From: Bradyrhizobium nanningense
GTDB lineage: Bacteria > Pseudomonadota > Alphaproteobacteria > Rhizobiales > Xanthobacteraceae
DNA length: 64,000 bases
Assembly: GCF_004114535.1 (NCBI RefSeq)
Contig: NZ_LBJC01000002.1
Location: forward strand, 186,001 to 250,000
Direction: 5' to 3'
Shown here: positions 1-64,000 of the stretch, one piece after another
Layout: every line of letters begins with the position of its first letter
Numbering within the stretch: position 1 is the stretch's first letter
Notes under the pieces: model-generated
What the model saw: only the letters and a program-made list of their open reading frames with translations
What the model was told of the DNA's origin: nothing
The model's database searches: none
Translations under genes and position numbers: made by a program

Positions 1-902
1 CGGCCCAGCGCTCGCAAAAAATCTCGACCACCTATCGCGCCGGTGGCGGCTCCGGCGCGATCAAATCCGAGGCCGATGCGCTCGCCTACGCGCTCGCCCG
101 CATGCCGGCGACCTACGCGGCTGTGGCGGCCAGCCTGAATGCACTCACCGAGATCGCACCGGACCTCGCGCCGGAGACGCTGCTCGACGTCGGCGCCGGT
201 CCAGGCACCGCCAGCTGGGCGGCCGCGGAGGCCTTTCCCTCGCTGCAAGACGTCACCCTGCTCGACGCCAATGCCACCCTGAGCCGGCTCGCGCTCGAAC
301 TCGCACGTGACAGTTCGCGATTGGCGGAGTGCCGCTATCTGCCGGGCGATGCCGGCGGCAACCTCGCCGAGGTCTCGCAAGCCGATCTCGTCGTCGCCAG
401 CTACGTCATCGGCGAGCTCGGCGAGAGCGAGCAGCGCGCCCTGACCGCGGCGATGTGGGCCAAAGCGCGCCACGCGCTGGTCGTGATCGAGCCCGGCACC
501 CCCGCCGGCTACGCCCGCATCCTCGCGCTGCGTCAGCAATTGATCGCGGCCGGCGCCTTCGTCGCCGCGCCCTGCCCGCACGAAAGGCCCTGCCCGCTCG
601 TCGCGCCGGACTGGTGCCATTTCTCCCAACGCCTGCCGCGCTCCCAAGCGCACCGCCAGATCAAGGGCGCCGAGGTGCCATTCGAGGACGAGCGCTTCAT
701 CTACGTCGCCCTGACCCGCACCCCGCCTGCCACGCGCGCCACGCGCGTGCTGGCGCCACCGGACGTCGGCAAGGCCGAGATCGCGGCGAAGCTCTGCACC
801 GAGGAAGGTGTCGCGCTGGCGAAAGTCCCACGACGCGACAAGGCGGCCTATGCAAGTGCCCGGCGCTGGCGCTGGGGCGACGCCGTCATTGCCGAAAGTT
901 AA
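1..902 (+). CDS. Rsm22-type small ribosomal subunit methyltransferase, 5' end missing
   Basis: C-terminal part of a putative SAM-dependent rRNA methyltransferase of the Rsm22 family. The frame is open from base 3, through the ATG at 102, to the stop at 900-902, so the true start lies outside the window. Seen: a glycine-rich SAM site LLDVGAGPGTASWAA (about residues 60-74 of the visible part), then a cysteine cluster beginning CPHERPCPL and continuing to DWCHF about 15 residues after its first Cys. That is the arrangement Rsm22 homologues use for an iron-sulfur site. Mitochondrial Rsm22 assists small-subunit assembly; the bacterial role is less clear. The 138-bp gap after it separates it from lemA, so the two are probably not one operon. 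Confidence 0.85.
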   Translation, partial: AQRSQKISTTYRAGGGSGAIKSEADALAYALARMPATYAAVAASLNALTEIAPDLAPETLLDVGAGPGTASWAAAEAFPSLQDVTLLDANATLSRLALELARDSSRLAECRYLPGDAGGNLAEVSQADLVVASYVIGELGESEQRALTAAMWAKARHALVVIEPGTPAGYARILALRQQLIAAGAFVAAPCPHERPCPLVAPDWCHFSQRLPRSQAHRQIKGAEVPFEDERFIYVALTRTPPATRATRVLAPPDVGKAEIAAKLCTEEGVALAKVPRRDKAAYASARRWRWGDAVIAES

Positions 903-1040
903 CCTCGTCCGGGGCTTTTGCCTTGAACGCGGGGGGCTTCTCATCCGACCAAGTCTCACCTCCCCCTGTACCGGGCTCTCGTTCGGCGCCAATTTGGTCT
1001 ATCCTAGCGGCCCGCCTTCTTCCCCCTTCAGGAGTTCTCC

Positions 1041-1601
1041 ATGTCGACCGGCTGGATCGTTCTCGGCGTCATCGTCGTCCTCGTGTTTCTGGCGTTCAGC
1101 GCCTACAACCGCCTGGTGGCGCTGAGCCAGCGCGTCGGCCAGGCCTTTGCCGATATCGACGTGCAGCTCAAGCAGCGTCACGATCTGGTCCCGAACTTGG
1201 TCGAGACGGTGAAGGGCTATGCCTCGCATGAGCGCGGCACGCTCGACGACGTCATCAAGGCGCGCAATTCGGCGATGTCGGCGCAGGGTCCGGCGCAGGT
1301 CTCCGCGGCCGAGAACCAGCTGTCCGGCGCGCTCGGCCGGCTGATCGCGTTGTCGGAGGCCTATCCGGACCTCAAGGCCAATGCCAATTTCCAGCAGCTC
1401 GCATCCGAGCTCTCCGACCTCGAGAACAAGATCGCAGCAAGCCGCCGCTTCTTCAACAGCGCGGTCCAGGAATACAACACCGGCATCCAGCAGATGCCCG
1501 CCGCCTTGTTCGCCGGCATGTTCGGCTTCACCAGGAAGGACTTCTTCGATCTCGGCGCCAGCCGCACCGAGGTCGAGGCGGCGCCGCAGGTGAAGTTCTG
1601 A
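1041..1601 (+). CDS. LemA family membrane-anchored protein
   Basis: LemA family protein of 186 residues, the usual size. It has one N-terminal membrane helix (about residues 3-22) followed by a long helical domain carrying the family signature around VALSQRVGQAFADIDVQLKQ. LemA proteins have an outside-N, cytoplasmic helical-bundle topology and no proven enzymatic role. An AGGAG ribosome site lies 7 bases before the ATG. The next gene on the same strand is a membrane M48 protease. LemA next to an M48 or HtpX protease is a recurring pairing in bacteria, which suggests joint work in membrane protein quality control (inference). A palindromic repeat separates the two genes. Confidence 0.9.
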   Translation: MSTGWIVLGVIVVLVFLAFSAYNRLVALSQRVGQAFADIDVQLKQRHDLVPNLVETVKGYASHERGTLDDVIKARNSAMSAQGPAQVSAAENQLSGALGRLIALSEAYPDLKANANFQQLASELSDLENKIAASRRFFNSAVQEYNTGIQQMPAALFAGMFGFTRKDFFDLGASRTEVEAAPQVKF

Positions 1602-1614
1602 CGTTATCTCACCT

Positions 1615-1740
1615 TCGTCATTCCGGGGCGCGTCGCAGACGCGAACTATGGTGCGCAGTTGCGCACCTGAGAATCTCGATCGAGCGACTGAGCTCGGGAT
1701 TCCGGGCTCGATGCTGTCGCATCGCCCCGGAATGACGAGG
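1615..1740. repeat. Interspersed palindromic repeat between lemA and M48 protease gene
   Basis: The outer arms CGTCATTCCGGGGCG (from 1616) and CGCCCCGGAATGACG (to about 1738) are inverted copies of each other. They enclose about 95 bp that also contain short inverted segments such as GTGCGCAGTTGCGCAC. The same TCATTCCGG...CCGGAATGA arm design recurs at 57642-57690. Elements of this kind are scattered through Bradyrhizobium genomes and probably fold into cruciform or mRNA hairpin structures. Confidence 0.75.
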
Positions 1741-1754
1741 ATTAGGAAGCAGTC

Positions 1755-2996
1755 ATGGCCGCGTATGGTCTCTACACGCACATCGCCTCGAACAAATTTC
1801 GTTCGATGCTGCTGCTCGGCGGCCTGTTCGCGCTGGTCTACGTGCTGGTCTATGCCGGCGCGCTGGTTGCCGAGGTCGTCATCAACGGCAATGGCACGGT
1901 CGCCTATTATCTGAGCCGTGCCTTCACCGACCTGCTCAAGGCCGCGCCCGTCGCGACGGTCGTGGCGGCGGCCTGGATCGTGATCGCCTATTTCTTCCAC
2001 CAGTCGATGATCGATGCCGTGACCGGCGGCCACGACGTCACCCGGCAGGAAGAGCCGCGGCTCTACAACCTGCTTGAAAACCTCTGCATCTCGCGCGGCA
2101 TCACCATGCCGAAGCTGAAGATCATGGAGAGCCCGGCGCTGAACGCGTTCGCGACCGGCCTCAATCCCAGGCAATATTCCATCACCGTCACTACGGGTCT
2201 GCTCGATGCGCTGAATGACAAGGAGATCGAGGCGGTGCTGGGCCACGAGCTGACCCACATCAAGAACGGCGACGTCCAGATGATGGTGGTCGCCGTCATC
2301 ATCGCTGGCGTGGTCGGCTTCTTCGGCGAATTGTTCTTCCGCCTGTTCACGAATTTCAATTGGAGCTCCGGCTCCGGCGGCTCATGGTCTTCGGGCTCCT
2401 CCTCGTCGTCGCGGTCGTCCTCGTCATCGAGCGACAGCAAGAATTCCGGCGGCGGCGCGGTGATCGTGATCATCATCGCGATCGTGCTGATCGTGGTGGC
2501 CTGGCTGCTGTCTCAGGTGGTCAAGCTCGCGCTGTCGCGGTCGCGCGAATATCTCGCTGACGCCGGCTCCGTTGAGCTGACCAAAGATCCTGACGCCATG
2601 ATCTCGGCGCTGCGCAAGATCGAGAATCGCGGCGAGCTGCCCGGCGCGACCTCGGCCGTGATGGAGCTCTGCGTCGATAATCCCCGCGAAGGCTTTGCCG
2701 ATCTGTTCGCAACCCACCCTTCGGTGCAATCGAGGGTCGATGCACTGGTCAAGTTTGCCGGCGGCCATGATCCGGGTCCGCTACCGCCGGCCGAGGAAAC
2801 GGACGAGCCCGAGGCGCAAGCCGACCAGCAGGACGCCCCGCCGCCGCTCAATCACGGCCCCTGGAACGATGCCAGCGGCCCACACGCTCCGCCGCCCGTG
2901 CCCGCACCCGGCCCCTCCGGAACAGCGAGCAGCAACCCGGGCAATCCGATCGGCAATCCCATAGGCAATCCCATGGGTCCTTGGGGCCGTCATTAA
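1755..2996 (+). CDS. M48 family membrane zinc metalloprotease with Ser-rich insert and Pro-rich tail
   Basis: HtpX/Ste24-like zinc endopeptidase of the inner membrane, 413 residues. Two N-terminal membrane helices (about 18-44 and 62-80) precede the zinc site HELTH at 164-168, with E265 in SREYLADAGS as the likely third ligand. Two more hydrophobic segments (about 175-197 and 235-256) flank a low-complexity Ser/Gly stretch at about 204-234. The C-terminal 90 residues are acidic, then Pro/Gly rich with a repeated NPIG unit, and are probably disordered. It is about 100 residues longer than the classical HtpX encoded at 41792-42739. It follows lemA on the same strand. Substrates are unknown; quality control of membrane proteins is inferred from the family. 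Confidence 0.9.
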   Translation: MAAYGLYTHIASNKFRSMLLLGGLFALVYVLVYAGALVAEVVINGNGTVAYYLSRAFTDLLKAAPVATVVAAAWIVIAYFFHQSMIDAVTGGHDVTRQEEPRLYNLLENLCISRGITMPKLKIMESPALNAFATGLNPRQYSITVTTGLLDALNDKEIEAVLGHELTHIKNGDVQMMVVAVIIAGVVGFFGELFFRLFTNFNWSSGSGGSWSSGSSSSSRSSSSSSDSKNSGGGAVIVIIIAIVLIVVAWLLSQVVKLALSRSREYLADAGSVELTKDPDAMISALRKIENRGELPGATSAVMELCVDNPREGFADLFATHPSVQSRVDALVKFAGGHDPGPLPPAEETDEPEAQADQQDAPPPLNHGPWNDASGPHAPPPVPAPGPSGTASSNPGNPIGNPIGNPMGPWGRH

Positions 2997-3202
2997 GCAT
3001 GCGGTGTGCCGCCATGCGCGGCAGTTTCGCCGCGATTGGGAAAAACTTCGGGAATTGCCGTTTCGACATGCCAAGGAATTGAATTCTCCCTTGTTTCTGC
3101 CATGTTCGCGCCCAACAGCAGACTTGGGACATCCTTGGGACATCGATTTGGGGCCCGGCCGATTGCGACCTCGCGATCGGGGGCGCGCGTTAGGGGACAG
3201 CA

Positions 3203-3955
3203 ATGGCAAAGCCGGCAGTGGTTGTGGTGGGCGCGGACAAGGGCGGGGTCGGCAAGACCACGGTGTCGCGCACCTTGCTCGATTATTTCTCAGCCAACAA
3301 CGTGCCGACGCGCGCCTTCGACACGGAGTCGCCGCGCGGAACCCTGAAACGCTTCCACCCCGACATCACCGAGATCGTCGACATGACGACGACGTCGGAT
3401 CAGATGAAGATCTTCGACACACTCAACGCGGTGAGCCCGTCGGTGACGGTGATCGACGTCCGCGCCGGCCTGCTCTCGCCGGCCCTCGCCTCGCTGCGCG
3501 ACATCGGCTTCCTCGACGCCGCCAAGGCTGGCCAGATCACGTTTGCCGTGTTCCACATCCTGGGACCGTCGATCGCCTCGCTGGAGGAGATCGCCGAAAC
3601 GGCGGGCTTCATGACCGGCGCAAAATATTTCCTGGTGAAGAACTTCATCAACGACACCCAGTTCTTCCAGTGGGACCAGGCGACCTATAATTCCTATTTC
3701 CACCGCATCAAGGACGCGACCGAGCTGACCATTCCCAAGCTCAACGAAATGGCCTACGAGCAGGTCGAGGTGTCGTCCGTCCCGTTCCTGAAATTCGTCG
3801 CGAACAAGGGCATCAACGACGAGGCCGCGAACTATTCCTTCGTGTTGCGCGGCTATGTCCGGCACTGGCTTGCCAACGTCTGGAGCGAATTCGACCGCAT
3901 CCGCCTGACCGACATCGTCGGTTCGAAGCCCGCCACCCGCAACAGCGAAAAATAG
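3203..3955 (+). CDS. ParA/MinD-like P-loop ATPase
   Basis: Putative nucleotide-binding protein of 250 residues in the SIMIBI (ParA/MinD/CobQ) class. The deviant Walker A motif KGGVGKTT is at residues 13-20, right after the first beta strand. A hydrophobic strand ending in VIDVRAG (about residue 85-91) is the candidate Walker A' region. There is no DNA-binding helix-turn-helix domain and no neighbouring parB or parS, so chromosome or plasmid partition is unlikely. The ribosome site AGGGGAC is 5-10 bases upstream of the ATG. It lies 62 bp before a second P-loop protein of similar size, and the two may act as a pair. The function is not known to me. Confidence 0.75.
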   Translation: MAKPAVVVVGADKGGVGKTTVSRTLLDYFSANNVPTRAFDTESPRGTLKRFHPDITEIVDMTTTSDQMKIFDTLNAVSPSVTVIDVRAGLLSPALASLRDIGFLDAAKAGQITFAVFHILGPSIASLEEIAETAGFMTGAKYFLVKNFINDTQFFQWDQATYNSYFHRIKDATELTIPKLNEMAYEQVEVSSVPFLKFVANKGINDEAANYSFVLRGYVRHWLANVWSEFDRIRLTDIVGSKPATRNSEK

Positions 3956-4017
3956 TTGCGGACCCCGGGCGGATACGGCTGGATTGGGCGGTGACTTCGC
4001 TCAGATAATAGTTCGTG

Positions 4018-4686
4018 ATGCCCGCGACGCCCGTTTACATCATCTGCTCGCCCCGCCCGCAGGTCGGCAAGACCCTGCTGGCGCGGCTGCTCGCCGAATT
4101 CCTGCTGCTCAAGAACGGGAATGTCGCGGCCTTCGACGTCAATCTGAAGGAGCCGTCGCTGCTCGACTATCTGCCTGGGGTCACCGAGACCGCCGACGTG
4201 ATCGACACCTACGGCAAGATGCAGCTGATGGACCGCGTCATCGTCGATGACGGAATTGCCAAGGTGATCGACCTCGGCTTCCACGCCTTCGACGAGTTCT
4301 TCAAGATGACCGACGAGATCGGCCTGTTGAAGGAAGCAGCACGCCGCCATGTCGCGCCCCAGATCCTGTTCGTTGCCGACACCGACCGCGCCTCGACCCG
4401 TGCCCATGAGATGCTGCGCGGGCAGATCCCGCGCATGAACCTGATCACGGTCGACAACGAATATGTGGTGCGCGGCGAGCTGCCGGCCGCGATGGCCGGC
4501 GGCCGGCTGTTGCGCCTGCCCGCGCTGCCCGGCTTCCTCAAGACCTATATCGATCGGCTGAACTTCTCCTTCACCGGCTATCTGCGCCAGGAGAAGGACG
4601 CCTCAACCGAGCTGCACCAATGGACCCGGCGGAATTACCTCGCTTTCCGCGAGCTTGAACTCAGCCTGATCCTGCAACGGTCCTGA
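4018..4686 (+). CDS. P-loop NTPase-like protein with degenerate Walker A motif
   Basis: Protein of 222 residues that starts like a SIMIBI ATPase. A short beta strand YIICS leads into SPRPQVGKT (residues 11-19). This keeps the invariant GKT but lacks the signature first lysine and glycines of ParA. AAFDVNLKEPSLLDYLP follows in the position where ParA proteins have switch I. GTG at 4015 abuts ATG at 4018 and either could start translation; ATG is preferred. It is the second gene of a likely two-gene unit with the ParA-like protein upstream. No specific role can be assigned. A membrane or polar localisation partner is one possibility, but this is inference only. Confidence 0.65.
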   Translation: MPATPVYIICSPRPQVGKTLLARLLAEFLLLKNGNVAAFDVNLKEPSLLDYLPGVTETADVIDTYGKMQLMDRVIVDDGIAKVIDLGFHAFDEFFKMTDEIGLLKEAARRHVAPQILFVADTDRASTRAHEMLRGQIPRMNLITVDNEYVVRGELPAAMAGGRLLRLPALPGFLKTYIDRLNFSFTGYLRQEKDASTELHQWTRRNYLAFRELELSLILQRS

Positions 4687-4689
4687 ATT

Positions 4690-4712
4690 ATTTTACCCGG
4701 GTAATATTGACA
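4690..4712 (+). promoter_or_regulatory. Palindromic operator candidate overlapping a -35 element
   Basis: The 18-bp near-palindrome ATTTTACCCGGGTAATAT (4690-4707, one mismatched pair) is centred on CCCGGG. It runs directly into TTGACA (4707-4712), and TACTCG follows 17 bp later (4730-4735). This looks like a promoter for the gene at 4772 with a repressor site on its -35 region. The regulator is unknown. Confidence 0.45.
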
Positions 4713-4771
4713 GAAGGCAGGCCTGCCGCTACTCGGGTTGCGCATCAACGTCCTCAACAAGGCCCGCCCCC

Positions 4772-5104
4772 ATGAGCATCGACCGGAAGGCAGCGATCGC
4801 CGCCTACAAGGAGCGCAGGACCATTGCGGGCGTTTTCGTCGTGCGCTGCGCGGCCTCGGGCGAGGCCTGGGTCGGCCAGGCGCCCAATCTGGAGACGATT
4901 CAGAACCGCATCTGGTTCTCGCTGCGCCAGGGCAGCCACCCCTGCCGCGGCCTCCAGGCCGCCTGGACCGCGCATGGCGAGGCCGGCCTGACGTTTGGCG
5001 AATGCGAGCGTCTGGACGACGAGGAGAGCGCCTATGTCAGGAACGCGCTCCTGAAGGAGCGCCTGCTGCATTGGCGGGCCGAACTGAAGGCCGAGCTGAT
5101 TTGA
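4772..5104 (+). CDS. GIY-YIG nuclease-like small protein
   Basis: Protein of 110 residues that resembles the GIY-YIG nuclease-fold proteins annotated in Bradyrhizobium. The N-terminal GIY-YIG strands appear as AGVFVVRC...WVGQAPN. The conserved arginine could be the R of NRIWFSLRQGSH, and a Glu-rich helix follows. The classical GIY and YIG tripeptides are not intact, so nuclease activity is uncertain. It is a single gene behind the palindrome-containing promoter region at 4690-4735 and convergent with apt. Confidence 0.6.
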   Translation: MSIDRKAAIAAYKERRTIAGVFVVRCAASGEAWVGQAPNLETIQNRIWFSLRQGSHPCRGLQAAWTAHGEAGLTFGECERLDDEESAYVRNALLKERLLHWRAELKAELI

Positions 5105-5117
5105 CCGCTGCGGCGGC

Positions 5118-5657
5118 TCAGTGCCCTTCGAACGTCATCAGCGTGCGCACCGGCACGTCCATGGCGCGCAGCTTGGCGGCGCCGCCGAGCTCGGGCAGGT
5201 CGATGATGAAGCAGGCAGCGACGACGTTTGCGCCGATCTGGCGCAGCAGCTTCACCGCGCCTTCCGCGGTGCCGCCGGTGGCGATGAGGTCGTCGACCAG
5301 GATCACACGCTCGCCGGGCTGGATCGCGTCGACATGCATCTCCATCTCATCGATGCCGTATTCGAGCGAATAAGCGATGCGCACCGTGGTGTGCGGCAGC
5401 TTGCCTTTTTTCCGGATCGGCACGAAGCCGGCCGAGAGTTGATGCGCCACCGCCCCGCCGATGATGAACCCCCTCGCCTCCATGCCCGCGACTTTGTCGA
5501 TCTTGTTGCCGGCCCAGGGATTGACGAGTTCGTCGACCGCGCGGCGGAAGGCCCGCGCATCCGCGAGCAAGGTCGTGATGTCGCGGAACATGATCCCCGG
5601 CTTGGGATAGTCGGGGATGGTGCGAACGCTCGCCTTGATGTCATGGTCAAAGGTCAT
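5118..5657 (-). CDS. apt: Adenine phosphoribosyltransferase
   Basis: Converts adenine and PRPP to AMP and pyrophosphate in cytoplasmic purine salvage. At 179 residues it has the standard length for Apt. It opens with the family start ([19 protein letters not shown]) and holds the PRPP-binding loop [17 protein letters not shown] at about residues 120-136. The start codon lies 9 bp downstream of the trpE(G) stop on the same strand, so it may be co-transcribed with trpE(G). Confidence 0.96.
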
Positions 5658-5666
5658 TGGTGCCTC

Positions 5667-7832
5667 TCAATCGACACGCGCATCCAGCCGGAACGCGTTT
5701 TCAACAATACGTAGCCCCACCTCATTGCCGAGCGACATCAGCGATTCCGGATGGAATTGCACGCCGGCGATCGGCAGGGTCTTGTGTTCCAGCGCCATGG
5801 CGACGCCGTCCTCGGTGCTGGCGGTGACGGACAGCACCTCCGGCATGCTGTCGCGTTCGACATACAGCGAGTGATAGCGGCCGATGATGATCTCGTTCGG
5901 CAGATTGCGCATCAGGCGCCCGCCGCGCACCTGCACCCGCGAGGGCCGGCCGTGGGCGGGATGGGTGAGCTGCCCGAGCTCGCCGCCGAAATATTCGCCG
6001 ATCGCCTGCACGCCGAGGCAGACGCCGAACACCGGCAGCTTCCTCTCAAGCGCCGCGTCGATCGTTGTCTTGATCCCGAAATCCTCGGGACGTCCGGGAC
6101 CGGGCGACAGCACCAGCAAATCCCACGTCTTCTGCTTGAGCATGTCGAGCGCATGCACATAACGGACCACGGTGACCTCCGCGCCGACCTGACGGAAGTA
6201 ATCGGCCAGCATGTGCACGAAGCTGTCGTCGTGGTCGATCAGCAGCACCCGCTTACCTGAACCGGTCGCATCCGGTGCGAAGGTCGACAGCGGCTTCGGC
6301 GGATCGCCACGCAGCGCCTGGAACAGTGCGGCGGCCTTGACCTGGCACTCGCGGTCTTCTGCGGCCGGATCGGAATCAAACAGGCAGGTGGCGCCGACGC
6401 GCACTTCGGCGAGGCCGTCCTTCATGCGGATGGTGCGGATGGTGAGGCCGGTATTGATGCTGCCGTCGAAGTTCACCGCACCGATCGCGCCGGCATACCA
6501 GCGCCGCGGCGAGCGCTCGTGATCCTCGACGAACTGCATCGCCCAGAGTTTTGGCGCGCCGGTGACGGTCACGGCCCAGGCGTGGGTGAGGAACGCATCG
6601 AGCGCGTCGAAGCCGGGGCGCAGCATGCCCTCGACATGATCGACGGTGTGAAACAGCTTCGAATAAGTCTCGATCTGCCGGCGCGCCAGCACCTTGATGG
6701 TGCCGGGGACGCAGACGCGCGCCTTGTCGTTGCGATCGACGTCGGTGCACATGTTGAGCTCGAACTCGTCCTTCTCCGAGTTCAGCAATTGGCGGATCTG
6801 CTCGGCATCGCCGATCGCATCGGTGCCGCGCGCGATGGTGCCCGAGATCGGGCAGGTCTCGACGCGACGTCCGTCGGAGCGCACGAACATTTCCGGCGAG
6901 GCGGAGACGAGAAACTCTCCCTCTCCCAGATTCATCAGCGCGCCGTAGGGCGAGGGGTTGATGACGCAGAGACGCTGGAAGACTTCGGCCGGCGAGCGGT
7001 CGCAGGGCTCGGCGAACAGCTGTCCCGGCACGGCTTCAAAGAGATCGCCACGCGCGAAGGCGGCGCGCGCCGTCTCCACGGTGGCCTGATATTCGCCGGG
7101 CGCGTGATCGGCAAAGCCCTGGCGCGGCGTCTTCAGGTACGGGCTCTCGGCGGTCTCGCGCGGCAGGCCTGCGGTGGATTTGCCATTCCAGGCGAAATCG
7201 TAAGCGAGCACGACGCCGCGGCCGGTGGCGCGGTCATAGGCCAGCAGGCGATCGGGCACATAGAGCACGATGTCGCGCTGGTCCTGCTCGCGCGCGCGCT
7301 TCTGCTCGAGATCCTCGATCTGGAACACGAGGTCGTAGGCGAAGGCGCCGAACAGGCCGAGCAGCCCGTCGTCATTGGCGGAGAAGGCGGCGATGATGTC
7401 GCGCACCAGCGACATCACGCTGGCGCGCCGCGTGCGCTGGTCCTCATCGACCGGCGCATCGCCGCGGACGATGTGGCCGGCAAGGCGCACGGGCGTCTTC
7501 TCGGAGATCACGACGCAGGGCTCGCGCAGGACGTCGCCGAGGAAGGCGATCAGCACCTCTCCTCGCGCGTTGAGCGCTTCGAGCTTGAAATTGACGCCCG
7601 TAGTCTCGAGCTTGAGCGGCGGATCGGAGAAGCCGAGGTCAAAACTCTCGTAACGACCGGGAACGGTCGTGCCCGATGACAGCACCACGCCGCGGCGGCG
7701 GTCGAGCAGATTGATCAGGTCGTCGAGCCGGCTCGCGCCGCCGGTAAACTGCTCAGCCACGCGCGTGATCGCAAGCCCCGCGCGGGTCACATAGTCGCTT
7801 CTGGCCGGGAGGGCAAAGACTGTCCTGTTCAT
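5667..7832 (-). CDS. trpE(G): Anthranilate synthase, fused TrpE-TrpG
   Basis: First step of tryptophan synthesis: chorismate plus glutamine gives anthranilate. The single 721-residue chain carries both subunits. The TrpE chorismate-binding part covers about residues 1-510 (segments such as SPEMFVRSDGRRVETCPISG and the GAIGAVNFDG region). The TrpG glutamine amidotransferase part covers about 525-715, with nucleophile Cys605 in GVCLGVQA and HPES at 694-697. The fusion is characteristic of Rhizobiales. A GAGGAC ribosome site precedes the ATG. About 115 bp upstream lies the trpL leader peptide gene with an attenuator hairpin, so expression should respond to charged tRNA-Trp. Confidence 0.97.
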   Translation of the reverse strand: MNRTVFALPARSDYVTRAGLAITRVAEQFTGGASRLDDLINLLDRRRGVVLSSGTTVPGRYESFDLGFSDPPLKLETTGVNFKLEALNARGEVLIAFLGDVLREPCVVISEKTPVRLAGHIVRGDAPVDEDQRTRRASVMSLVRDIIAAFSANDDGLLGLFGAFAYDLVFQIEDLEQKRAREQDQRDIVLYVPDRLLAYDRATGRGVVLAYDFAWNGKSTAGLPRETAESPYLKTPRQGFADHAPGEYQATVETARAAFARGDLFEAVPGQLFAEPCDRSPAEVFQRLCVINPSPYGALMNLGEGEFLVSASPEMFVRSDGRRVETCPISGTIARGTDAIGDAEQIRQLLNSEKDEFELNMCTDVDRNDKARVCVPGTIKVLARRQIETYSKLFHTVDHVEGMLRPGFDALDAFLTHAWAVTVTGAPKLWAMQFVEDHERSPRRWYAGAIGAVNFDGSINTGLTIRTIRMKDGLAEVRVGATCLFDSDPAAEDRECQVKAAALFQALRGDPPKPLSTFAPDATGSGKRVLLIDHDDSFVHMLADYFRQVGAEVTVVRYVHALDMLKQKTWDLLVLSPGPGRPEDFGIKTTIDAALERKLPVFGVCLGVQAIGEYFGGELGQLTHPAHGRPSRVQVRGGRLMRNLPNEIIIGRYHSLYVERDSMPEVLSVTASTEDGVAMALEHKTLPIAGVQFHPESLMSLGNEVGLRIVENAFRLDARVD

Positions 7833-7883
7833 GTCGTCCTCTTACGAAACTTGCCGAGGGAACGCCACACAGGACAAACGATC

Positions 7884-7909
7884 AGGCCGCCGCACTGCGT
7901 TGGCGACCT
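7884..7909 (-). terminator. trp attenuator terminator hairpin
   Basis: On the minus strand AGGTCGCC pairs with GGCGGCCT (one G-U pair) around a 10-base loop. It is followed by GATCGTTTGTCC, only moderately U-rich. It lies between trpL and trpE(G), where the attenuator terminator is expected. An earlier hairpin CACCTC-CTAAC-GAGGTG (about 7932-7948... 7898 side excluded) spans the end of trpL and would compete with it. Confidence 0.65.
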
Positions 7910-7948
7910 CAGACGATTTGGGAAAGGAAAATCGCACCGGCCACCTCG

Positions 7949-7996
7949 TTAGGAGGTGCGCCACCAAAGACGGGCTGGGCGGACGGCGGTGCTCAT
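7949..7996 (-). CDS. trpL: trp operon leader peptide TrpL
   Basis: 15-codon open frame encoding MSTAVRPARLWWRTS, with two adjacent Trp codons near the end, directly upstream of trpE(G). Ribosome stalling at the Trp codons when tryptophan is scarce would favour an antiterminator over the terminator at 7884-7909. There is no ribosome site before the ATG. The promoter TTGACG-17 bp-TGTTAG ends 7 bases before the A of ATG, so the mRNA is predicted to be leaderless. This agrees with what is known of rhizobial trpL. In Sinorhizobium the released attenuator RNA and peptide also act in trans; whether that holds here is inference. Confidence 0.88.
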   Translation of the reverse strand: MSTAVRPARLWWRTS

Positions 7997-8003
7997 GGGG
8001 GAA

Positions 8004-8032
8004 CTAACACCACGGCGCGGGGGCGGCGTCAA
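8004..8032 (-). promoter_or_regulatory. trpL promoter
   Basis: On the minus strand there is a -35 box TTGACG (8027-8032), a 17-bp spacer and a -10 box TGTTAG (8004-8009). The distance to the ATG of trpL at 7996 is 7 bases, putting +1 on the initiation codon. Confidence 0.7.
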
Positions 8033-8069
8033 GGGCGCTACCTGGGCTACCGGCTGGGGGGGCACGTCT

Positions 8070-8357
8070 TCAAACTGATCGATCGCGGGCACCGCCGATT
8101 GCTCGATGCGATGCAGCAGCGAAAGAATTTCCGTTTGTGGCAGTCAGCGTCTTGTTCTCAGGAAGCGCGATGTCGCTCTTGATCTCGGTCAGGTCCCGGC
8201 GAACTTCCGCGACGTCGCGCTCCAGACGTCCCAAACGCTCGGTATGGCGGGCCTGAGTTTCCAGAACCAAGTCCATCTTCCTGTCGAGCGAACGCAGAAA
8301 CGCCAAGGTGTGGCTTGCCACCTTAGCGACATCATCATGCGTGTCTGGCTCGGCCAT
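8070..8357 (-). CDS. Small coiled-coil protein, 3' end apparently frameshifted
   Basis: Start at ATG 8357 (GGAG 8-12 bases upstream), product 95 residues. Residues about 10-63 form an amphipathic helix with heptads and charged repeats (LDRKMDLVLETQARHTERLG, then VAEVRRDLTEIKSDI). This is a type common in Bradyrhizobium small coiled-coil proteins. After NKTLTATN the annotated frame becomes low-quality. The frame one base over continues as EILSLLHRIEQSAVPAIDQF, which restores the expected helix, so a one-base indel near 8131-8134 is likely. The shifted frame has no stop until the trpL stop at 7949. Function unknown. Confidence 0.6.
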   Translation of the reverse strand: MAEPDTHDDVAKVASHTLAFLRSLDRKMDLVLETQARHTERLGRLERDVAEVRRDLTEIKSDIALPENKTLTATNGNSFAAASHRAIGGARDRSV

Positions 8358-8460
8358 GACTCTAGCTCCGCTCCACTGCGGCAATATAGCGGAACGGATC
8401 CAGTGTAGTTGGTCTACATCGAGACGGAAAGTCGCTCTCACCGGAAGACCTTAGGGCCTC

Positions 8461-9135
8461 CTACCCCAAATGCCTGCGGAAAAACTCGGTCGCCCGGCCC
8501 CAGGCCAGCTCGGCGGCCTCGCGGTCGTGCACGGCCTGGCGCTGCTCGTTGACAAAGGCGTGCTCGGCGTCATAGCGGAAAAGCTCCAGCGACTTGCCGG
8601 CCGCCTTCATGGCCTTTTCGAAGCCGTTGACCAGCTCCGGCGTGCACCAATCGTCCTTGTTGGCGAAATGGGCCTGGAGCGGGATCTTGACGTCGGCAGG
8701 CTTGGCCGCCTGCTCCGGCGGGATGCCGTAGAACACGACGCCGGCCGCGAGCTCCGGAATCTTGGTCGCGCCGATGATGGTCACGGCCCCACCGAGGCAG
8801 AATCCGGTCAGACCGACCTTGGCGCCGTTGCGCGACAGATATTGCGTGGCGCCGCGCACCGTCTGCGTGGTGGCGTCCATGAAGTCGAGCGAATTCATCT
8901 CCTTGTTGGCGCTGTCCGTGTCGTGATACGGCACCACCTTGCCCTTGTAGAGATCGGGCGCCAGCGCATCGAAGCCGGCCAGCGCAAAGCGGTCGCACAG
9001 GCCCTTGATCTGATCCGACAATCCCCACCATTCCTGGATCACGACCACGCCCGGCGCGTTGCCTCGCGCGGCATTGGCGAGATAGCCCGAGGCGTCCTTG
9101 CCATCCGGGCGCTTGAAGGTGATGGCGGTTCCCAT
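8461..9135 (-). CDS. Dienelactone hydrolase family protein
   Basis: Alpha/beta hydrolase of 224 residues in the dienelactone hydrolase family. The expected Cys-Asp-His triad is present: Cys113 in the nucleophile elbow GFCLGG, Asp161 or 162 in ANKDDW, His192 in AEHAFVN. The start at 9135 is chosen because AGGAGG lies 5 bases upstream; the longer open frame begins in non-conserved sequence. Classical members open 4-carboxymethylenebut-2-en-4-olide in chlorocatechol degradation. No other aromatic-degradation gene is nearby, so the real substrate is unknown. Confidence 0.9.
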   Translation of the reverse strand: MGTAITFKRPDGKDASGYLANAARGNAPGVVVIQEWWGLSDQIKGLCDRFALAGFDALAPDLYKGKVVPYHDTDSANKEMNSLDFMDATTQTVRGATQYLSRNGAKVGLTGFCLGGAVTIIGATKIPELAAGVVFYGIPPEQAAKPADVKIPLQAHFANKDDWCTPELVNGFEKAMKAAGKSLELFRYDAEHAFVNEQRQAVHDREAAELAWGRATEFFRRHLG

Positions 9136-9310
9136 GATGTCCTCCGATGAGTTTCTGGGGGAGCGGTTGACGGGCATTTTGGCCGGTGCGAGCGGATGAC
9201 GCAATCACCGCGCAAACAAACTCTCGTGCCCCGGATGCAATGCAGCGCGCCCCTGGCGATGCGGAGCATCGTCCAGTGCGACGTGATGCGTTGCTGATCT
9301 GGGGCAGCTA

Positions 9311-9358
9311 TCGGCATTCCGGGTCCCGGCTCGCGCTTCGCGCGTCCGGGACACGGCC
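9311..9358. repeat. Short palindromic intergenic element
   Basis: Inverted arms GTCCCGG (9323-9329) and CCGGGAC (9346-9352) surround the self-complementary CGCGCTTCGCGCG. It matches the general class of Bradyrhizobium intergenic palindromes and sits just past the fbcH terminator. Confidence 0.5.
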
Positions 9359-9361
9359 AAC

Positions 9362-9388
9362 AAAAAAGCCCCTTTGCGGGGGCTTTTT
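9362..9388 (-). terminator. Rho-independent terminator after fbcH
   Basis: AAAAAAGCCCC-TTTGCG-GGGGCTTTTT has a 5-bp GC stem with A and T tracts on both sides, so it can work in both directions. It lies 24 bp beyond the fbcH stop codon and closes the bc1 operon. Confidence 0.85.
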
Positions 9389-9411
9389 CATTTGGTCTCG
9401 TCCATCGCCGC

Positions 9412-11484
9412 TCAATGCGAGTCGGCCCAGACCTTCTTCTTGGTGAAGTACATCAGGCCCGCGAACAGGATCAGGAACACGAACACCTGGAAGCCGAGGC
9501 GCTTGCGCGCTTCCATGTGCGGCTCGGCGGTCCACATCAGGAACGTGGTGACGTCCTTGGCATATTGCGCGACGGTGGCCGGCGAGCCGTCGTCATAGGT
9601 CACCTGGCCATCGCTGAGCGGCTTCGGCATCTTGATGGCATGGCCCGGGAAGTACTTGTTGTAGTATGAGCCCTCCGGAATGGTGACGCCCTCGGGGACG
9701 TGATCGTCAAAACCCTGCAGCACCGCCGAGACGTAGTCCGGGCCCTGCTCCTGGTACTGGCTGAAGAAGTCGAAGACGAACCAGGGGAAGCCGCGCTTAT
9801 AGGAACGCGCCTTGGTGATCAGGGAGAGGTCCGGCGGCGCAGCGCCGCCGTTCGCCGCACGAGCGGCCTGCTCGTTCGGGAACGGCGACGGGAAATAATC
9901 CGCCGGTCGCCCCGCACGCTCGAACATGTCGCCCGCATCGTTCGGGCCGTCCTTGAGCTTGTATTCGGAGGCGAAGGCTGCCGCCTGCGCCACGGAATAG
10001 CCGGGCCCACCGGGCTCGGCGAGGTTGCGGAAGGCGACATACGACAGTCCGTGGCAGCTGGCGCAGACCTCCTTGTAGACCTTCAGGCCGCGCTGCAGCG
10101 CACCGCGGTCGAACTTACCGAAAGGGCCCGAGAACGACCATTTATTGCCGGGCGGCTGGTCGCTGCCCTCAGACGCCTTCGCACTGTCGACGGAGCCTGC
10201 GAACAACGAACCGGCGAGCGCCAGGACGATCGCGGTCGATACCATCGGCGTCGATCGGCTGCCGGTCTTGGCCAGCACCGCATCCGAAATCGAGTTCGGC
10301 ACCGGCCGCGGCTTCTCGATCCGCGAGAGCAGCGGCAGCACGATCAGGAAGTAGGCGAAGTAGCACACCGTCAGGACCCGGCCGGCAACGACGTAGATGC
10401 CTTCCGGCGGCTGCGCGCCGAGATAGCCGAGCAGGATGCAGACCACGACGAAGATCCAGAAGAACTGCTTGGCCAGCGGGCGATATTTCGACGACTTCGT
10501 CTTCGCTGCGTCCAGCCAGGGCAGGAAGCACAGGATGATGATCGCGCCGAACATCGCGATGACGCCCGCGAGCTTGTTCGGGATCGAGCGCAGGATCGCG
10601 TAGAACGGCAGGTAATACCATTCCGGCACGATGTGCGGCGGCGTCACGCCCGGATTCGCCGGAATGTAGTTGTCGGCGTCGCCGAGATAGTTCGGCATGT
10701 AGAAGATGAACCAGGCGTAGAGCAGCATGAAGCAGGCCACGCCGAACATGTCCTTGATGGTGGCATGCGGCGTGAACAGGACCGTGTCCTTTTCAGACTT
10801 CGGCTCGACGCCGTCAGGATTGTTCTGGCCGGCGACGTGCAGCGCCCAGACGTGGAGCACCACGACGCCCGCGATCAGGAACGGCAGCAGGTAATGCAGC
10901 GAGAAGAAGCGGTTCAGCGTCGGGTTGCCGACCGAATAGCCGCCCCACAGCAGCGTCACGATGCTCTCGCCGAAATAGGGAATGGCGGAGAACAGGTTGG
11001 TGATGACGGTGGCGCCCCAGAAGCTCATCTGCCCCCAGGGGAGCACGTAGCCCATGAAGCCCGTGGCCATCATCAGGAGGTAGATGATGACGCCGAGGAT
11101 CCACAGCACCTCGCGCGGCTCCTTGTACGACCCGTAATAAAGGCCGCGGAACATATGGACATAGACGGCGACGAAGAACATCGACGCGCCGACCGCGTGC
11201 ATGTTGCGCAGCAGCCAGCCGTAGTTCACGTCGCGGACGATCAGCTCGACCGACTTGAAGGCGAGATCGGCATGCGGCGTATAGTGCATCGCCAGGATCA
11301 CGCCGGTCAGGATCTGTATCCCCAGCATGAAGGAGAGGATGGCGCCGAAGGTCCACCAATAGTTCAGGTTACGCGGGGTGGGATAGGCGACGAACGAGGA
11401 GTGCATGAGGCCGAAGATCGGCAGGCGCCGCTCGATCCATTGCAGGGCCGGATTGCTCGGCTGGTAGTCGGATGGTCCGCTCAT
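9412..11484 (-). CDS. fbcH: Cytochrome b / cytochrome c1 fusion precursor of the bc1 complex
   Basis: Core of respiratory complex III (ubiquinol to cytochrome c, inner membrane). The 690-residue chain joins cytochrome b (about 1-400) and cytochrome c1 (about 415-690). Seen: four haem b ligands H96, H110, H197 and H211; the Qo-site motif PEWY at 287-290; a secretion signal at about 412-436 ([19 protein letters not shown]); and the haem c motif CASCH at 474-478. A C-terminal anchor helix lies near [14 protein letters not shown]. In Bradyrhizobium japonicum the FbcH precursor is cut at the internal signal to give separate b and c1 subunits, and the same is expected here. It follows the Rieske gene by 62 bp, forming the fbcFH operon. 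Confidence 0.98.
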
Positions 11485-11546
11485 GATGCGATCCTGAGGA
11501 AATAGTACGACGAGACGGCGCGAAGCTTCGGACGAAGGCCCAAAGC

Positions 11547-12077
11547 TCAGCCGATCTGGATTTTGGTGTCGGAAACGAACTGATACGGCGGCACCGGCAG
11601 GTTCGCGGGCGCGGGCCCCTGGCGGATGCGGCCGGACGAATCGTATTGCGAACCATGGCAGGGGCAGAAGAACCCGTCGTAATTGCCTTCATGGGCGATC
11701 GGGATGCAGCCGAGATGGGTGCAGATGCCGATCACGACCAGCCACTGGTCGTGGCCCGACTTGACCCGGGCCTCGTCGGTCTCCGGATCGGGCAGGCTCG
11801 CGACGTTGACGCCGCGCGCCTCGTCGATCTGCTTCTTGGTGCGGTGGCTGATGTAGATCGGCTTGCCGCGCCAGAACACCTTGATGTCCTGGCCTTCGGC
11901 GACCGGGCTGAGATCGACCTCGATCGGCGCACCGGCGGCGATGGTCGAGGCGTCAGGATTCATTTGGGAGATGAAGGGCCAGAGCGCGGCCGCGCTCCCT
12001 ACTGCTGCAGCTGCCCCGGTTGCAACGAATAAGAAATCACGGCGTGTCGGATGGTCCGCCGAAGACGCTGTCGTCAC
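11547..12077 (-). CDS. petA: Ubiquinol-cytochrome c reductase Rieske iron-sulfur subunit
   Basis: Rieske [2Fe-2S] subunit of the bc1 complex (also called fbcF), 176 residues. The N terminus has a twin-arginine signal-anchor ([17 protein letters not shown], residues 11-27). Cluster ligands are C119 and H121 in CTHLGC and C138 and H141 in CPCH; C124 and C140 would form the stabilising disulfide. It is first in the operon with fbcH. The region upstream is shared with the divergent trmL gene. Confidence 0.97.
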
Positions 12078-12355
12078 GATTCCAACCCTTTCTTCTTGCG
12101 CAACCGGTGGAACCGCTCCAGAGGGCGCCCATGAGGTCCCCGGAAAGGCTGCCGGCGCCCGCGGCCCCCCGCGGCGGCAGAACTTCGCTTATTCACCTCT
12201 AAACAGGCGAAACAGCAGTCCAGAATCGTTCTATTGGCACCCTTGCCGGGCGAGCGCAAGCCCGCTATCGGCGCGGGAGCGTGCCAAGCACGAATTCCCG
12301 GGCAGGCGATGTTTTATTGAGACATTTCCGCTCCACAACCAAGCCGCCACCCCCG
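12078..12355. other. Divergent intergenic region petA / trmL
   Basis: 278 bp holding the start regions of both genes. I see short GC-rich inverted repeats (for example around GCCCGCTATCGGCGCGGGAGC) but no site I can assign to a named regulator, and no small gene. Confidence 0.4.
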
Positions 12356-12814
12356 ATGCAGATAGCGCTTTTCCAGCCCGACATCCCTCAGAACACCGGC
12401 ACGATTCTCAGGCTCTGTGCCTGCCTCGGACTCGACGCCCATATCATCGAACCGGCGGGGTTCCCGGTCTCCGACCGCGCGTTCCGCCGGGCGGGAATGG
12501 ACTACCTCGGCCATGTCAGCATCGTCAGGCACGATTCCTGGCTGAAATTCGAGGAGTGGCGCGCCGGGCATGGCTACCGCCTGCTGCTGTTCACCACCAA
12601 GGCCGCCACCGACTATCGCGATTTCCGTTACCAGACGTCGGACATCCTGCTATTCGGGCGCGAGAGCGCCGGCGTCACCGACGCGGTGGTCGAGGCCGCG
12701 GATGCGCGGCTGGTGATCCCGATCAAAGCGGGGCTGCGGTCGCTCAATGTCGCCATGACCGCGGCCATGGCCGCAGGCGAGGCACTGCGACAGATCCGGA
12801 ACCCGCAAGTTTGA
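12356..12814 (+). CDS. trmL: tRNA (cytidine(34)-2'-O)-methyltransferase
   Basis: SPOUT-class methyltransferase of 152 residues that methylates the 2'-OH of the wobble nucleotide in tRNA-Leu species. The N terminus MQIALFQPDIPQNTGTILRL carries the family's motif 1 asparagine (PQNTG). The C-terminal trefoil-knot motifs are LLFGRESAGV and VIPIKAGLRSLNVAMTAAMA. The start at 12356 is used because conservation begins there. The queE start lies 19 bp after the stop, so both may be co-transcribed; both act on the anticodon loop. Confidence 0.95.
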   Translation: MQIALFQPDIPQNTGTILRLCACLGLDAHIIEPAGFPVSDRAFRRAGMDYLGHVSIVRHDSWLKFEEWRAGHGYRLLLFTTKAATDYRDFRYQTSDILLFGRESAGVTDAVVEAADARLVIPIKAGLRSLNVAMTAAMAAGEALRQIRNPQV

Positions 12815-12822
12815 AGGTTTAA

Positions 12823-12827
12823 AGGAG
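12823..12827 (+). promoter_or_regulatory. Ribosome binding site supporting a TTG start for queE
   Basis: AGGAG lies 6 bases before TTG at 12834. No ATG or GTG of the same frame lies at a sensible place before the conserved sequence, so the TTG is taken as the start. Confidence 0.75.
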
Positions 12828-12833
12828 AGACGA

Positions 12834-13466
12834 TTGAGTTACGCGGTCAAGGAAATCTTCCTGACCCTGCAAGGCGAAGGCGCCCATGCCGGGCGCGCCT
12901 CCGTGTTCTGCCGCTTTGCCGGCTGCAACCTCTGGAGCGGGCGCGAGGCGGACCGCCTTGAGGCCACTTGCAAGTTCTGCGACACGGACTTCGTCGGGAC
13001 CGACGGCACCCTCGGCGGCCGCTACGGCTCGGCCGCCGAGCTCGCCGACACCATCGCCGCGCAATGGCGCGGCACCGAAGCCAACCGCTATGTGGTGCTC
13101 ACCGGCGGCGAGCCCCTGCTTCAGGTCGACACCGCGCTGATCGACGCTCTCCACGCCCGCGGCTTCGAGATCGGCGTCGAGACCAACGGCACCATTGCCG
13201 CGCCTGATGGCCTCGACTGGATCTGCGTCAGCCCCAAGGGCGGCAGCGAGCTGGTGCTGCGCCAGGGGCATGAACTCAAGCTGGTCTATCCGCAGGCCCT
13301 CGCCGCGCCTGAAACCTTCGAGAACCTCGCCTTCGAGCGCTTCTCGCTGCAGCCGATGGACGGACCCGAGGTGATCGAGAACACCGCGCGCGCAATCGAC
13401 TATTGCCTGCGCCATCCGCAATGGCGGCTCAGCGTGCAGACACATAAGTCGCTCGGCATCAGATAG
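12834..13466 (+). CDS. queE: 7-carboxy-7-deazaguanine synthase
   Basis: Radical SAM enzyme that turns 6-carboxytetrahydropterin into 7-carboxy-7-deazaguanine on the path to queuosine. At 210 residues it is of normal length. The proteobacterial variant cluster motif C-x14-C-x2-C is seen as C31, C46 and C49 (CNLW...[10 protein letters not shown]). The GGEP motif (LTGGEPLLQ) binds SAM. A TTG start is backed by AGGAG. queC and queD are not in the window. It lies directly behind trmL. Confidence 0.95.
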
Positions 13467-13476
13467 GGACAGTTTT

Positions 13477-13564
13477 GTAGGGTGGGCAAAGCGAAGCGTG
13501 CCCACCATTCAGGATGACGATAAAAGACGTGGGCACGGCGCAAGGGCGCCTTTGCCCATCCTAC
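13477..13564. repeat. Interspersed palindromic repeat, GTAGGGTGGGC type
   Basis: Begins GTAGGGTGGGCAAAGCGAAG and ends GCCTTTGCCCATCCTAC, with the inner pair GTGCCCACC / GTGGGCAC. It matches a repeat type I recognise from Bradyrhizobium intergenic regions. It occupies most of the gap between queE and hemF. Confidence 0.7.
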
Positions 13565-13593
13565 GGCACACTCCGCGTGGTAAGCGACCGGGA

Positions 13594-14487
13594 ATGAAGA
13601 TGGACATGTCGACGATCGAAGACCGCAAGACCCACGCCCGCACCTGGTTCGAAGCCTTGCGCGACGATATCTGCGCGAGCTTCGAGCGGCTCGAGGACGA
13701 CGCCCCGCAAAGTCTCTATCCGGGCGAAGCCGGCCGCTTCAAGCGCACGCCCTGGCAGCGTGCCGACCATACCGGCGCGCCCGGCGGCGGCGGGGTGATG
13801 TCGATGATGCATGGCCGGCTGTTCGAGAAGGTCGGCGTGCACTGCTCGACCGTGCACGGCGAGTTCGCGCCCGAATTTCGCGCCCAGATTCCCGGCGCGG
13901 CGGACGACCCGAAATTCTGGGCCTCGGGCATCTCGCTGATCGCGCATATGCGCAATCCGAACGTGCCCGCCGTGCACATGAACACCCGCTTCGTCGTCAC
14001 CACCAAAGCCTGGTTCGGCGGCGGCGCCGATCTGACGCCGGTGCTCGACCGGCGGCGCACGCAGGACGATGCCGACACCATCGCCTTCCACGCCGCGATG
14101 AAAGTGGCCTGCGCGCAGAACAGCGGCGTTGCCGATTACGACAAGTACAAGAAATGGTGCGACGAGTATTTCTACCTGCCCCACCGCAAGGAGGCGCGCG
14201 GCATCGGCGGCATCTTCTACGACTGGCACGACAGCGGCGACTGGGAGGCCGACCTCGCCTTCACCAAGGACGTCGGACGCGCCTTCCTGAAGATCTACCC
14301 CGAGATCGTCAGGCGCAATTTCGCCAGCGCCTGGACCACCGCCGACCGCGAGGAGCAATTGATCCGACGCGGCCGCTATGTCGAGTTCAACCTGCTCTAT
14401 GACCGCGGCACCATCTTCGGGCTCAAGACCGGCGGCAATGTCGATTCGATCCTGTCGTCGATGCCGCCGGAGGTGAAGTGGCCGTGA
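13594..14487 (+). CDS. hemF: Oxygen-dependent coproporphyrinogen III oxidase
   Basis: Oxidative decarboxylation of coproporphyrinogen III to protoporphyrinogen IX, aerobic haem synthesis, cytoplasmic. The 297 residues fit the HemF family. Seen: [19 protein letters not shown], the signature [20 protein letters not shown], and [18 protein letters not shown]. The start is set at ATG 13594 because the longer frame begins inside the repeat; ATG 13600 or 13606 are alternatives. The stop overlaps the start of the HAD hydrolase gene by 10 bp, pointing to translational coupling. Confidence 0.95.
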
Positions 14488-15236
14488 CGACGATGAAGCC
14501 CGCCCTGAAGCCGCTCCCCCGCGCCATGCTGATCGACATGGACGACACCATCCTGTCGGCCTATGGCCGGCCCGAGATCGCCTGGAACACGATCGCGAAC
14601 GAGTTTGCCGAGGAGCTTGCGCCGCTGCCGCCGCCGCAGGTCGCGACCGCAGTGCTCGCCTATGCGCGGCAGTTCTGGTCGACCGCGGAGCCGATCTGGC
14701 GGATGAAGCTCGGCGAAGCGCGGCGGCTCACGGTGCGCGGCGGCTTCGCCGTGCTCGCCGCAGAGGGCCATCGCGCCCTGCCCGACGATCTCGCCGATCG
14801 CATCGCCGACCGCTTCACCACCTACCGCGAGGAAGCGATCTTCGTCTTCCCCGGCGCGCATGACGCGATCGACGCGTTCAGGGCACGCGGCGTCAAGCTC
14901 GCGCTGGTCACCAATGGCGCCGCCGAGATGCAGCGCGCCAAGGTCGAGCGGTTCGAGCTGACCCATCGCTTCGACCACATTCAGATCGAGGGCGAGCACG
15001 GCTTCGGCAAGCCCGAGGAGCGCGCCTATCTGCACGCGATGGAAGCGCTCGGCGTCACGCCTGCGGACACCTGGATGATCGGCGACAATCTGGAATGGGA
15101 AGTCGTGACGCCGCAGCGCCTCGGCATCTATTCGATCTGGATCGACGTCCATGGCGACGGCCTGCCCGAAGGCTCGACCGTCAAGCCCGACCGCATCATC
15201 CGCTCGCTGACCGAGCTGGTGCCGGGCCGCTCCTGA
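14478..15236 (+). CDS. HAD family hydrolase
   Basis: Haloacid-dehalogenase superfamily phosphatase (subfamily IA) of 252 residues. The catalytic motif DMDDT has nucleophile D20 and acid/base D22. Motif II is LVTNG, and motif IV is [10 protein letters not shown] with a lysine (GKPEE) before it. A helical cap lies between motifs I and II. GTG at 14478 is used; GTG 14484 also has GGAGG at a suitable distance. It overlaps hemF. The substrate is unknown, and overlap with hemF alone is not proof of a role in haem metabolism. Confidence 0.85.
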
Positions 15237-15249
15237 GCGGGCCATGAGA

Positions 15250-15420
15250 CAAAAATCGAAAAACAACCCCATGCACAGTAGACGGCCTCTGCAAGATCAA
15301 GGGGTTACGGATTTTACGAATCGCCTTTGATCCGCCGGGCAAAACAGGAGTATGACGCCATCGTCGAAATTTGCGATGGACGGATTTTTGTCTGAGCCGC
15401 AGCCGCCGGCCCGGCGAGCT
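15250..15420. repeat. Probable dispersed repeat upstream of the 349-residue membrane protein
   Basis: The 301-bp gap after the HAD gene includes AACAACCCCATGCACAGTAG and a stretch ending GGACGGATTTTTGTCTGA. I recognise these from intergenic copies in other Bradyrhizobium chromosomes, but cannot verify this here. No inverted ends are obvious and no gene is supported in the gap. Confidence 0.4.
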
Positions 15421-15537
15421 GGGCCAGCGCAATTTGCGGCAGCCCGCCTGCCTCACTTGACGTGAAATGCTTCACAAGCCGAAATCCGGGATTGCGGTAG
15501 CCTTTCCGCCATGGGGCGTGGTGAGTTGGAGGCGACA

Positions 15538-16587
15538 ATGGAGCAGGACCTTCCGAAGCAGACAGCGCGCACGCAACCGACGAATGAGGCGCCGGGCGTC
15601 TGGCAAAAGATCCAGGTCTGGGACAGCCGTCTGTCGGTCACCAAGGGCCTGACGGCCGTCACTCTGCTGACGGGCCTCGTCGGTGGATACTTCCAGTACA
15701 TAAGCTCTTACGAGCAGAAGATAGGTGAGCAAGCCAAGGCCGACATGGACATGGCGACGCGAACCTTTCTCGAGATTTCGGACGCTTTCGCCGAAGTGCA
15801 GACACAGCAGGAGACCATGCTGCCCGAACAATTCGGCTCGCTGAAGGCGCAGGTCAATCCGGCCTTCATCCCCGTGGATACGAAAGCGCTGGAGACATTC
15901 CCGGATTATTGGAAGGCACGCACCGCCCTGCTGCGGAACGGCGCCATCTTCGCACGCAAGGCGGAGATCTACATCGATTGGCCCAGCGACCTCGGGCGCG
16001 ATGCGGCGGCGGAGCACACCCTCGACCAGGATCCCCTGACGGCGACGCTGCTGACGAAGTACAATTTCGATTGCGACGCCGAAGCCAATCTCCCGCAGTT
16101 CAAGGGAGCCATCTACAACGGAGGCGAGGCGAAGCGCCCCAGCGAAGAACTCTGCAACGACCCGACGGCCAATGGGCTGAAATCCTATGTCGATCTCTGT
16201 GCCCGGCGCGCGGACGGCGAGATCGACCCGCTGCAGAAGGTCGTGACCATCAACTGGTGGAGCGCCAAGCACCACGTCCTGGTGATGCACCATTGCTTCG
16301 AGGTGCTCCGGGACCAGCTGAATCCGCTGCAAGCCCAGGCGTTGGGCGGCGGCGACGGACCCAACGACCGCAAGCTCGACAGCATGAAGCCGCGGGACAG
16401 CAACGAGCACAGGCTGCAGCTTCAGGCCCGCCGGCTCGACGCGTTCATGACCTTGACCATGTCACAGCTGGACCGGATCAGGGTGCGCTACCGCCCGACC
16501 GGGTTCGTCTGCCACGTTCCGCTCGTTCGTGGCGCCGTCGGCTATTTCAGCAATCAGTGCCTGCCGAACCAGCCGATCACGGGCTAG
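15538..16587 (+). CDS. Hypothetical protein with one N-terminal membrane helix
   Basis: 349 residues; I do not recognise the family. ATG 15538 is preferred over the upstream ATG 15511 because GGAGG lies 6 bases before it. The layout is a short cytoplasmic N terminus, one membrane helix (about 39-57 of the short form, TAVTLLTGLVGGYFQYISS), and a soluble domain of about 290 residues. That domain contains several cysteines (FDCDAE, EELCND, VDLCARR, HHCFEV, VCHVP, NQCLP) and paired His (KHHVLVMHHC). If the domain is periplasmic, the cysteines could form disulfides. No operon partner is visible. Confidence 0.6.
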   Translation: MEQDLPKQTARTQPTNEAPGVWQKIQVWDSRLSVTKGLTAVTLLTGLVGGYFQYISSYEQKIGEQAKADMDMATRTFLEISDAFAEVQTQQETMLPEQFGSLKAQVNPAFIPVDTKALETFPDYWKARTALLRNGAIFARKAEIYIDWPSDLGRDAAAEHTLDQDPLTATLLTKYNFDCDAEANLPQFKGAIYNGGEAKRPSEELCNDPTANGLKSYVDLCARRADGEIDPLQKVVTINWWSAKHHVLVMHHCFEVLRDQLNPLQAQALGGGDGPNDRKLDSMKPRDSNEHRLQLQARRLDAFMTLTMSQLDRIRVRYRPTGFVCHVPLVRGAVGYFSNQCLPNQPITG

Positions 16588-16726
16588 CGCCCCTAGGACG
16601 GGACCGTAAGCTCGCCCAAATTCCTCCACCTGCCGACGTAACAACCCGCCGACCCTGCCCGTAGATGACCCTGCGGGCGCTTTCAGGCCAGGAAGCCAAA
16701 GGAAGGCGCGAGGGAGGCACGGCATC

Positions 16727-17239
16727 GTGAGTGGACAATTGAGCATCCGGCGAGCTCAGGCGGACGATTATGTCGCCGTTCGCGGTCTCGCGGACGCATT
16801 GGCGGCCCATATCGAAGAGCCGCCACCGCCTCTGACGCTCGACCGCTATCTCGCCTTCTATGTCCGAGAGCATGCGCCAGTGCACCTCTTCGTCGCGCTG
16901 CTGGAAGATCGCGTTGTCGGCATGATCGCGTGGATCCTGACCCACGAGCTCTACAGCGCCCAGGCCGGCATCTACATCAGCGACATTGCGGTGCATGCCG
17001 ATGCGCGCAGGAAGGGCGTCGGCAGAGCGTTGATGACGAAGGCAAGGGAATGGGCCTCCGATCACGGCGTGACGAAGCTCGGCTGGGATGTCTGGAAGCA
17101 CAATGCGTCGGCCATGGAATTCTATGAGCACCTGGGCGCGACCGTCGACACCGAGGCCGTGCCGCATCTCCTACTGCTGACGAACGTCCCAACCCATCCT
17201 GCGAACGGCCCCGCTCCCCCCGTTTTCCGGGTGTCATGA
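16727..17239 (+). CDS. GNAT family N-acetyltransferase
   Basis: 170 residues with the GNAT fold. Strand beta-4 and motif A appear as ISDIAVHADARRKGVGRALM, where RKGVGR is the acetyl-CoA pyrophosphate loop. Motif B follows with NASAMEFYEHLGA. The start is GTG at 16727. The acceptor substrate is unknown. It is a lone gene, followed 48 bp later by the YodC-like gene. Confidence 0.85.
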   Translation: MSGQLSIRRAQADDYVAVRGLADALAAHIEEPPPPLTLDRYLAFYVREHAPVHLFVALLEDRVVGMIAWILTHELYSAQAGIYISDIAVHADARRKGVGRALMTKAREWASDHGVTKLGWDVWKHNASAMEFYEHLGATVDTEAVPHLLLLTNVPTHPANGPAPPVFRVS

Positions 17240-17287
17240 CAACTTGCTAGCCTCGCGTCCGCTCGATCAAACTCGAAAGGACAATCC

Positions 17288-17494
17288 ATGGAATTGAAAG
17301 CCGGCGATGTGGTGATGCTGAAATCCGGCGGCCAGCCGCTGACGGTTGCGGAAGTGAAGCAGGACGAGGTGCTCTGCCTCTGGATGGGCATGGAAGGCGA
17401 CCTGTTCCGCGAGACGCTGCCTCTGGCCGTGCTCGACCGCGTGGAAATCGAAGACGAGGAAGAAGAGGACGACGAGGACGAGGACGAGGAGTAG
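17288..17494 (+). CDS. YodC family (DUF2158) small acidic protein
   Basis: 68 residues. The N-terminal half (MELKAGDVVMLKSGGQPLTV) is the DUF2158/YodC beta-barrel start with the conserved LKSGGPxMTV-like motif. The last about 18 residues are almost all Asp and Glu, an unusually acidic tail. AAAGGAC precedes the ATG by 6 bases. The family has no established function. Confidence 0.8.
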   Translation: MELKAGDVVMLKSGGQPLTVAEVKQDEVLCLWMGMEGDLFRETLPLAVLDRVEIEDEEEEDDEDEDEE

Positions 17495-17648
17495 GCACGC
17501 CTGAGACCGCATCCCGGTCAGGCCGGCCAGGCGTAAGCCAGGTGCGGTGTACCCCAACTTGCCGACATCCGATGACGGCGCCCGGACTTCGTTCACGGGC
17601 CACAAGGCGACATCATATCGTATGACAAGGCCGCCAACTGAGGCGGCC

Positions 17649-17819
17649 TCAGTCGTTCCAGATGCGTTCGCCGCATTCGCATTCGAACAGGTGGATGAGA
17701 TTTCCGGTTTCCATGTTCAGTATCGCGCGAACCAGCACTAGCTGCTTGTCGCAGACACGACATTTCCGGTCCGAATTATTTTCGATCTCTGCGATCTTCT
17801 CTGCGCGGAGCAGGTCCAT
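17649..17819 (-). CDS. 56-residue Cys-rich (zinc-ribbon-like) small protein
   Basis: Short gene found by reading the minus strand: ATG at 17819, stop 17649-17651, with GAGGGG about 9 bases upstream. The product begins MDLLRAEKIAEIENNSDRKC. It contains CRVC (residues 20-23) and CEC (about 47-49), which could hold one zinc ion. A helical N terminus precedes the first Cys pair. Similar tiny proteins are frequent in Bradyrhizobium. A 7-bp hairpin GGCCGCC/GGCGGCC (17629-17648) follows the stop and may end the transcript. Function unknown. Confidence 0.65.
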   Translation of the reverse strand: MDLLRAEKIAEIENNSDRKCRVCDKQLVLVRAILNMETGNLIHLFECECGERIWND

Positions 17820-18088
17820 AGTAAAGTCCCCTCAAGACAGCAGCGATGCTACTCCATGAGCTCCGCAATTGGATCATACAGAGGTATACTTGCCGGTGCT
17901 TCGCCACCACCAAGGGGCCGATGGAACAGACAGGCAACCAGGTCCTGCGAACCTAGGCCCGCGTCGCCTCTGGGTCGTAAACTGTCGCGGACAGATGAGC
18001 CGGACGAACCCGTTTCGCGCTCGGAGGCCGACACTTATGAGTACCGGGCTCGATACTCAGTTTAGGCGCCAACGCCCAATTGGGTCCG
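17820..18088. other. Intergenic region, nothing assigned
   Basis: 269 bp between the small Cys-rich gene and the TauE permease. A minus-strand open frame of 61 codons (17849-18034) is Ser/Gly/Arg rich and has no recognisable domain. I do not call it. No repeat, RNA gene or operator is evident. Confidence 0.4.
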
Positions 18089-18859
18089 CTAGATCAAGAG
18101 TTGCCTCGCCGCCGCCGAGATCATCACCAGCCCTCCCGTGACGACAGCTACATCGAGGATCGCGGTGTGAATGTGCACCGGCATCCGCTCGACAAAGGCT
18201 TTTGCCAGGAACGCGCCGGGGATCGCGATCGCGCCGATCAGCAGCGCAAAGGCGAGCACCTGCGCGGTGACGGCGCCGGCGAGGCCGAACACCGAGATCT
18301 TGATCAGGCCGGTGCCGAGCGAGATCATCGCGTCGGTCGCGATCACGGCGGCGCCCTCCAAGCCGGCGGCCATCAACAGCGAGAGCAGGATCACGCCGGA
18401 GCCGGAGGTGCCGCCGACCAAGACGCCATAGCCGACAGAGCCGGCGGCAAGGCCGCTGTCGGAGATCTTGACCTCTCGGCGGCGGAGCACGCGGCGCAGC
18501 GGCACGCTCAGAATCAGCATGGTGCCGATCACGAGCGCGGCGCCCGCATTGGTCAGCCGCGTGTAGCCGTAGGCGCCGAGCGCGGTCGTGAGCGCGGCGC
18601 AGGCAAGCACGATCAGCGCGCGACGGCGGTCGGCGTAGCGCAAATAAGCAACCGCGCGGCTGCAATTGGTGAAGATGGCTGAGATCGCGATGATCGGCAC
18701 CACGGGCTCGGCGCCGACCAGCGGCACCAGCACCAGCGGCATCAAGGCGCCGGTGCCATAGCCGGCGAGACCACCGATGATCGAAGCAAACAGCGCCATC
18801 AACGCGACCAGCAGGAGCTGAAAAATCGAGATGTCGGCGAAGGCTGAGACGATGGTCAC
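18089..18859 (-). CDS. TauE/SafE family sulfite exporter-like permease
   Basis: Integral membrane protein of 256 residues from the preferred GTG start. It has about seven or eight hydrophobic helices and the internal glycine-rich repeats typical of TauE/SafE (GGLAGYGTGALMPLVLVPLV near the N terminus and GGTSGSGVILLSLLMAAGL in the middle). The family moves sulfur-containing or organic anions, and the substrate here is unknown. The GTG start overlaps the CCA-enzyme stop in the tetramer GTGA, a strong sign of translational coupling. A longer frame upstream would run through that gene and is not used. Confidence 0.85.
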   Translation of the reverse strand: MTIVSAFADISIFQLLLVALMALFASIIGGLAGYGTGALMPLVLVPLVGAEPVVPIIAISAIFTNCSRAVAYLRYADRRRALIVLACAALTTALGAYGYTRLTNAGAALVIGTMLILSVPLRRVLRRREVKISDSGLAAGSVGYGVLVGGTSGSGVILLSLLMAAGLEGAAVIATDAMISLGTGLIKISVFGLAGAVTAQVLAFALLIGAIAIPGAFLAKAFVERMPVHIHTAILDVAVVTGGLVMISAAARQLLI

Positions 18860-20124
18860 GTTCTCTCGTCGCGGCTGATGCGGGCCGCAGCTTGATCGGC
18901 GATGGCAGCGAGTGCGGCTTGCTCTAAGGGAAAATCCGCCGCAAGCCAAGCGTCCTCGGCGAGTGTCAACACATGCCCGAGCCCGGGCCCTTCCGCCATG
19001 CCGCGGGCGATGAAGTCGGCGGCCTTCAGCGGAAATTTCGGCGCAGTCCAGCGCTGCGGCAGCTCAGCGAGCGCGCGCCAGCGCGTGGAGGTGACATCGC
19101 CGCCGCTCCTCGCCCAGCCGAGCAACACGCGGTCGTGATAGCGCTCGGCGCCGAGCCGGTAGAGCAATCGCCGTGCATTGGCTTCGTCCTTGATGGCGAG
19201 GCGCCACCAGCGGTGGCCCATCGAATCCAGCGCCTTGGTCTCGGCATTGGAGAGCCGCAGCCGCGCGGCGACGCGCTTGGCATCCTCGGTCACGGCGACG
19301 GTCAGCGCGGCGAGGCGCCGCGTGCTGCTCGCCGCGAGGCCGAGCTCGCGCTCGATCGCGATCATCGTCGTCAGCGGCCCGGTGTAGACGACGCCGCCGA
19401 CCAGCGTCTGCAGCAGGCCGCCCTCGGCCATGGCCAGCGCGGCCGCGGATGCGCCCGATGCCACCAAGAGCTTCAACATCTCCATCCGCACCCGCTCGGC
19501 CGAGAGGCTGGCAAGGCCGGCGCGGCCGCGGATGCAGGCGAGATAGCCGTAGCGGTCGGGCTCGCCCGCGCCGAAAGCGGCGTGGATGCGGAAGAAGCGC
19601 AGGATGCGCAAATAATCCTCGGCGATGCGCTGGTCGGGATCGCCGATGAAGCGCACGCGGCGCGCTTTGGCATCCGCGATGCCGCCGACATAGTCGTAGA
19701 CCACGCCCCTTGCGTCGACCGACAGGCCGTTCATGGTGAAGTCGCGCCGCTCGGCGTCCTTCACCCAGTCGCGGCCGAACGCGACCTTGGCCTTGCGGCC
19801 GAAGGTTTCGGTGTCCTCGCGCAACGTCGTGACTTCATAGGGGTGGCTGTCGATGACGAGCGTGACGGTGCCGTGATCGATCCCGGTCGGCACGCCCTTG
19901 ATGCCGGCGGCCTTGGCGCGCCGCATCACCTCCTCAGGCCGCGCCGTGGTCGCGATGTCGATGTCGCCGGGCACGAGGCCGAGCAGCGCGTTGCGCACGG
20001 CGCCGCCGACCACCCGCGCCTCCTCGCCGTCAGAGTTGAGCAATTGCAGAACGCGCGCGGTCCCGCCCGAGATCAGCCAGGGCGCATCGGCAAGAACCGG
20101 CGCAAGTAACGGCTCTGCGCTCAT
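18856..20124 (-). CDS. CCA tRNA nucleotidyltransferase / poly(A) polymerase family protein
   Basis: Class II nucleotidyltransferase of 422 residues that adds or repairs the 3' CCA end of tRNA. Signature GGAVRN is at 40-45. The catalytic acid pair is in GDIDIATTA (D54, D56). RRDFTMNGLSVD and the conserved RFIGDPDQRIAEDYLRILRF segment follow. A C-terminal helical domain of about 200 residues covers the rest. It is within a tightly packed minus-strand run. Confidence 0.93.
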   Translation of the reverse strand: MSAEPLLAPVLADAPWLISGGTARVLQLLNSDGEEARVVGGAVRNALLGLVPGDIDIATTARPEEVMRRAKAAGIKGVPTGIDHGTVTLVIDSHPYEVTTLREDTETFGRKAKVAFGRDWVKDAERRDFTMNGLSVDARGVVYDYVGGIADAKARRVRFIGDPDQRIAEDYLRILRFFRIHAAFGAGEPDRYGYLACIRGRAGLASLSAERVRMEMLKLLVASGASAAALAMAEGGLLQTLVGGVVYTGPLTTMIAIERELGLAASSTRRLAALTVAVTEDAKRVAARLRLSNAETKALDSMGHRWWRLAIKDEANARRLLYRLGAERYHDRVLLGWARSGGDVTSTRWRALAELPQRWTAPKFPLKAADFIARGMAEGPGLGHVLTLAEDAWLAADFPLEQAALAAIADQAAARISRDERT

Positions 20125-20134
20125 CGTGCTGCCC

Positions 20135-20398
20135 CTATTTTTCCACGCCCGGCACCAGCCTGCCGTTCTCGATATGGGCGGGAACGTAGGTCGAATCTGG
20201 CGCGGCGCCGGAGAAATGCGCGAAGCCGATCAGGCCCGCGATCACCAGCGCGAGCGCCACCAAGGCAAGGCGGGCGACGACATAGACCGGCCAGGACGAG
20301 CGTGCGAACAGGCCGGAGCGCGTCGCGGCCACAAACAGCGCATAGACGGCAAAGGGAATGAGGAAGATTCCGATCTCGGTCAGAACCGGCCGGATCAT
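20135..20398 (-). CDS. DUF6111 family small membrane protein
   Basis: 87 residues with two membrane helices (about 7-25 and 42-62) and a short C-terminal tail. It matches the small DUF6111 proteins found beside CCA-adding enzymes in Rhizobiales. Its ATG overlaps the stop of the Nudix gene by 4 bp (ATGA). No function is known. Confidence 0.75.
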   Translation of the reverse strand: MIRPVLTEIGIFLIPFAVYALFVAATRSGLFARSSWPVYVVARLALVALALVIAGLIGFAHFSGAAPDSTYVPAHIENGRLVPGVEK

Positions 20399-21066
20399 GA
20401 TGAATAGATCCGCTCATACAGCACACGCAGCATTCCGGCCGTGGCCCCCCAGATGTAGCGCTCCGCGAACGGCATGGCGTAGTAGAACCGCTCCATGCCG
20501 CGGAATTCCTTGCTGTGCACCTGATGGTTCACCGGGTTCATCAGGAAGGATAGCGGCACCTCGAAGGCGTCATCAACCTCGGAATGGTTGATGGTGAGCG
20601 AAAAGCCGGGCCGCACCTTAGCTACGGTCGGCAGGATGCGGAAGCCGAAGGCGGTGCCGTAGAGATCGAGATAGCCGAGCGGCTCGACGAAGTCCCTGGA
20701 CAGCCCGACCTCCTCCTCGGCCTCGCGCAGCGCCGCGTCCAGCGGCGAGGAATCGGTCACGTCGATCTTGCCGCCGGGAAAGGCGATCTGGCCGGCATGG
20801 TCGTTGAGATGCGCCGCGCGCTGCGTCAAGAGGATGGTCGGCTCGGGATGGTCGACCACGGCGATCAGGACCGCCGCCGGTCGCACCGGCTGCTCGCGCG
20901 CGACGATCTCGAGCATCTTGTCGGTGCCGGGATCGCCCGAGGCGGGAATGATGTTGGGATCGTAGAGGCCGGCCGGGACGTCGAAGCCGAGCTTCGCCTT
21001 CGAGCGGGCGAAGAAATCCGCCGCGCCGAGCGCAACCGGGTCGGTCGTCAGCGTAGGCTTGTTCAA
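20395..21066 (-). CDS. CoA pyrophosphatase (Nudix hydrolase)
   Basis: Nudix hydrolase of 223 residues resembling NudL/CoA diphosphatases, which split CoA into phosphopantetheine and 3',5'-ADP. The Nudix box GGKIDVTDSSPLDAALREAE continues EEVGL, placing the metal-binding glutamates in REAEEE. LLTQRAAHLNDHAGQIAFPG just before it is the CoA-diphosphatase extension. It overlaps its neighbours on both sides by 4 bp. Confidence 0.88.
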   Translation of the reverse strand: MNKPTLTTDPVALGAADFFARSKAKLGFDVPAGLYDPNIIPASGDPGTDKMLEIVAREQPVRPAAVLIAVVDHPEPTILLTQRAAHLNDHAGQIAFPGGKIDVTDSSPLDAALREAEEEVGLSRDFVEPLGYLDLYGTAFGFRILPTVAKVRPGFSLTINHSEVDDAFEVPLSFLMNPVNHQVHSKEFRGMERFYYAMPFAERYIWGATAGMLRVLYERIYSS

Positions 21067-21686
21067 AGCGCGGCCCTCACCTGCTCCGCATCGGCCATGG
21101 CGAAGAATTCGCCGGATGATTCGACGCCGAACATCGGCTGGCCATCGACCATCCGCTCCTCACCCATGTCAACCAGATCGTAATAGAGCGCCCTCGTGAC
21201 CTTGGCCCAGAGATCGGCACGGACATGCAAGTAGGGCGTCAGCCCGCCATCCGCCGCCTGCTCGAAGCGTAGCCGGTGCGCGGCATCGCAGGTGACCCAG
21301 TCGTCGACATTGGTACGGAAGCTCAGCACGCGATGGTTGCCCTCGCCGTGCTTCTGCATCTCGACCGCCATGAACGGCGCATCGTCGACGCGAATGCCGA
21401 CCTTCTCCACCGGCGTCACGAGAAAATGCTTGTCGCCCTCGCGCTTGAGGATGGTCGAGAACAGCCGCACCAGCGCGGGACGCCCGATTGGCGTGCCCAA
21501 GTAGAACCAAGTACCGTCGGAGGCGATTCGCATGTCGAGATCGCCGCAAAACGGCGGATTCCACAGATGCACCGGCGGCAGGCCGTTCTTGGCGCCTTCG
21601 GCATTGGCAGCATTCTTGGCAGCGTTCTTGGCAGCGGCCGTCAGCCCTTCGAGACCGTGATTGGCGCTCTGCCCTTGGTTCGCCAT
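21063..21686 (-). CDS. DUF1285 domain-containing protein
   Basis: 207 residues from ATG 21686, the first gene of the minus-strand run. An Ala-rich N terminus (AAAKNAAKNAANAEG) precedes the conserved DUF1285 part starting LPPVHLWNPPFCGDLDMRI. That part continues through GTWFYLGTPIGRPALVRLFS and ends near residue 195. The family's structure is known from structural genomics but its function is not established. The 5' region is shared with the divergent moxR operon. Confidence 0.85.
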   Translation of the reverse strand: MANQGQSANHGLEGLTAAAKNAAKNAANAEGAKNGLPPVHLWNPPFCGDLDMRIASDGTWFYLGTPIGRPALVRLFSTILKREGDKHFLVTPVEKVGIRVDDAPFMAVEMQKHGEGNHRVLSFRTNVDDWVTCDAAHRLRFEQAADGGLTPYLHVRADLWAKVTRALYYDLVDMGEERMVDGQPMFGVESSGEFFAMADAEQVRAAL

Positions 21687-21944
21687 GGTTTGCCCTGACT
21701 TTGTCCTTGGCACGATTGGTGCAGGTCTACGTTGTACTTAGGTGCACGGTTCCATCCGGAATAGTCCGGTGTGGGAGGTCGCCACTTCGTGATGCCGTAC
21801 ATAACCCGAAGCCGATAAGGTGGGGATAGGTTAATTCAACGAATACATGGCCTTCCTGCAAGTCTAGCATAGGCCCATGATCTGACGTGATGCGATGACA
21901 TGACGGCCCAGGCAAGCCGCATGGCGGGCTGAAGGAGCGAACGG

Positions 21945-22943
21945 ATGGCGGAGAGTGTCGAGAAACTCGAGGACGGGATCGTTCGTTCGGCCGAGCAGGT
22001 GTCGAGCCAGATTCGCGCAGCGAAGGATGCGATTGCGTCCGTCATATTCGGCCAGGATCGCGTGATCGAAAACACGCTGGTCACCATCCTCTCCGGCGGC
22101 CATGCGCTCTTGATCGGCGTACCCGGCCTTGCCAAGACCAAGCTGGTCGAGACGCTCGGCGTCACGCTCGGCCTCGATGCCAAGCGCATCCAGTTCACGC
22201 CTGATTTGATGCCGTCGGACATTCTCGGCGCCGAGGTGCTGGATGAGAGTACGACGGGCAAGCGCGCCTTCCGCTTCATTTCGGGGCCGGTGTTCGCGCA
22301 GCTGCTGATGGCGGACGAGATCAACCGCGCCAGCCCGCGCACGCAGTCGGCGCTGCTGCAGGCGATGCAAGAGCAGCACATCACCGTCGCCGGCGCGCGC
22401 CACGATCTGCCAAAGCCCTTCCACGTGCTCGCCACGCAAAACCCGCTGGAGCAGGAAGGCACCTACCCGCTGCCCGAAGCGCAGCTCGACCGCTTCCTGA
22501 TGGAGATCGACGTCGACTATCCCGATCGCGACGCCGAGCGCCGCATCCTGTTCGAGACCACCGGCGCGGAAGAGACACTTGCCAAGGGCGCGATGACGGC
22601 GGATGCGCTGATCACCGCGCAGCGGCTGATCCGGCGCCTGCCGGTCGGCGATTCCGTGGTCGAGGCGATCCTGTCGCTGGTGCGCTCGGCCCGTCCGGGT
22701 CCCGACGCCGGTGAGGCCGGCAAGTTCATCGCCTGGGGCCCCGGCCCGCGCGCCAGCCAATCCTTGATGCTGGCCGTGCGTGCGCGTGCGCTGATCGACG
22801 GGCGCCTCGCGCCTTCGGTCGACGACGTGCTCGACCTCGCCGAGCCCGTGCTGAAGCACCGCATGGCGCTGACGTTCCAGGCGCGCGCCGAAGGCCGCAC
22901 GATTCCGGACGTGATCCGGCAATTGAAGACACGGATCGGTTGA
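21945..22943 (+). CDS. MoxR-type AAA ATPase
   Basis: 332-residue AAA+ ATPase of the MoxR group, cytoplasmic chaperone-like. Walker A is GVPGLAKT (about 58-65) and Walker B is LLMADEINRA. Sensor 1 is FHVLATQNPLEQEGTYPLPE and the arginine finger region is near EAQLDRF. MoxR proteins act with DUF58 and VWA partners in maturation or envelope-stress functions, and all such partners follow here. The stop overlaps the next start by one base. Confidence 0.93.
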   Translation: MAESVEKLEDGIVRSAEQVSSQIRAAKDAIASVIFGQDRVIENTLVTILSGGHALLIGVPGLAKTKLVETLGVTLGLDAKRIQFTPDLMPSDILGAEVLDESTTGKRAFRFISGPVFAQLLMADEINRASPRTQSALLQAMQEQHITVAGARHDLPKPFHVLATQNPLEQEGTYPLPEAQLDRFLMEIDVDYPDRDAERRILFETTGAEETLAKGAMTADALITAQRLIRRLPVGDSVVEAILSLVRSARPGPDAGEAGKFIAWGPGPRASQSLMLAVRARALIDGRLAPSVDDVLDLAEPVLKHRMALTFQARAEGRTIPDVIRQLKTRIG

Positions 22944-23887
22944 TGGCAGCGGAGAACGGGCACACGGCGAAGGAGATACTCGCGATCCGACGTGCCGATG
23001 GCGAAAGCCGCACGCTCGCCGCGTCCTTGCCACGCCTGGTGCTCGAAGCCCGCCGTATCGCCGCCAACGTCATCCACGGCCTGCATGGCAGGCGCCGCGC
23101 CGGCTCCGGCGAAAATTTCTGGCAATATCGCCGCTTCGTCTCCGGCGAGCCGTCGCAGAACGTCGACTGGCGGCGCTCGGCGCGCGACGACCATCTCTAC
23201 GTCCGCGAGCTCGAATGGGAAGCCTCGCACACGGTCTGGATCTGGCCCGACCGCTCGCCCTCGATGGCGTTCGCATCGAAGACCGCGCGCGAGTCCAAGC
23301 TCGAACGGACGCTGATCGTTGCCTTCGCGCTAGCCGAACTCTTGGTCTCCGGCGGCGAGCGCGTCGGGATTCCCGGGCTGATGGCGCCGACGGCGAGCCG
23401 CAGCGTCATCGACAAGATGGCGCAGGCGATGCTGCATGACGATGCCGATCGTCTCAGCCTGCCGCCGTCCTTCGTGCCTGCCGCGCTCGCCGAGACGATC
23501 GTGCTGTCGGATTTCTGGTCGCCGATCTCCGAGATCAGGACGACGCTCGCAGGGCTCTCCGGCTCGGGCGCGCATGGCACGCTGGTGCAGATCGTCGATC
23601 CCGCCGAAGAATCGTTCCCCTATTCCGGCCGCGTCGAGTTCGTCGAGCCCGAAGGGTTCGGCGTGGTCACCGCCGGCCGCGCCGAGAGCTGGGCGCAGGA
23701 TTACACCGCGCGGCTCGCGCTGCACCGCGACCAGATCCGCGCCGAGACCAACAAGCTGGACTGGCTGTTCACGACGCATGCCACCGACCGCTCCGCCGCC
23801 GAGCTGCTGCTGTTCCTGCATGCCGGCATGCAGGTGAGCAAGTCGGGCGCCCGCACCACGACCATCAAGGCGGGGCCGGCCGCATGA
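22943..23887 (+). CDS. DUF58 domain-containing protein
   Basis: 314 residues. The DUF58 core motif is seen in HGRRRAGSGENFWQYRRFVS, followed by DWRRSARDDHLYVRELEWE. After it comes a VWA-like domain with WPDRSPSMAF, a degenerate MIDAS (DxSxS replaced by DRSPS). The start at ATG 22943 overlaps the moxR stop; a TTG just before it is less likely. It is the usual partner of MoxR. Confidence 0.9.
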   Translation: MAAENGHTAKEILAIRRADGESRTLAASLPRLVLEARRIAANVIHGLHGRRRAGSGENFWQYRRFVSGEPSQNVDWRRSARDDHLYVRELEWEASHTVWIWPDRSPSMAFASKTARESKLERTLIVAFALAELLVSGGERVGIPGLMAPTASRSVIDKMAQAMLHDDADRLSLPPSFVPAALAETIVLSDFWSPISEIRTTLAGLSGSGAHGTLVQIVDPAEESFPYSGRVEFVEPEGFGVVTAGRAESWAQDYTARLALHRDQIRAETNKLDWLFTTHATDRSAAELLLFLHAGMQVSKSGARTTTIKAGPAA

Positions 23888-26694
23888 TGGGACTGCCGCT
23901 CGCCTTCACCGAACCGCTGCTGCTGATCGGCCTCGTCAGCCTCCCGGTGCTATGGTGGCTGCTGCGTGTGATGCCGCCGCGGCCGCGCCGCATCGAGTTT
24001 CCGCCGACGCGCCTGTTGTTCGACATCGCCCCACGCGAGGAGACGCCCTCGCGGACGCCATGGTGGCTGACCGCATTGCGCCTGCTTGCCGCGGCGCTGG
24101 TGATCTTCGCCGCCGCCGGCCCGATCTGGAATCCGCAAACGGGCCTCGCCGGCAGCAAGGCGCCGCTGATGATCATGTTCGACGACGGCTGGAGCGCCGC
24201 ATCGCACTGGGACGTCAGGATCAGGGCTGCGGACGAGCTGATCGCCAATGCCGATAACGACCGCCGCGCCATCGCGCTGGTGCCGCTGTCCGAGCCGAAC
24301 CGCGACATCACCCTGATGCCGGCGGGCGCGGCGCGCGTCGCGCTGCGGCAGCTCGCGCCAAAGCCCTATTCGATCGACCGCGTCGAGACGCTCACCGCGG
24401 TCGACCGTTTCCTGAAAGCCACCGGCGATTGCGAGATCGCCTGGCTGTCCGACGGCGTCGACACCGGCCGCGGCGAGGACTTCGTGACCGGCCTCGGCAA
24501 GACCATCGGCGAGCGCAGCCTGACCATCTTCGAAGGCGGCACCTCCTCGCCGCTGGCCCTGGTCGCGGCCGAGAACGCCGCCGCCAGGATGACGGTGAAG
24601 GTGCTGCGCACCGACAGCGGCATCGCGATCGGCACCGTGCGCGCGCTGGACCAGAAGGCCTCGCCGATCGGCGAAGCGCGTTTCTCATTCGGTCCGCAGG
24701 ACAAGGAGACCGACGCCGCGTTCGATCTGCCGGTCGAGCTGCGCAACGACATCACGCGGCTCGAGATCTCGGGCGAGCGCTCTGCCGGCGCGGTGCAGCT
24801 GCTCGACAAGCGCTGGCGCCGCCGCGCCATCGGCATCGTCTCGGGCTCGACCAGCGAGACCGCGCAGCCGCTGCTGGCGCCGACCTTCTACCTCACCCGC
24901 GCGCTGGCGCCATTCGCCGACGTCAGGCTCGCCGACAAGGGGGCGCCGCAGCAGGGCATCACACAATTCCTGGACCAGAAGCTGCCGATGATCATCCTCG
25001 CCGATGTCGGCACCATCGCGCCGGAGCTGCGCGAGCGTCTCAACGCCTGGATCGACCAGGGTGGCGTGCTGGTACGGTTCGCAGGTCCAAGGCTGGCGCA
25101 GGCCGAAGACGACCTCGTGCCGGTCAAGCTGCGCAAGGGCGGACGCACGCTCGGCGGCAGCCTGACCTGGGAAAAGCCGCAGCATCTTGCGACCTTCGCG
25201 GCCGACGGCCCGTTTGCCGGCATCGCGGTCCCCAAGGACGTCACCGTGAGCCGCCAGGTGCTGGCCGAGCCCGACGCGGTGCTCGCCACCAAGAGCTGGG
25301 CCTCGCTGGAAGACGGCACGCCGCTCGTCACCGGCGAGCATCGCGGCAAGGGGCTGGTCAGCCTGTTCCACGTCAGCGCCGACATGCGCTGGTCGGATTT
25401 GCCGATGTCCGGCACCTTCGTCGAAATGCTGCGGCGGGTGGTCGACATGTCCGGCTACACGTCCAAGCCCGGCGCAGGCGCTGCCAGCGAAGCGACCACC
25501 GAGACGGTGGCGCCGCTGCACATCCTCGACGGTTTTGGCGCCTTCGGTCCGCCGCCGGCGACCGCAAAGCCGCTGCCCGCGGATTACCGCGACCGCGCCA
25601 CATCCGATCATCCGCCGGGCTTCTACGGCCCGGCAGAAGGACCGCTCGCCGTGAACACGCTTGCCAGCGCCGACCGCATCGCGGCCCTCAACACCGCGAG
25701 CCTGCGCGCCCGGCACGCCACCTACACCAATGCCGAGCCGCGGGACCTGCGCGGCTGGCTGCTGTCGACGGCACTCGCGCTGTTCCTGATCGACGCCATC
25801 ATCGTCGCGGTGCTCGGCGGGGGAATCGCCGCTCTGCTGCGCCGCCGCGCCGCGCCTGCAATGATCGTGCTTGGCCTGCTATTCGCATCGCTCTCGCCGA
25901 CGCCGTCACGCGCCGACAGCACCACGGACGATTTCGCGATGAGAGCGACGGCGCAAACCCGCCTCGCCTATGTCGTAACCGGCAATGCCGACGTCGATTC
26001 CATCGTCAAAGCGGGGATGAACGGGCTGACGCTGTTTTTGGCCCAGCGCACCGCGCTCGAGGCCGGCGATCCCGTCGGGGTCGATCCCGCGCGCGACGAG
26101 CTCGCCTTCTTCCCGCTGATCTACTGGCCGATCGTGCCGGGCGCGCCCAAGCCGCCGCAGGACGCCATCAACAAGATCGACGCCTATATGAAGCAGGGCG
26201 GCACCGTGCTATTCGACACCCGCGATGCAATCGAGGCCCCGCCCGGTGCGAACGGCGCGGCGCAGACCCCCGCCATGCAGACGCTGCGCGAGATCCTGTC
26301 CTCGCTCGACGTGCCCGAGCTCGAGCCGGTACCGCGCGAGCACGTGCTGACCAAGACCTTCTATCTGCTGCGCGACTTCCCCGGACGCTTCGTTACCGGC
26401 CAGACCTGGGTCGAGACCCTGCCGCGCGAAGACGAGGACGAGGACGCCGCCGCGCAGCGGCCGGCCCGCGGCGGCGACGGCGTCTCGCCGATCATCATCA
26501 CCTCGAATGATCTTGCCGGCGCCTGGGCCGTGCGGCCCGACGGCCAGGCCATGCTGCCGGTGACCGGCGGCGACACCCGCCAGCGCGAATTCGCCTACCG
26601 CGCCGGCGCCAACATCGTGATGTACACGCTGACCGGCAATTACAAGGCCGACCAGGTGCACGCACCGGCCCTGATCGAACGGCTGGGGCAATGA
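23884..26694 (+). CDS. BatA-type / DUF4159 large membrane protein
   Basis: 936 residues, overlapping the DUF58 gene by 4 bp. The N terminus is the aerotolerance BatA domain: a helix at about 7-24, PRRIEFPPTRLLFDI, then a second helix at about 59-82. A long periplasmic or cytoplasmic VWA-like region follows with its MIDAS altered (FDDGWSA). Helices lie near residues 622-650 and 660-675. A C-terminal DUF4159 domain (about 690-936) resembles a class I glutamine amidotransferase-like Rossmann fold without the catalytic Cys. It is a single polypeptide combining two modules. It belongs to the MoxR cluster. Confidence 0.88.
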   Translation: MMGLPLAFTEPLLLIGLVSLPVLWWLLRVMPPRPRRIEFPPTRLLFDIAPREETPSRTPWWLTALRLLAAALVIFAAAGPIWNPQTGLAGSKAPLMIMFDDGWSAASHWDVRIRAADELIANADNDRRAIALVPLSEPNRDITLMPAGAARVALRQLAPKPYSIDRVETLTAVDRFLKATGDCEIAWLSDGVDTGRGEDFVTGLGKTIGERSLTIFEGGTSSPLALVAAENAAARMTVKVLRTDSGIAIGTVRALDQKASPIGEARFSFGPQDKETDAAFDLPVELRNDITRLEISGERSAGAVQLLDKRWRRRAIGIVSGSTSETAQPLLAPTFYLTRALAPFADVRLADKGAPQQGITQFLDQKLPMIILADVGTIAPELRERLNAWIDQGGVLVRFAGPRLAQAEDDLVPVKLRKGGRTLGGSLTWEKPQHLATFAADGPFAGIAVPKDVTVSRQVLAEPDAVLATKSWASLEDGTPLVTGEHRGKGLVSLFHVSADMRWSDLPMSGTFVEMLRRVVDMSGYTSKPGAGAASEATTETVAPLHILDGFGAFGPPPATAKPLPADYRDRATSDHPPGFYGPAEGPLAVNTLASADRIAALNTASLRARHATYTNAEPRDLRGWLLSTALALFLIDAIIVAVLGGGIAALLRRRAAPAMIVLGLLFASLSPTPSRADSTTDDFAMRATAQTRLAYVVTGNADVDSIVKAGMNGLTLFLAQRTALEAGDPVGVDPARDELAFFPLIYWPIVPGAPKPPQDAINKIDAYMKQGGTVLFDTRDAIEAPPGANGAAQTPAMQTLREILSSLDVPELEPVPREHVLTKTFYLLRDFPGRFVTGQTWVETLPREDEDEDAAAQRPARGGDGVSPIIITSNDLAGAWAVRPDGQAMLPVTGGDTRQREFAYRAGANIVMYTLTGNYKADQVHAPALIERLGQ

Positions 26695-26730
26695 TGCGGG
26701 TTTCGAATTGGGTGTTCGCCAAACAGAAAG

Positions 26731-26817
26731 CCGTCATGCCCGGCCTTGTGCCGAGCGTCCACGTTCTTCGTGCCGCGTGGCAAGGCGTGGATGGCCGGGA
26801 CAAGCCCGGCCATGACG
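26731..26817. repeat. Palindromic repeat inside the MoxR cluster
   Basis: CGTCATGCCCGGCCTTGTGC at the left and GACAAGCCCGGCCATGACG at the right are inverted copies. The left arm starts about 36 bp after the DUF4159 stop and the right arm ends about 20 bp before the next start. It may alter mRNA stability between the two genes. Confidence 0.7.
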
Positions 26818-26836
26818 ATGCCGAGAAAGTGACGCC

Positions 26837-28900
26837 ATGAATTACGGTATCGCCTTCACGCCGCTTGTCCCCGCGATCGTGCTGTGGCTCGCGCTCGCCG
26901 CGATCGTCGTCGTCGCGCTCGTGCTGCTGGTGGCACGGGCGCGCGGCGCCGCCGTGCGCGTGGCCGCGCTGGCGCTGTTCCTGCTGGCGCTTGCCAACCC
27001 CTCGTTTACCCGCGAGGACCGCGATCCCCTCACCTCGGTCGCCGCAATCGTCGTGGACAAGAGTCCGAGCCAGAATTTCGGCAGCCGCAATCGTGAAGCC
27101 GCGCAAGCGCAGGAAGCGCTGGTCGACAGCCTGAAGAAGATCAAGGGGCTGGAGGTGCGCGTCGTCGATGCCGGACAGGCCGATGGCGAGACCGACGGCA
27201 CCAAGCTGTTCGGCGCCCTCGCCTCGGCATTGTCCGACGTGCCGGTCGACCGTGTCGCCGGCGCGTTCCTGATCACCGACGGCCGCGTCCACGACATTCC
27301 GGCGAGCGCCGCCGCGCTCGGCTTCCAGGCGCCGGTGCATGCGCTCGTGACCGGCCAGAAGGACGAGCGCGACCGCCGCATCGCGATCACGGCCGCGCCG
27401 CGCTTCGGCATCGTCGGACAGACCCAGACCATCAGCTACCGCCTCGACGACCAGGGCGTCACGGGCGAGCGCGCCAAGGTCACGATCCGCAGGGACGGCG
27501 AGGTCATCAACGAGCGCACGCTGTCGAGCGGCCAGGCCGCGAGTGTCGACGTCGACATCAAGCATGCCGGTCCGAACATCGTCGAGATCGAGGCCTCCCC
27601 GCTCGAGCGAGAGCTGACGCCGGTGAACAACCGCGCCGTCGTCGCCATCGACGGCGTGCGCGACAAGCTGCGGGTGCTCCTGGTCTCCGGCGAGCCGCAT
27701 TCTGGCGAGCGCACCTGGCGCAACCTCTTGAAGTCCGACGCCAGCGTCGACCTCGTGCACTTCACCATTCTGCGTCCGCCGGAGAAGCAGGACGGCACGC
27801 CGATCAACGAATTGTCGCTGATCGCGTTTCCGACCCGCGAATTGTTCCAGCAGAAGATCAACGAATTCCAGCTGATCATCTTCGACCGCTACGCCCGTCA
27901 GGGCGTGCTGCCGATCGCCTATTTCGACAACATCGCGCGCTATGTGCGCTCGGGCGGCGCGGTGCTGGTCTCGGCCGGCCCCGACTACGCCTCCAACACC
28001 AGCATCTGGCGCACGCCGCTGGATACGGTGCTGCCGGCCGAACCGGTCGGCGTGACGGAAAAGCCGTTCTACGCGCATCTGTCCGATCTCGGCAAACGCC
28101 ACCCGGTCACGCGCGCCCTGGAGGGCTCGGCCTCCGAGCCGCCGCGTTGGAGCCGTTTCTTCAGGACGGTCGACACCCGCAATTCCGTCAATCCGCCGGT
28201 GATGACGGGCGCCGACGGCAAGCCGCTCCTGTTCCTGTCGCGCTTCGGTGACGGCCGCGTCGCGCTGCTGCTCTCCGACCACATCTGGCTGTGGGCGCGC
28301 GGCTATGAGGGCGGCGGCCCGCATCTGGACCTGCTTAGGCGGATGTCGCACTGGCTGATGAAGCAGCCCGACCTCGACGAGGAGGCGCTGCGCCTCCAGG
28401 TCCAGGGCAAGGACCTCGTCGTGGTGCGCCAGACCATGGCGGACAGCGTCCAGCCGGTGAACGTGACCTCGCCATCAGGCGTGTCGCACGATTTGACGCT
28501 GAGCGCCGGCGATCCCGGCGAATGGCGCGCCAGCTTGCCGGCGAGCGAGCTCGGTCTGTGGCAGGCGACCGATGGCACGCTGAAGGCACTGATCAATGTC
28601 GGGCCGACCAATCCGAAGGAGTTTTCGGAAGTCACCTCCACCGTCGATACCTTGCAGCCGCTGACGCAAGCGACCGGCGGCAACGCCGTGCGCGTGGCGA
28701 GTGGCGCCAGCGTCGAGCTGCCGCGCATCCTGCCGGTGCGTTCGGCCAGCGTCTTTGCCGGCGACGGCTGGATGGGGGTCAGGATGCGTGATGCCAGCGT
28801 CGTGAAGGGCGTCGGCGTGCTGCCGATCTTTGCCGGCCTGATCGGCCTCCTGCTGCTGCTCGGCGCGTTTGCTGCGACATGGGTCCGCGAGGGGAGGTAA
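26837..28900 (+). CDS. VWA / glutamine-amidotransferase-like membrane protein of the MoxR cluster
   Basis: 687 residues with two N-terminal helices (about 7-33 and 39-55) and one C-terminal helix (about 662-682). The VWA-like region has VVDKSPSQNF, which reads like a MIDAS DxSxS with one residue changed. GPDYASNTSIW and YARQGVLPIAYFDNIARYVR belong to an amidotransferase-like fold in the second half. It is most likely the fourth component of the MoxR-DUF58-DUF4159 system. The partner set is conserved in Rhizobiales; the biochemical role is not established. Confidence 0.8.
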   Translation: MNYGIAFTPLVPAIVLWLALAAIVVVALVLLVARARGAAVRVAALALFLLALANPSFTREDRDPLTSVAAIVVDKSPSQNFGSRNREAAQAQEALVDSLKKIKGLEVRVVDAGQADGETDGTKLFGALASALSDVPVDRVAGAFLITDGRVHDIPASAAALGFQAPVHALVTGQKDERDRRIAITAAPRFGIVGQTQTISYRLDDQGVTGERAKVTIRRDGEVINERTLSSGQAASVDVDIKHAGPNIVEIEASPLERELTPVNNRAVVAIDGVRDKLRVLLVSGEPHSGERTWRNLLKSDASVDLVHFTILRPPEKQDGTPINELSLIAFPTRELFQQKINEFQLIIFDRYARQGVLPIAYFDNIARYVRSGGAVLVSAGPDYASNTSIWRTPLDTVLPAEPVGVTEKPFYAHLSDLGKRHPVTRALEGSASEPPRWSRFFRTVDTRNSVNPPVMTGADGKPLLFLSRFGDGRVALLLSDHIWLWARGYEGGGPHLDLLRRMSHWLMKQPDLDEEALRLQVQGKDLVVVRQTMADSVQPVNVTSPSGVSHDLTLSAGDPGEWRASLPASELGLWQATDGTLKALINVGPTNPKEFSEVTSTVDTLQPLTQATGGNAVRVASGASVELPRILPVRSASVFAGDGWMGVRMRDASVVKGVGVLPIFAGLIGLLLLLGAFAATWVREGR

Positions 28901-28983
28901 GCTCTCCGTTGCCCTAACGCCACATCGGTCCGCCAGCCACGCTGGGTGGGCCGGAGTGCGGTTGACATCAGCTGACCGTTCGA

Positions 28984-29006
28984 GCGATGTTACATTATAA
29001 CATCGC
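28984..29006 (+). promoter_or_regulatory. Zur-like operator
   Basis: 23-bp sequence with perfect 9-bp inverted arms GCGATGTTA and TAACATCGC around CATTA. The core ATGTTA-N5-TAACAT matches the general proteobacterial Zur box pattern (ATGTTATA-type dyads). It lies 47 bp before the DUF2946 start and upstream of a TonB receptor. Assignment to Zur rather than another Fur-family protein is inference. Confidence 0.6.
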
Positions 29007-29053
29007 GACGCCCCGGGATTTGGCGCCTCGCGATGTGGGGGTAGCTCTTTCAG

Positions 29054-29470
29054 ATGAAGTGGTTCCGGTCGCATATCAGGCACGGCGCCCGGCTCGCGTT
29101 GTTCGCGATGCTGGTGCAGTTCGCGCTGACGTTCGGCCACAGCCATTGGTTCGCGCAGGCCGCACCGCTTGCGCAAGGGACGCTCCAGCAGACCGACGGC
29201 GCCAAGGACAGTGCCAAGGACCAAGCTGCGGTCGATCGTGCGGCGGTTCACAAGCAATCGCCCTCAAGCCCCCACCGCGAGCAACCGGGCGAAGACAATT
29301 GCGCCATTTGTGCCGTCGTCGCGATGGCGGGCACGATCCTGTTCGCGACGCCGCCCCTGCTGCAGCTGCCGCAGGCGATCGACCTGCTCTACCGCACCAC
29401 CGATGCCGAGTTTCTCCATCTGAAATCGGCCGGCGCGGCATTCCAGCCGCGCGCCCCTCCCGCGTCCTGA
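29054..29470 (+). CDS. DUF2946 family protein
   Basis: 138 residues. A basic N terminus and hydrophobic segment (about 12-27) run into GHSHWFAQA. A variable His-containing linker follows, then the DUF2946 motif DNCAICAVVAMAGTILFATP with its CxxC pair. DUF2946 genes are commonly next to outer-membrane receptors and metal-handling genes. Here one precedes a TonB receptor by 147 bp on the same strand and follows the palindrome at 28984. Metal binding by Cys/His is plausible but unproven. Confidence 0.75.
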   Translation: MKWFRSHIRHGARLALFAMLVQFALTFGHSHWFAQAAPLAQGTLQQTDGAKDSAKDQAAVDRAAVHKQSPSSPHREQPGEDNCAICAVVAMAGTILFATPPLLQLPQAIDLLYRTTDAEFLHLKSAGAAFQPRAPPAS

Positions 29471-29617
29471 CTCTCAACATCACTTGATCACGCCCGCCCT
29501 CGCCGCTTCAGGCGATCAGCCGGGAGAAGTTGAAGTCGAATTCCGTCGCACCGCGACGGCAGGCCGCCTCTGATCAGCAGACCATCGTGCGGACGGCGCC
29601 TGACTGGAATCAGGACC

Positions 29618-31999
29618 ATGTCATTTCAATTGCGACGCGCGCAGCGTCTTGGCGGAGCAAGCCTGCTCCTGCTCGGTGCCGCCGCGACATCCGCATTCGC
29701 GCAAGAGTCGGCCCAAGCGCCTGTGCAAGACAAATCGTCGACCGAGATCCCTGCCGTCACCGTGACGGCCCCAAGCCCGATCGTGCGCAGAGCGGTGGTG
29801 CCATCCCGCAACGCAGGCCGCGGTACGCGGACCGCGCGGGTGCGCAGCCGCGAGCAAGCGGCCGAAGCAACGCCGGCAGCCGCCGCGCCCGCCGCGCCTC
29901 AGCAGGGTGTGCTGCCTGTCGTGACCAACCAGTTCGCCACCGTCACGGTGGTGCCAAACGAGGAGATCCGCCGCGAGGGCGGTGGCCAGCTCGGCGATCT
30001 CCTGTTCTCCAAGCCCGGAATCACCGGATCGAGTTTTGCTCCCGGCGCGTCCAGCCGGCCGATCATCAGGGGTCTGGACGTCAATCGCGTCGGCATCGTC
30101 GAGAACGGTACCAATGGCGGCGGCGCCTCCGATCTCGGCGAAGATCATTTCGTCCCGATCGATCCGCTCGCGACCAACCAGGTCGAGGTGGTGCGCGGGC
30201 CCGCCGCGCTGCGCTACGGCTCGACCTCGATCGGTGGCGTCGTCAGCGCCACCAACAACCGGATTCCGGATGCGCTGCCTGCCTGCGCGCCATCGTTTCA
30301 GGCTTACGGCCTGCCGACCAAGGCGCCGCTCGCAAGCGCCGCGACCTCGCCCTGCGTCACCGCCGAGACCCGCACCGCCTTCAGCTCGGTCGATCGCGGC
30401 GTCGAGAGCAGCGTGCTGCTCGACACCGGCGGCGGCAATTTTGCCTTCCATGCCGATGCCTATGGCCGCACGACCTCGGACTATTCCATTCCGAGCTATC
30501 CCTATCTGAACGATCAGTCGCGCCCGGTGAACGGGCGCCAGCCCAACTCGGCAACGCGTTCGGACGGCGCCTCGATCGGCGGTTCCTACTTCTTCCAGGG
30601 CGGCTATATCGGCGCGTCGATCACGCAGAACGACTCGCTCTATCACATCCCGGGCATCGACGGCGCCGACCACAAGACGCGGATCGACGGCCACCAGACC
30701 AAGATCAACGTCAAGGGCGAGTACCACCCTGATGCGGCCGCGATCGACACAGTCCGCTTCTGGGCCGGCGCGACCGACTACCGGCACAACGAGATCGGCC
30801 TTGCCGATCCCGCCGATCTCAACAGCGACGGCATCAGGCAGACCTTCACCAACAAGGAGCAGGAGATCCGCACCGAGGTGCAGCTGACGCCGTTCAACGC
30901 GCGCTTCGCCGAGGTGACGACCGCGCTGGGCTTTCAGGTCGGGCATCAGGAATTGAGCGCGCCGAGCCCTGACAATCCCGGCACGCTATTCAACGGCCTG
31001 TGGGACCCGAACAACAGCAACCGCGTTGCCGGTTACGCCTTCAACGAGTTCAAGTTCACGGAGGCGACACGGGCGCAGGTCGCCGGCCGCATCGAGCACG
31101 TCGAGCTGCACGGCACGACGCCGGACTTCCCAGCCGATTATTTGCCCGACGGCACGCCGCAGGCGGCGGTCTCGCGCAATCCGTCCTTCACGCCGAAGAG
31201 CGGCAGCATCGGCTTGCTGCAGGACCTGCCGGGCGGCATGGTCGGAAGCATCACCGCACAATATGTCGAGCGCGCGCCGAAGGCGGCCGAATTGTTCTCG
31301 CGCGGCGGCCACGATGCGACCGCGACGTTCGACATCGGCAATCCGAACCTCACGATCGAAACCGCGAAATCCCTCGAGCTCGGCGTGCGCAGGGCGGCGG
31401 CACCGTTCCGCTTCGAGGCGACCGTCTACTACACGCATTTCGACAATTTCATCTACCGCCGCCTCACCGGCGTGTCCTGCAATGACGACTTTGCCTCCTG
31501 CGGCACGCCGGGCGCCGAGTTGAACCAGGCGGTCTACTCGCAGCGCAATGCGAATTTCCGCGGCGGCGAATTCCAGTCGCAGCTCGACGTCGGCGCCTTC
31601 CAGGGCGGCATCTGGGGTATCGAGAACCAGCTCGACTTCGTCCGCGCCACCTTCTCTGACGGCACTAACGTGCCGCGCATTCCACCCTTGCGGATGGGCG
31701 GCGGCGTGTTCTGGCGCGACGATAATTGGCTGATGCGCGTCAACCTCCTGCACGCCTTCGCGCAGAACAACGTCGCCGCGATCGCGGAGACGCCGACGGC
31801 GGGTTACAATCTGTTGAAGGCCGAAATCAGCTACAAGACCAAGCTCGACCGCAATTGGTTCGGCGCACGCGAGATGATGGCCGGCATCGTCGGCAACAAT
31901 CTCCTCAACGAGAACATCCGCAACCACGTGTCCTACACCAAGGACGAGGTGCTGATGCCCGGTATCGGCGTGCGGGCGTTTGCGAACTTCAAGTTCTGA
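29618..31999 (+). CDS. TonB-dependent outer membrane receptor, ZnuD-like
   Basis: 793-residue outer membrane receptor with a signal peptide (about 1-28, ending SAFAQE). The plug domain (about 110-230) includes FATVTVVPNEEIRREGGGQL, RPIIRGLDVNRVGIVENG, and DHFVPIDPLATNQVEVVRGP followed by AALRYGS. The latter arrangement is typical of ZnuD-type receptors. A 22-strand barrel would cover the rest, ending with aromatic FANFKF. Two cysteines about 25 residues apart (PACAPS, SPCVTA) follow the plug, as in a ZnuD metal-site loop. Zinc uptake is inferred from this likeness and from the Zur-like site upstream. Haem, copper or another metal ligand is not excluded. Confidence 0.85.
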   Translation: MSFQLRRAQRLGGASLLLLGAAATSAFAQESAQAPVQDKSSTEIPAVTVTAPSPIVRRAVVPSRNAGRGTRTARVRSREQAAEATPAAAAPAAPQQGVLPVVTNQFATVTVVPNEEIRREGGGQLGDLLFSKPGITGSSFAPGASSRPIIRGLDVNRVGIVENGTNGGGASDLGEDHFVPIDPLATNQVEVVRGPAALRYGSTSIGGVVSATNNRIPDALPACAPSFQAYGLPTKAPLASAATSPCVTAETRTAFSSVDRGVESSVLLDTGGGNFAFHADAYGRTTSDYSIPSYPYLNDQSRPVNGRQPNSATRSDGASIGGSYFFQGGYIGASITQNDSLYHIPGIDGADHKTRIDGHQTKINVKGEYHPDAAAIDTVRFWAGATDYRHNEIGLADPADLNSDGIRQTFTNKEQEIRTEVQLTPFNARFAEVTTALGFQVGHQELSAPSPDNPGTLFNGLWDPNNSNRVAGYAFNEFKFTEATRAQVAGRIEHVELHGTTPDFPADYLPDGTPQAAVSRNPSFTPKSGSIGLLQDLPGGMVGSITAQYVERAPKAAELFSRGGHDATATFDIGNPNLTIETAKSLELGVRRAAAPFRFEATVYYTHFDNFIYRRLTGVSCNDDFASCGTPGAELNQAVYSQRNANFRGGEFQSQLDVGAFQGGIWGIENQLDFVRATFSDGTNVPRIPPLRMGGGVFWRDDNWLMRVNLLHAFAQNNVAAIAETPTAGYNLLKAEISYKTKLDRNWFGAREMMAGIVGNNLLNENIRNHVSYTKDEVLMPGIGVRAFANFKF

Positions 32000-32039
32000 C
32001 GTCGAGCCGGTCGGGGGCTGCGGGCCCCGACATACACGC

Positions 32040-32118
32040 CGTCATTGCGAAGCAGCGAAGCAATTCAGACCGTCTCTGCGGAAAGATGCTGGATTGCTTC
32101 GCTGCGCTCGCAATGACG
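32040..32118. repeat. Interspersed palindromic repeat, GTCATTGCGA type (copy 1)
   Basis: Starts CGTCATTGCGAAGCAGCGAA and ends CTGCGCTCGCAATGACG. The same ends occur at 34304-34383 and 46598-46685, with only the loop region varying. This copy lies after the TonB receptor gene. Confidence 0.85.
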
Positions 32119-32164
32119 GAGTATCAGGCGGCGCCGCGGCGCCCTCAATCCACAGGGGCGCAAT

Positions 32165-32680
32165 CTACCCCCGCGCCTTGCTCCAGTCCGGACCCACCGC
32201 TCCCGACACGCCCTCGAAGGCGCCGTCGACGAGCTCGAATACCAGGATGCGGGCGGCGTCGACCGGGCCCGGCATGGTGACGCGGCCCTTGGGGACCTGC
32301 TTGAAGCCGACGCGGCTGTAATAGGGCTCGTCGCCGACCAGCAGCACGATGGCGTGGCCCTTCGCCTTCGCGTCCTTCAGCGCGCGCTCCATCAACAGCC
32401 GGCCAATGCCGCGATCGCGGAATGGCGGCTCGACGGTGAGCGGCCCGAGCAGCAGTGCCGGTGTCTCGCCGATCAGGATCGGCAACTGCCGGACCGAGCC
32501 AACCAGCAGCGTGCCGATGCGGGCGGTGAAGGACAATTCGAGCAGATGGTCGACGTGCTCGCGAATTCGGTAGGCGCTGAGCACGAAACGGCCTGGGCCG
32601 AAGGTGCGTTCGTGCAGCCGTTCGATCGCCTGGGCATCGCCGGCGGCTTCGGGAAGGATGGTCAGTGAGAGATCGGTCAT
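32165..32680 (-). CDS. GNAT family N-acetyltransferase
   Basis: 171 residues from ATG 32680. GNAT motif A is LLLGPLTVEPPFRDRGIGRL and motif B is VGDEPYYSRVGFKQVP. The layout (LGPLAV, then RGIG, then YY-RVGF) matches the YhbS-like subgroup found widely in Proteobacteria. Substrate unknown. A longer frame starting at 32803 has no conserved sequence before the chosen start. Confidence 0.85.
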   Translation of the reverse strand: MTDLSLTILPEAAGDAQAIERLHERTFGPGRFVLSAYRIREHVDHLLELSFTARIGTLLVGSVRQLPILIGETPALLLGPLTVEPPFRDRGIGRLLMERALKDAKAKGHAIVLLVGDEPYYSRVGFKQVPKGRVTMPGPVDAARILVFELVDGAFEGVSGAVGPDWSKARG

Positions 32681-32829
32681 GTCGATCGCGGGATAGCACC
32701 TGAACGCGGCGCGGTCCATTGGGCAGCGAAGGCGCTCAGGTCCATTTCTGGCGCCGATCCGACAGGTGTTCCGAGACCTCAGCTTGCTCGTGTCGAATGA
32801 CAATCCTCATGCGCAAGCACAGCCCGCCG

Positions 32830-33321
32830 TCAGCGCCACGTCGCAATCAGGGGCCGGCCGTCCAGCACTTCCGCGATCCGCAGCCGCGTACCGGGCGTGG
32901 TCCCCTCGGGCAGCGCCGTGATCGCGAAGAATCCGCATTCGACGATCTCGCGATTGGGCTCAGGGACGCGGTTCTGCCTGAACTGCCTGACCACATAGAC
33001 TGCAACGTGGTCGCGGCGGGAGACGTGGCTGTTGAGGAAGATGCCATGCAGCTCGGCAGCACCGGTGAGGTCGATGTCGCCCTCCTCCTTGAGCTCACGC
33101 CGCATCGCCTGTTCCATGGTCTCGCCGTGGTCGACGCCGCCGCCGGGCAGGTACCAGCCGCTGACGTAACTGTGCCGGACCAGAAACACCCGGTTCTCGG
33201 CATCCAGCACCACGGCGCGGACGCCGAGCGTCATGGCGCGCACGACCAGGAAATAAGCGTGGAAGACTCGCCGCAACAGCGGCTCGCATGTCCGTCGGAT
33301 CCGGTTCAGACGTTCTCCCAT
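32830..33321 (-). CDS. Nudix hydrolase
   Basis: 163 residues from ATG 33321. The Nudix box GGGVDHGETMEQAMRRELKE continues EGDIDL, so the REXXEE signature is REL-KEE. VFLVRHSYVSGWYLPGGGV leads into it. An N-terminal amphipathic segment (about 10-30) includes LRRVFHAYFLVVRAMTLGVR, perhaps membrane-associating. The nucleotide substrate is unknown. It is divergent from the phosphoesterase gene. Confidence 0.85.
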   Translation of the reverse strand: MGERLNRIRRTCEPLLRRVFHAYFLVVRAMTLGVRAVVLDAENRVFLVRHSYVSGWYLPGGGVDHGETMEQAMRRELKEEGDIDLTGAAELHGIFLNSHVSRRDHVAVYVVRQFRQNRVPEPNREIVECGFFAITALPEGTTPGTRLRIAEVLDGRPLIATWR

Positions 33322-33413
33322 CAGGCTTCCTTGACGCGGCGGTTCAGGCTCTGCTTGCGCGTTCCTTGCGACCTTGCCATTACAGCGGAGCAATAGCGAG
33401 GCAATCGCGCCCC

Positions 33414-34295
33414 ATGGCTCCCTTTACGCTCGCCCATCTGTCCGATCCGCATCTCGCGCCCCTGCCGAAACCGCGGCTGATCGAGCTCGCGGGCAAGCGC
33501 GCGCTCGGCTACGTCAACTGGACGCGCAACCGCCACAAGTACCAGCGCCGCGAGGTGCTCGACGCGCTGGTCGCGGACATGAAGGCGCAGGCGCCCGACC
33601 ACATCGCGGTGACGGGCGACCTCGTCAACCTGGCGCTCGAAGCCGAGTTCGCGCCCGCCCGCGCCTGGCTCGACGGTGTCGGCCCGCCCGACCGCGTCAC
33701 CACGATTCCCGGCAATCACGATGCCTACGTCCGCGCGACCTCGCACCGCTTCGGCGAGACCTTTGCACCCTATCTTGCGGGTGACGACGGCCGCATCGGC
33801 TTTCCCTCGGTGCGCCGGCGCGGGCCGCTCGCACTGATCAGCCTGTCGACGGCGGTGCCGACGCTGCCGCTGATGGCGACGGGCACGCTCGGACGCGATC
33901 AGCTCGCCTCGCTCGAAGGGGTCCTCGAACGGCTCGCGGCCGAGGACGTATTCCGCGTGCTGCTGGTGCATCATCCGCTGAAATCCGACGCGCGTCAGAA
34001 GCGGATGACCGACGCAGCCGCACTGCTGGCGCTGCTCAAGCGCCACGGCGTCGAGCTGATCCTGCACGGACATGACCACGTTCATTCGACCGCGTGGTTC
34101 GAGGGCCCCAACGGCAACATTCCCGCGCTCGGCGTGCCCTCGGCCTCCGCGCTCGCGCACGGACGCTACCCGGCGGCGGCGTATAATCTGTTCAGGATCG
34201 AGAAGGACAATGCCGGCTGGCGCTGCGATCAGACGGTGCGAAGCCTCGGCGCTGGATTTCAGATCGGGCAGATCAAGCATGTGCGGTTGATTTAG
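33414..34295 (+). CDS. Calcineurin-like metallophosphoesterase
   Basis: 293 residues from ATG 33414, chosen because conservation begins at MAPFTLAHLSDPHLAP. Metal-site motifs are in order: SDPHL (D and H), VTGDLVN, PGNHDAY, HHPL and GHDHVHS. This is the full calcineurin-like set for a two-metal phosphoesterase, of the Icc/CpdA-like class. The natural substrate (cyclic nucleotide or other phosphodiester) cannot be told from sequence alone. Confidence 0.9.
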   Translation: MAPFTLAHLSDPHLAPLPKPRLIELAGKRALGYVNWTRNRHKYQRREVLDALVADMKAQAPDHIAVTGDLVNLALEAEFAPARAWLDGVGPPDRVTTIPGNHDAYVRATSHRFGETFAPYLAGDDGRIGFPSVRRRGPLALISLSTAVPTLPLMATGTLGRDQLASLEGVLERLAAEDVFRVLLVHHPLKSDARQKRMTDAAALLALLKRHGVELILHGHDHVHSTAWFEGPNGNIPALGVPSASALAHGRYPAAAYNLFRIEKDNAGWRCDQTVRSLGAGFQIGQIKHVRLI

Positions 34296-34303
34296 TCCCA
34301 CGC

Positions 34304-34383
34304 CGTCATTGCGAGCGCAGCGAAGCAATCCAGACTGCCTCCCCGGAAAGATTCCTGGATTGCTTCGCTGCGCTCGCAATGAC
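34304..34383. repeat. Interspersed palindromic repeat, GTCATTGCGA type (copy 2)
   Basis: Starts CGTCATTGCGAGCGCAGCGA and ends CTGCGCTCGCAATGAC, a near copy of 32040-32118 and 46598-46685. It fills the gap between two convergent genes, where it could form a hairpin in either transcript. Confidence 0.88.
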
Positions 34384-34396
34384 AATGGAGAGAGCT

Positions 34397-34951
34397 TCAC
34401 CAGCTCCGCAAGACCGCCAGCACGGCGAGCCCGAACAGCGCGGCGGCACCGAGGATGAAGCCGAACACGAACGGCCAGAAGCGTGAACGGCGCGGCAGCG
34501 CGGTGACCGGCGCCTGCGGTTCGGGCGGGACCACCATGGCCCGCTCGCGCTCGACCATGCGGCGCGCGACGTAGTCGGTGACGGCCTCGACGATCGCCGC
34601 GGTGTCGTGCGATTCGGCGAGCACGATGCGTCCGAACCGGGTGTCCTGGACGAAGCGGTACATCCGCTTGTCGCGTCCCATCACGATGTGGGCGACGACG
34701 TCGATCCAGAGCCGCGGCGTATCGCCCTGGCTGATGCCGCGGTCGAACAGGTCGATCTGATCAGGCACCTGCGCGAACAGGGGATCGAGCGCATCGTTGA
34801 GGATCTCGAGCCGCGCCACCTCGGCGTCCCTGAGATCGACCACGACGCCGGTGCGGTCGGCGGCCTCGATCCGCGCGCGCAACAGCGCATCGCGCAGCCG
34901 CACCGGGCGCGGCTGGCCGGGATGGGTCCCGCTGGTCTCGGGCTCTGACAT
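34397..34951 (-). CDS. Hypothetical protein with C-terminal membrane helix
   Basis: 184 residues, function unknown. The first about 145 residues look globular and mixed alpha/beta (RIEAADRTGVVVDLRDAEVA, LWIDVVAHIVMGRDKRMYRF, DTAAIVEAVTDYVARRMVER). A short Pro/Arg linker precedes a single membrane helix at about 161-181 (WPFVFGFILGAAALFGLAVL). It is therefore a predicted tail-anchored protein with its main domain in the cytoplasm. No operon partner. Confidence 0.7.
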   Translation of the reverse strand: MSEPETSGTHPGQPRPVRLRDALLRARIEAADRTGVVVDLRDAEVARLEILNDALDPLFAQVPDQIDLFDRGISQGDTPRLWIDVVAHIVMGRDKRMYRFVQDTRFGRIVLAESHDTAAIVEAVTDYVARRMVERERAMVVPPEPQAPVTALPRRSRFWPFVFGFILGAAALFGLAVLAVLRSW

Positions 34952-35134
34952 TGTCGGCCTCGTCCTCGACTTTCCGCCATTAACCTATCAGCAACCACAC
35001 CCTCCGCAAAGGCCTACAATTCCAGAGACTTACGGCGCCCACAGCCGTTTCACCTGTACCAAAAACAGACGATCCCACCCAGGCAGAGCCTGGATGGGAC
35101 CATCCGTCCTTGGACGTCTTCTTGAGTGAGGCGA

Positions 35135-35344
35135 TCAGGCCGAGACGCGCGAGGGCTCTTCCACGATCGAGAAGCGGACACCGGCCTTGTGGCGGCTCTC
35201 TTCCGAGACCTCCTTCCAGCAGTCCTCGGCTTCCTTGCGGGTCTTGAACGGACCCTTGACCTGGGCGGAGCCTTCCACGAGCTTGTGGAAGTTCATCGAG
35301 CCGAACTCGCCGCCGATCACCCAGAAATTGCTGCCTTTGGTCAT
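35135..35344 (-). CDS. DUF4170 family protein
   Basis: 69 residues from ATG 35344, with AGGAG 8 bases upstream. It contains the DUF4170 sequence NFWVIGGEFGSMNFHKLVEG and a charged second half. The family has an SPOR-like small fold and no established function. It sits 30 bp downstream of aceA on the same strand and may be co-transcribed. Confidence 0.85.
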   Translation of the reverse strand: MTKGSNFWVIGGEFGSMNFHKLVEGSAQVKGPFKTRKEAEDCWKEVSEESRHKAGVRFSIVEEPSRVSA

Positions 35345-35374
35345 TGTCGGTCTCCTGTCCAATAGCGTGCTGCG

Positions 35375-37009
35375 TTAGCCGAACTGGTTCATCGTGTTGT
35401 GGGCGCCGCCCGCCTTCAGGGCCGCCTCGCCCGCGAAGTACTCCTTGTGGTCGTCGCCGATGTCGGAACCGGCCATGTTCTGGTGCCTCACGCAGGCGAT
35501 GCCCTGACGGATCTCGGCGCGCTGGACGTTCTTGACGTAGCCCAGCATGCCCTGCTCGCCGAAATACTCCCGAGCGAGGTTGTCGGTCGAGAGCGCCGCC
35601 GTGTGATAGGTCGGCAACGTGATCAGATGGTGGAAGATGCCGGCGCGCTTGGCCGAATCCGCCTGGAAGGTGCGGATGCGCTCGTCGGCTTCCTGCGCCA
35701 GCGGCGTGTCGTCGTACTCCGCCTTCATCAGCTCGGCACGGTTGTACTTGCTGACGTCCTTGCCGGCTTCCTTCATCGCGTCGTAGACCTGCCAACGGAA
35801 GTTCAGCGTCCAGTTGAAGGACGGCGAGTTGTTGTAGGCCAGCTTCGCGTTCGGGACGACCTTGCGGATGCGGTCGACCATCTTGGCGATCTGCTCGATA
35901 TGCGGCTTCTCGGTCTCGATCCAGAGCAGGTCGGCGCCGTTCTGCAGCGAGGTGATGCAGTCGAGCACGCAACGGTCCTCACCCGTGCCCGGGCGGAACT
36001 GGTAGAGGTTCGAGGGCAGCCGCTTCGGGCGCATCATCTTGCCGTTGCGGTTGATGATGACGTCACCGTTGCGGGCGTTCTCCGCAGTGATTTCCTCGCA
36101 GTCGAGGAAGCTGTTGTACTGGTCGCCGATGTCACCGGGCTTGTGGCTGACCGCGATCTGCTGCGTCAGGCCGGCGCCGAGCGAGTCGGTGCGGGTCACG
36201 ACGATGCCGTCTTCGACGCCGAGCTCGAGGAACGCATGGCGGCAAGCGCGGATCTTCGCGAGGAAGACTTCATGCGGCACGGTGACCTTGCCGTCCTGGT
36301 GGCCGCACTGCTTCTCGTCCGAGACCTGGTTCTCGATCTGCAGGGCGCAGGCGCCCGCCTCGATCATCTTCTTGGCGAGCAGATAGGTCGCTTCCGCATT
36401 GCCGAAGCCGGCATCGATGTCGGCGATGACGGGGACGACATGGGTCTGGAAGTTGTCGATCTTCGCAATCAGCTCCTTCTCGCGGGTCTTGTCGCCTTCC
36501 TTGCGCGCCTTGTCGAGCAGACGGAAGATGTCGTTGAGCTCACGGGAGTCCGCCTGACGCAGGAAGGTGTAGAGCTCCTCGATCAGCGCCGGCACCGAGG
36601 TCTTCTCGTGCATCGACTGGTCGGGCAGCGGACCGAACTCGGAGCGTAGCGCCGCGATCATCCAGCCCGAGAGGTACAGATAGGTGCGATCGGTCTTGCC
36701 GCCGAAGTGCTTCTTGACCGAGATCAGCTTCTGCTGGGCGATGAAGCCGTGCCAGCAACCCAGCGACTGGGTGTACTTGGTCGGATCGTTGTCATAGGCC
36801 GCCATGTCGGCGCGCATCAGCGCCGCGGTGTAGCGGGCGACGTCGAGGCCGGTCTTGAAGCGGTTCTGCAGCCGCATGCGGGCGACGGCCTCGGCCGACA
36901 CGCCGTTCCAGGTCGGCTGGGTCTCGAGGAGCGCCTGGGCCGCCTTGACCTCGTCCTGATACGACGACGGGCCCTGGAGGGTGCTGATGCCGCGGGGCTG
37001 GTAGTTCAT
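35375..37009 (-). CDS. aceA: Isocitrate lyase, long form
   Basis: Glyoxylate shunt: isocitrate to succinate and glyoxylate. 544 residues, the long class found in Pseudomonas and rhizobia rather than the about 430-residue E. coli form. The active-site motif is KQCGHQ with catalytic Cys235. DIDAGFGN (198-205) holds metal-binding aspartates. ATG 37009 is used (AGGATC upstream); a 48-codon upstream extension of the frame is AT-rich promoter DNA. It is divergent from a RamB-like regulator, whose family controls acetate and short-chain acyl metabolism. Confidence 0.96.
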   Translation of the reverse strand: MNYQPRGISTLQGPSSYQDEVKAAQALLETQPTWNGVSAEAVARMRLQNRFKTGLDVARYTAALMRADMAAYDNDPTKYTQSLGCWHGFIAQQKLISVKKHFGGKTDRTYLYLSGWMIAALRSEFGPLPDQSMHEKTSVPALIEELYTFLRQADSRELNDIFRLLDKARKEGDKTREKELIAKIDNFQTHVVPVIADIDAGFGNAEATYLLAKKMIEAGACALQIENQVSDEKQCGHQDGKVTVPHEVFLAKIRACRHAFLELGVEDGIVVTRTDSLGAGLTQQIAVSHKPGDIGDQYNSFLDCEEITAENARNGDVIINRNGKMMRPKRLPSNLYQFRPGTGEDRCVLDCITSLQNGADLLWIETEKPHIEQIAKMVDRIRKVVPNAKLAYNNSPSFNWTLNFRWQVYDAMKEAGKDVSKYNRAELMKAEYDDTPLAQEADERIRTFQADSAKRAGIFHHLITLPTYHTAALSTDNLAREYFGEQGMLGYVKNVQRAEIRQGIACVRHQNMAGSDIGDDHKEYFAGEAALKAGGAHNTMNQFG

Positions 37010-37137
37010 GTGCCTGATCCTTTCGCTGACGATGGCGATGGCTGGCCATCGACATTCTTGACACTGCATTGCGAGATACGTGTCAGGAGCTAAACGCGAA
37101 AACAGAAACTTCGTATAGATGGCTTGTCTTTTATTGG

Positions 37138-37193
37138 TGATGTCATGTAACATCAGAACATGTAATAGATGTTACTTTGTAAAGTTTGTAAAA
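37138..37193. promoter_or_regulatory. Operator candidates in the aceA / regulator divergent promoter
   Basis: AT-rich 229-bp region. It contains the dyad TGATGTCATGTAACATCA (37138-37155) and the stretch TTACTTTGTAAAGTTTGTAA (from 37172). On the minus strand this includes AAACTTTACAAA, close to the RamB consensus (A/G)(A/G)AACTTTGCAAA known from Corynebacterium. This supports control of aceA by the adjacent regulator; it is inference. Confidence 0.5.
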
Positions 37194-37238
37194 GATAGGT
37201 CAGAATAGCTGTCCTGATGCAGATGGAGATCTCAAGAC

Positions 37239-38684
37239 ATGGCCGCCGAATCCGGGAAGAAACTGTTCGTCGGCCCGCGCTTCCGGAGGATCCGGCAGCA
37301 ATTGGGGCTGTCACAGACCCAGATCGCCGAGGGGCTCGGGATCTCACCGAGCTATGTCAACCTGATCGAGCGGAACCAGCGGCCGGTGACGGCGCAGATC
37401 CTGCTGCGGCTGGCCGAGACTTATGACCTCGATCTGCGCGATCTCGCCACCGCCGACGAGGACCGCTTCTTCGCCGAGCTCAACGAGATCTTCTCCGATC
37501 CCTTGTTCCGCCAAATCGACGTTCCCAAGCAGGAGCTGCGCGACCTCGCCGAGCTCTGCCCGGGCGTCACCCATGCGCTGCAGCGGCTCTATGCGGCCTA
37601 TACCGAAGCCCGGCAGGGCGAGACACTGGCCGCCGCCCAGATGGCCGACCGCGACGTCGGCACGCGCTATGAGGGCAACCCGGTCGAGCGCGTGCGCGAG
37701 CTGATCGAGGCCAATCGCAACTATTTTCCGGAGCTGGAGCAGGCCGCCGAGAATTTGCGCGATGAATTGAACGTGCCGGCCGAAGGGCTCTATGCGGCCC
37801 TGGCCGCGCGGCTGCGGGAAAAGCATTCGATCCAGACCCGCATCATGCCTGTCGACGTGATGCGAGAGACGCTCCGGCGTTTCGATCGCCACCGCCGCCA
37901 GCTCTTGATCTCCGAGCTGGTCGACCCGCCCGGCCGCGCCTTCCAGCTCGCCTTCCAGCTTGGCTTGGGTGAATGCGCGCAAGCCCTGGAGAGCATCATC
38001 GGCCGTGCCGGACCGCTCGACGACGCGCCGCGCCGGCTGTTCCGCATCACGCTCGGCAACTACTTCGCAGCTGCCGGGATGATGCCCTATCCGGCTTTCC
38101 TGGCTGCGGCCGAAGCCCTGAATTACGACATCCACGTGCTGGCGCAGCGCTTCAATTCCGGCTTCGAGCAGGTCTGTCACCGGCTCACCACCTTGCAGCG
38201 GCCGAACGCGCGCGGCATTCCGTTCTTCCTGTTGCGCGTCGACAATGCCGGCAACGTCTCCAAGCGCTTCTCCTCCGGCACCTTCCCGTTCTCGAAGTTC
38301 GGCGGCACCTGCCCGCTATGGAACGTGCATTCGACCTTCGACACGCCGGACCGCCTGCTCAAGCAGGTGATCGAGCTGTCCGACGGCACGCGCTATTTCT
38401 CGATCGCACAGATGGTGCGCCGCCCGGTCGCGCCGCACCCGCTGCCGCAACCGCGCTTCGCCATCGGCCTCGGCTGCGAGATCCGTCACGCCGCGCGCCT
38501 GACCTATGCCGCCGGCATGGACCTCGAGAAAACCGAGGGCACGCCGATCGGTGTCAATTGCCGCCTGTGCGAGCGCGAGAACTGCGCGCAGCGCGCCGAA
38601 CCGCCGATCACGCGCACGCTGATTTTGGACGAGACGACGCGGCGGGTGTCGAGCTTTGCATTCTCGAACGCACGGGAGTTGTGA
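37239..38684 (+). CDS. RamB/ScfR-like short-chain acyl metabolism regulator
   Basis: 481-residue DNA-binding regulator. An N-terminal XRE helix-turn-helix occupies about residues 9-64 (LGLSQTQIAEGLGISPSYVN is the HTH core). The IrrE/ImmA-like middle domain follows, and a C-terminal DUF2083-type domain ends the protein. Cysteines are in NCRLCERENCAQRAEP, conserved in this family. Relatives (RamB, ScfR/PccR) regulate isocitrate lyase, acetate or propionate genes. The gene is divergent from aceA, which is the likely target. Confidence 0.88.
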   Translation: MAAESGKKLFVGPRFRRIRQQLGLSQTQIAEGLGISPSYVNLIERNQRPVTAQILLRLAETYDLDLRDLATADEDRFFAELNEIFSDPLFRQIDVPKQELRDLAELCPGVTHALQRLYAAYTEARQGETLAAAQMADRDVGTRYEGNPVERVRELIEANRNYFPELEQAAENLRDELNVPAEGLYAALAARLREKHSIQTRIMPVDVMRETLRRFDRHRRQLLISELVDPPGRAFQLAFQLGLGECAQALESIIGRAGPLDDAPRRLFRITLGNYFAAAGMMPYPAFLAAAEALNYDIHVLAQRFNSGFEQVCHRLTTLQRPNARGIPFFLLRVDNAGNVSKRFSSGTFPFSKFGGTCPLWNVHSTFDTPDRLLKQVIELSDGTRYFSIAQMVRRPVAPHPLPQPRFAIGLGCEIRHAARLTYAAGMDLEKTEGTPIGVNCRLCERENCAQRAEPPITRTLILDETTRRVSSFAFSNAREL

Positions 38685-38697
38685 GGATATTCGTCTC

Positions 38698-38850
38698 TCG
38701 TGTCCCGGACGCGCTACGGCGCTCTCGCGCTGCTGCGCAGAGCCGGGACCCAGCGAGCCACGCATACACACCACATGGGCCCCGGCTCTGCAGCGCACCG
38801 CACGATGCCTCGCATCGCCGGGGGCGCTGCGCTGCGTCCGGGGCACGAGA
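38698..38850. repeat. Interspersed repeat, GTGTCCCGGACGCG type
   Basis: Begins CGTGTCCCGGACGCGCTACG and ends TGCGTCCGGGGCACGAG, with inner copies GAGCCGGGACCC / GGGCCCCGGCTC. It lies between the convergent regulator and the next small gene. Confidence 0.75.
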
Positions 38851-38860
38851 CTGCCGCACC

Positions 38861-39154
38861 TCACGCCAGCGTATGCACGATCACCGGCCCGGCGGCGGCG
38901 CTCGCATGGCCGGCGAGCAGGGGGCCGAGATCCTTTTCAATCCAGGCAATGGCCCGTCTGTTCGCTTCCTCGGCCTGCTCGAACTTGTCAAAGATCGAGA
39001 TCGCGGTGACCGTGTCGTCGCCGGCATAGACGACGTAATAGGCGCGGAAGCCGTCGACGTCGCTGATGATCGGAACGGCGCCGTCCTTGATGCGGCGCGC
39101 CAGCTCTTCCGCGCTCCCGCTTTTCGCCTTGGCCTGACGGATGGCGGCATACAT
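38861..39154 (-). CDS. Small ABM-like alpha/beta barrel protein
   Basis: 97 residues with GGGGAGGATGCC before the ATG. The profile (MYAAIRQAKAKSGSAEELAR, then AYYVVYAGDDTVTAISIFDK, then a helix with EEANRRAIAWIE) resembles the antibiotic-biosynthesis-monooxygenase dimeric alpha-beta barrel. That fold is often enzymatically inactive or haem-degrading. No catalytic residues can be named. Function unknown. Confidence 0.7.
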   Translation of the reverse strand: MYAAIRQAKAKSGSAEELARRIKDGAVPIISDVDGFRAYYVVYAGDDTVTAISIFDKFEQAEEANRRAIAWIEKDLGPLLAGHASAAAGPVIVHTLA

Positions 39155-39535
39155 GGCATCCTCCCCTTCCGGCTGTCTGTGTTAGGGCGTGCTGCCCTCA
39201 AAGTGAATCTACACCCGACTGCCCGACCCGTCATCCTGAGGTGCGAGGCATGGGACGCAACGCGTCCCAGGGGGAGCCTCGAAGGATACACGGCCCCCGC
39301 TGCTGCAGCTGGGCCGTCGCCCTTCGAGGGCCGCTGAAGAAGCGGCCACCTCAGGGTGACGGGGATAGGCTAGCTCGCGATATTGGCCTTGGTTAACCCG
39401 ACCCTAATCCGCGCGCACGATCTGCAACCAGCGGTTAAGCACGCCTCAACATCGGTGCCTTAGTCTTGCCCCACTCACTTTTCGCAAACAACGGTGGCCT
39501 ATTCTGCCGGGCGAAGTGACATCAGGGGGTTCATC
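39155..39535. other. 381-bp intergenic region with a dispersed repeat
   Basis: Contains the repeat at 39227-39363 and, after it, a less GC-rich stretch leading to the gene at 39536. That stretch probably includes its promoter. No further gene is seen. Confidence 0.5.
39227..39363. repeat. Interspersed repeat, CGTCATCCTGAGGTGCGAG type
   Basis: Left end CCCGTCATCCTGAGG and right end CCTCAGGGTGACGGG are inverted copies. Inner pieces include GCCTCGAAGGATACACGG and GGGCCGTCGCCCTTCGAGGG. It matches a repeat type common between genes in Bradyrhizobium and Rhodopseudomonas. Confidence 0.8.
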
Positions 39536-40336
39536 ATGCGCATTGCGTTGCTGCTGACCGCAACCATCGTCGGCGCGCTCTTCGCCAGTCCATCCCGTGC
39601 CGGATCGCTCGATGCCGATGCAGCGCAGCCGCTGCCGCCGGGGTTCCAGAGCTATCGCGGCTACATGTTCGACCTGTCGGAGAATTCCGATCGCAAGGAC
39701 GTCGACAAGCTCACCGACAATCTGAAGCAGCAGATCGACCTTGTCGAAGGCGCCGGCCTCTCACCGCGCGTGCTGCGCTTCTTCCACACCGTTCCGATCG
39801 TCGCGAGCGAGCTGGCTTGCCTGGACGAAGGCGCGGCAACCGCGTGCTACGGCCGGGTCACGCCGGACATCCACCGCACCGCGCCGCGGACGCTCACGGT
39901 GTGGGACCCGGACAAGCAGCGCTGGACCAATCCGAATGCCGTCGATCTTGCGGTCGATTCCGGGCTCGGCGTGATCATGCTGCGCCCGGACATGATGCGC
40001 TACGAAAAGGAGGCCGTGCTGCTGCACGAGCTGCTTCATGCCTATCATGCGCGGCTGCTGCCGGACGGCTACGCCAACAAGGGCGTGATCTCCTATTACG
40101 CCCTGGCCAAGTCCAAGGACCTGTTGCCCAAGGACACCTATGCGATGAAGAACCCGATGGAGTTCTTCGCGGTGACCGCCAGCATTTTCCTGGCCGGAAA
40201 GAGCGAATTCCACGATCCGAAGTCGCGCGAGGCGCTCAAGGAGAAGATGCCGGACTATTACAAATATCTGGTCGGCGTGTTCGGCTTCGACCCTGAGCCG
40301 GCGGCGTCGAACGGCCCGGTTGCCTCGCTGAAATAA
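39536..40336 (+). CDS. Secreted zincin-like hypothetical protein
   Basis: 266 residues from ATG 39536, with AGGGGG about 8 bases upstream. The signal peptide spans about 1-22 (LLLTATIVGALFASPSRA). A putative zinc site HELLH (about residue 167-171) is followed about 40 residues later by NPMEFFAVTASIFLAGKSEF, where E could be the third ligand. This is a gluzincin-like layout. Two Cys (LACLDEG, ATACYGR) may form a disulfide. Periplasmic peptidase activity is inference; the substrate is unknown. A terminator follows directly. Confidence 0.7.
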   Translation: MRIALLLTATIVGALFASPSRAGSLDADAAQPLPPGFQSYRGYMFDLSENSDRKDVDKLTDNLKQQIDLVEGAGLSPRVLRFFHTVPIVASELACLDEGAATACYGRVTPDIHRTAPRTLTVWDPDKQRWTNPNAVDLAVDSGLGVIMLRPDMMRYEKEAVLLHELLHAYHARLLPDGYANKGVISYYALAKSKDLLPKDTYAMKNPMEFFAVTASIFLAGKSEFHDPKSREALKEKMPDYYKYLVGVFGFDPEPAASNGPVASLK

Positions 40337-40356
40337 GGCGCCCCGACGAAACTTTC

Positions 40357-40385
40357 AAAAAGCCGCGCGGCATGCGCGGCTTTTT
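40357..40385 (+). terminator. Rho-independent terminator
   Basis: AAAAAGCCGCGC-GGCAT-GCGCGGCTTTTT has a perfect 7-bp GC stem with A and T runs. It starts 20 bp after the stop of the zincin-like gene. Confidence 0.9.
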
Positions 40386-40499
40386 CAGTTTTGGCTGGCT
40401 GGAAGCTGCGGATGACGCACAGCCGGGAATTGCCAAGGCGGGGCCCGATCTGCATAGTCCCGCCCGCATCGATACCTGATTTCAAGAGGATAGAACAAC

Positions 40500-40853
40500 A
40501 TGGCGGACGCCGACCTGGATGTCGTGATCCGGCAACTGGCCAGACAGCTGCATACGGGCCTGATGACCCGCGCCAAGGAGCGGCGGGATCGCTTCAACGG
40601 CCTGGCGGCCAAGGCCAAGAGCAAGGACGCCGCCGACCGCTTCAAGATGATGGCCAAGGCCACGCTGGAGCAGGCCACCGCCGCCGCCAAGCGCCTGCAG
40701 ATGTCCGCCGATAACGTCGCCGACAGCTACGCGCGGTCGATGCGGATCGCCGCCAGCACGCCGGTTGCGGCCAAACCGGAGAAGAAGGCCAAGGAAGAGA
40801 AGCCGGCGAAGAAGGCTCCGAAGGCGAAGAAGGCCAAGGCGAAGAAGAAGTAA
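40500..40853 (+). CDS. Small protein with histone H1-like Lys/Ala-rich tail
   Basis: 117 residues. The first about 85 are helical and charged (RQLARQLHTGLMTRAKERRD, then FKMMAKATLEQATAAAKRLQ). The last about 30 are nearly all K, A, P and E in repeats of the PAKKAPKAKKAKAKKK type. Such tails occur in bacterial histone H1-like DNA-binding proteins. I cannot match the N-terminal part to a known domain. A nucleoid or nucleic-acid role is inference from composition. Confidence 0.7.
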   Translation: MADADLDVVIRQLARQLHTGLMTRAKERRDRFNGLAAKAKSKDAADRFKMMAKATLEQATAAAKRLQMSADNVADSYARSMRIAASTPVAAKPEKKAKEEKPAKKAPKAKKAKAKKK

Positions 40854-40866
40854 GGCGAGGTGCCTT

Positions 40867-41010
40867 CACCTCTCCCCGCTTGCGGGGAGAGGTCGGAATT
40901 TGCGTCAGAAAATTCCGGGTGAGGGGGTACAGGTGCCTCGATAGTCGAGAGTGTGGAGAGAGCCCCTCACCCCACCCCTCTCCCCGTAAGAACAGGAGAG
41001 GGAGAGAGAC
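40867..41010. repeat. Interspersed repeat, CTCTCCCCGC type
   Basis: Left part CACCTCTCCCCGCTTGCGGG contains its own hairpin (CTCTCCCCGC / GCGGGGAGAG). The right part CCCCACCCCTCTCCCCGTAA followed by AGGAGAGGGAGAG mirrors it. This is a widespread intergenic element type in Bradyrhizobium. It sits between convergent genes. Confidence 0.75.
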
Positions 41011-41014
41011 TCCC

Positions 41015-41656
41015 TCACCTTCTCGACGCGGCGATCGGGGTCGGCTCGGCGCTCGCGAGTTCGGCGAGCTTGGCGCGCGCGGCTTCGCGGGCGCGGCCAT
41101 CCTTGCCGGCGGGCAGCGCCAACGCCGCCTCGAAATCGGCGCGCGCATCGTCAGTCTGGCCACGGGCCAGGAATGCCAGGCCACGGTCGAGGCGAGCCTC
41201 GGCATCCCTGGGATCAAGGCGGATCGCCGTGTTGTAACTCAGGATGGCGCGATCGAGATCGCCGGTGGCAGCGAGCGCGAGACCGCGCTCGTGATAGGGC
41301 GCAGCGAGCTTGGGGTCCTGCGCGATCGCCTCGTCATAGTCGGCGATGGCGAGCTCGAGATCGCCGTTCTGACGGCGCGCGAGCGCGCGGTCCCGATAGA
41401 GCGCAGCGCGGTTAGGATTGAGGTGAATGGCCTCGTCGAAATCGGCGATCGCCCGCCTGAAGTCGCCATGGCGCAGCGCGATCCGTCCGCGCCCTTCGTA
41501 GGCAAAGGCGATCAGCGAGCCGCGCAGCGGCGAGAAGCCGATCACGGCCGAGCAGATGTCGGGATCGTCCTCGTCACCGCAATTGACGACCATGTGCGTG
41601 GACAGGCCAACGAGCACACACAGGACGAGCAGCAATGGCACGGCTGTTCTGGTCAT
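41015..41656 (-). CDS. Tetratricopeptide repeat protein with signal anchor
   Basis: 213 residues from ATG 41656. A hydrophobic N terminus (TRTAVPLLLVLCVLVGLSTH, about 2-21) is a signal peptide or anchor. Two Cys follow (VVNCGDEDDPDICSAV). Then come about four TPR units such as GDFRRAIADFDEAIHLNPNR, GDLELAIADYDEAIAQDPKL, GDLDRAILSYNTAIRLDPRD and GQTDDARADFEAAL. TPR arrays are protein-binding scaffolds, here probably periplasmic. The partner is unknown. Confidence 0.82.
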   Translation of the reverse strand: MTRTAVPLLLVLCVLVGLSTHMVVNCGDEDDPDICSAVIGFSPLRGSLIAFAYEGRGRIALRHGDFRRAIADFDEAIHLNPNRAALYRDRALARRQNGDLELAIADYDEAIAQDPKLAAPYHERGLALAATGDLDRAILSYNTAIRLDPRDAEARLDRGLAFLARGQTDDARADFEAALALPAGKDGRAREAARAKLAELASAEPTPIAASRR

Positions 41657-41791
41657 CTTCGACGGCGGCCGGCATTGGGCCGGCCACGCATCCCCTTTCG
41701 AAGAAAGCATCATCCGCGCGTGGTAGCACCGGCTCTGGCGATCCTGTGTGCGCCAGCTCACAAAGCCGGTTTCAAATCCTGACGGGTTCCG

Positions 41792-42739
41792 TCAGCCCCA
41801 ATGACCGCGGGAAGGACCGCGTGGGGACGAACGCCCCCACGGGCTGCGAGGGGGATAATTCTCGTTGGCGCCGACCGACGGCGCGCCCCGCGTGCCGAGC
41901 TCGGCCGCGAGTTGCTGGAGCGCGGCAATGCGGTTCTGGGTCGAGGGATGAGTGGCGAACAGGTTGTCGACACCATGGCCCGACAGCGGGTTGATGATGA
42001 ACATGTGCGCGGTCGCGGGGTTTCGCTCGGCCTCGTAGTTCGGGACCTGGTGCGCGGCACCCTCGATCTTCACCAGCGCGGAGGCCAGCCACATCGGTTG
42101 TCCCGCGATGCGCGCACCGAGATTGTCCGCGGCGTATTCACGGGTGCGGCTGATCGCCATCTGCACCAGCATGGCGCCGAGCGGAGCGAGGATCATCATC
42201 AGGATCGAGCCGACGATGCCGAGACCATTGTTGTTGTCGCGATTGCCGCCGAAGAACATGCCGAACTGCGCCAGCATCGAGATCGCGCCTGCAATGGTCG
42301 CGGTAACAGTCATCAGCAGCGTGTCGTGGTTTTTGATATGGGCGAGCTCGTGCGCGATCACGCCGGCGAGCTCCTCGCGGCTGAGCTGGCGCATCAGGCC
42401 GGTGGTGACGGCGACCGCGGCATTTTCCGGGTTTCGTCCGGTCGCGAATGCGTTGGGCTGCGGCTCATCCATCAGGAACACGCGCGGCATCGGCAGGCCC
42501 GCACGGCCCGCGAGCTCGGCGACGAGACCGACCAGCTCCGGCGCGGTCGAACGGTCGACCTCATGGGCGCCGTACATCGAGAGCACCATGCGGTCGGAGT
42601 TCCAGTAGGTGAAGAGATTGGTCGCCGCCGCGATGATGAGCGCGATCATGGCGCCGGAGGCGCCGCCGATCAGATAGCCGACGCCCATGAACAGGGCGGT
42701 CAGGCCTGCAAGCAGCATTGCGGTACGAAGATAGTTCAT
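41792..42739 (-). CDS. htpX: Zinc metalloprotease HtpX
   Basis: Inner-membrane M48 protease of 315 residues. Two N-terminal helices (about 5-22 and 28-47), then the zinc site HELAH in [13 protein letters not shown] with E in [15 protein letters not shown] as third ligand. Helices flank the active site (about 142-165 and 175-195). It degrades misfolded membrane proteins in E. coli, together with FtsH. It is a normal-length HtpX, in contrast to the longer, Ser-rich M48 protein at 1755-2996. Confidence 0.94.
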
Positions 42740-42891
42740 GGCCGTCTCCCGGGCCGGCCGCGGCAGGCTGGAAGCGCCAGCGGGCCGGCAGACATGAGGT
42801 AGGGATGATCCCGGCCGGGGCGCAAGGTTTCAAGGTGCGTCGCGGAGCCGCGGCACTTGACCCAGCCTGAGCCCCCCGGCCACTATCGTTC

Positions 42892-43129
42892 ATGCATTTC
42901 GAGATTCTCGGCGGAATTACCGAGGTGGAGACCTTCGCGAGCGGCTCGGGCATCCGCGAGGTCGCGCGGCTGCGACGAATTTATCGGCGGGGACGTTGGC
43001 GCAAGCGCAAGGGCGTCGCTCAAGTGATTATCCGATGGCTCTACCCATCTTGCCGAGTTACATTGGTATGAGGCCGCCGGCATCGGCCGCAAGGAATTCA
43101 AGATCAAGAACCTGTTCCGGGAATCATGA
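42892..43129 (+). pseudogene. Small conserved hypothetical gene with internal frameshift
   Basis: Opens MHFEILGGITEVETFASGSG and continues REVARLRRIYRRGRWRKRKG before leaving its natural frame near 43030. In frame 0 it stops at 43069-43071. One base over, the expected second half appears: LSDGSTHLAELHWYEAAGIG then RKEFKIKNLFRES and stop at 43127-43129. I recall intact relatives of this 75-80 residue protein in Bradyrhizobium. One extra base (or two missing) would explain it. A sequencing or assembly error is possible. Its last codons overlap the next gene. Confidence 0.7.
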
Positions 43130-43352
43130 TGAAATCGCGAAGCAAACAATTGGTGATCTGCGTGGACAACGAGGGCTACGAGGCCTCTCGCGAGAAGCGC
43201 AAGATCTACGTGACGCTGCGCGATCCCGTGGCAGACAAACTTGACATGCTGCGGATCATCGACGAGTCGGCGAGGATTACCTTTATCCGAAAACCTTCTT
43301 TCGCGAGATCGCCCTTCCCCTCGCTGTGAAACGCGCCGTATTGGCCGCCTAG
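43126..43352 (+). pseudogene. Second small conserved hypothetical gene with 3' frameshift
   Basis: ATG 43126 (or 43129) overlaps the stop of the gene before it, so the two form a coupled pair. The frame reads MKSRSKQLVICVDNEGYEAS...KLDMLRIIDES and then degrades, stopping at 43327-43329. The adjacent frame continues GEDYLYPKTFFREIALPLAV and ends at TAG 43350-43352, restoring the natural C terminus. One missing base near 43269 explains this. Function unknown; about 75 residues when intact. Confidence 0.7.
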
Positions 43353-43374
43353 CAGCGCCCTGCCAGCACCAGAG

Positions 43375-44691
43375 ATGTCGATGCCGATGAACTGCTTTGG
43401 TTCTCGCCTTGCGGTCGCAATGATCGCGGTCTCGTTTGCCCTTCCCGCCTTCGCCCAGTTTGCACCGCCGCCAGCCAAGCCCGCTGCCCCCAAGGCGACG
43501 GCCCCCTCGCCCCGCGCCGCCTCATGCCACAACGGCGCGAGCTTCGATCGCTTTCTGGCCGAGGTGAAGCAACAGGCGGTCGCGGCCGGCGTATCGCAGC
43601 GGACGATCGCGGAGGCTTCGCCCTATCTCGTCTACGACCAGGGCATCGTCAACCGCGACCGCGGCCAGCGCGTGTTCGGCCAGCTCTTCACCGAATTCGC
43701 CGGCCGCATGGCCGCGCCCTATCGCATGCAGAACGGCCAGCAGCACATCAAGCAATACGCGGCCGCATTCGCGCGCGCCGAGAAGGAATATGGCGTACCG
43801 CCGGCGGTGATCGCCGCGTTCTGGGGGCTGGAGAGCGACTTCGGCGCCAACATGGGCAATCTGCCGACGCTGAGATCGCTGGTGTCACTGGCCTATGACT
43901 GCCGCCGCTCGGAGATGTTCGTGGGCGAGACCATCGCCGCGTTGAAGATCATCGACCGCGGCGATTTGCATCCCGACGAGATGATAGGCTCCTGGGCCGG
44001 CGAGCTCGGGCAGACGCAGTTCCTGCCCGTGCATTACGTCAACTACGCCGTCGACTATGACGGCGACGGACGGCGCGATCTGTTGCGTTCGGGTGCCGAC
44101 GTGATCGGCTCGACCGCGAACTACATCGCCAACGGCCTGAAGTGGCGGCGCGGCGAGCCGTGGCTGGAAGAGATCAAGGTGCCGCCGAACCTGCCGTGGG
44201 AGAAGACCGATCTCACGGTGCGAGAGCCGCGCTCGACCTGGGCGCAGCTCGGCGTCACCTATCCCGACGGCCGTCCGTTGCCGAACGACAATCTGCCGGC
44301 CTCCTTGCTGCTGCCAATGGGACGCTTTGGCCCGGCCTTCATGGCGTACGCGAATTTCGCCGCCTACACCGAGTGGAATAACTCGCTGATCTATTCGACC
44401 ACGGCCGGCTATCTCGCCTCGCGCATTGCAGGCGCAGCCCCCATGCGCAAGCCGGCCCAACCGGTGCCGCAGCTGCCGCTCAACGAGCTCATGGAATTGC
44501 AGCAGCTGCTGGTGCGTGCCGGCTTCAATGTCGGCAAGATCGACGGCGTGCTGGGCCAGCAGAGCCGAACTGCGGTGAAGGCGATGCAGATCAAGTTCGG
44601 CCTGCCCGCCGATTCGTGGCCGACGGCGGAGCTGCTGACGCGGATGCGCGGCGGCACGGCGCAGGCGCAGCCGGCGGGGGTGGTGCGGTAG
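43375..44691 (+). CDS. Lytic murein transglycosylase with peptidoglycan-binding domain
   Basis: 438 residues, exported. The N-terminal signal peptide ends near SFALPAFAQ (about residue 28). The MltB-like SLT_2 catalytic domain (about 50-350) has catalytic Glu in AFWGLESDFGANMGNLPTLR, with DYDGDGRRDL further on. The C-terminal peptidoglycan-binding fold (about 365-425) has LMELQQLLVRAGFNVGKIDG. It cleaves glycan strands with 1,6-anhydro ring formation in the periplasm. Stand-alone gene. Confidence 0.93.
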   Translation: MSMPMNCFGSRLAVAMIAVSFALPAFAQFAPPPAKPAAPKATAPSPRAASCHNGASFDRFLAEVKQQAVAAGVSQRTIAEASPYLVYDQGIVNRDRGQRVFGQLFTEFAGRMAAPYRMQNGQQHIKQYAAAFARAEKEYGVPPAVIAAFWGLESDFGANMGNLPTLRSLVSLAYDCRRSEMFVGETIAALKIIDRGDLHPDEMIGSWAGELGQTQFLPVHYVNYAVDYDGDGRRDLLRSGADVIGSTANYIANGLKWRRGEPWLEEIKVPPNLPWEKTDLTVREPRSTWAQLGVTYPDGRPLPNDNLPASLLLPMGRFGPAFMAYANFAAYTEWNNSLIYSTTAGYLASRIAGAAPMRKPAQPVPQLPLNELMELQQLLVRAGFNVGKIDGVLGQQSRTAVKAMQIKFGLPADSWPTAELLTRMRGGTAQAQPAGVVR

Positions 44692-44800
44692 AATTTTCGC
44701 ATCGCACAAGCCGCTTTGCGCGATTGTATTTTTCCATGAGGCCCCCATGTGAGTGGCTCAGGTTTTCTCCTGAGATTTCCCATTCACAAGCGAGCCTCAC

Positions 44801-45304
44801 ATGTCCTTCTACGACGCCGTCGTCCCCGCCTATCTGCAAATGCTGAACAGCATGGTCGGGCTGCTCACCAAAGCCGAGGCGCATTGCGCGGCGAAAAAGA
44901 TCGACCCGAGCGTCCTGCTCGGCTCCCGCCTCTTCCCGGACATGCTGCCGCTGTCGAAACAGATTCAGCTCGTCAGCGATTTCGCCGCCAAGGGCTGTGC
45001 GCGGCTCACCCACAGCGAGATGCCCTCGACGCCCGACACCGAAACGAGCTTTGCGGAATTGAAGCAGCGGCTGGCGAAGACCGTCGACTATGTGAAGTCG
45101 TTCAAGCCGGAGCAATTCGACGGCGCGGATTCCAAGGACGTCACCTTCCCGACTGGACCTGATAAGACCACGACTCTGAAGGGCCAGCAGTTTCTGAGCG
45201 CGTTCTCGCTGCCGAACTTCTATTTCCACTGCGCGACCGCCCACGGCATCCTGCGTCATAATGGCGTCGAAATCGGCAAGCGCGATTTCATGGGCTTGAG
45301 CTGA
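44801..45304 (+). CDS. DUF1993 domain-containing protein
   Basis: 167 residues covering the whole DUF1993 domain, a four-helix DinB-like bundle. Motifs seen: VPAYLQMLNSMVGLLTKAEA at the N terminus and LSAFSLPNFYFHCATAHGIL at the C-terminal side. The FYFHCATAHGILRH part is the family's best-conserved stretch and includes possible metal-binding His. No reaction has been established. Confidence 0.88.
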   Translation: MSFYDAVVPAYLQMLNSMVGLLTKAEAHCAAKKIDPSVLLGSRLFPDMLPLSKQIQLVSDFAAKGCARLTHSEMPSTPDTETSFAELKQRLAKTVDYVKSFKPEQFDGADSKDVTFPTGPDKTTTLKGQQFLSAFSLPNFYFHCATAHGILRHNGVEIGKRDFMGLS

Positions 45305-45366
45305 TTTGCCAAGTCGCACGCGGCAGTCAAAATCCGCTGCCGCGACCGGAATTGCACATGAATTAT

Positions 45367-45390
45367 GCTACGCGGTCGCCGCCGCGTAGC
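45367..45390. other. Perfect hairpin in intergenic region
   Basis: GCTACGCGG (45367-45375) pairs with CCGCGTAGC (45382-45390) around TCGCCG. A second 8-bp dyad CGCGGCAG/CTGCCGCG spans 45319-45344. Neither has a T run. They lie between the DUF1993 stop and the OYE gene and could be weak terminators or 5' leader structure. Confidence 0.4.
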
Positions 45391-45480
45391 TCGCCTGCAC
45401 TTTCCGTATGGCTCGTCCCTTGCGCCTGATGTCGCGATGCACAAGTGTTCCTGACCTTTCACCGTCTGGAACATCCGAAA

Positions 45481-46581
45481 ATGAGCCGTTCGACCAAGTT
45501 GTTTGAGACCTACAAACTCGGCCCGATCACGCTGGCCAACCGCCTCGTCATGGCGCCGCTGACGCGCAACCGCGCCGTGCCCGGCACCTTCGTACCCGGC
45601 GCGCTCGCCGCCGACTATTACGGCCAGCGCGCCTCCGCGGGGCTTCTGATCACCGAAGCGAGCCAGGTCTCGCAGCAGGGGCAAGGCTACCAGGACACGC
45701 CCGGCATCTACAGCAAGGACCAGGTCGCCGGCTGGCGCAAGGTCACCGACCGCGTACACGAGCGCGGCGGCAAGATCTTCATCCAGCTCTGGCATGTCGG
45801 CCGCATCTCGCATGTCGATCTCCAGGCGAATGGCGCCGCCCCGGTGGCGCCGAGCGCGATCCGCGCCAAGGGCAAGACCTTCGTGAACGGCACCTTCGCC
45901 GACGTCTCCGAGCCGCGCGCGCTCGAGCTCTCCGAGATTCCAACCATCATCGACGATTTCAAGCGCGCGACGAAGAACGCGCTGGAGGCCGGATTCGACG
46001 GCGTCGAGATCCACGGCGCCAACGGCTATCTGCTCGACCAGTTCGCCAAGGACGGCGCCAACAAGCGCAACGATGCCTATGGCGGCTCGATCGAAAACCG
46101 CGCGAGGCTGATGCTCGAAGTGTCCAAGGCCGTTGCGACTGAAGCCGGCGCCGATCGCACCGGCATCCGCATCTCGCCGGTGACGCCCGCCAACGACATC
46201 TCCGACAGCAATCCGCAAGCCCTGTTCGATCACATCGTCGACGGTCTCAGCGCGCTGAAGCTCGTCTATCTCCACGTCGTCGAAGGCGCCACCGGCGGGC
46301 CGCGCGACTTCGCGCCGTTCAACTACGCATCCTTGCGCAAGCGCTTCACCGGCGCCTACATCGCCAACAACGGCTATGATTTCGATCTCGCCACCAAGGT
46401 GCTGAACGCGAACGCGGCCGATCTCATCGCCTTCGGCAAGCCGTTCATCTCCAATCCCGACCTTGTCGAGCGGCTGAAGACGGGCGCAGCGCTGAACGAC
46501 TGGGACAAGAATACGTTCTATGGCGGCGGCGCGAAGGGATACACGGACTATCCGACGCTGGCGGCCGAGCCGGCGGAGTAA
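45481..46581 (+). CDS. Old Yellow Enzyme family alkene reductase (NemA-like)
   Basis: FMN-dependent ene-reductase of 366 residues that reduces activated C=C bonds (N-ethylmaleimide, nitro compounds, enones) with NAD(P)H. Seen: FMN-contact MAPLTRNRAVPG, substrate-binding HVGRISH, HGANGYLLDQF, GGSIENRARL, and phosphate-binding FGKPFISNPDLVERL near the C terminus. The start at 45481 is the first Met before conserved sequence. The physiological substrate is unknown. Confidence 0.92.
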   Translation: MSRSTKLFETYKLGPITLANRLVMAPLTRNRAVPGTFVPGALAADYYGQRASAGLLITEASQVSQQGQGYQDTPGIYSKDQVAGWRKVTDRVHERGGKIFIQLWHVGRISHVDLQANGAAPVAPSAIRAKGKTFVNGTFADVSEPRALELSEIPTIIDDFKRATKNALEAGFDGVEIHGANGYLLDQFAKDGANKRNDAYGGSIENRARLMLEVSKAVATEAGADRTGIRISPVTPANDISDSNPQALFDHIVDGLSALKLVYLHVVEGATGGPRDFAPFNYASLRKRFTGAYIANNGYDFDLATKVLNANAADLIAFGKPFISNPDLVERLKTGAALNDWDKNTFYGGGAKGYTDYPTLAAEPAE

Positions 46582-46597
46582 GCGGCGCGCTCTCCGC

Positions 46598-46685
46598 CGT
46601 CATTGCGAGGAGCTCTCGCGACGAAGCAATCCAGACTGCCTCCATGGAAAGACTCTGGATTGCTTCGCTGCGCTCGCAATGACGG
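46598..46685. repeat. Interspersed palindromic repeat, GTCATTGCGA type (copy 3)
   Basis: Starts CGTCATTGCGAGGAGCTCTC and ends CTGCGCTCGCAATGACGG. It is nearly the same as 34304-34383 from CAATCCAGACTGCCTCC onward. It lies just after the OYE gene. Confidence 0.88.
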
Positions 46686-46721
46686 TGTGGAGAGAGCGCA
46701 CCGAATGCTCAGAACAAGAAT

Positions 46722-46747
46722 AAAGGCCGGGATCGCTCCCGGCCTTT
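46722..46747. terminator. Bidirectional terminator between OYE gene and glpV
   Basis: AAAGGCCGGGA-TCGC-TCCCGGCCTTT is a perfect 11-bp stem with a 4-base loop. It lies between convergent genes and should end the glp operon on the minus strand. Confidence 0.85.
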
Positions 46748-46770
46748 CGTTTTGGTGACTCTCTACGCGC

Positions 46771-48567
46771 TTACTTGGCTTCCGCGCGCTTCGGGGGAGT
46801 GGCCGGCCACGACTTGATCAGGGTGTCGTAATCGACCGTCTCGCCCTTCGGCTTCTCGTTGGCGAGCTTGCGCTGGGGCGCGATGGTGCCGTCCTTCTCG
46901 GCCTTCGCGAACCAGTACTCCGGCTTCTCCTTCTTGTGCAGCTTCGGGCCGCAGGCGCCCTGCACGCCGGACTTCTCCAGGCGCTCCATGACGGAATCCT
47001 GAGCGGCCGCGAGGGCATCCATCGCCTGTTGCGGCGTCTTCGCACCGGACGACGCATCGCCGATGTTCTGCCACCACAGCTGGGCGAGCTTCGGATAGTC
47101 GGGCACGTTGTTGCCGGTCGGGGTCCACTGCACGCGCGCGGGCGAGCGGTAGAACTCGATCAAGCCGCCGAGCTTCGGCGCACGCTCGGTGAAGGACTTG
47201 TCCCAGATGTCGGATTCACGGATGAAGGTGAGACCGACATGGCTCTTCTTCAAGCTCACCGACTTGGAGATGATGAACTGGAGATAGAGCCAGGCCGCCT
47301 TGCGCCGATCCGGCGGGGTCGACTTCAGCAGGGTCACGGAGCCGGCGTCCTGATAGCCGAGCTTCATGCCTTCCTTCCAGTAGGCGCCGTGCGGCGACGG
47401 AGCCATACGCCATTTCGGCGTACCGTCCGCGTTCATCACGGCGATGCCCGGCTTCACCATGTCGGCGGTGAAGGCGGTGTACCAGAACATCTGCTGGGCA
47501 ATGTTGCCCTGAGCGGGCACCGGGCCTGCCTCGGAGAACGTCATGCCCTGCGCCTGCGGCGGCGCATACTTCTTCAGCCACTCGAGGTATTTGGTGATCG
47601 AATAGACCGCGGCCGGACCGTTGGTGTCACCACCACGTTCCACCGAGGAGCCGACCGGGCGGCAGCCTTCCATGCGGATGCCCCACTCGTCGACCGGCAG
47701 GCCGTTCGGAATGCCCTTGTCGCCGTTGCCGGCCATCGAGAGCCAGGCGTCGGTGAAGCGCCATCCGAGCGAGGGGTCCTTCTTGCCATAGTCCATATGG
47801 CCATAGACCTTGACGCCGTTGATCTCCTTGATGTCGTTGGTGAAGAACTCGGCGATGTCTTCATACGCCGACCAGTTCACGGGCACGCCGAGATCGTAGC
47901 CATACTTGGCCTTGAACTTGGCCTTGTAGTCGGGGTTGGTGAACCAGTCGTAGCGGAACCAGTAGAGGTTCGCGAACTGCTGGTCGGGCAGCTGGTAGAG
48001 CTTGCCGTCCGGCGCGGTCGTGAACGACTTGCCGATAAAGTCGTTGACGTCGAGCATGGGGTCGGTGACGTCCTTGCCCTCGCCGGTCATGTAGTCGGAC
48101 AGAACGATGGTCTGGCCGTAGCGGAAGTGGGTGCCGATCAGGTCGGAGTCGTTGATCCAGCCGTCATAGACATTCTTGCCGGACTGCATCTGGGTCTGCA
48201 GCTTCTCGACGACGTCACCTTCCTGGATGATGTCGTGCTTGAGCTTGATGCCGGTGAGCTCGGAGAACGCCTTGGCCAGCGTCTGCGATTCATATTCGTG
48301 GGTGGTGATGGTCTCGGAGACGACGTTGATCTCCATGCCCTTGAAGGGCTCGGCCGCCTTGGCGAACCACTCCAGCTCCTTCTTCTGGTCTTCCTTCGAC
48401 AGCGTCGAGGGCTGGAATTCCGCAATCCATTTCTGGATCACGGCGTCGTCGGCGGCGCGGACTGGCGCCGAGACGGCGAACGACACCGCGATGATAGCGG
48501 CGGCGCTGGACATGGTCAGAAAACTGCTCTTGGTCAATGGACCTTTCCTTCTCCTAAACTGTCGCAT
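46771..48567 (-). CDS. glpV: Glycerol ABC transporter substrate-binding protein
   Basis: Periplasmic binding protein of 598 residues, the last gene of the glycerol operon. ATG 48567 is set by GGAGG 6 bases upstream. Twin Arg and a signal peptide occupy about 1-39 (to SAPVRAADD). The large mature domain has the extracellular-solute-binding family 1 fold, with SETITTHEYESQTLAKAFSE near the start and KSTPPDRRKAAWLYLQFIIS. It is longer than typical sugar-binding proteins, as is the rhizobial GlpV. It delivers glycerol to GlpP/GlpQ. Confidence 0.9.
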   Translation of the reverse strand: MRQFRRRKGPLTKSSFLTMSSAAAIIAVSFAVSAPVRAADDAVIQKWIAEFQPSTLSKEDQKKELEWFAKAAEPFKGMEINVVSETITTHEYESQTLAKAFSELTGIKLKHDIIQEGDVVEKLQTQMQSGKNVYDGWINDSDLIGTHFRYGQTIVLSDYMTGEGKDVTDPMLDVNDFIGKSFTTAPDGKLYQLPDQQFANLYWFRYDWFTNPDYKAKFKAKYGYDLGVPVNWSAYEDIAEFFTNDIKEINGVKVYGHMDYGKKDPSLGWRFTDAWLSMAGNGDKGIPNGLPVDEWGIRMEGCRPVGSSVERGGDTNGPAAVYSITKYLEWLKKYAPPQAQGMTFSEAGPVPAQGNIAQQMFWYTAFTADMVKPGIAVMNADGTPKWRMAPSPHGAYWKEGMKLGYQDAGSVTLLKSTPPDRRKAAWLYLQFIISKSVSLKKSHVGLTFIRESDIWDKSFTERAPKLGGLIEFYRSPARVQWTPTGNNVPDYPKLAQLWWQNIGDASSGAKTPQQAMDALAAAQDSVMERLEKSGVQGACGPKLHKKEKPEYWFAKAEKDGTIAPQRKLANEKPKGETVDYDTLIKSWPATPPKRAEAK

Positions 48568-48644
48568 GTTGTTCCTCCGTTGCAGCGACAAACTTTTATA
48601 CAGGCCCGGGTTGCCCCCCGGATCTGGCCGTCCCTTCGCGGGCT

Positions 48645-48974
48645 TCAGACCGTGCGGAAAATGAGCACGGCCGTCACCAGCGAAATTCCACTTGCGAGCC
48701 ACAGGCGCGAGATTTCAACGCCGTCCTCGCCGATCGGCAGCGTTGCGATCGCATCGGTGCCGAAGAAGCCGATCCAGAGAAGGTGGATGACGGCCGCTGA
48801 TATCAGCGAAATGAACAGGCGATCGCCGCGCGTGGTCGGGATGCGCAACACGCCGACGCGCTCGGCTTCGGGATAGACCGCCGCGAGCCACGTCATCACG
48901 GCAAGCGTGCAGGCAAGCGCAGCGAAGAAGATCGCCGTCGGCAGTGTCCAGGCCATCCATGCGATGGATTCCAT
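48645..48974 (-). CDS. glpU: Small membrane protein GlpU (DUF2160)
   Basis: 109 residues with three hydrophobic segments (about 4-30, 52-73, 88-107). DUF2160 proteins sit in glycerol ABC operons between the permease and binding-protein genes, exactly as here. GGAGG precedes ATG 48974 by 5 bases. Its role in transport is unproven. Confidence 0.88.
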   Translation of the reverse strand: MESIAWMAWTLPTAIFFAALACTLAVMTWLAAVYPEAERVGVLRIPTTRGDRLFISLISAAVIHLLWIGFFGTDAIATLPIGEDGVEISRLWLASGISLVTAVLIFRTV

Positions 48975-48984
48975 TGATGCCTCC

Positions 48985-49790
48985 TTACACGCGACCGAGC
49001 GCAAAACCGCTCGCGATGTAGTTGCGGACGAACCAGATCACGAGCGCGCCGGGGATGATGGTGAGCACGCCGGCTGCTGCCAGGAGACCCCAGTCCATGC
49101 CCGATGCCGACACCGTGCGCGTCATGATCGCCGCGATCGGCTTGGCCGACACCGAGGTCAAGGTGCGCGCGAGCAAGAGCTCGACCCAGGAGAACATGAA
49201 GCAGAAGAAGGCGGCGACGCCGATGCCGCTCGCGATCAACGGCACCAGGATCTTGATGAAGAAGCGCGGGAAGGAATAGCCGTCCAGGAATGCCGTTTCA
49301 TCGATCTCGCGCGGCACGCCGGAAACAAAACCTTCGAGGATCCACACCGCCAGCGGCACGTTGAAGATGCAATGCGCGAGCGCCACCGCCCACGGCGTAT
49401 CGAACAGGCCGATCGCCGAATAGAGATTGAAGAACGGAAGCGCATAGACCGCGGCCGGCGCCATGCGATTCGACAACAGCCAGAAGAACAGGTGCTTGTC
49501 GCCGAGGAAGCGGTAGCGCGAGAATGCATAAGCCGCCGGCAGCGCCACCGAGATCGAGATGATGGTGTTGAGCACGACGTATTCCAGCGAGTGGATGTAA
49601 CCGGAATACCAGCTCTCGTCGGTGAAGATGCGCTTGTAGTGCTGCAGCGTCGGCGTGTGCGGCCACAGCGTCATCGTCGAGACGATCTCGCTGTTGGTCT
49701 TGAAGCTCATGTTGACGAGCCAGTAGATCGGCAGCAGCAGGAAGATCAGGAACAGCCCCATGATGAGGCGGCGGCCGGGGATCGAATGCA

Positions 49791-49791
<1 letters not shown>
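48985..49791 (-). CDS. glpQ: Glycerol ABC transporter permease GlpQ
   Basis: 268-residue inner-membrane permease with six predicted helices. The EAA-type loop that docks on the ATPase is DETAFLDGYSFPRFFIKILV, within the MalG-like family. The start codon shares one base with the stop of glpP. It works with GlpP, the two ATPases and GlpV. Confidence 0.93.
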
Positions 49792-50764
<973 letters not shown>

Positions 50765-50765
<1 letters not shown>

Positions 50766-51850
50766 CAGGCGGCTCCCTCCACCAGAAGGCTGTCGGCATA
50801 GACGTGGACGTGCGACGGATCGAACTTCAGTCCGGCCATGCCGTCCGCACTCGTGAAGCCGGCCGGCGCGCGGGCCGCGAGCTTGGCGTCGCCGAAGCGC
50901 GCGCGTGCGAAACGGATGCGGCCGAGATCGTCGAGACGCTCGATCTTCGCCGTGAGCAGACCGGGCGCGGGCGCGACGACCTCGACGAATTCCGGCCGCA
51001 CGCCGATCTCGATCTTCGCGGCGGCAGACAGATTGTCGTAAGCGCGGTTGAGCGCGATGACGTGGCCGCCGACCCTGGCCTCGCGCCCCCTCACCTCGGC
51101 CGGCAGGATATTCATGCCGGGCGAACCGATGAAATAGCCGACGAAGGTGTGCGCCGGCTTGTCGAACAGCTCGGCCGGGGTGCCACTCTGCACCACACGG
51201 CCGTCGTGCATGACGACGACGGTGTCGGCGAAGGTCAGCGCCTCGGTCTGGTCGTGGGTGACGTAGATCATCGTGAGGTCGAGCTCGCGATGCAACGCCT
51301 TCAGCTTGGAGCGCAGCTGCCATTTCAGCTCGGGGTCGATCACCGTCAGCGGCTCGTCGAACAGCACCGCGGCGACGTCGGAACGGACGAGGCCACGGCC
51401 GAGCGAAATCTTCTGCTTGGCGTCGGCGGTCAGCCGCGTCGCTTTGCGATTCAGATAGGGCTCGAGATCGAGCAGACGGCCGATCTCGGCGACGCGCTTG
51501 TCGATCTCGGCCTTCGGCACGCCGCGGTTCTTCAGAGGAAACGCCAGATTCTGCCCCACCGTCATGGTGTCGTAGATCACCGGAAACTGGAACACCTGGG
51601 CGATGTTGCGCTTCTGGGTTGACAGGGGTGTGATGTCCACCTCGTCGAACAGGATTTTCCCGCGCGACGGCGTGATGATGCCGGAGATGACGTTGAGCAG
51701 CGTGGTCTTGCCGCAGCCGGATGGCCCAAGCAGCGCATAGGCGCCGCCCTGCCGCCAGGTCATGGTCACCGGCTTCAGCGCAAAGCTCTCCTGCGGCGCG
51801 TCATTGCCGCCGTAGGAGTGCGCGAGATCGACGAGGTCAATGCGGGCCAT
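50765..51850 (-). CDS. glpT: Glycerol ABC transporter ATPase GlpT
   Basis: 361-residue ATP-binding subunit. Walker A is LGPSGCGKTTLLNVI. The signature region is altered to KQKISLGRGLV, where most relatives have LSGGQ. Walker B is VLFDEPLTVID, and the H-loop is YVTHDQTEA. A C-terminal TOBE/OB domain covers about 235-355. With GlpS it forms a likely heterodimer, which is the rhizobial arrangement. Confidence 0.92.
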
Positions 51851-51861
51851 GGCGCATCTCC

Positions 51862-52938
51862 TCAGGAGTTCGGTGCTGCGACGAGGCGGTCAGCCGCGTC
51901 GAACACGAAGACGTCGTTGGGATCGAGCACGGCATCGAGCGTCTGGCCCGGCTCGAACTCGTGTACGCCATGCAGCACCGCCACCCAGTTCGATCCGTCG
52001 CGGGTCAGATGCACGAAACTCTCCGAACCGGTGATCTCGGTCACCGTGACAATGGCGTGGAACGCATGGCGGTCGGCCTCGCCATTGGCGAGCGCGAGCT
52101 GATGCGCGCGGAAGCCGACGCGATAGGCCCCGTCGGCAAGGCCTGAATAGAGACCGGAGGCCGGCGAAGCGGTGCCGCCGGCATATTGCACCGAGCCGTT
52201 CTTCTTCTCGATGCCGACGAGATTGAGCGGCGGATCCGAGAACACCTGGGCGACGCGAAGCGTCTGCGGGCGGCGATAGACGTTGGTGGTCTCGCCCATC
52301 TGAAGCGCCTGGCCTTCCCACATGCAGACCGTGTTGCCGCCGAGCAGCAGCGCTTCGGTCGGCTCGGTGGTGGCATAGACGAAGATCGCGCCCGAGGCCT
52401 CGAAGATGCGCGGCAGCTCGGCGCGCAGCTCCTCGCGGAGCTTGTAGTCGAGATTGGCGAGCGGCTCGTCGAGCAGCACGAGATCGGCGCCCTTGACCAG
52501 CGCCCGCGCGATCGCGGTGCGCTGCTGCTGGCCCCCGGAGAGCTGCAGCGGCGTGCGCTTCAGGAACGGCTCGAGCCGCAGCAGCTTTGCGGCCTCCGCC
52601 ACCCGCGCCTCGATCTCGTCGCGCGGCTTGCCCTGCACACGCAGGGGCGAAGCGATGTTCTCGTAAACGGTGAGCGAGGGGTAGTTGATGAACTGCTGGT
52701 AGACCATCGCGACCGAACGCTGGCGCACGTCGGCGCCGGTGACGTCCTTGCCGTTCACCACGACCTTGCCACTGGTCGGCTTGTCGAGACCGGCGAGCAG
52801 CCGCATGATCGAGGTCTTGCCCGACAGCGTCGGCCCGAGCAGCACGTTCAGCGTGCCGCTCTCGAGCGTCAGCGAGACGTCGCGGATGTGCGGGATCCCA
52901 TCGACGGTCCGGGTCACATGATCAAGTGTCACAGTCAT
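51862..52938 (-). CDS. glpS: Glycerol ABC transporter ATPase GlpS
   Basis: 358-residue ATP-binding subunit. Walker A is LGPTLSGKTSIMRLL and the signature LQLSGGQQQRTAIARAL is intact. Walker B is VLLDEPLANLD. The H-loop reads YATTEPTEA, where most proteins have YVTHD. So one ATPase has the altered signature and the other an altered H-loop; this may make the pair asymmetric. It overlaps glpD by 4 bp. Confidence 0.92.
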   Translation of the reverse strand: MTVTLDHVTRTVDGIPHIRDVSLTLESGTLNVLLGPTLSGKTSIMRLLAGLDKPTSGKVVVNGKDVTGADVRQRSVAMVYQQFINYPSLTVYENIASPLRVQGKPRDEIEARVAEAAKLLRLEPFLKRTPLQLSGGQQQRTAIARALVKGADLVLLDEPLANLDYKLREELRAELPRIFEASGAIFVYATTEPTEALLLGGNTVCMWEGQALQMGETTNVYRRPQTLRVAQVFSDPPLNLVGIEKKNGSVQYAGGTASPASGLYSGLADGAYRVGFRAHQLALANGEADRHAFHAIVTVTEITGSESFVHLTRDGSNWVAVLHGVHEFEPGQTLDAVLDPNDVFVFDAADRLVAAPNS

Positions 52939-54485
52939 GAGCGTCCTCCCGCTTCCAGCAGGGGACTTTGCGACACAGCGCGGGTCCTGATCCAGTCGTC
53001 AAGCACGGCGATCTCGTCGGCAGTTAGTCGCAGGCCGAGCTTGGAGCGGCGCCAGACCACGTCTTCGGCGGTGACGGCCCATTCATTGGCGATGAGGTAG
53101 CGGACCTCGCGCTCGGTGAGCGTCGCGCCAAAGGACTGGCCGAGATCGGCGGCCGCCTTGGCATCGCCGAGCAGCTTGATCGCCCTCGTCCCATAGGCGC
53201 GCGCGAGGCGCCGCGCATGCTCGTGGCTGAGGAAAGGATAGCCACGCTGGAGCTCGGCAATCAGCCCGTCGATGTCGGACACGTTCATGTCGCCGCCGGG
53301 CAGCGGCCATTTGCCGGTCCAGCCCTCGCGCGCCTTCGCGCTCCGCAAGTAGGGCGCGAGCCGCTCCAGCGCCTCTTCGGCAAGGCGGCGATAGGTCGTG
53401 ATCTTGCCGCCATAGATCGACAGCAGCGGCGCCCCGCCGGGCGTGTCGAGCTCGAACACGTAATCGCGGGTGGCGGCCTTGGCTTCGCTGGCGCCGTCGT
53501 CATAGAGCGGGCGCACGCCGGAATAGGTCCAGACCACCTCGTCCGGCGTCACCGGCTTGGCCAGATATTCGCTCGCCGCCGTGCAGAGATACTGGATTTC
53601 CTCGGGCGTCGCCTTCACCTTGGCGGGATCGCCGTCATAGTCGCGGTCCGTGGTGCCGATCAGCGTGAAATCGTCCTGGTACGGGATCACGAAAATGATG
53701 CGGCCGTCGGCATTCTGGAACATGTACGCGCGATCGTGGTCGTAGAGCTTTCTGACCACGATGTGCGAGCCTTGCACCAGCCGCACCTTGGCCTTCGCGT
53801 TGACGCCGGCGCCGCGGCCGAGCACGTCCTCGACCCAGGGGCCGCCGGCATTGACCAGCGCCTTCGCCTGGATCTGCGAGCGCTCGCCGGTCAGCGTGTT
53901 GACCATGCCGACGGTCCAGAGGCCATTGGCCTGGCGGATCTCGGTGGCGCGGGTGCGGGTGCGAATCTCGGCGCCCTTGTCGGCGGCATCGCGCGCGTTG
54001 AGCACGACGAGGCGGGCGTCGTCGACGAAGCAATCCGAATATTCGAAGGCGCGGCTGTAGCGATTCGGGATCAGCGGCTTGCCGACCTCGTCACGCCTAA
54101 GATCAACCGAGCGGGTCGCCGGCAGCAGGTGCCGGCCGCCGATGTGGTCATAGAGGAAAAGGCCGAGACGCAGCAGCCAGGCCGGGCGCAAGCCGGCATG
54201 ATGCGGCAGAACGAAACGCAAGGGGCGGATGATGTGGGGGGCGATTCCCCAGAGGATCTCGCGCTCGATCAGCGCCTCGCGGACCAGGCGAAACTCGTAA
54301 TATTCGAGATAGCGCAGGCCGCCATGCACCAGCTTGGTCGACCAAGACGATGTCCCGCTCGCCAGATCGTTCATTTCGCACAGGAAAACGGTATTGCCGC
54401 GGCCCACCGCGTCACGCGCGATGCCGCAGCCGTTCACACCGCCTCCAATAATGGCGAGGTCGAAAATACGCTCCAACAGACGCAT
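52935..54485 (-). CDS. glpD: Aerobic glycerol-3-phosphate dehydrogenase
   Basis: 516-residue FAD enzyme that oxidises glycerol-3-phosphate to dihydroxyacetone phosphate, feeding electrons to quinone at the inner membrane. The FAD site is DLAIIGGGVNGCGIARDAVG at about 8-27. LASGTSSWSTKLVHGGLRYL, GSHIVVRKLYDHDRAYMFQN and the C-terminal DAO_C domain are present. It is first in the operon, with CGAAA-type repeats upstream. glpK is not in the window. Confidence 0.96.
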   Translation of the reverse strand: MRLLERIFDLAIIGGGVNGCGIARDAVGRGNTVFLCEMNDLASGTSSWSTKLVHGGLRYLEYYEFRLVREALIEREILWGIAPHIIRPLRFVLPHHAGLRPAWLLRLGLFLYDHIGGRHLLPATRSVDLRRDEVGKPLIPNRYSRAFEYSDCFVDDARLVVLNARDAADKGAEIRTRTRATEIRQANGLWTVGMVNTLTGERSQIQAKALVNAGGPWVEDVLGRGAGVNAKAKVRLVQGSHIVVRKLYDHDRAYMFQNADGRIIFVIPYQDDFTLIGTTDRDYDGDPAKVKATPEEIQYLCTAASEYLAKPVTPDEVVWTYSGVRPLYDDGASEAKAATRDYVFELDTPGGAPLLSIYGGKITTYRRLAEEALERLAPYLRSAKAREGWTGKWPLPGGDMNVSDIDGLIAELQRGYPFLSHEHARRLARAYGTRAIKLLGDAKAAADLGQSFGATLTEREVRYLIANEWAVTAEDVVWRRSKLGLRLTADEIAVLDDWIRTRAVSQSPLLEAGGRS

Positions 54486-54518
54486 CCCCCGAACGCCGCC
54501 CGTTCCTTCGGACGACTA

Positions 54519-54620
54519 CTTTCGCTTTTGATTAGATCACACCGAAAAACGAAAGCAAGATGAAAGAGAGGCGAAAGGAAGCGAAAGCGGAACTTTTTCG
54601 GGGGCAAAGGGGGCGCGAAA
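54519..54620 (-). promoter_or_regulatory. GlpR operator candidates upstream of glpD
   Basis: Several copies of CGAAA occur at about 54543, 54550, 54572, 54582 and 54616 on the plus strand (TTTCG on the minus strand), with an inverted CTTTCGC at 54519-54525. TTCG/CGAA half-sites are typical for DeoR-type GlpR repressors, and glpR lies nearby. Assignment is inference. Confidence 0.5.
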
Positions 54621-54683
54621 ACGAGCAGCTGGACGGCAGTCCCGGAGACACCCGTCACTTGAATAGCCAACCCGGCGGCAATA

Positions 54684-54699
54684 TAGTCATATTAGTCAT
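54684..54699. promoter_or_regulatory. Direct repeat in front of the antitoxin gene
   Basis: TAGTCAT occurs twice, at 54684-54690 and 54693-54699, with a 9-bp period, 16-31 bp before the antitoxin ATG. It could be the binding site for antitoxin autoregulation. Confidence 0.4.
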
Positions 54700-54714
54700 T
54701 TTGGTTCTTCGCTC

Positions 54715-54999
54715 ATGACCGATCACAATACTGCTTCCGATACTCTTCCCACGGAGGACACCTGGACGTTGGCGAACGCCAAGGCGCGGCTGTCCGAGGT
54801 GATTGATCGCGCTCAAGCCGGCCCGCAGGTCATCACCCGACACGGCAAACCCAATGCGGTCGTTGTTTCCGCCGAGGAATGGGCGCGCAAGACCGCACGC
54901 AAGGGCACGCTGGCCGAATTCCTGCTGGCCTCGCCGCTGCGCGGCGCTGAGCTCGAGCTTGAACGAGTGCACGACGCGCCACGCGACGAACTACCGTGA
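54715..54999 (+). CDS. Phd/YefM-type antitoxin
   Basis: 94 residues. The Phd/YefM domain is seen in WTLANAKARLSEVIDRAQAG followed by PQVITRHGKPNAVVVSAEEW, which is the DNA-binding and dimer part. The C-terminal tail (ASPLRGAELELERVHDAPRD) is the toxin-binding region. It overlaps the toxin gene by 4 bp (GTGA). Expected to neutralise the PIN toxin and repress the module. Confidence 0.92.
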   Translation: MTDHNTASDTLPTEDTWTLANAKARLSEVIDRAQAGPQVITRHGKPNAVVVSAEEWARKTARKGTLAEFLLASPLRGAELELERVHDAPRDELP

Positions 55000-55421
55000 A
55001 CCTGCTGCTCGATACCAACGTGCTGTCGGAGGTCCGGCGGCCGACGCCCTCCCCGCGAGTTTTGGCGTGGCTTGATACGATCGACGAAGATCGTGCATTC
55101 ATCAGCGTTGCCTCGATCGCGGAGCTTCGCCGCGGCATCGCATTGCTGGAAGATGGCCGTCGGCGCACGGCGCTGGCTGCTTGGCTTGCCCATGATCTCC
55201 CGACACGGTTCGCCGAACGCGTCCTGCCGATCGACCAGGCGGTGGCCGAGCGCTGGGGCGACCTGATGGCGCAGAGCCGCAGAAGTGGCGTCGCATTGTC
55301 TGTGATGGATGGCTTCTTTGCGGCGACCGCGCTCGTCAACAACCTCACCCTCGTCACGCGCAACGTGAAGGATTTTGCGGCGTTCGGCGTCCCGCTGCTC
55401 AATCCATGGGACGACGTATAA
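54996..55421 (+). CDS. vapC: VapC-like PIN domain toxin
   Basis: 141-residue PIN-domain ribonuclease toxin of the VapC/FitB class. Acidic active-site residues: D6 in LLLDTNVLSE, E in SIAELRRGI, D in LSVMDGFFAATAL, and D near LVTRNVKDFAAF. A GTG start overlaps the antitoxin stop. It ends 3 bp before the converging end of glpR, so it is tightly inserted between glpD and glpR. Confidence 0.93.
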   Translation: MNLLLDTNVLSEVRRPTPSPRVLAWLDTIDEDRAFISVASIAELRRGIALLEDGRRRTALAAWLAHDLPTRFAERVLPIDQAVAERWGDLMAQSRRSGVALSVMDGFFAATALVNNLTLVTRNVKDFAAFGVPLLNPWDDV

Positions 55422-55424
55422 GCT

Positions 55425-56270
55425 CTACCTCAGCCGCACCACCGGCGCGGCTTCCGGTGCCGCATCCTGGGCGTCGGCCGGCGCATCGTCGATGTCCGCC
55501 CCCTTCGGCATCGCCGCCATCACCTCGATGCCCTTGCTGTGGCAGATGGTGGCGAGACGCTCGGGAAGCTCCTGGTCGGTGACGAAGGTCTGGATCTGCG
55601 TGATATGGGCGATGCGCACCGGCGCGCTGCGACGGAGCTTGGTGGAATCGGCAACAAGCATGACGCTGCGGGCATTGGCGATGATGGCCTGAGCGACCTG
55701 CACCTCGCGATAGTCGAAGTCGAGCAGCGCGCCCTCTTCGTCGATCGCGGATGCGCCGATGATGGCATAGTCGACCTTGAACTGGCCGATCAGCTGCGTC
55801 GCAGTGGAGCCGACGACCGCGCCGTCGGCGCGCCGTACCGTACCGCCGGCGACCACGACCTCGATACGGGGATGGCGGTAGAGCAGCATCGCGACGTTGA
55901 GATTGTTGGTGATGACGAGGAGATCCTCGTGCGAGGTCAACGCGCTCGCGACCTCCTCCGTCGTGGTGCCGATGTTGATGAAGAGCGAGCAGCCGTTCGG
56001 GATCAGCGAGGCGGCGGCGGCTCCAATCGCCTTCTTCTCGTCGGCGGCGACGAAGCGACGCGCCTCATAGGCGAGGTTCTCGACGCCGGAGGCGATGATG
56101 GCGCCGCCGTGAATGCGGGTCAGCGATCTCCGCTCGCAGAGATCGTTGAGATCTTTCCGGATGGTCTGCGCCGAGACCTCGAAGCGGCGCGCGAGCTCCT
56201 CGACCATGACGCGGCCCGAGGCGCGCGCGATGTTGAGGATTTCGGCTTGGCGATGGGTCAGTCCGGTCAC
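55425..56270 (-). CDS. glpR: DeoR family regulator GlpR
   Basis: 281-residue repressor. A DeoR helix-turn-helix occupies about 5-58 (VEELARRFEVSAQTIRKDLN). The DeoRC sensor domain that binds sugar phosphate includes SLFINIGTTTEEVASALTSH, VVVAGGTVRRADGAVVGSTA and VMLVADSTKLRRSAPVRI. It probably represses glpDSTPQUV and is relieved by glycerol-3-phosphate. An Ala/Pro/Asp-rich tail of about 30 residues is added. Confidence 0.9.
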   Translation of the reverse strand: MTGLTHRQAEILNIARASGRVMVEELARRFEVSAQTIRKDLNDLCERRSLTRIHGGAIIASGVENLAYEARRFVAADEKKAIGAAAASLIPNGCSLFINIGTTTEEVASALTSHEDLLVITNNLNVAMLLYRHPRIEVVVAGGTVRRADGAVVGSTATQLIGQFKVDYAIIGASAIDEEGALLDFDYREVQVAQAIIANARSVMLVADSTKLRRSAPVRIAHITQIQTFVTDQELPERLATICHSKGIEVMAAMPKGADIDDAPADAQDAAPEAAPVVRLR

Positions 56271-56362
56271 GGCAAGGGCCTCAAATCAGGAAGCTGCATG
56301 GTGCGGCGGTTCGCAGCTGCGGTCAATGCACGCCTCGATCACGGTTAACGGATAAGGCGGCC

Positions 56363-57037
56363 TCACCATGCCATCGCGGCGGCAAGGCGCACGAGCAGGT
56401 CCGGATCGTCGAAGGCGCTTGCAGAGGCAACGGCGCCGGCACCGACAAGATCGTCATGGCTGAGGCTCGTCCGGATTCCGATCGTCGGAATGCCGGCGGC
56501 GGCCGCCGATTGCACGCCGGAGCGGGAATCCTCGAACGCAACCGAGGCCGCAGCACTGCCTCCGACGAAACGCAGCCCCTCCTGATAGGGCAGCGGATGC
56601 GGCTTGCCGTGCGGCAGTTCGTCGCCGATCACGATCGCCTTGAACCGCTCGGTGATGCCGAGGCCCGAGAGCAGCAGTTCGGCGTTGAGACGCGGCGCAT
56701 TGGTCACGGCGACCATGGGAACGCCGGCCGCGTCGGCGCGGTCGAGCAATGCCAGCAACCCGGCCAACGGTTCGATCTGCCCGGCCACGAGCGTACGGAA
56801 GATCGCTTCCTTCTCGGCGAGGATCGCGGCGCGCCGCTCCGGCGTTTCGTCGGGCAGAAAGCGCTCGCCAATCGATACGTTGGCGAAGCCTTGCAGCTCC
56901 CTGGAGAAGCGGGCGTGATCGAATACGTGGCCCCGGGGCCCGAGCACCTGGTTGAAGGCCTTGAGATGCAGCGGGTCGGTGTTGGCGAGCGTGCCGTCGA
57001 TGTCGAACAACAATGCCCTGCCGATTGCCTCGATCAT
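56363..57037 (-). CDS. HAD-IA phosphatase (beta-phosphoglucomutase-like)
   Basis: 224-residue HAD hydrolase. Motif I is LLFDIDGTLANTD, motif II VTNAP, and motif III/IV are GKPHPLPY and FEDSRSGVQSA. Helical cap in between. This layout fits sugar-phosphate or glycerol-3-phosphate-type phosphatases. It is on the same strand as glpR, 92 bp upstream, so it could share its transcript and handle a phosphate in the same pathway (inference). Confidence 0.85.
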   Translation of the reverse strand: MIEAIGRALLFDIDGTLANTDPLHLKAFNQVLGPRGHVFDHARFSRELQGFANVSIGERFLPDETPERRAAILAEKEAIFRTLVAGQIEPLAGLLALLDRADAAGVPMVAVTNAPRLNAELLLSGLGITERFKAIVIGDELPHGKPHPLPYQEGLRFVGGSAAASVAFEDSRSGVQSAAAAGIPTIGIRTSLSHDDLVGAGAVASASAFDDPDLLVRLAAAMAW

Positions 57038-57191
57038 TTCCCTACTTTCCCAAATCCGCGACGCATCGATGCGGAAGACGTATCAATACGGCCTCGCACG
57101 CGCAATGACGCATCCACATGACGACAATGCACCACTCGACAAAGTCGCGCGCGGCTGCAACACTCCTCGCAAGATCAAAAAGGAGGAAACG

Positions 57192-57641
57192 ATGATCAAC
57201 CGACGCGACCTGGCTCTTTCGACTCTCGCCGTCTCCGCGCTTGCGCTCACGGCACCGGCGTTCGCCGCCTCGGCGGACGAAGAGGCGGTGGCGAAAAAGG
57301 TCGAAGCCTTCCGCCTCGCCCAGATCGCGGCTGACCCGAAGGCGCTCGGCGCGCTATGCTGGGACGATCTCAGCTACAGCCATTCCAGCGGCAAGGTCGA
57401 GGACAAGGCGACCTTCGTCGCCAACGCCACCGACGGCAAATCGAAATTCCTCTCGATCGAGTACAAGGACCCGACCATCAAGGTCGTCGGCCCCGCAGCA
57501 ATCGTACGCTTCCACTGGATCGCCGAACAGGAGATGGCGGCCGATGGGAAAAAAGTGCCGACTAATCTTCACATCCTGATGAACTGGCAGAAGCAAGGCG
57601 ACGAGTGGAAGCTGCTGTCGCGCGCCGCGACGAAGTTGTGA
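57192..57641 (+). CDS. NTF2-like (SnoaL/DUF4440) exported protein
   Basis: 149 residues from ATG 57192, with AGGAGGAA 5 bases upstream. The signal peptide is about 1-26 (RRDLALSTLAVSALALTAPA, with a twin-Arg motif). The mature part has the NTF2-like cone fold (AEEAVAKKVEAFRLAQIAAD-type helix, then LCWDDLSYSHSSGKVEDKAT, then WKLLSRAATKL). It is periplasmic; the ligand or substrate is unknown. Confidence 0.82.
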   Translation: MINRRDLALSTLAVSALALTAPAFAASADEEAVAKKVEAFRLAQIAADPKALGALCWDDLSYSHSSGKVEDKATFVANATDGKSKFLSIEYKDPTIKVVGPAAIVRFHWIAEQEMAADGKKVPTNLHILMNWQKQGDEWKLLSRAATKL

Positions 57642-57690
57642 CCAATGTCATTCCGGGATGCGCCGAAAGGCGCGCCCGGAATGACATTGG
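57642..57690. repeat. Perfect 16-bp inverted repeat, TCATTCCGGG type
   Basis: CCAATGTCATTCCGGG and CCCGGAATGACATTGG are exact inverted copies with a 17-base loop. It begins immediately after the stop of the NTF2-like gene and shares its arm with the element at 1615-1740. It may also work as a transcription or mRNA end structure. Confidence 0.8.
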
Positions 57691-57759
57691 TCGGCAATTT
57701 CTGCAGCATGATAGATTCCGGATTCGCGCTTCGCGCGCTCCGGATCGACCGGCAGGCGC

Positions 57760-57951
57760 TTACGCCGCCTCCTTCACATCGCCATTCGCGAGCTTGCGCG
57801 CGGCGCGCTCGGCTTCGCGGGCGTTGCGGAAGAGCTGGCCTTCGAGACGGTTGAAGCGAGGGGACGAGGCAAAGAAGCAATAGCCTCCGGAAGAACGAAC
57901 GACGATACCCGCGGTCTGCGAATCGACTTCGATGATGTAGCTGTCCGGCAT
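57760..57951 (-). CDS. Small conserved hypothetical protein
   Basis: 63 residues from ATG 57951. It begins MPDSYIIEVDSQTAGIVVRS and has a central aromatic stretch (GGYCFFASSPRFNRLEGQLF). A basic C-terminal helix follows (NAREAERAARKLANG). This is a small protein type seen in Bradyrhizobium. Function unknown. Confidence 0.65.
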   Translation of the reverse strand: MPDSYIIEVDSQTAGIVVRSSGGYCFFASSPRFNRLEGQLFRNAREAERAARKLANGDVKEAA

Positions 57952-58241
57952 GGTCCGTGGATTCCTCAGTGCGGGCAAATAACGGTGCTCCTGCCCAAAG
58001 GTTCCAGGCATTTGAGGCCGTTTCCACCCCGAATCGACACGCAACTGAGTACGCCGAGACCTCATCCGTTTTATGACTGGTTCTTGGCGAAGCCGCGACG
58101 CGGGAACGCGTCATCTGTCATCATCCGCGAAGCGGACGATCCAATACGCGGCAGCGGCAAGATGTTACACGACCGCTACTGGAATACTGGATTGCCTGCC
58201 TTCGCAGGCAATGACGGTTACACATATAATCAGGCGCGTCG
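57952..58241. other. 290-bp intergenic region with repeat
   Basis: Holds a repeat at about 58116-58220 and the upstream region of the 63-residue gene. No additional gene is evident. Confidence 0.45.
58116..58220. repeat. Interspersed repeat, CATCATCCGCGAAGCGGA type
   Basis: Contains TCATCATCCGCGAAGCGGAC near the left end and TGGATTGCCTGCCTTCGCAG followed by GCAATGACGG at the right end. The right end carries a 7-bp hairpin (TGCCTGC/GCAGGCA). This resembles another Bradyrhizobium intergenic element. Confidence 0.6.
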
Positions 58242-58673
58242 TTACGTCGCGATGACAGGATCGGTCGATCGAACCGCTTGCGGGCGACCGTGTTCGTCGA
58301 TCGAGACGTAGGTGAAATTGCCGTCGGTGACGAGAAACGGATGCTCCTCGCCGCGACGCAGCGCCCACGCTTCCAGATGCACGGTGAGCGAGGTGCGGCC
58401 CACGCGCACGAGATTGGCATAGACCGACACGAGATCGCCGACATAGACCGCTTTGCGAAAATTCATCGCCTCGATCGCGACCGTCACGGTCCGCGACTTC
58501 GCGGCCTTCGAGGCAAACACGCCGCCGCCGACATCCATCTGGCTCAGCAGCCAGCCGCCGAAGATATCGCCATTCGCATTGGTGTCGGCGGGCATCGCCA
58601 ACGTACGGATGCAGAGATCGCCGCTCGGCCCAGTGCCGGAGCTGATAGGGGCGTGGACGTGCGTGTCGGTCAT
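58242..58673 (-). CDS. Acyl-CoA thioesterase (YciA-like hotdog)
   Basis: 143 residues from ATG 58673. Hotdog-fold hydrolase that splits acyl-CoA into acid and CoA. The signature NANGDIFGGWLLSQMD has the catalytic Asp and Gly motif. The second strand pair is RKAVYVGDLVSVYANLVRVG. It lies 80 bp downstream of the CarF-type desaturase on the same strand and could be the last gene of the fatty-acid run. Confidence 0.92.
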   Translation of the reverse strand: MTDTHVHAPISSGTGPSGDLCIRTLAMPADTNANGDIFGGWLLSQMDVGGGVFASKAAKSRTVTVAIEAMNFRKAVYVGDLVSVYANLVRVGRTSLTVHLEAWALRRGEEHPFLVTDGNFTYVSIDEHGRPQAVRSTDPVIAT

Positions 58674-58753
58674 ATGGCAAATCTCCCGCGGCTCTCGCCT
58701 CTCGATACAGAGCCGCGACGCCTCGCGCAACATCGACACGCGACAAGCTTGCG

Positions 58754-59506
58754 CTATCCAATCGGCCGCGGCGCCCCGACCAAGATGCCGGTATCGTTCA
58801 GTTTGCGTTGCCACTCCGCATCGTCGGCCCGCGGCGCGCGTCCGGTCGTTGCCGTTACCAGCCGTTCCAGCCTGCTCCAAAGCCGGAGACGGTCGCATGG
58901 ATAATTGGCCCATCCATTGATGACGCAATAGCGGATGGTGTGGTCACGGTGATGACGCCAATGATGCTCGGGTGAGCAGACCAGATGCAGCCGCTGCGCC
59001 ATGCGCAGGAGCGGCGGGCGGACCGGCCGGTGCGCCAGATTGTGAAAGCTCATGCCAAACAGCATGCAGGTCGCGATCACGAACCAGACGATCATCAGCG
59101 CATAAGTGAGCGCGGAAAGCGGAAACAACGCCGTAACGGCCGCCGCAATTCCGACCATGACGGCGCTCGGTGCCGCACCGAGCGACGCCTGGTCGAGGAA
59201 GTCGTAGAGCAGGACGTGGCTAGGATGGGTGTGATGCTCTCGCGTGATCGCGATGCCGCGGCCGAGCATCTCCTCGTCGAGCCAGGTGTCGACCACCCAA
59301 TGCACCAACCCCGAAAAGAGGTCAGCGAGGAAATACCCGGCCAGAAGCGGCACGATCAGCCACGGCCAGCGCAATCCACCCGCGGAATAACGCCCGACGA
59401 GATAACCTGCGCAGCACAGGATCACGACGACATTGGCCCCGCAGCACAGTCGCGTGATGATGATCTCGCGCAGGGTCGCATGCTTGAAGAACGGGATTGT
59501 CGACAT
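58754..59506 (-). CDS. CarF/PEDS1 (TMEM189/Kua) family lipid desaturase
   Basis: 250 residues with four or so hydrophobic segments (about 17-38, 46-66, 113-133, 136-152). The family's His arrangement is present: HW at 69-70 (LFSGLVHWVVDTW), EHHTHP at 90-95 (His 91, 92, 94), His 97, FHNLAHRP at 154-161, and SPEHHWRHHRDHT at 178-190. GWANYP (198-203) follows, as in human PEDS1. The animal and Myxococcus enzymes convert plasmanyl to plasmenyl (vinyl-ether) lipids with a di-iron centre. Plasmalogen formation here is inference, as no ether-lipid synthesis gene is in the window. It lies 57 bp after the FadJ-type gene on the same strand. Confidence 0.8.
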   Translation of the reverse strand: MSTIPFFKHATLREIIITRLCCGANVVVILCCAGYLVGRYSAGGLRWPWLIVPLLAGYFLADLFSGLVHWVVDTWLDEEMLGRGIAITREHHTHPSHVLLYDFLDQASLGAAPSAVMVGIAAAVTALFPLSALTYALMIVWFVIATCMLFGMSFHNLAHRPVRPPLLRMAQRLHLVCSPEHHWRHHRDHTIRYCVINGWANYPCDRLRLWSRLERLVTATTGRAPRADDAEWQRKLNDTGILVGAPRPIG

Positions 59507-59563
59507 CGGCGATACTCCCTGCGGGCTCCACCACCCATGATAGCATCTTTCGCCGACGGCTCC

Positions 59564-61660
59564 CTATTGCAAACTGTCCCAGCCCGCATCCGGCGCGAAA
59601 CGTCCGCCGAACCTCTCGGCGAGCCCGCGCAAGGTGGACACGACATTCTCCACGCCGCGCGTACGCGCATAGTTCAGCGGACCGCCGCGGAACGGCGCAT
59701 AACCCGTGCCGAAGATCATGGCGCCATCGACCGTATCAGGATCGTCGACGATGCCTTCGCGAAGCGCCGCAACGCAGACATTGGACATCGGCAGCACCAG
59801 GCGGTCGATCAACTGGTCGGTGACGCGCGGGCCGGTCTCCGGCAGCGGCATCTTCTCCGCCTTGCCGTCCTTCCAGGTGTAAAAGCCCTTGCCGGTCTTG
59901 CGGCCGAGCTCGCCCTTGGCGACCTTGTCGCGCAACCAGGCCGGCGTCGGCGGCAGGAGATCGCCGAACTTGGTGCGCAGCATGTCGCCGACGTCGAGGC
60001 AGATGTCGAGCCCGACCTGATCGGCGAGCTCGATCGGCCCCATCGGCATGCCGAACTGCTTGGCCGCAGCGTCGATAAGGCGCTGGTCGATCTTCTCATC
60101 CAACATCACCATGGCTTCCAGCATGTAGGGCGTCAGCGCGCGGTTGACGAGGAAGCCGGGCGAGCTCTTCACAGGCAACGGCAGGCGGTCAATCGCACCG
60201 ACGAAGGCGAGCGCTTGCTTCAGCACCTGTTGGTCGTTGCCGTCGTGACTGACGACTTCGACCAATTGCAGCCGCGATACCGGATTGAAGAAATGCAGGC
60301 CGACCAGCCGCTCCGGCCGCGCCAGCGTCGTTCGCAGATCCTGAAGCGGGATGCTGGACGTGTTGGTCGCCAGGATCGCCCCCGGCTTCATCCGCGGCTC
60401 GAGCCCGGCATAGACTTTCTGCTTGAGCTCGAGCTTTTCCGGCACCGCCTCGATGATGAGATCGGCATTGCGGACGCCCTCCCCGTCCATGTCGGGGACG
60501 AGACGGTCGAGTGCGTCGCGCACCTCGGTCGGCTTGCGGATGATCTTGCCATAGAGCTCGGCGGCGCGCTTCACCGCGCCCGCGATCGGCTCGGCCTTCA
60601 TGTCGGCGAGCGAGACACGCAGCCCCTGCCCCGCACACCAGGCTGCGATATCGCCGCCCATGGCGCCGGCGCCGATGACATGGACGTGCTTGATCGCGTT
60701 GCCGGAGCCTGCCGCCTTCTTCATCTGCTCGCGCAGGAAGAACACGCGGATCAGATTCTGGGCGGTCGGCGTCACCATCAGCCTGGCGAAGGAAGCCTGC
60801 TCGGCGTTCAGCATCGCGGCCTTGCTGGCGCCATGGGTTTCCCAGAGGTCAATCAGCGCATAAGGCGCGGGATAATGCTCGCGGGACGCAGCCTTGGCCG
60901 CCTCCGAGCGCATGCGTTTTGCCAGGAGCCCGCGCACGGGGCCGAAATTGGCTGCGCGCGTCAGGAAACCCGGGCGCGCCCGCTTCAGGCGGCCGAACAG
61001 CGCATCCTTCACCGCGTCCCGAACGTGCCGCTCCTGCGTCACGGTATCGACGAGGCCGATCGACTTGGCGCGGCGCGCATCGATGGTGCGGCCGGTCAGC
61101 ATCAAGGCCATCGACTGGGTCGGGTTGACCAGCGCGGTGAACCGCGCGGTACCGCCGAGGCCGGGATGCAGACCGAGCATCACCTCCGGGAAGCCGAAGC
61201 GCGCGCCGTCGATCGCGATGCGCGATTGGCAGGCCAGCGCAACCTCGAGCCCACCGCCGAGGCAGAAGCCGTGGATCACCGCGACCGTCGGCAGCTTCAA
61301 CGCTTCCAGATGGTCGATCACGGCGTGCGCGGCGCGGATACGGGTCTCGACCATGTCCGGATCGGACGCGCCACGGAATTCGTTGACGTCGGCACCCGCG
61401 ATGAAGCCCGACGGCTTTGCGGAGCGGATCACGAGGCCGGCCGGACGCTCGGTCTCGATCGCCGCGAGCACGGCGTCGAACTCCTCCATCACGTCGGAGG
61501 ACAGCGTGTTGGCGCTTGCGTCAGTGCGGTCGAACAGCAGCCAGGCAACGCCATCGGCATCGCGCGTCAGCTTGAAGTGCTTGTACGGACTGTCCGTCGC
61601 GGGCTTGGGCCCGAGTTCAAGGACGCGGTCGCCAAGCGCGGTCATGATCTTGGAATCCAT
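59564..61660 (-). CDS. Fatty acid beta-oxidation multifunctional enzyme (FadJ/FadB type)
   Basis: 698 residues from ATG 61660. The enoyl-CoA hydratase domain (about 10-190) has SGFIAGADVNEFRG and a GFCLGGGLEVALAC oxyanion region. The NAD-binding domain of 3-hydroxyacyl-CoA dehydrogenase starts near 320 (VIGAGAMGGDIAAWCAGQG). The C-terminal dehydrogenase domain contains NRALTPYMLEAMVMLDE. It catalyses hydration then oxidation of enoyl-CoA. The start lies 2 bp after the thiolase stop. Confidence 0.93.
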   Translation of the reverse strand: MDSKIMTALGDRVLELGPKPATDSPYKHFKLTRDADGVAWLLFDRTDASANTLSSDVMEEFDAVLAAIETERPAGLVIRSAKPSGFIAGADVNEFRGASDPDMVETRIRAAHAVIDHLEALKLPTVAVIHGFCLGGGLEVALACQSRIAIDGARFGFPEVMLGLHPGLGGTARFTALVNPTQSMALMLTGRTIDARRAKSIGLVDTVTQERHVRDAVKDALFGRLKRARPGFLTRAANFGPVRGLLAKRMRSEAAKAASREHYPAPYALIDLWETHGASKAAMLNAEQASFARLMVTPTAQNLIRVFFLREQMKKAAGSGNAIKHVHVIGAGAMGGDIAAWCAGQGLRVSLADMKAEPIAGAVKRAAELYGKIIRKPTEVRDALDRLVPDMDGEGVRNADLIIEAVPEKLELKQKVYAGLEPRMKPGAILATNTSSIPLQDLRTTLARPERLVGLHFFNPVSRLQLVEVVSHDGNDQQVLKQALAFVGAIDRLPLPVKSSPGFLVNRALTPYMLEAMVMLDEKIDQRLIDAAAKQFGMPMGPIELADQVGLDICLDVGDMLRTKFGDLLPPTPAWLRDKVAKGELGRKTGKGFYTWKDGKAEKMPLPETGPRVTDQLIDRLVLPMSNVCVAALREGIVDDPDTVDGAMIFGTGYAPFRGGPLNYARTRGVENVVSTLRGLAERFGGRFAPDAGWDSLQ

Positions 61661-61662
61661 GG

Positions 61663-62946
61663 TCACACCGCCTCGATCAGCATGGCCCCGCCAAGCCCGC
61701 CACCGATGCATTCGGTGGCCACACCACGGCGCGTACCGAGCCGCTTCATCGCGTTGACGAGATGCAGCACGATGCGGTTGCCGGAGGTGCCGACGGGATG
61801 ACCGAGCGAGATCGCACCGCCATCGACGTTGAGCTTGTCACGGTCGATCTCGCCGGCGGCGCCCTCGAGTCCCAAAATTTCGCGGCAGAATTTATCGTCG
61901 TTCCAGGCAGCCAAGCAGCCGAGCACTTGCGTGGCGAACGCCTCGTTCAGCTCCCAGGTCTCGACGTCCTTGATAGTAAGGCCATTGCGCTGGAGCAGCG
62001 ACGTCGCTGACATCACCGGACCGAGGCCCATGATGCTGGGATCGAGCGCCGCCCAGTTGCTGTCGACGATCGCGGCCTTCGGCGTGAGCTTGTGTTTTGC
62101 GACCGCGGCGTCGGAAGCCAGGATCACCCAGGAGGCGCCGTCGGTGATCTGCGAGGAATTGCCGGCGGTGACCTGGCCCCAGGGGCGCTCGAACACCGGC
62201 TTCAGCTTTGCCAGCGTCTCGGCCGTCGAGTCCGGGCGCACGCCGTCATCGTGGTCGAAGAACTTGCCGTCGCGCGAGAACGCGGTCTCGACTTCGCCTT
62301 TCAGATAGCCCGCGCCTTGCGCATGCGCGAGCCGGCGATGGCTCTCGGCGGCATAGGCATCGGACTGCGCCCGCGTAATGCCGAAGAGATGACCGACGAC
62401 CTCGGCGGTCTGCCCCATGTTCAGGTCGGTGACGGGATCGGTCAGCCCGCGTTCCAGGCCGATGATCGGCTTGAGATAGCGGGGGCGGAGCCTGAAGGCC
62501 GCGGCGAGCTTCGCGGCCACGCCCTTGCCGGTGGCGAGGCCGGCGAACCAGCGCACACCCGAATTCGACCAGACCAGCGGCGCGTGGCTCAACGCCTCGG
62601 TGCCGCCGGCGAGGATCATGTCGGCATGGCCTTCGCGAATGTAGCGATAGGCGGTGTCGATCGACTGCATGCCGGAGCCGCAATTGATCTGCACGGTGAA
62701 GGCGACCATGTCCTCGCCCATGCCGAGCCGGAGCGCGGCAACGCGGGCCGGATTCATCTCGTCCGCAATCACGTTGACGCAGCCGAGAATGACCTGGTCG
62801 AAGCTATCGGGCGCAAACGGCTGGCGCGCCAACAGCGGCCGGCCGCATTGCACGGCGAGATCGACCGGCGTGAACGGTCCTGGCCCCGAGCGTGCCTTCA
62901 GAAACGGCGTCCGGCTGCCGTCGACGATGAATACCGGTCGTGCCAT
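61663..62946 (-). CDS. Acetyl-CoA C-acyltransferase (FadI-type thiolase)
   Basis: 427-residue thiolase that cleaves 3-ketoacyl-CoA with CoA. The nucleophile is Cys89 in INCGSGMQ. His and second Cys motifs are GHPVGTSGNR and CIGGGLGGAML. The length fits the FadI group and its partner is the FadJ-type gene. It is translationally coupled to fadE (TGATG overlap). Confidence 0.94.
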   Translation of the reverse strand: MARPVFIVDGSRTPFLKARSGPGPFTPVDLAVQCGRPLLARQPFAPDSFDQVILGCVNVIADEMNPARVAALRLGMGEDMVAFTVQINCGSGMQSIDTAYRYIREGHADMILAGGTEALSHAPLVWSNSGVRWFAGLATGKGVAAKLAAAFRLRPRYLKPIIGLERGLTDPVTDLNMGQTAEVVGHLFGITRAQSDAYAAESHRRLAHAQGAGYLKGEVETAFSRDGKFFDHDDGVRPDSTAETLAKLKPVFERPWGQVTAGNSSQITDGASWVILASDAAVAKHKLTPKAAIVDSNWAALDPSIMGLGPVMSATSLLQRNGLTIKDVETWELNEAFATQVLGCLAAWNDDKFCREILGLEGAAGEIDRDKLNVDGGAISLGHPVGTSGNRIVLHLVNAMKRLGTRRGVATECIGGGLGGAMLIEAV

Positions 62947-64000
62947 CAGCCCGTCGCCCTCTGTTCACCGAGTTCCTGGAAGAACTGATGCACATTGACG
63001 GTTTTCTTGTAAATCGGCGACAGCGCCTCCGGGGCAAAATCGTCGACCTCGATCACGTCTTTGACGGCCTGATGGGCCGCGGCAAGCTGCTCGCCTTCGG
63101 CCTGCGTGATCACGCCCTTGGCGACCGCATCATTCCAGTCGCGCAGCTGCGCGGCGCGCATGCGCTTGGCGATCGCATCGCTGCCGGTGGCCAGCATAAA
63201 GGCGCGCTCCAACCGGGCAAAGCCGCCATCGTCCTCGACATGGGCCAGATCCGGCGTCAGACGCTCACGCGCCGCCGAGGGCTCCAGCACGATGCCCGCG
63301 CATTGATGCACGACGCGGTCGGACGGGCCGAGCACGCGGGCACCGAACGGCTGGACCACCAGCTTGAGAAACATTGCGACGAAGCGATTGGGCAGGTTGG
63401 CGAGAATTTCGGCGAGCCGGTTCTCGATCGTCCTGAAGCCGCTGGCCATGCACCATTCCAGCGCGGCAAAGTCCTCCTTCTGCCGGCCCTCGTCGTGCCA
63501 GCGCTTCAGCGCCGCGGAGAGCAGATACAGCTCGGACAGGATGTCGCCGAAGCGCGCCGACAGCATCTCCTTGCGCTTGAGCGCGCCGCCGAGCGTCAGC
63601 AGCGCCATGTCGGCGCAGAGCGCAAACGCCGCCGCATAGCGCGAGAGCTGGCGATAGAACGGCGTGGCGTCGCCCGCATCAGGCGCAAGCGCGAAGGCGC
63701 CAAAAGTCCAGCTCCGGCCGATGGCGCGAAACAGCGTCCGGAAGCTGTGGCCGACATGCTTCCAGAAGGCTTTGTCGAACGCGGTGAGGCCACGCTCGCG
63801 ATCGGCGTCGGCGAGCGCGTTCATCTCGTCGAGCAGATAGGGATGCGCGCGGATCGCGCCCTGCCCGAACACGATGAGATTGCGCGTCAGGATGTTGGCA
63901 CCCTCCACCGTAATCCCGACCGGCACGGCGCGGTGCAGATTGCCAAGATAGTTTTGCGGACCATCGATCACGGCCTTGCCGCCATGGATGTCCATGGCAT
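62946..64000 (-). CDS. fadE: Acyl-CoA dehydrogenase FadE, C-terminal part
   Basis: The last about 350 residues of a FadE-type acyl-CoA dehydrogenase; the N terminus is beyond the window. Seen: GGKAVIDGPQNYLGNLHRAV followed by PVGITVEGANILTRNLIVFG, the catalytic-glutamate region of FadE (VEGAN). A C-terminal DUF1974 domain (about the last 280 residues) is typical of the about 760-815 residue E. coli FadE. First step of beta-oxidation, at the inner membrane. It heads the visible part of the run. Confidence 0.92.
   Translation of the reverse strand, partial: AMDIHGGKAVIDGPQNYLGNLHRAVPVGITVEGANILTRNLIVFGQGAIRAHPYLLDEMNALADADRERGLTAFDKAFWKHVGHSFRTLFRAIGRSWTFGAFALAPDAGDATPFYRQLSRYAAAFALCADMALLTLGGALKRKEMLSARFGDILSELYLLSAALKRWHDEGRQKEDFAALEWCMASGFRTIENRLAEILANLPNRFVAMFLKLVVQPFGARVLGPSDRVVHQCAGIVLEPSAARERLTPDLAHVEDDGGFARLERAFMLATGSDAIAKRMRAAQLRDWNDAVAKGVITQAEGEQLAAAHQAVKDVIEVDDFAPEALSPIYKKTVNVHQFFQELGEQRATG

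Follow-up and report, generated by a model that had tools for sequence, protein, structure and literature searches.

The window (the whole stretch of Bradyrhizobium nanningense DNA analysed here, 64,000 nucleotides long) carries on its minus strand a gene for a 250-residue PF10520 lipid desaturase (58754..59506; ATG at 59506, stop at 58754–58756), which has the metal ligands of this family intact and lacks residues typical of the plasmalogen desaturase CarF/PEDS1. The protein is probably an O2-dependent di-iron desaturase (or a related oxidase) of an acyl lipid, and probably belongs to a third PF10520 subfamily rather than to the plasmalogen desaturases. The first-pass annotation had proposed either vinyl-ether lipids in an aerobic alphaproteobacterium or a new substrate for the family, and the second alternative is the one favoured here. 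The work identifying PEDS1 reportedly assigned no function to the CarF-like proteins of Alphaproteobacteria. The loss of F118, the mostly Tyr occupancy of the H131 position (mouse PEDS1 numbering) and the methyltransferase of a sister group now provide a concrete handle on that function.

Family assignment and predicted fold

The window protein matches Pfam PF10520 (Lipid_desat) with 165.9 bits against a cut-off of 26.4 (E = 1.2e-48), over positions 1–175 of the 175 in the model, and is the single PF10520 match in the 8.29-Mb genome. The motifs HW, EHHTHP, FHNLAHRP, SPEHHWRHHRDHT and GWANYP are present in the 58754–59506 reading frame exactly as first annotated. The catalytic histidines are residues 69, 91, 92, 155, 159, 182, 185 and 186, accompanied by Asp73, the equivalent of mouse Asp100; mouse positions were transferred via the published spacing. 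All eight histidines and this Asp are retained in 28 of the 28 alignment rows, the window row counted, and the loss of essential histidines that the first-pass annotation had named as telling against its assignment is absent.

Sequence searches of solved structures with the window protein found no relative, and with alignment profile A1 the matches, three in all, were at chance level (E at least 0.19). The AlphaFold model (mean pLDDT 88.7) shows four long helices, and the hydropathy profile has four peaks. In our reading the enzyme crosses the membrane with four helices and holds two iron atoms by its histidines. It would use O2 and an electron donor to place a double bond in an acyl chain that is ester-linked within a membrane lipid; an acyl-CoA is a less likely substrate.

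The top fold matches of the model were 4zr0 and 4zr1, the fatty-acid hydroxylase domain of Scs7p (Z = 7.3; 178 and 183 residues aligned), and the entry after them reached Z = 4.4. Stearoyl-CoA desaturase, with which a fold may still be shared, is not among the best 50 matches listed. Because Scs7p is a hydroxylase, it is conceivable that the window protein hydroxylates or otherwise oxidizes an acyl chain or another lipid (e.g. a hopanoid or a sphingoid base) instead of desaturating it, and the ligands are indeed common to di-iron membrane desaturases and hydroxylases. We consider this quite unlikely. Scs7p is likewise a membrane di-metal enzyme, but it belongs to another family with 10% identity in the alignment, and the match is weak (Foldseek E = 0.44), its Z below 8 lying in a range that may reflect merely a common arrangement. 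Moreover, the CMAS-type gene near the sister group's desaturases points to a double bond, and to our knowledge all characterized PF10520 enzymes desaturate.

Comparison with CarF/PEDS1 and FAD4

The first-pass annotation had assigned the gene to the plasmanyl-desaturase family. Membership of PF10520 and the eight-histidine site bear this out, but the identity as a plasmanyl desaturase is not supported, since H131 and F118 are both replaced and the protein groups separately. The PEDS1-specific ninth histidine (mouse H131, CarF H113) is Tyr101 in the window protein, and across the 18 rows of its clade this position is Tyr in 15, His in 2 and Phe in 1. Mouse F118, which is among the fully conserved residues of PEDS1 and FAD4 and whose mutation leaves mouse PEDS1 with 6% activity (PMC8960569), is Thr88. 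The equivalent residue is Phe in none of the 18 rows of the window's clade and in all 10 PEDS1-signature rows, a contrast that is partly circular because those rows were chosen by eye using a motif that contains the Phe. In the protein tree, whose PEDS1 side consists of PEDS1-signature proteins and whose rows exclude M. xanthus, animal and plant sequences, the window desaturase falls in a 26-row clade (support 100/100) with zero PEDS1-signature rows; one such row, L092, joins beside the clade weakly (63/78).

At E = 0.001, NCBIfam yields a single match for the window protein, CarF (NF045946), whose 103.8 bits lie below the cut-off of 500. Two Myxococcales proteins with the PEDS1 signature score 268.6 (a partial protein) and 280.0 bits; as they fall short too, the cut-off appears strict. 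No AGPS was found among the eight PF02913 proteins of the genome: the seven compared with the PDB best match chains of the lactate, glycolate or 2-hydroxyglutarate dehydrogenase type, and the eighth is nearest to the YdiJ model. The FAR C-terminal domain was found in none of four Bradyrhizobium genomes.

A true plasmanylethanolamine desaturase (PEDS1, TMEM189) would form the vinyl ether from alkyl-ether lipids that Bradyrhizobium makes or imports. The window protein resembles CarF/PEDS1 in its PF10520 domain, eight histidines, essential Asp and four-helix membrane architecture, as well as in having NF045946 as its only NCBIfam match, and aerobic relatives of the PF10520 family do make plasmalogens. 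Its C-terminal 'TG..PRADD..W' presumably resembles that of animal PEDS1. These likenesses are set against the Thr and Tyr substitutions, a score far from those of the two Myxococcales proteins, the separate clade and the ether-lipid genes sought but not found, and, according to a review (PMC9131029), against the failure of an alphaproteobacterial homologue, from B. diazoefficiens, to complement CarF in M. xanthus. On these grounds we regard plasmalogen synthesis as very improbable and dropped it as the leading reading, and the vinyl-ether lipids proposed at first are unsupported. If the acyl-lipid reading is true, 'plasmalogen desaturase' is the wrong name for these genes.

FAD4, the plant delta-3-trans phosphatidylglycerol desaturase, shares PF10520, the eight histidines and the lack of H131 with the window protein, and two reviews (PMC9131029, PMC8156234) include trees that put alphaproteobacterial homologues with plants. 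The acyl-lipid theme of the sister group also fits a FAD4-like desaturase, for which FadJ might help to recycle the product; the FadJ family can have enoyl-CoA isomerase activity. However, the Thr at the F118 position departs from a residue conserved in FAD4 as well as PEDS1, and the H131 position, Tyr here, is usually Arg in plants (PMC9131029); the plant side of this comparison is taken from the literature. A FAD4-like enzyme is thus unlikely. We prefer a third PF10520 subfamily, distinct from CarF/PEDS1 and probably also from plant FAD4, which would be marked by the lost F118 and a mostly Tyr H131 position.

A sister group with a methyltransferase

The sister group comprises proteins from Nocardia, Kribbella, a Pseudonocardiales MAG, Neomarinimicrobiota and proteobacterial MAGs. 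Alignment A2, run against 119 genomes from the phylum to which Nocardia belongs, matched three of them, each already represented in the group, and brought no new member. A CMAS-type fatty-acyl methyltransferase of one kind lies near the desaturase in all eight sister-group loci, and members of this enzyme family, as known for CFA synthase, work on the double bonds in phospholipid acyl chains. The window protein falls on a bacterial branch of its own, and its relatives there from other phyla are encoded close to a lipid methyltransferase, so it probably modifies a membrane lipid other than a plasmalogen. No close relative of this methyltransferase was found in the eight Bradyrhizobium genomes searched; the strongest matches had 28–30% identity in each of the eight, and none among the matches listed exceeded 31%. 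The message of the sister group may therefore not carry over to Bradyrhizobium.

The pairing recalls, as an idea, the UfaM–UfaD pathway of furan fatty acids, in which an acyl-lipid desaturase is likewise paired with a SAM-dependent fatty-acyl methylase. A pathway of this type was rejected, as UfaD is a predicted NAD/FAD-domain protein like the phytoene desaturases rather than a PF10520 member, according to PMC7380195; the absence of a sister-group-like methyltransferase from the Bradyrhizobium searches is a further difference. Tentatively, and as a possibility still well short of probable, the third subfamily (Alphaproteobacteria, Actinomycetota, Neomarinimicrobiota) and the dedicated CMAS-type methyltransferase could form a two-step lipid-tailoring module, in which a double bond is made near the head group, as by PEDS1 and FAD4, and is then methylated or cyclopropanated to give an undescribed lipid; Bradyrhizobium would have a stand-alone version tied to fatty-acid breakdown. 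In Bradyrhizobium, the reaction of the desaturase could prove to be a kind of membrane-lipid modification not described before.

An optional cassette in the beta-oxidation run

As the first-pass annotation had it, the beta-oxidation genes are co-directional with the desaturase, all on the minus strand: the C-terminal part of a FadE-type acyl-CoA dehydrogenase (62946..64000, the gene running past the window end; 759 residues in L017, counted from the first Met of the frame), a FadA-type thiolase (61663..62946; PRK08170 equivalog, above cut-off), a FadJ-type 3-hydroxyacyl-CoA dehydrogenase/enoyl-CoA hydratase (59564..61711), the desaturase and a YciA-type acyl-CoA thioesterase (4HBT, 142 aa; 58242..58670). 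The true start of fadJ probably lies some 13–15 codons inside its reading frame, residue 14 being where the alignments of most relatives begin. The first-pass gap of 57 bp between fadJ and the desaturase (59507..59563) is right; the thioesterase does follow the desaturase, but 83 bp and not 80 bp away, assuming its ATG at 58670, at or after which relatives' matches begin, and not at the TTG start of a 228-aa version. No terminator-like site was found in 57600–59900, and we infer co-expression of these genes. Behind the thioesterase lies a 101-aa reading frame (57760..58065, minus strand) with no Pfam match, whose tblastn relatives occupy this place in three sets of examined loci, in 30 of 30, in 13 of 15 (all Bradyrhizobium) and in 12 of 20.

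The thioesterase has a match in 114 of 117 sampled Bradyrhizobium genomes (only 32% identical in G074), and the desaturase gene is present in 11 and missing from 106. Carriers include Bradyrhizobium betae and B. diversitatis. All 17 distinct loci of Bradyrhizobium with the desaturase share the five-gene order, so it is not due to chance. The fadJ–desaturase junction is where fadJ meets the thioesterase in most examined desaturase-free loci, the two directly abutting in 39 of 42. The desaturase is an optional accessory cassette in the fadEAJ–thioesterase run of Bradyrhizobium. Because it sits there, it is probably expressed during fatty acid breakdown. At the same time, the operon is usually present without it, so the beta-oxidation setting may be a mere landing site. 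In 14 loci outside the genus (L079–L092), FadE, FadA, FadJ and the thioesterase of Bradyrhizobium had no match at E = 1e-4, which together with the 106 genomes without the gene weakens a conserved functional tie to beta-oxidation. L079 has a different acyl-CoA dehydrogenase-like gene close by.

On a quickly built fadJ tree, with 17 carriers and 40 non-carriers, the presence of the desaturase changes nine times. By eye, the protein tree of the carriers agrees with the fadJ tree only at the deep split of L010 and L076 from the rest. No copies on plasmids were found in PLSDB at E = 1e-5.

Finally, selection was estimated from 15 sequences (L018 and L027 not taken); the medians do not include L026 and L076, which are divergent. 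The median dN/dS of the desaturase is 0.226 (13 sequences, 78 pairs), showing that the protein is maintained by purifying selection. This ratio exceeds those of the neighbouring genes, partly through a lower dS, as the median dN of 0.071 is near the 0.068 of the thioesterase. With this median ratio and the full retention of the histidines, loss of function was rejected.

An optional desaturase-family gene in a common Bradyrhizobium operon

The run lies on the minus strand of an 8.29-Mb Bradyrhizobium genome and comprises fadE (truncated at the window edge), fadA, fadJ, the gene for a 250-aa PF10520 protein (58754-59506) and a YciA-type thioesterase gene, in that order. The motifs that the first-pass annotation listed for the protein are present as described, and its gene spacing is right in general, except that the second gap is 83 bp instead of 80 if the thioesterase ATG is at 58670. 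A scan for terminator-like sites between the genes of the run gave none, so that co-transcription of the fad, PF10520 and thioesterase genes is plausible. Downstream of the thioesterase gene, at 58192-58211, two short arms (TTGCCTGC and GCAGGCAA) form a perfect inverted repeat around a 4-base loop, possibly a dispersed intergenic repeat.

PF10520 was found in 11 of 117 sampled Bradyrhizobium genomes. In the wider family it occurred in 2/248 genomes, both Bradyrhizobium, and in no other genus among 47 sampled; across the class, 5/385 genomes exceeded the cut-off, the genome studied here among them. The thioesterase has a match in 114/117 Bradyrhizobium genomes, one merely 32% identical. All 17 distinct Bradyrhizobium PF10520 copies occupy one and the same slot, flanked by fadJ and the thioesterase gene. 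We examined 42 loci lacking the gene: fadJ directly adjoins the thioesterase gene in all 22 with the most similar thioesterases and in 17 of a further 20; of the remaining three, one carries other ORFs in a 605-bp spacer and two showed no fadJ within the stretch examined. The constant slot, the patchy presence and the fadJ–thioesterase contact elsewhere indicate that the run is a common Bradyrhizobium operon into which the PF10520 gene is optionally fitted. Presence of the gene requires nine changes on a quick fadJ tree (17 carriers, 40 non-carriers), which suggests that its losses or recombinational exchange are frequent in Bradyrhizobium. The window protein is under purifying selection, with a median dN/dS of 0.226 compared to 0.061-0.143 in its neighbours, and median dN is nearly equal for the PF10520 protein (0.071) and the thioesterase (0.068). 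At L119, a Bradyrhizobium locus without the gene, the slot holds other small ORFs over roughly 600 bp (L119:940-1524) and may therefore accept different inserts. At locus L018 (MAG G016), fadJ is spread over two frames by tblastn, reflecting a frameshift or an assembly error.

A predicted membrane di-metal enzyme, probably not PEDS1

The window protein matches PF10520 over the full model length (Pfam, 165.9 bits). Eight His and Asp100 are essential in mouse PEDS1, the plasmalogen-making plasmanylethanolamine desaturase, according to two papers (PMC7149458, PMC8960569); the His correspond to H69, H91, H92, H155, H159, H182, H185 and H186, and Asp100 to D73. The alignment showed all eight His and the Asp conserved in 28/28 rows. 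The AlphaFold2 model built from these rows (mean pLDDT 88.7) has four long helices, with the putative ligand residues predicted close to helix ends. The closest solved folds are two Scs7p hydroxylase-domain entries (Z 7.3, 178 and 183 residues; next entry Z 4.4), where a Z below 8 may reflect merely a common arrangement, and the Foldseek match to this domain is weak (E 0.44). Assignment as a membrane di-metal lipid oxidase is well supported by sequence, and family membership suggests that the protein would act as a desaturase.

The first-pass annotation had placed the protein with PEDS1 and its counterpart CarF. By published spacing, with the mouse sequence itself unaligned, F118 corresponds to T88 and H131 to Y101. 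Phe occupies the F118 position in 10/10 PEDS1-signature rows (homologues with a PEDS1-like motif, from Myxococcales and from the phylum that includes Nocardia) and in 0/18 rows of the window protein's clade, a contrast that is partly circular because those rows were chosen by eye on a motif containing that Phe. At the H131 position the clade has Tyr in 15 rows, His in two and Phe in one, and the PEDS1-signature rows have His in seven, Asn in two and Arg in one. The independent test of the separation is the tree. Among its 45 rows, which leave out M. xanthus CarF and the animal and plant proteins and include several flagged long branches, the window protein falls within a 26-row clade (support 100/100, branch 1.42). 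Counting against a clean split, the PEDS1-signature rows form more than one clade, and one of them, L092, adjoins the 26-row clade with weak support (63/78). Two PEDS1-signature proteins from Myxococcales scored 268.6 (a partial sequence) and 280.0 bits with the CarF model NF045946, and the window protein 103.8, all under its strict cut-off of 500 bits.

Genes for the ether-lipid synthesis enzymes AGPS and FAR were also sought. The genome encodes eight proteins with a FAD-oxidase_C domain. For seven, the best PDB match spans nearly the entire chain and is D-lactate dehydrogenase, glycolate oxidase, or 3pm9 ('putative oxidoreductase') followed by D-2-hydroxyglutarate dehydrogenase; AGPS aligns with their N-terminal part only, at far lower scores, and gave no match to one of them (L097) at E 1e-15. 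The eighth is nearest the YdiJ model, below that model's cut-off. A search of four Bradyrhizobium genomes turned up no FAR C-terminal domain (PF03015), with a weak positive control (one match in a PEDS1-signature Myxococcales genome, 34.4 against a cut-off of 35.4, within a 1682-aa frame). A review reports that an alphaproteobacterial homologue, from B. diazoefficiens by the figure legend, failed to complement M. xanthus carF, and that CarF H113 is absent from alphaproteobacterial homologues (PMC9131029). The homologue tested is likely orthologous to the window protein. With F118 and H131 replaced, a separate clade, neither AGPS nor the FAR C-terminal domain found in these searches and the published non-complementation, the window protein is most likely not a plasmalogen enzyme. 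It belongs to a third PF10520 subfamily.

Besides Nocardia, 12/296 genomes sampled in its phylum carry PF10520, and the ten proteins inspected from these (L106-L115) have PEDS1-signature-like motifs with Phe at the F118 place. CarF reviews name only myxobacteria, Leptospira and Alphaproteobacteria as bearers. Judged by these motifs, the L106-L115 genomes are possible further aerobic plasmalogen makers.

An unexpected candidate methyltransferase partner outside Bradyrhizobium

No Bradyrhizobium fad protein matches were found near the closest non-Bradyrhizobium relatives. Eight of these loci form a sister group (support 92/93, under the starred level): Proteobacteria MAGs L080 and L083, Neomarinimicrobiota L082, Kribbella L084, Nocardia L085, L089 and L090, and Pseudonocardiales MAG L088. 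A CMAS-family methyltransferase lies nearby in all eight, identified by Pfam in L080, L083 and L085 and by tblastn in the rest, and these proteins are 47.3-60.6% identical across different lineages. The gene is downstream on the desaturase strand in 7/8 loci and divergent in L088; it is immediately adjacent in L082, L083, L085, L089 and L090, and follows a thioesterase-like match in L084 and three ORFs in L080. No CMAS gene was found beside the Bradyrhizobium PF10520 copies, at L079 or L081, or at four PEDS1-signature Myxococcales loci, and the flanking 1.5 kb of L106-L118 likewise gave none. Contig ends shorten several of these flanks, those of L087 and L081 almost to the gene itself. Eight Bradyrhizobium genomes yielded remote CMAS relatives only (strongest matches 28-30% identical).

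This methyltransferase family, as known from CFA synthase, acts upon acyl double bonds within phospholipids; thus, the sister-group desaturase probably makes such a bond, and a similar role may extend to the Bradyrhizobium protein. We lean, with moderate confidence, towards an acyl-lipid di-iron desaturase or related oxidase that is not PEDS1, and hold the exclusion of PEDS1, taken alone, more firmly. Open-access literature searches pairing CarF or PF10520 with cyclopropane or methyltransferase, a search on Bradyrhizobium plasmalogens and a broader one (20 of its 77 matches) showed, among the matches listed, no paper on this partner and none giving a function for the Bradyrhizobium gene beyond CarF reviews. 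UfaD, known from furan fatty acid biosynthesis, was rejected as an equivalent, being a different kind of protein (PMC7380195).

A relative (44% identical) from Rhodospirillales URHD0017 (L079:3468-6723) is divergent to two genes, one for a luciferase-like monooxygenase and the other resembling acyl-CoA dehydrogenase genes. In Nocardia, L085:5908-10939, and likewise L089 and L090, groups the PF10520 desaturase and CMAS methyltransferase with a 239-aa protein without a Pfam match and a 4HBT_3 thioesterase, an arrangement that suggests a lipid or lipoamine pathway not described so far. L085 additionally has a class-III aminotransferase; in L090, a P450 gene and one for an iron-type alcohol dehydrogenase lie upstream, as does a fatty-acid desaturase gene in L089.
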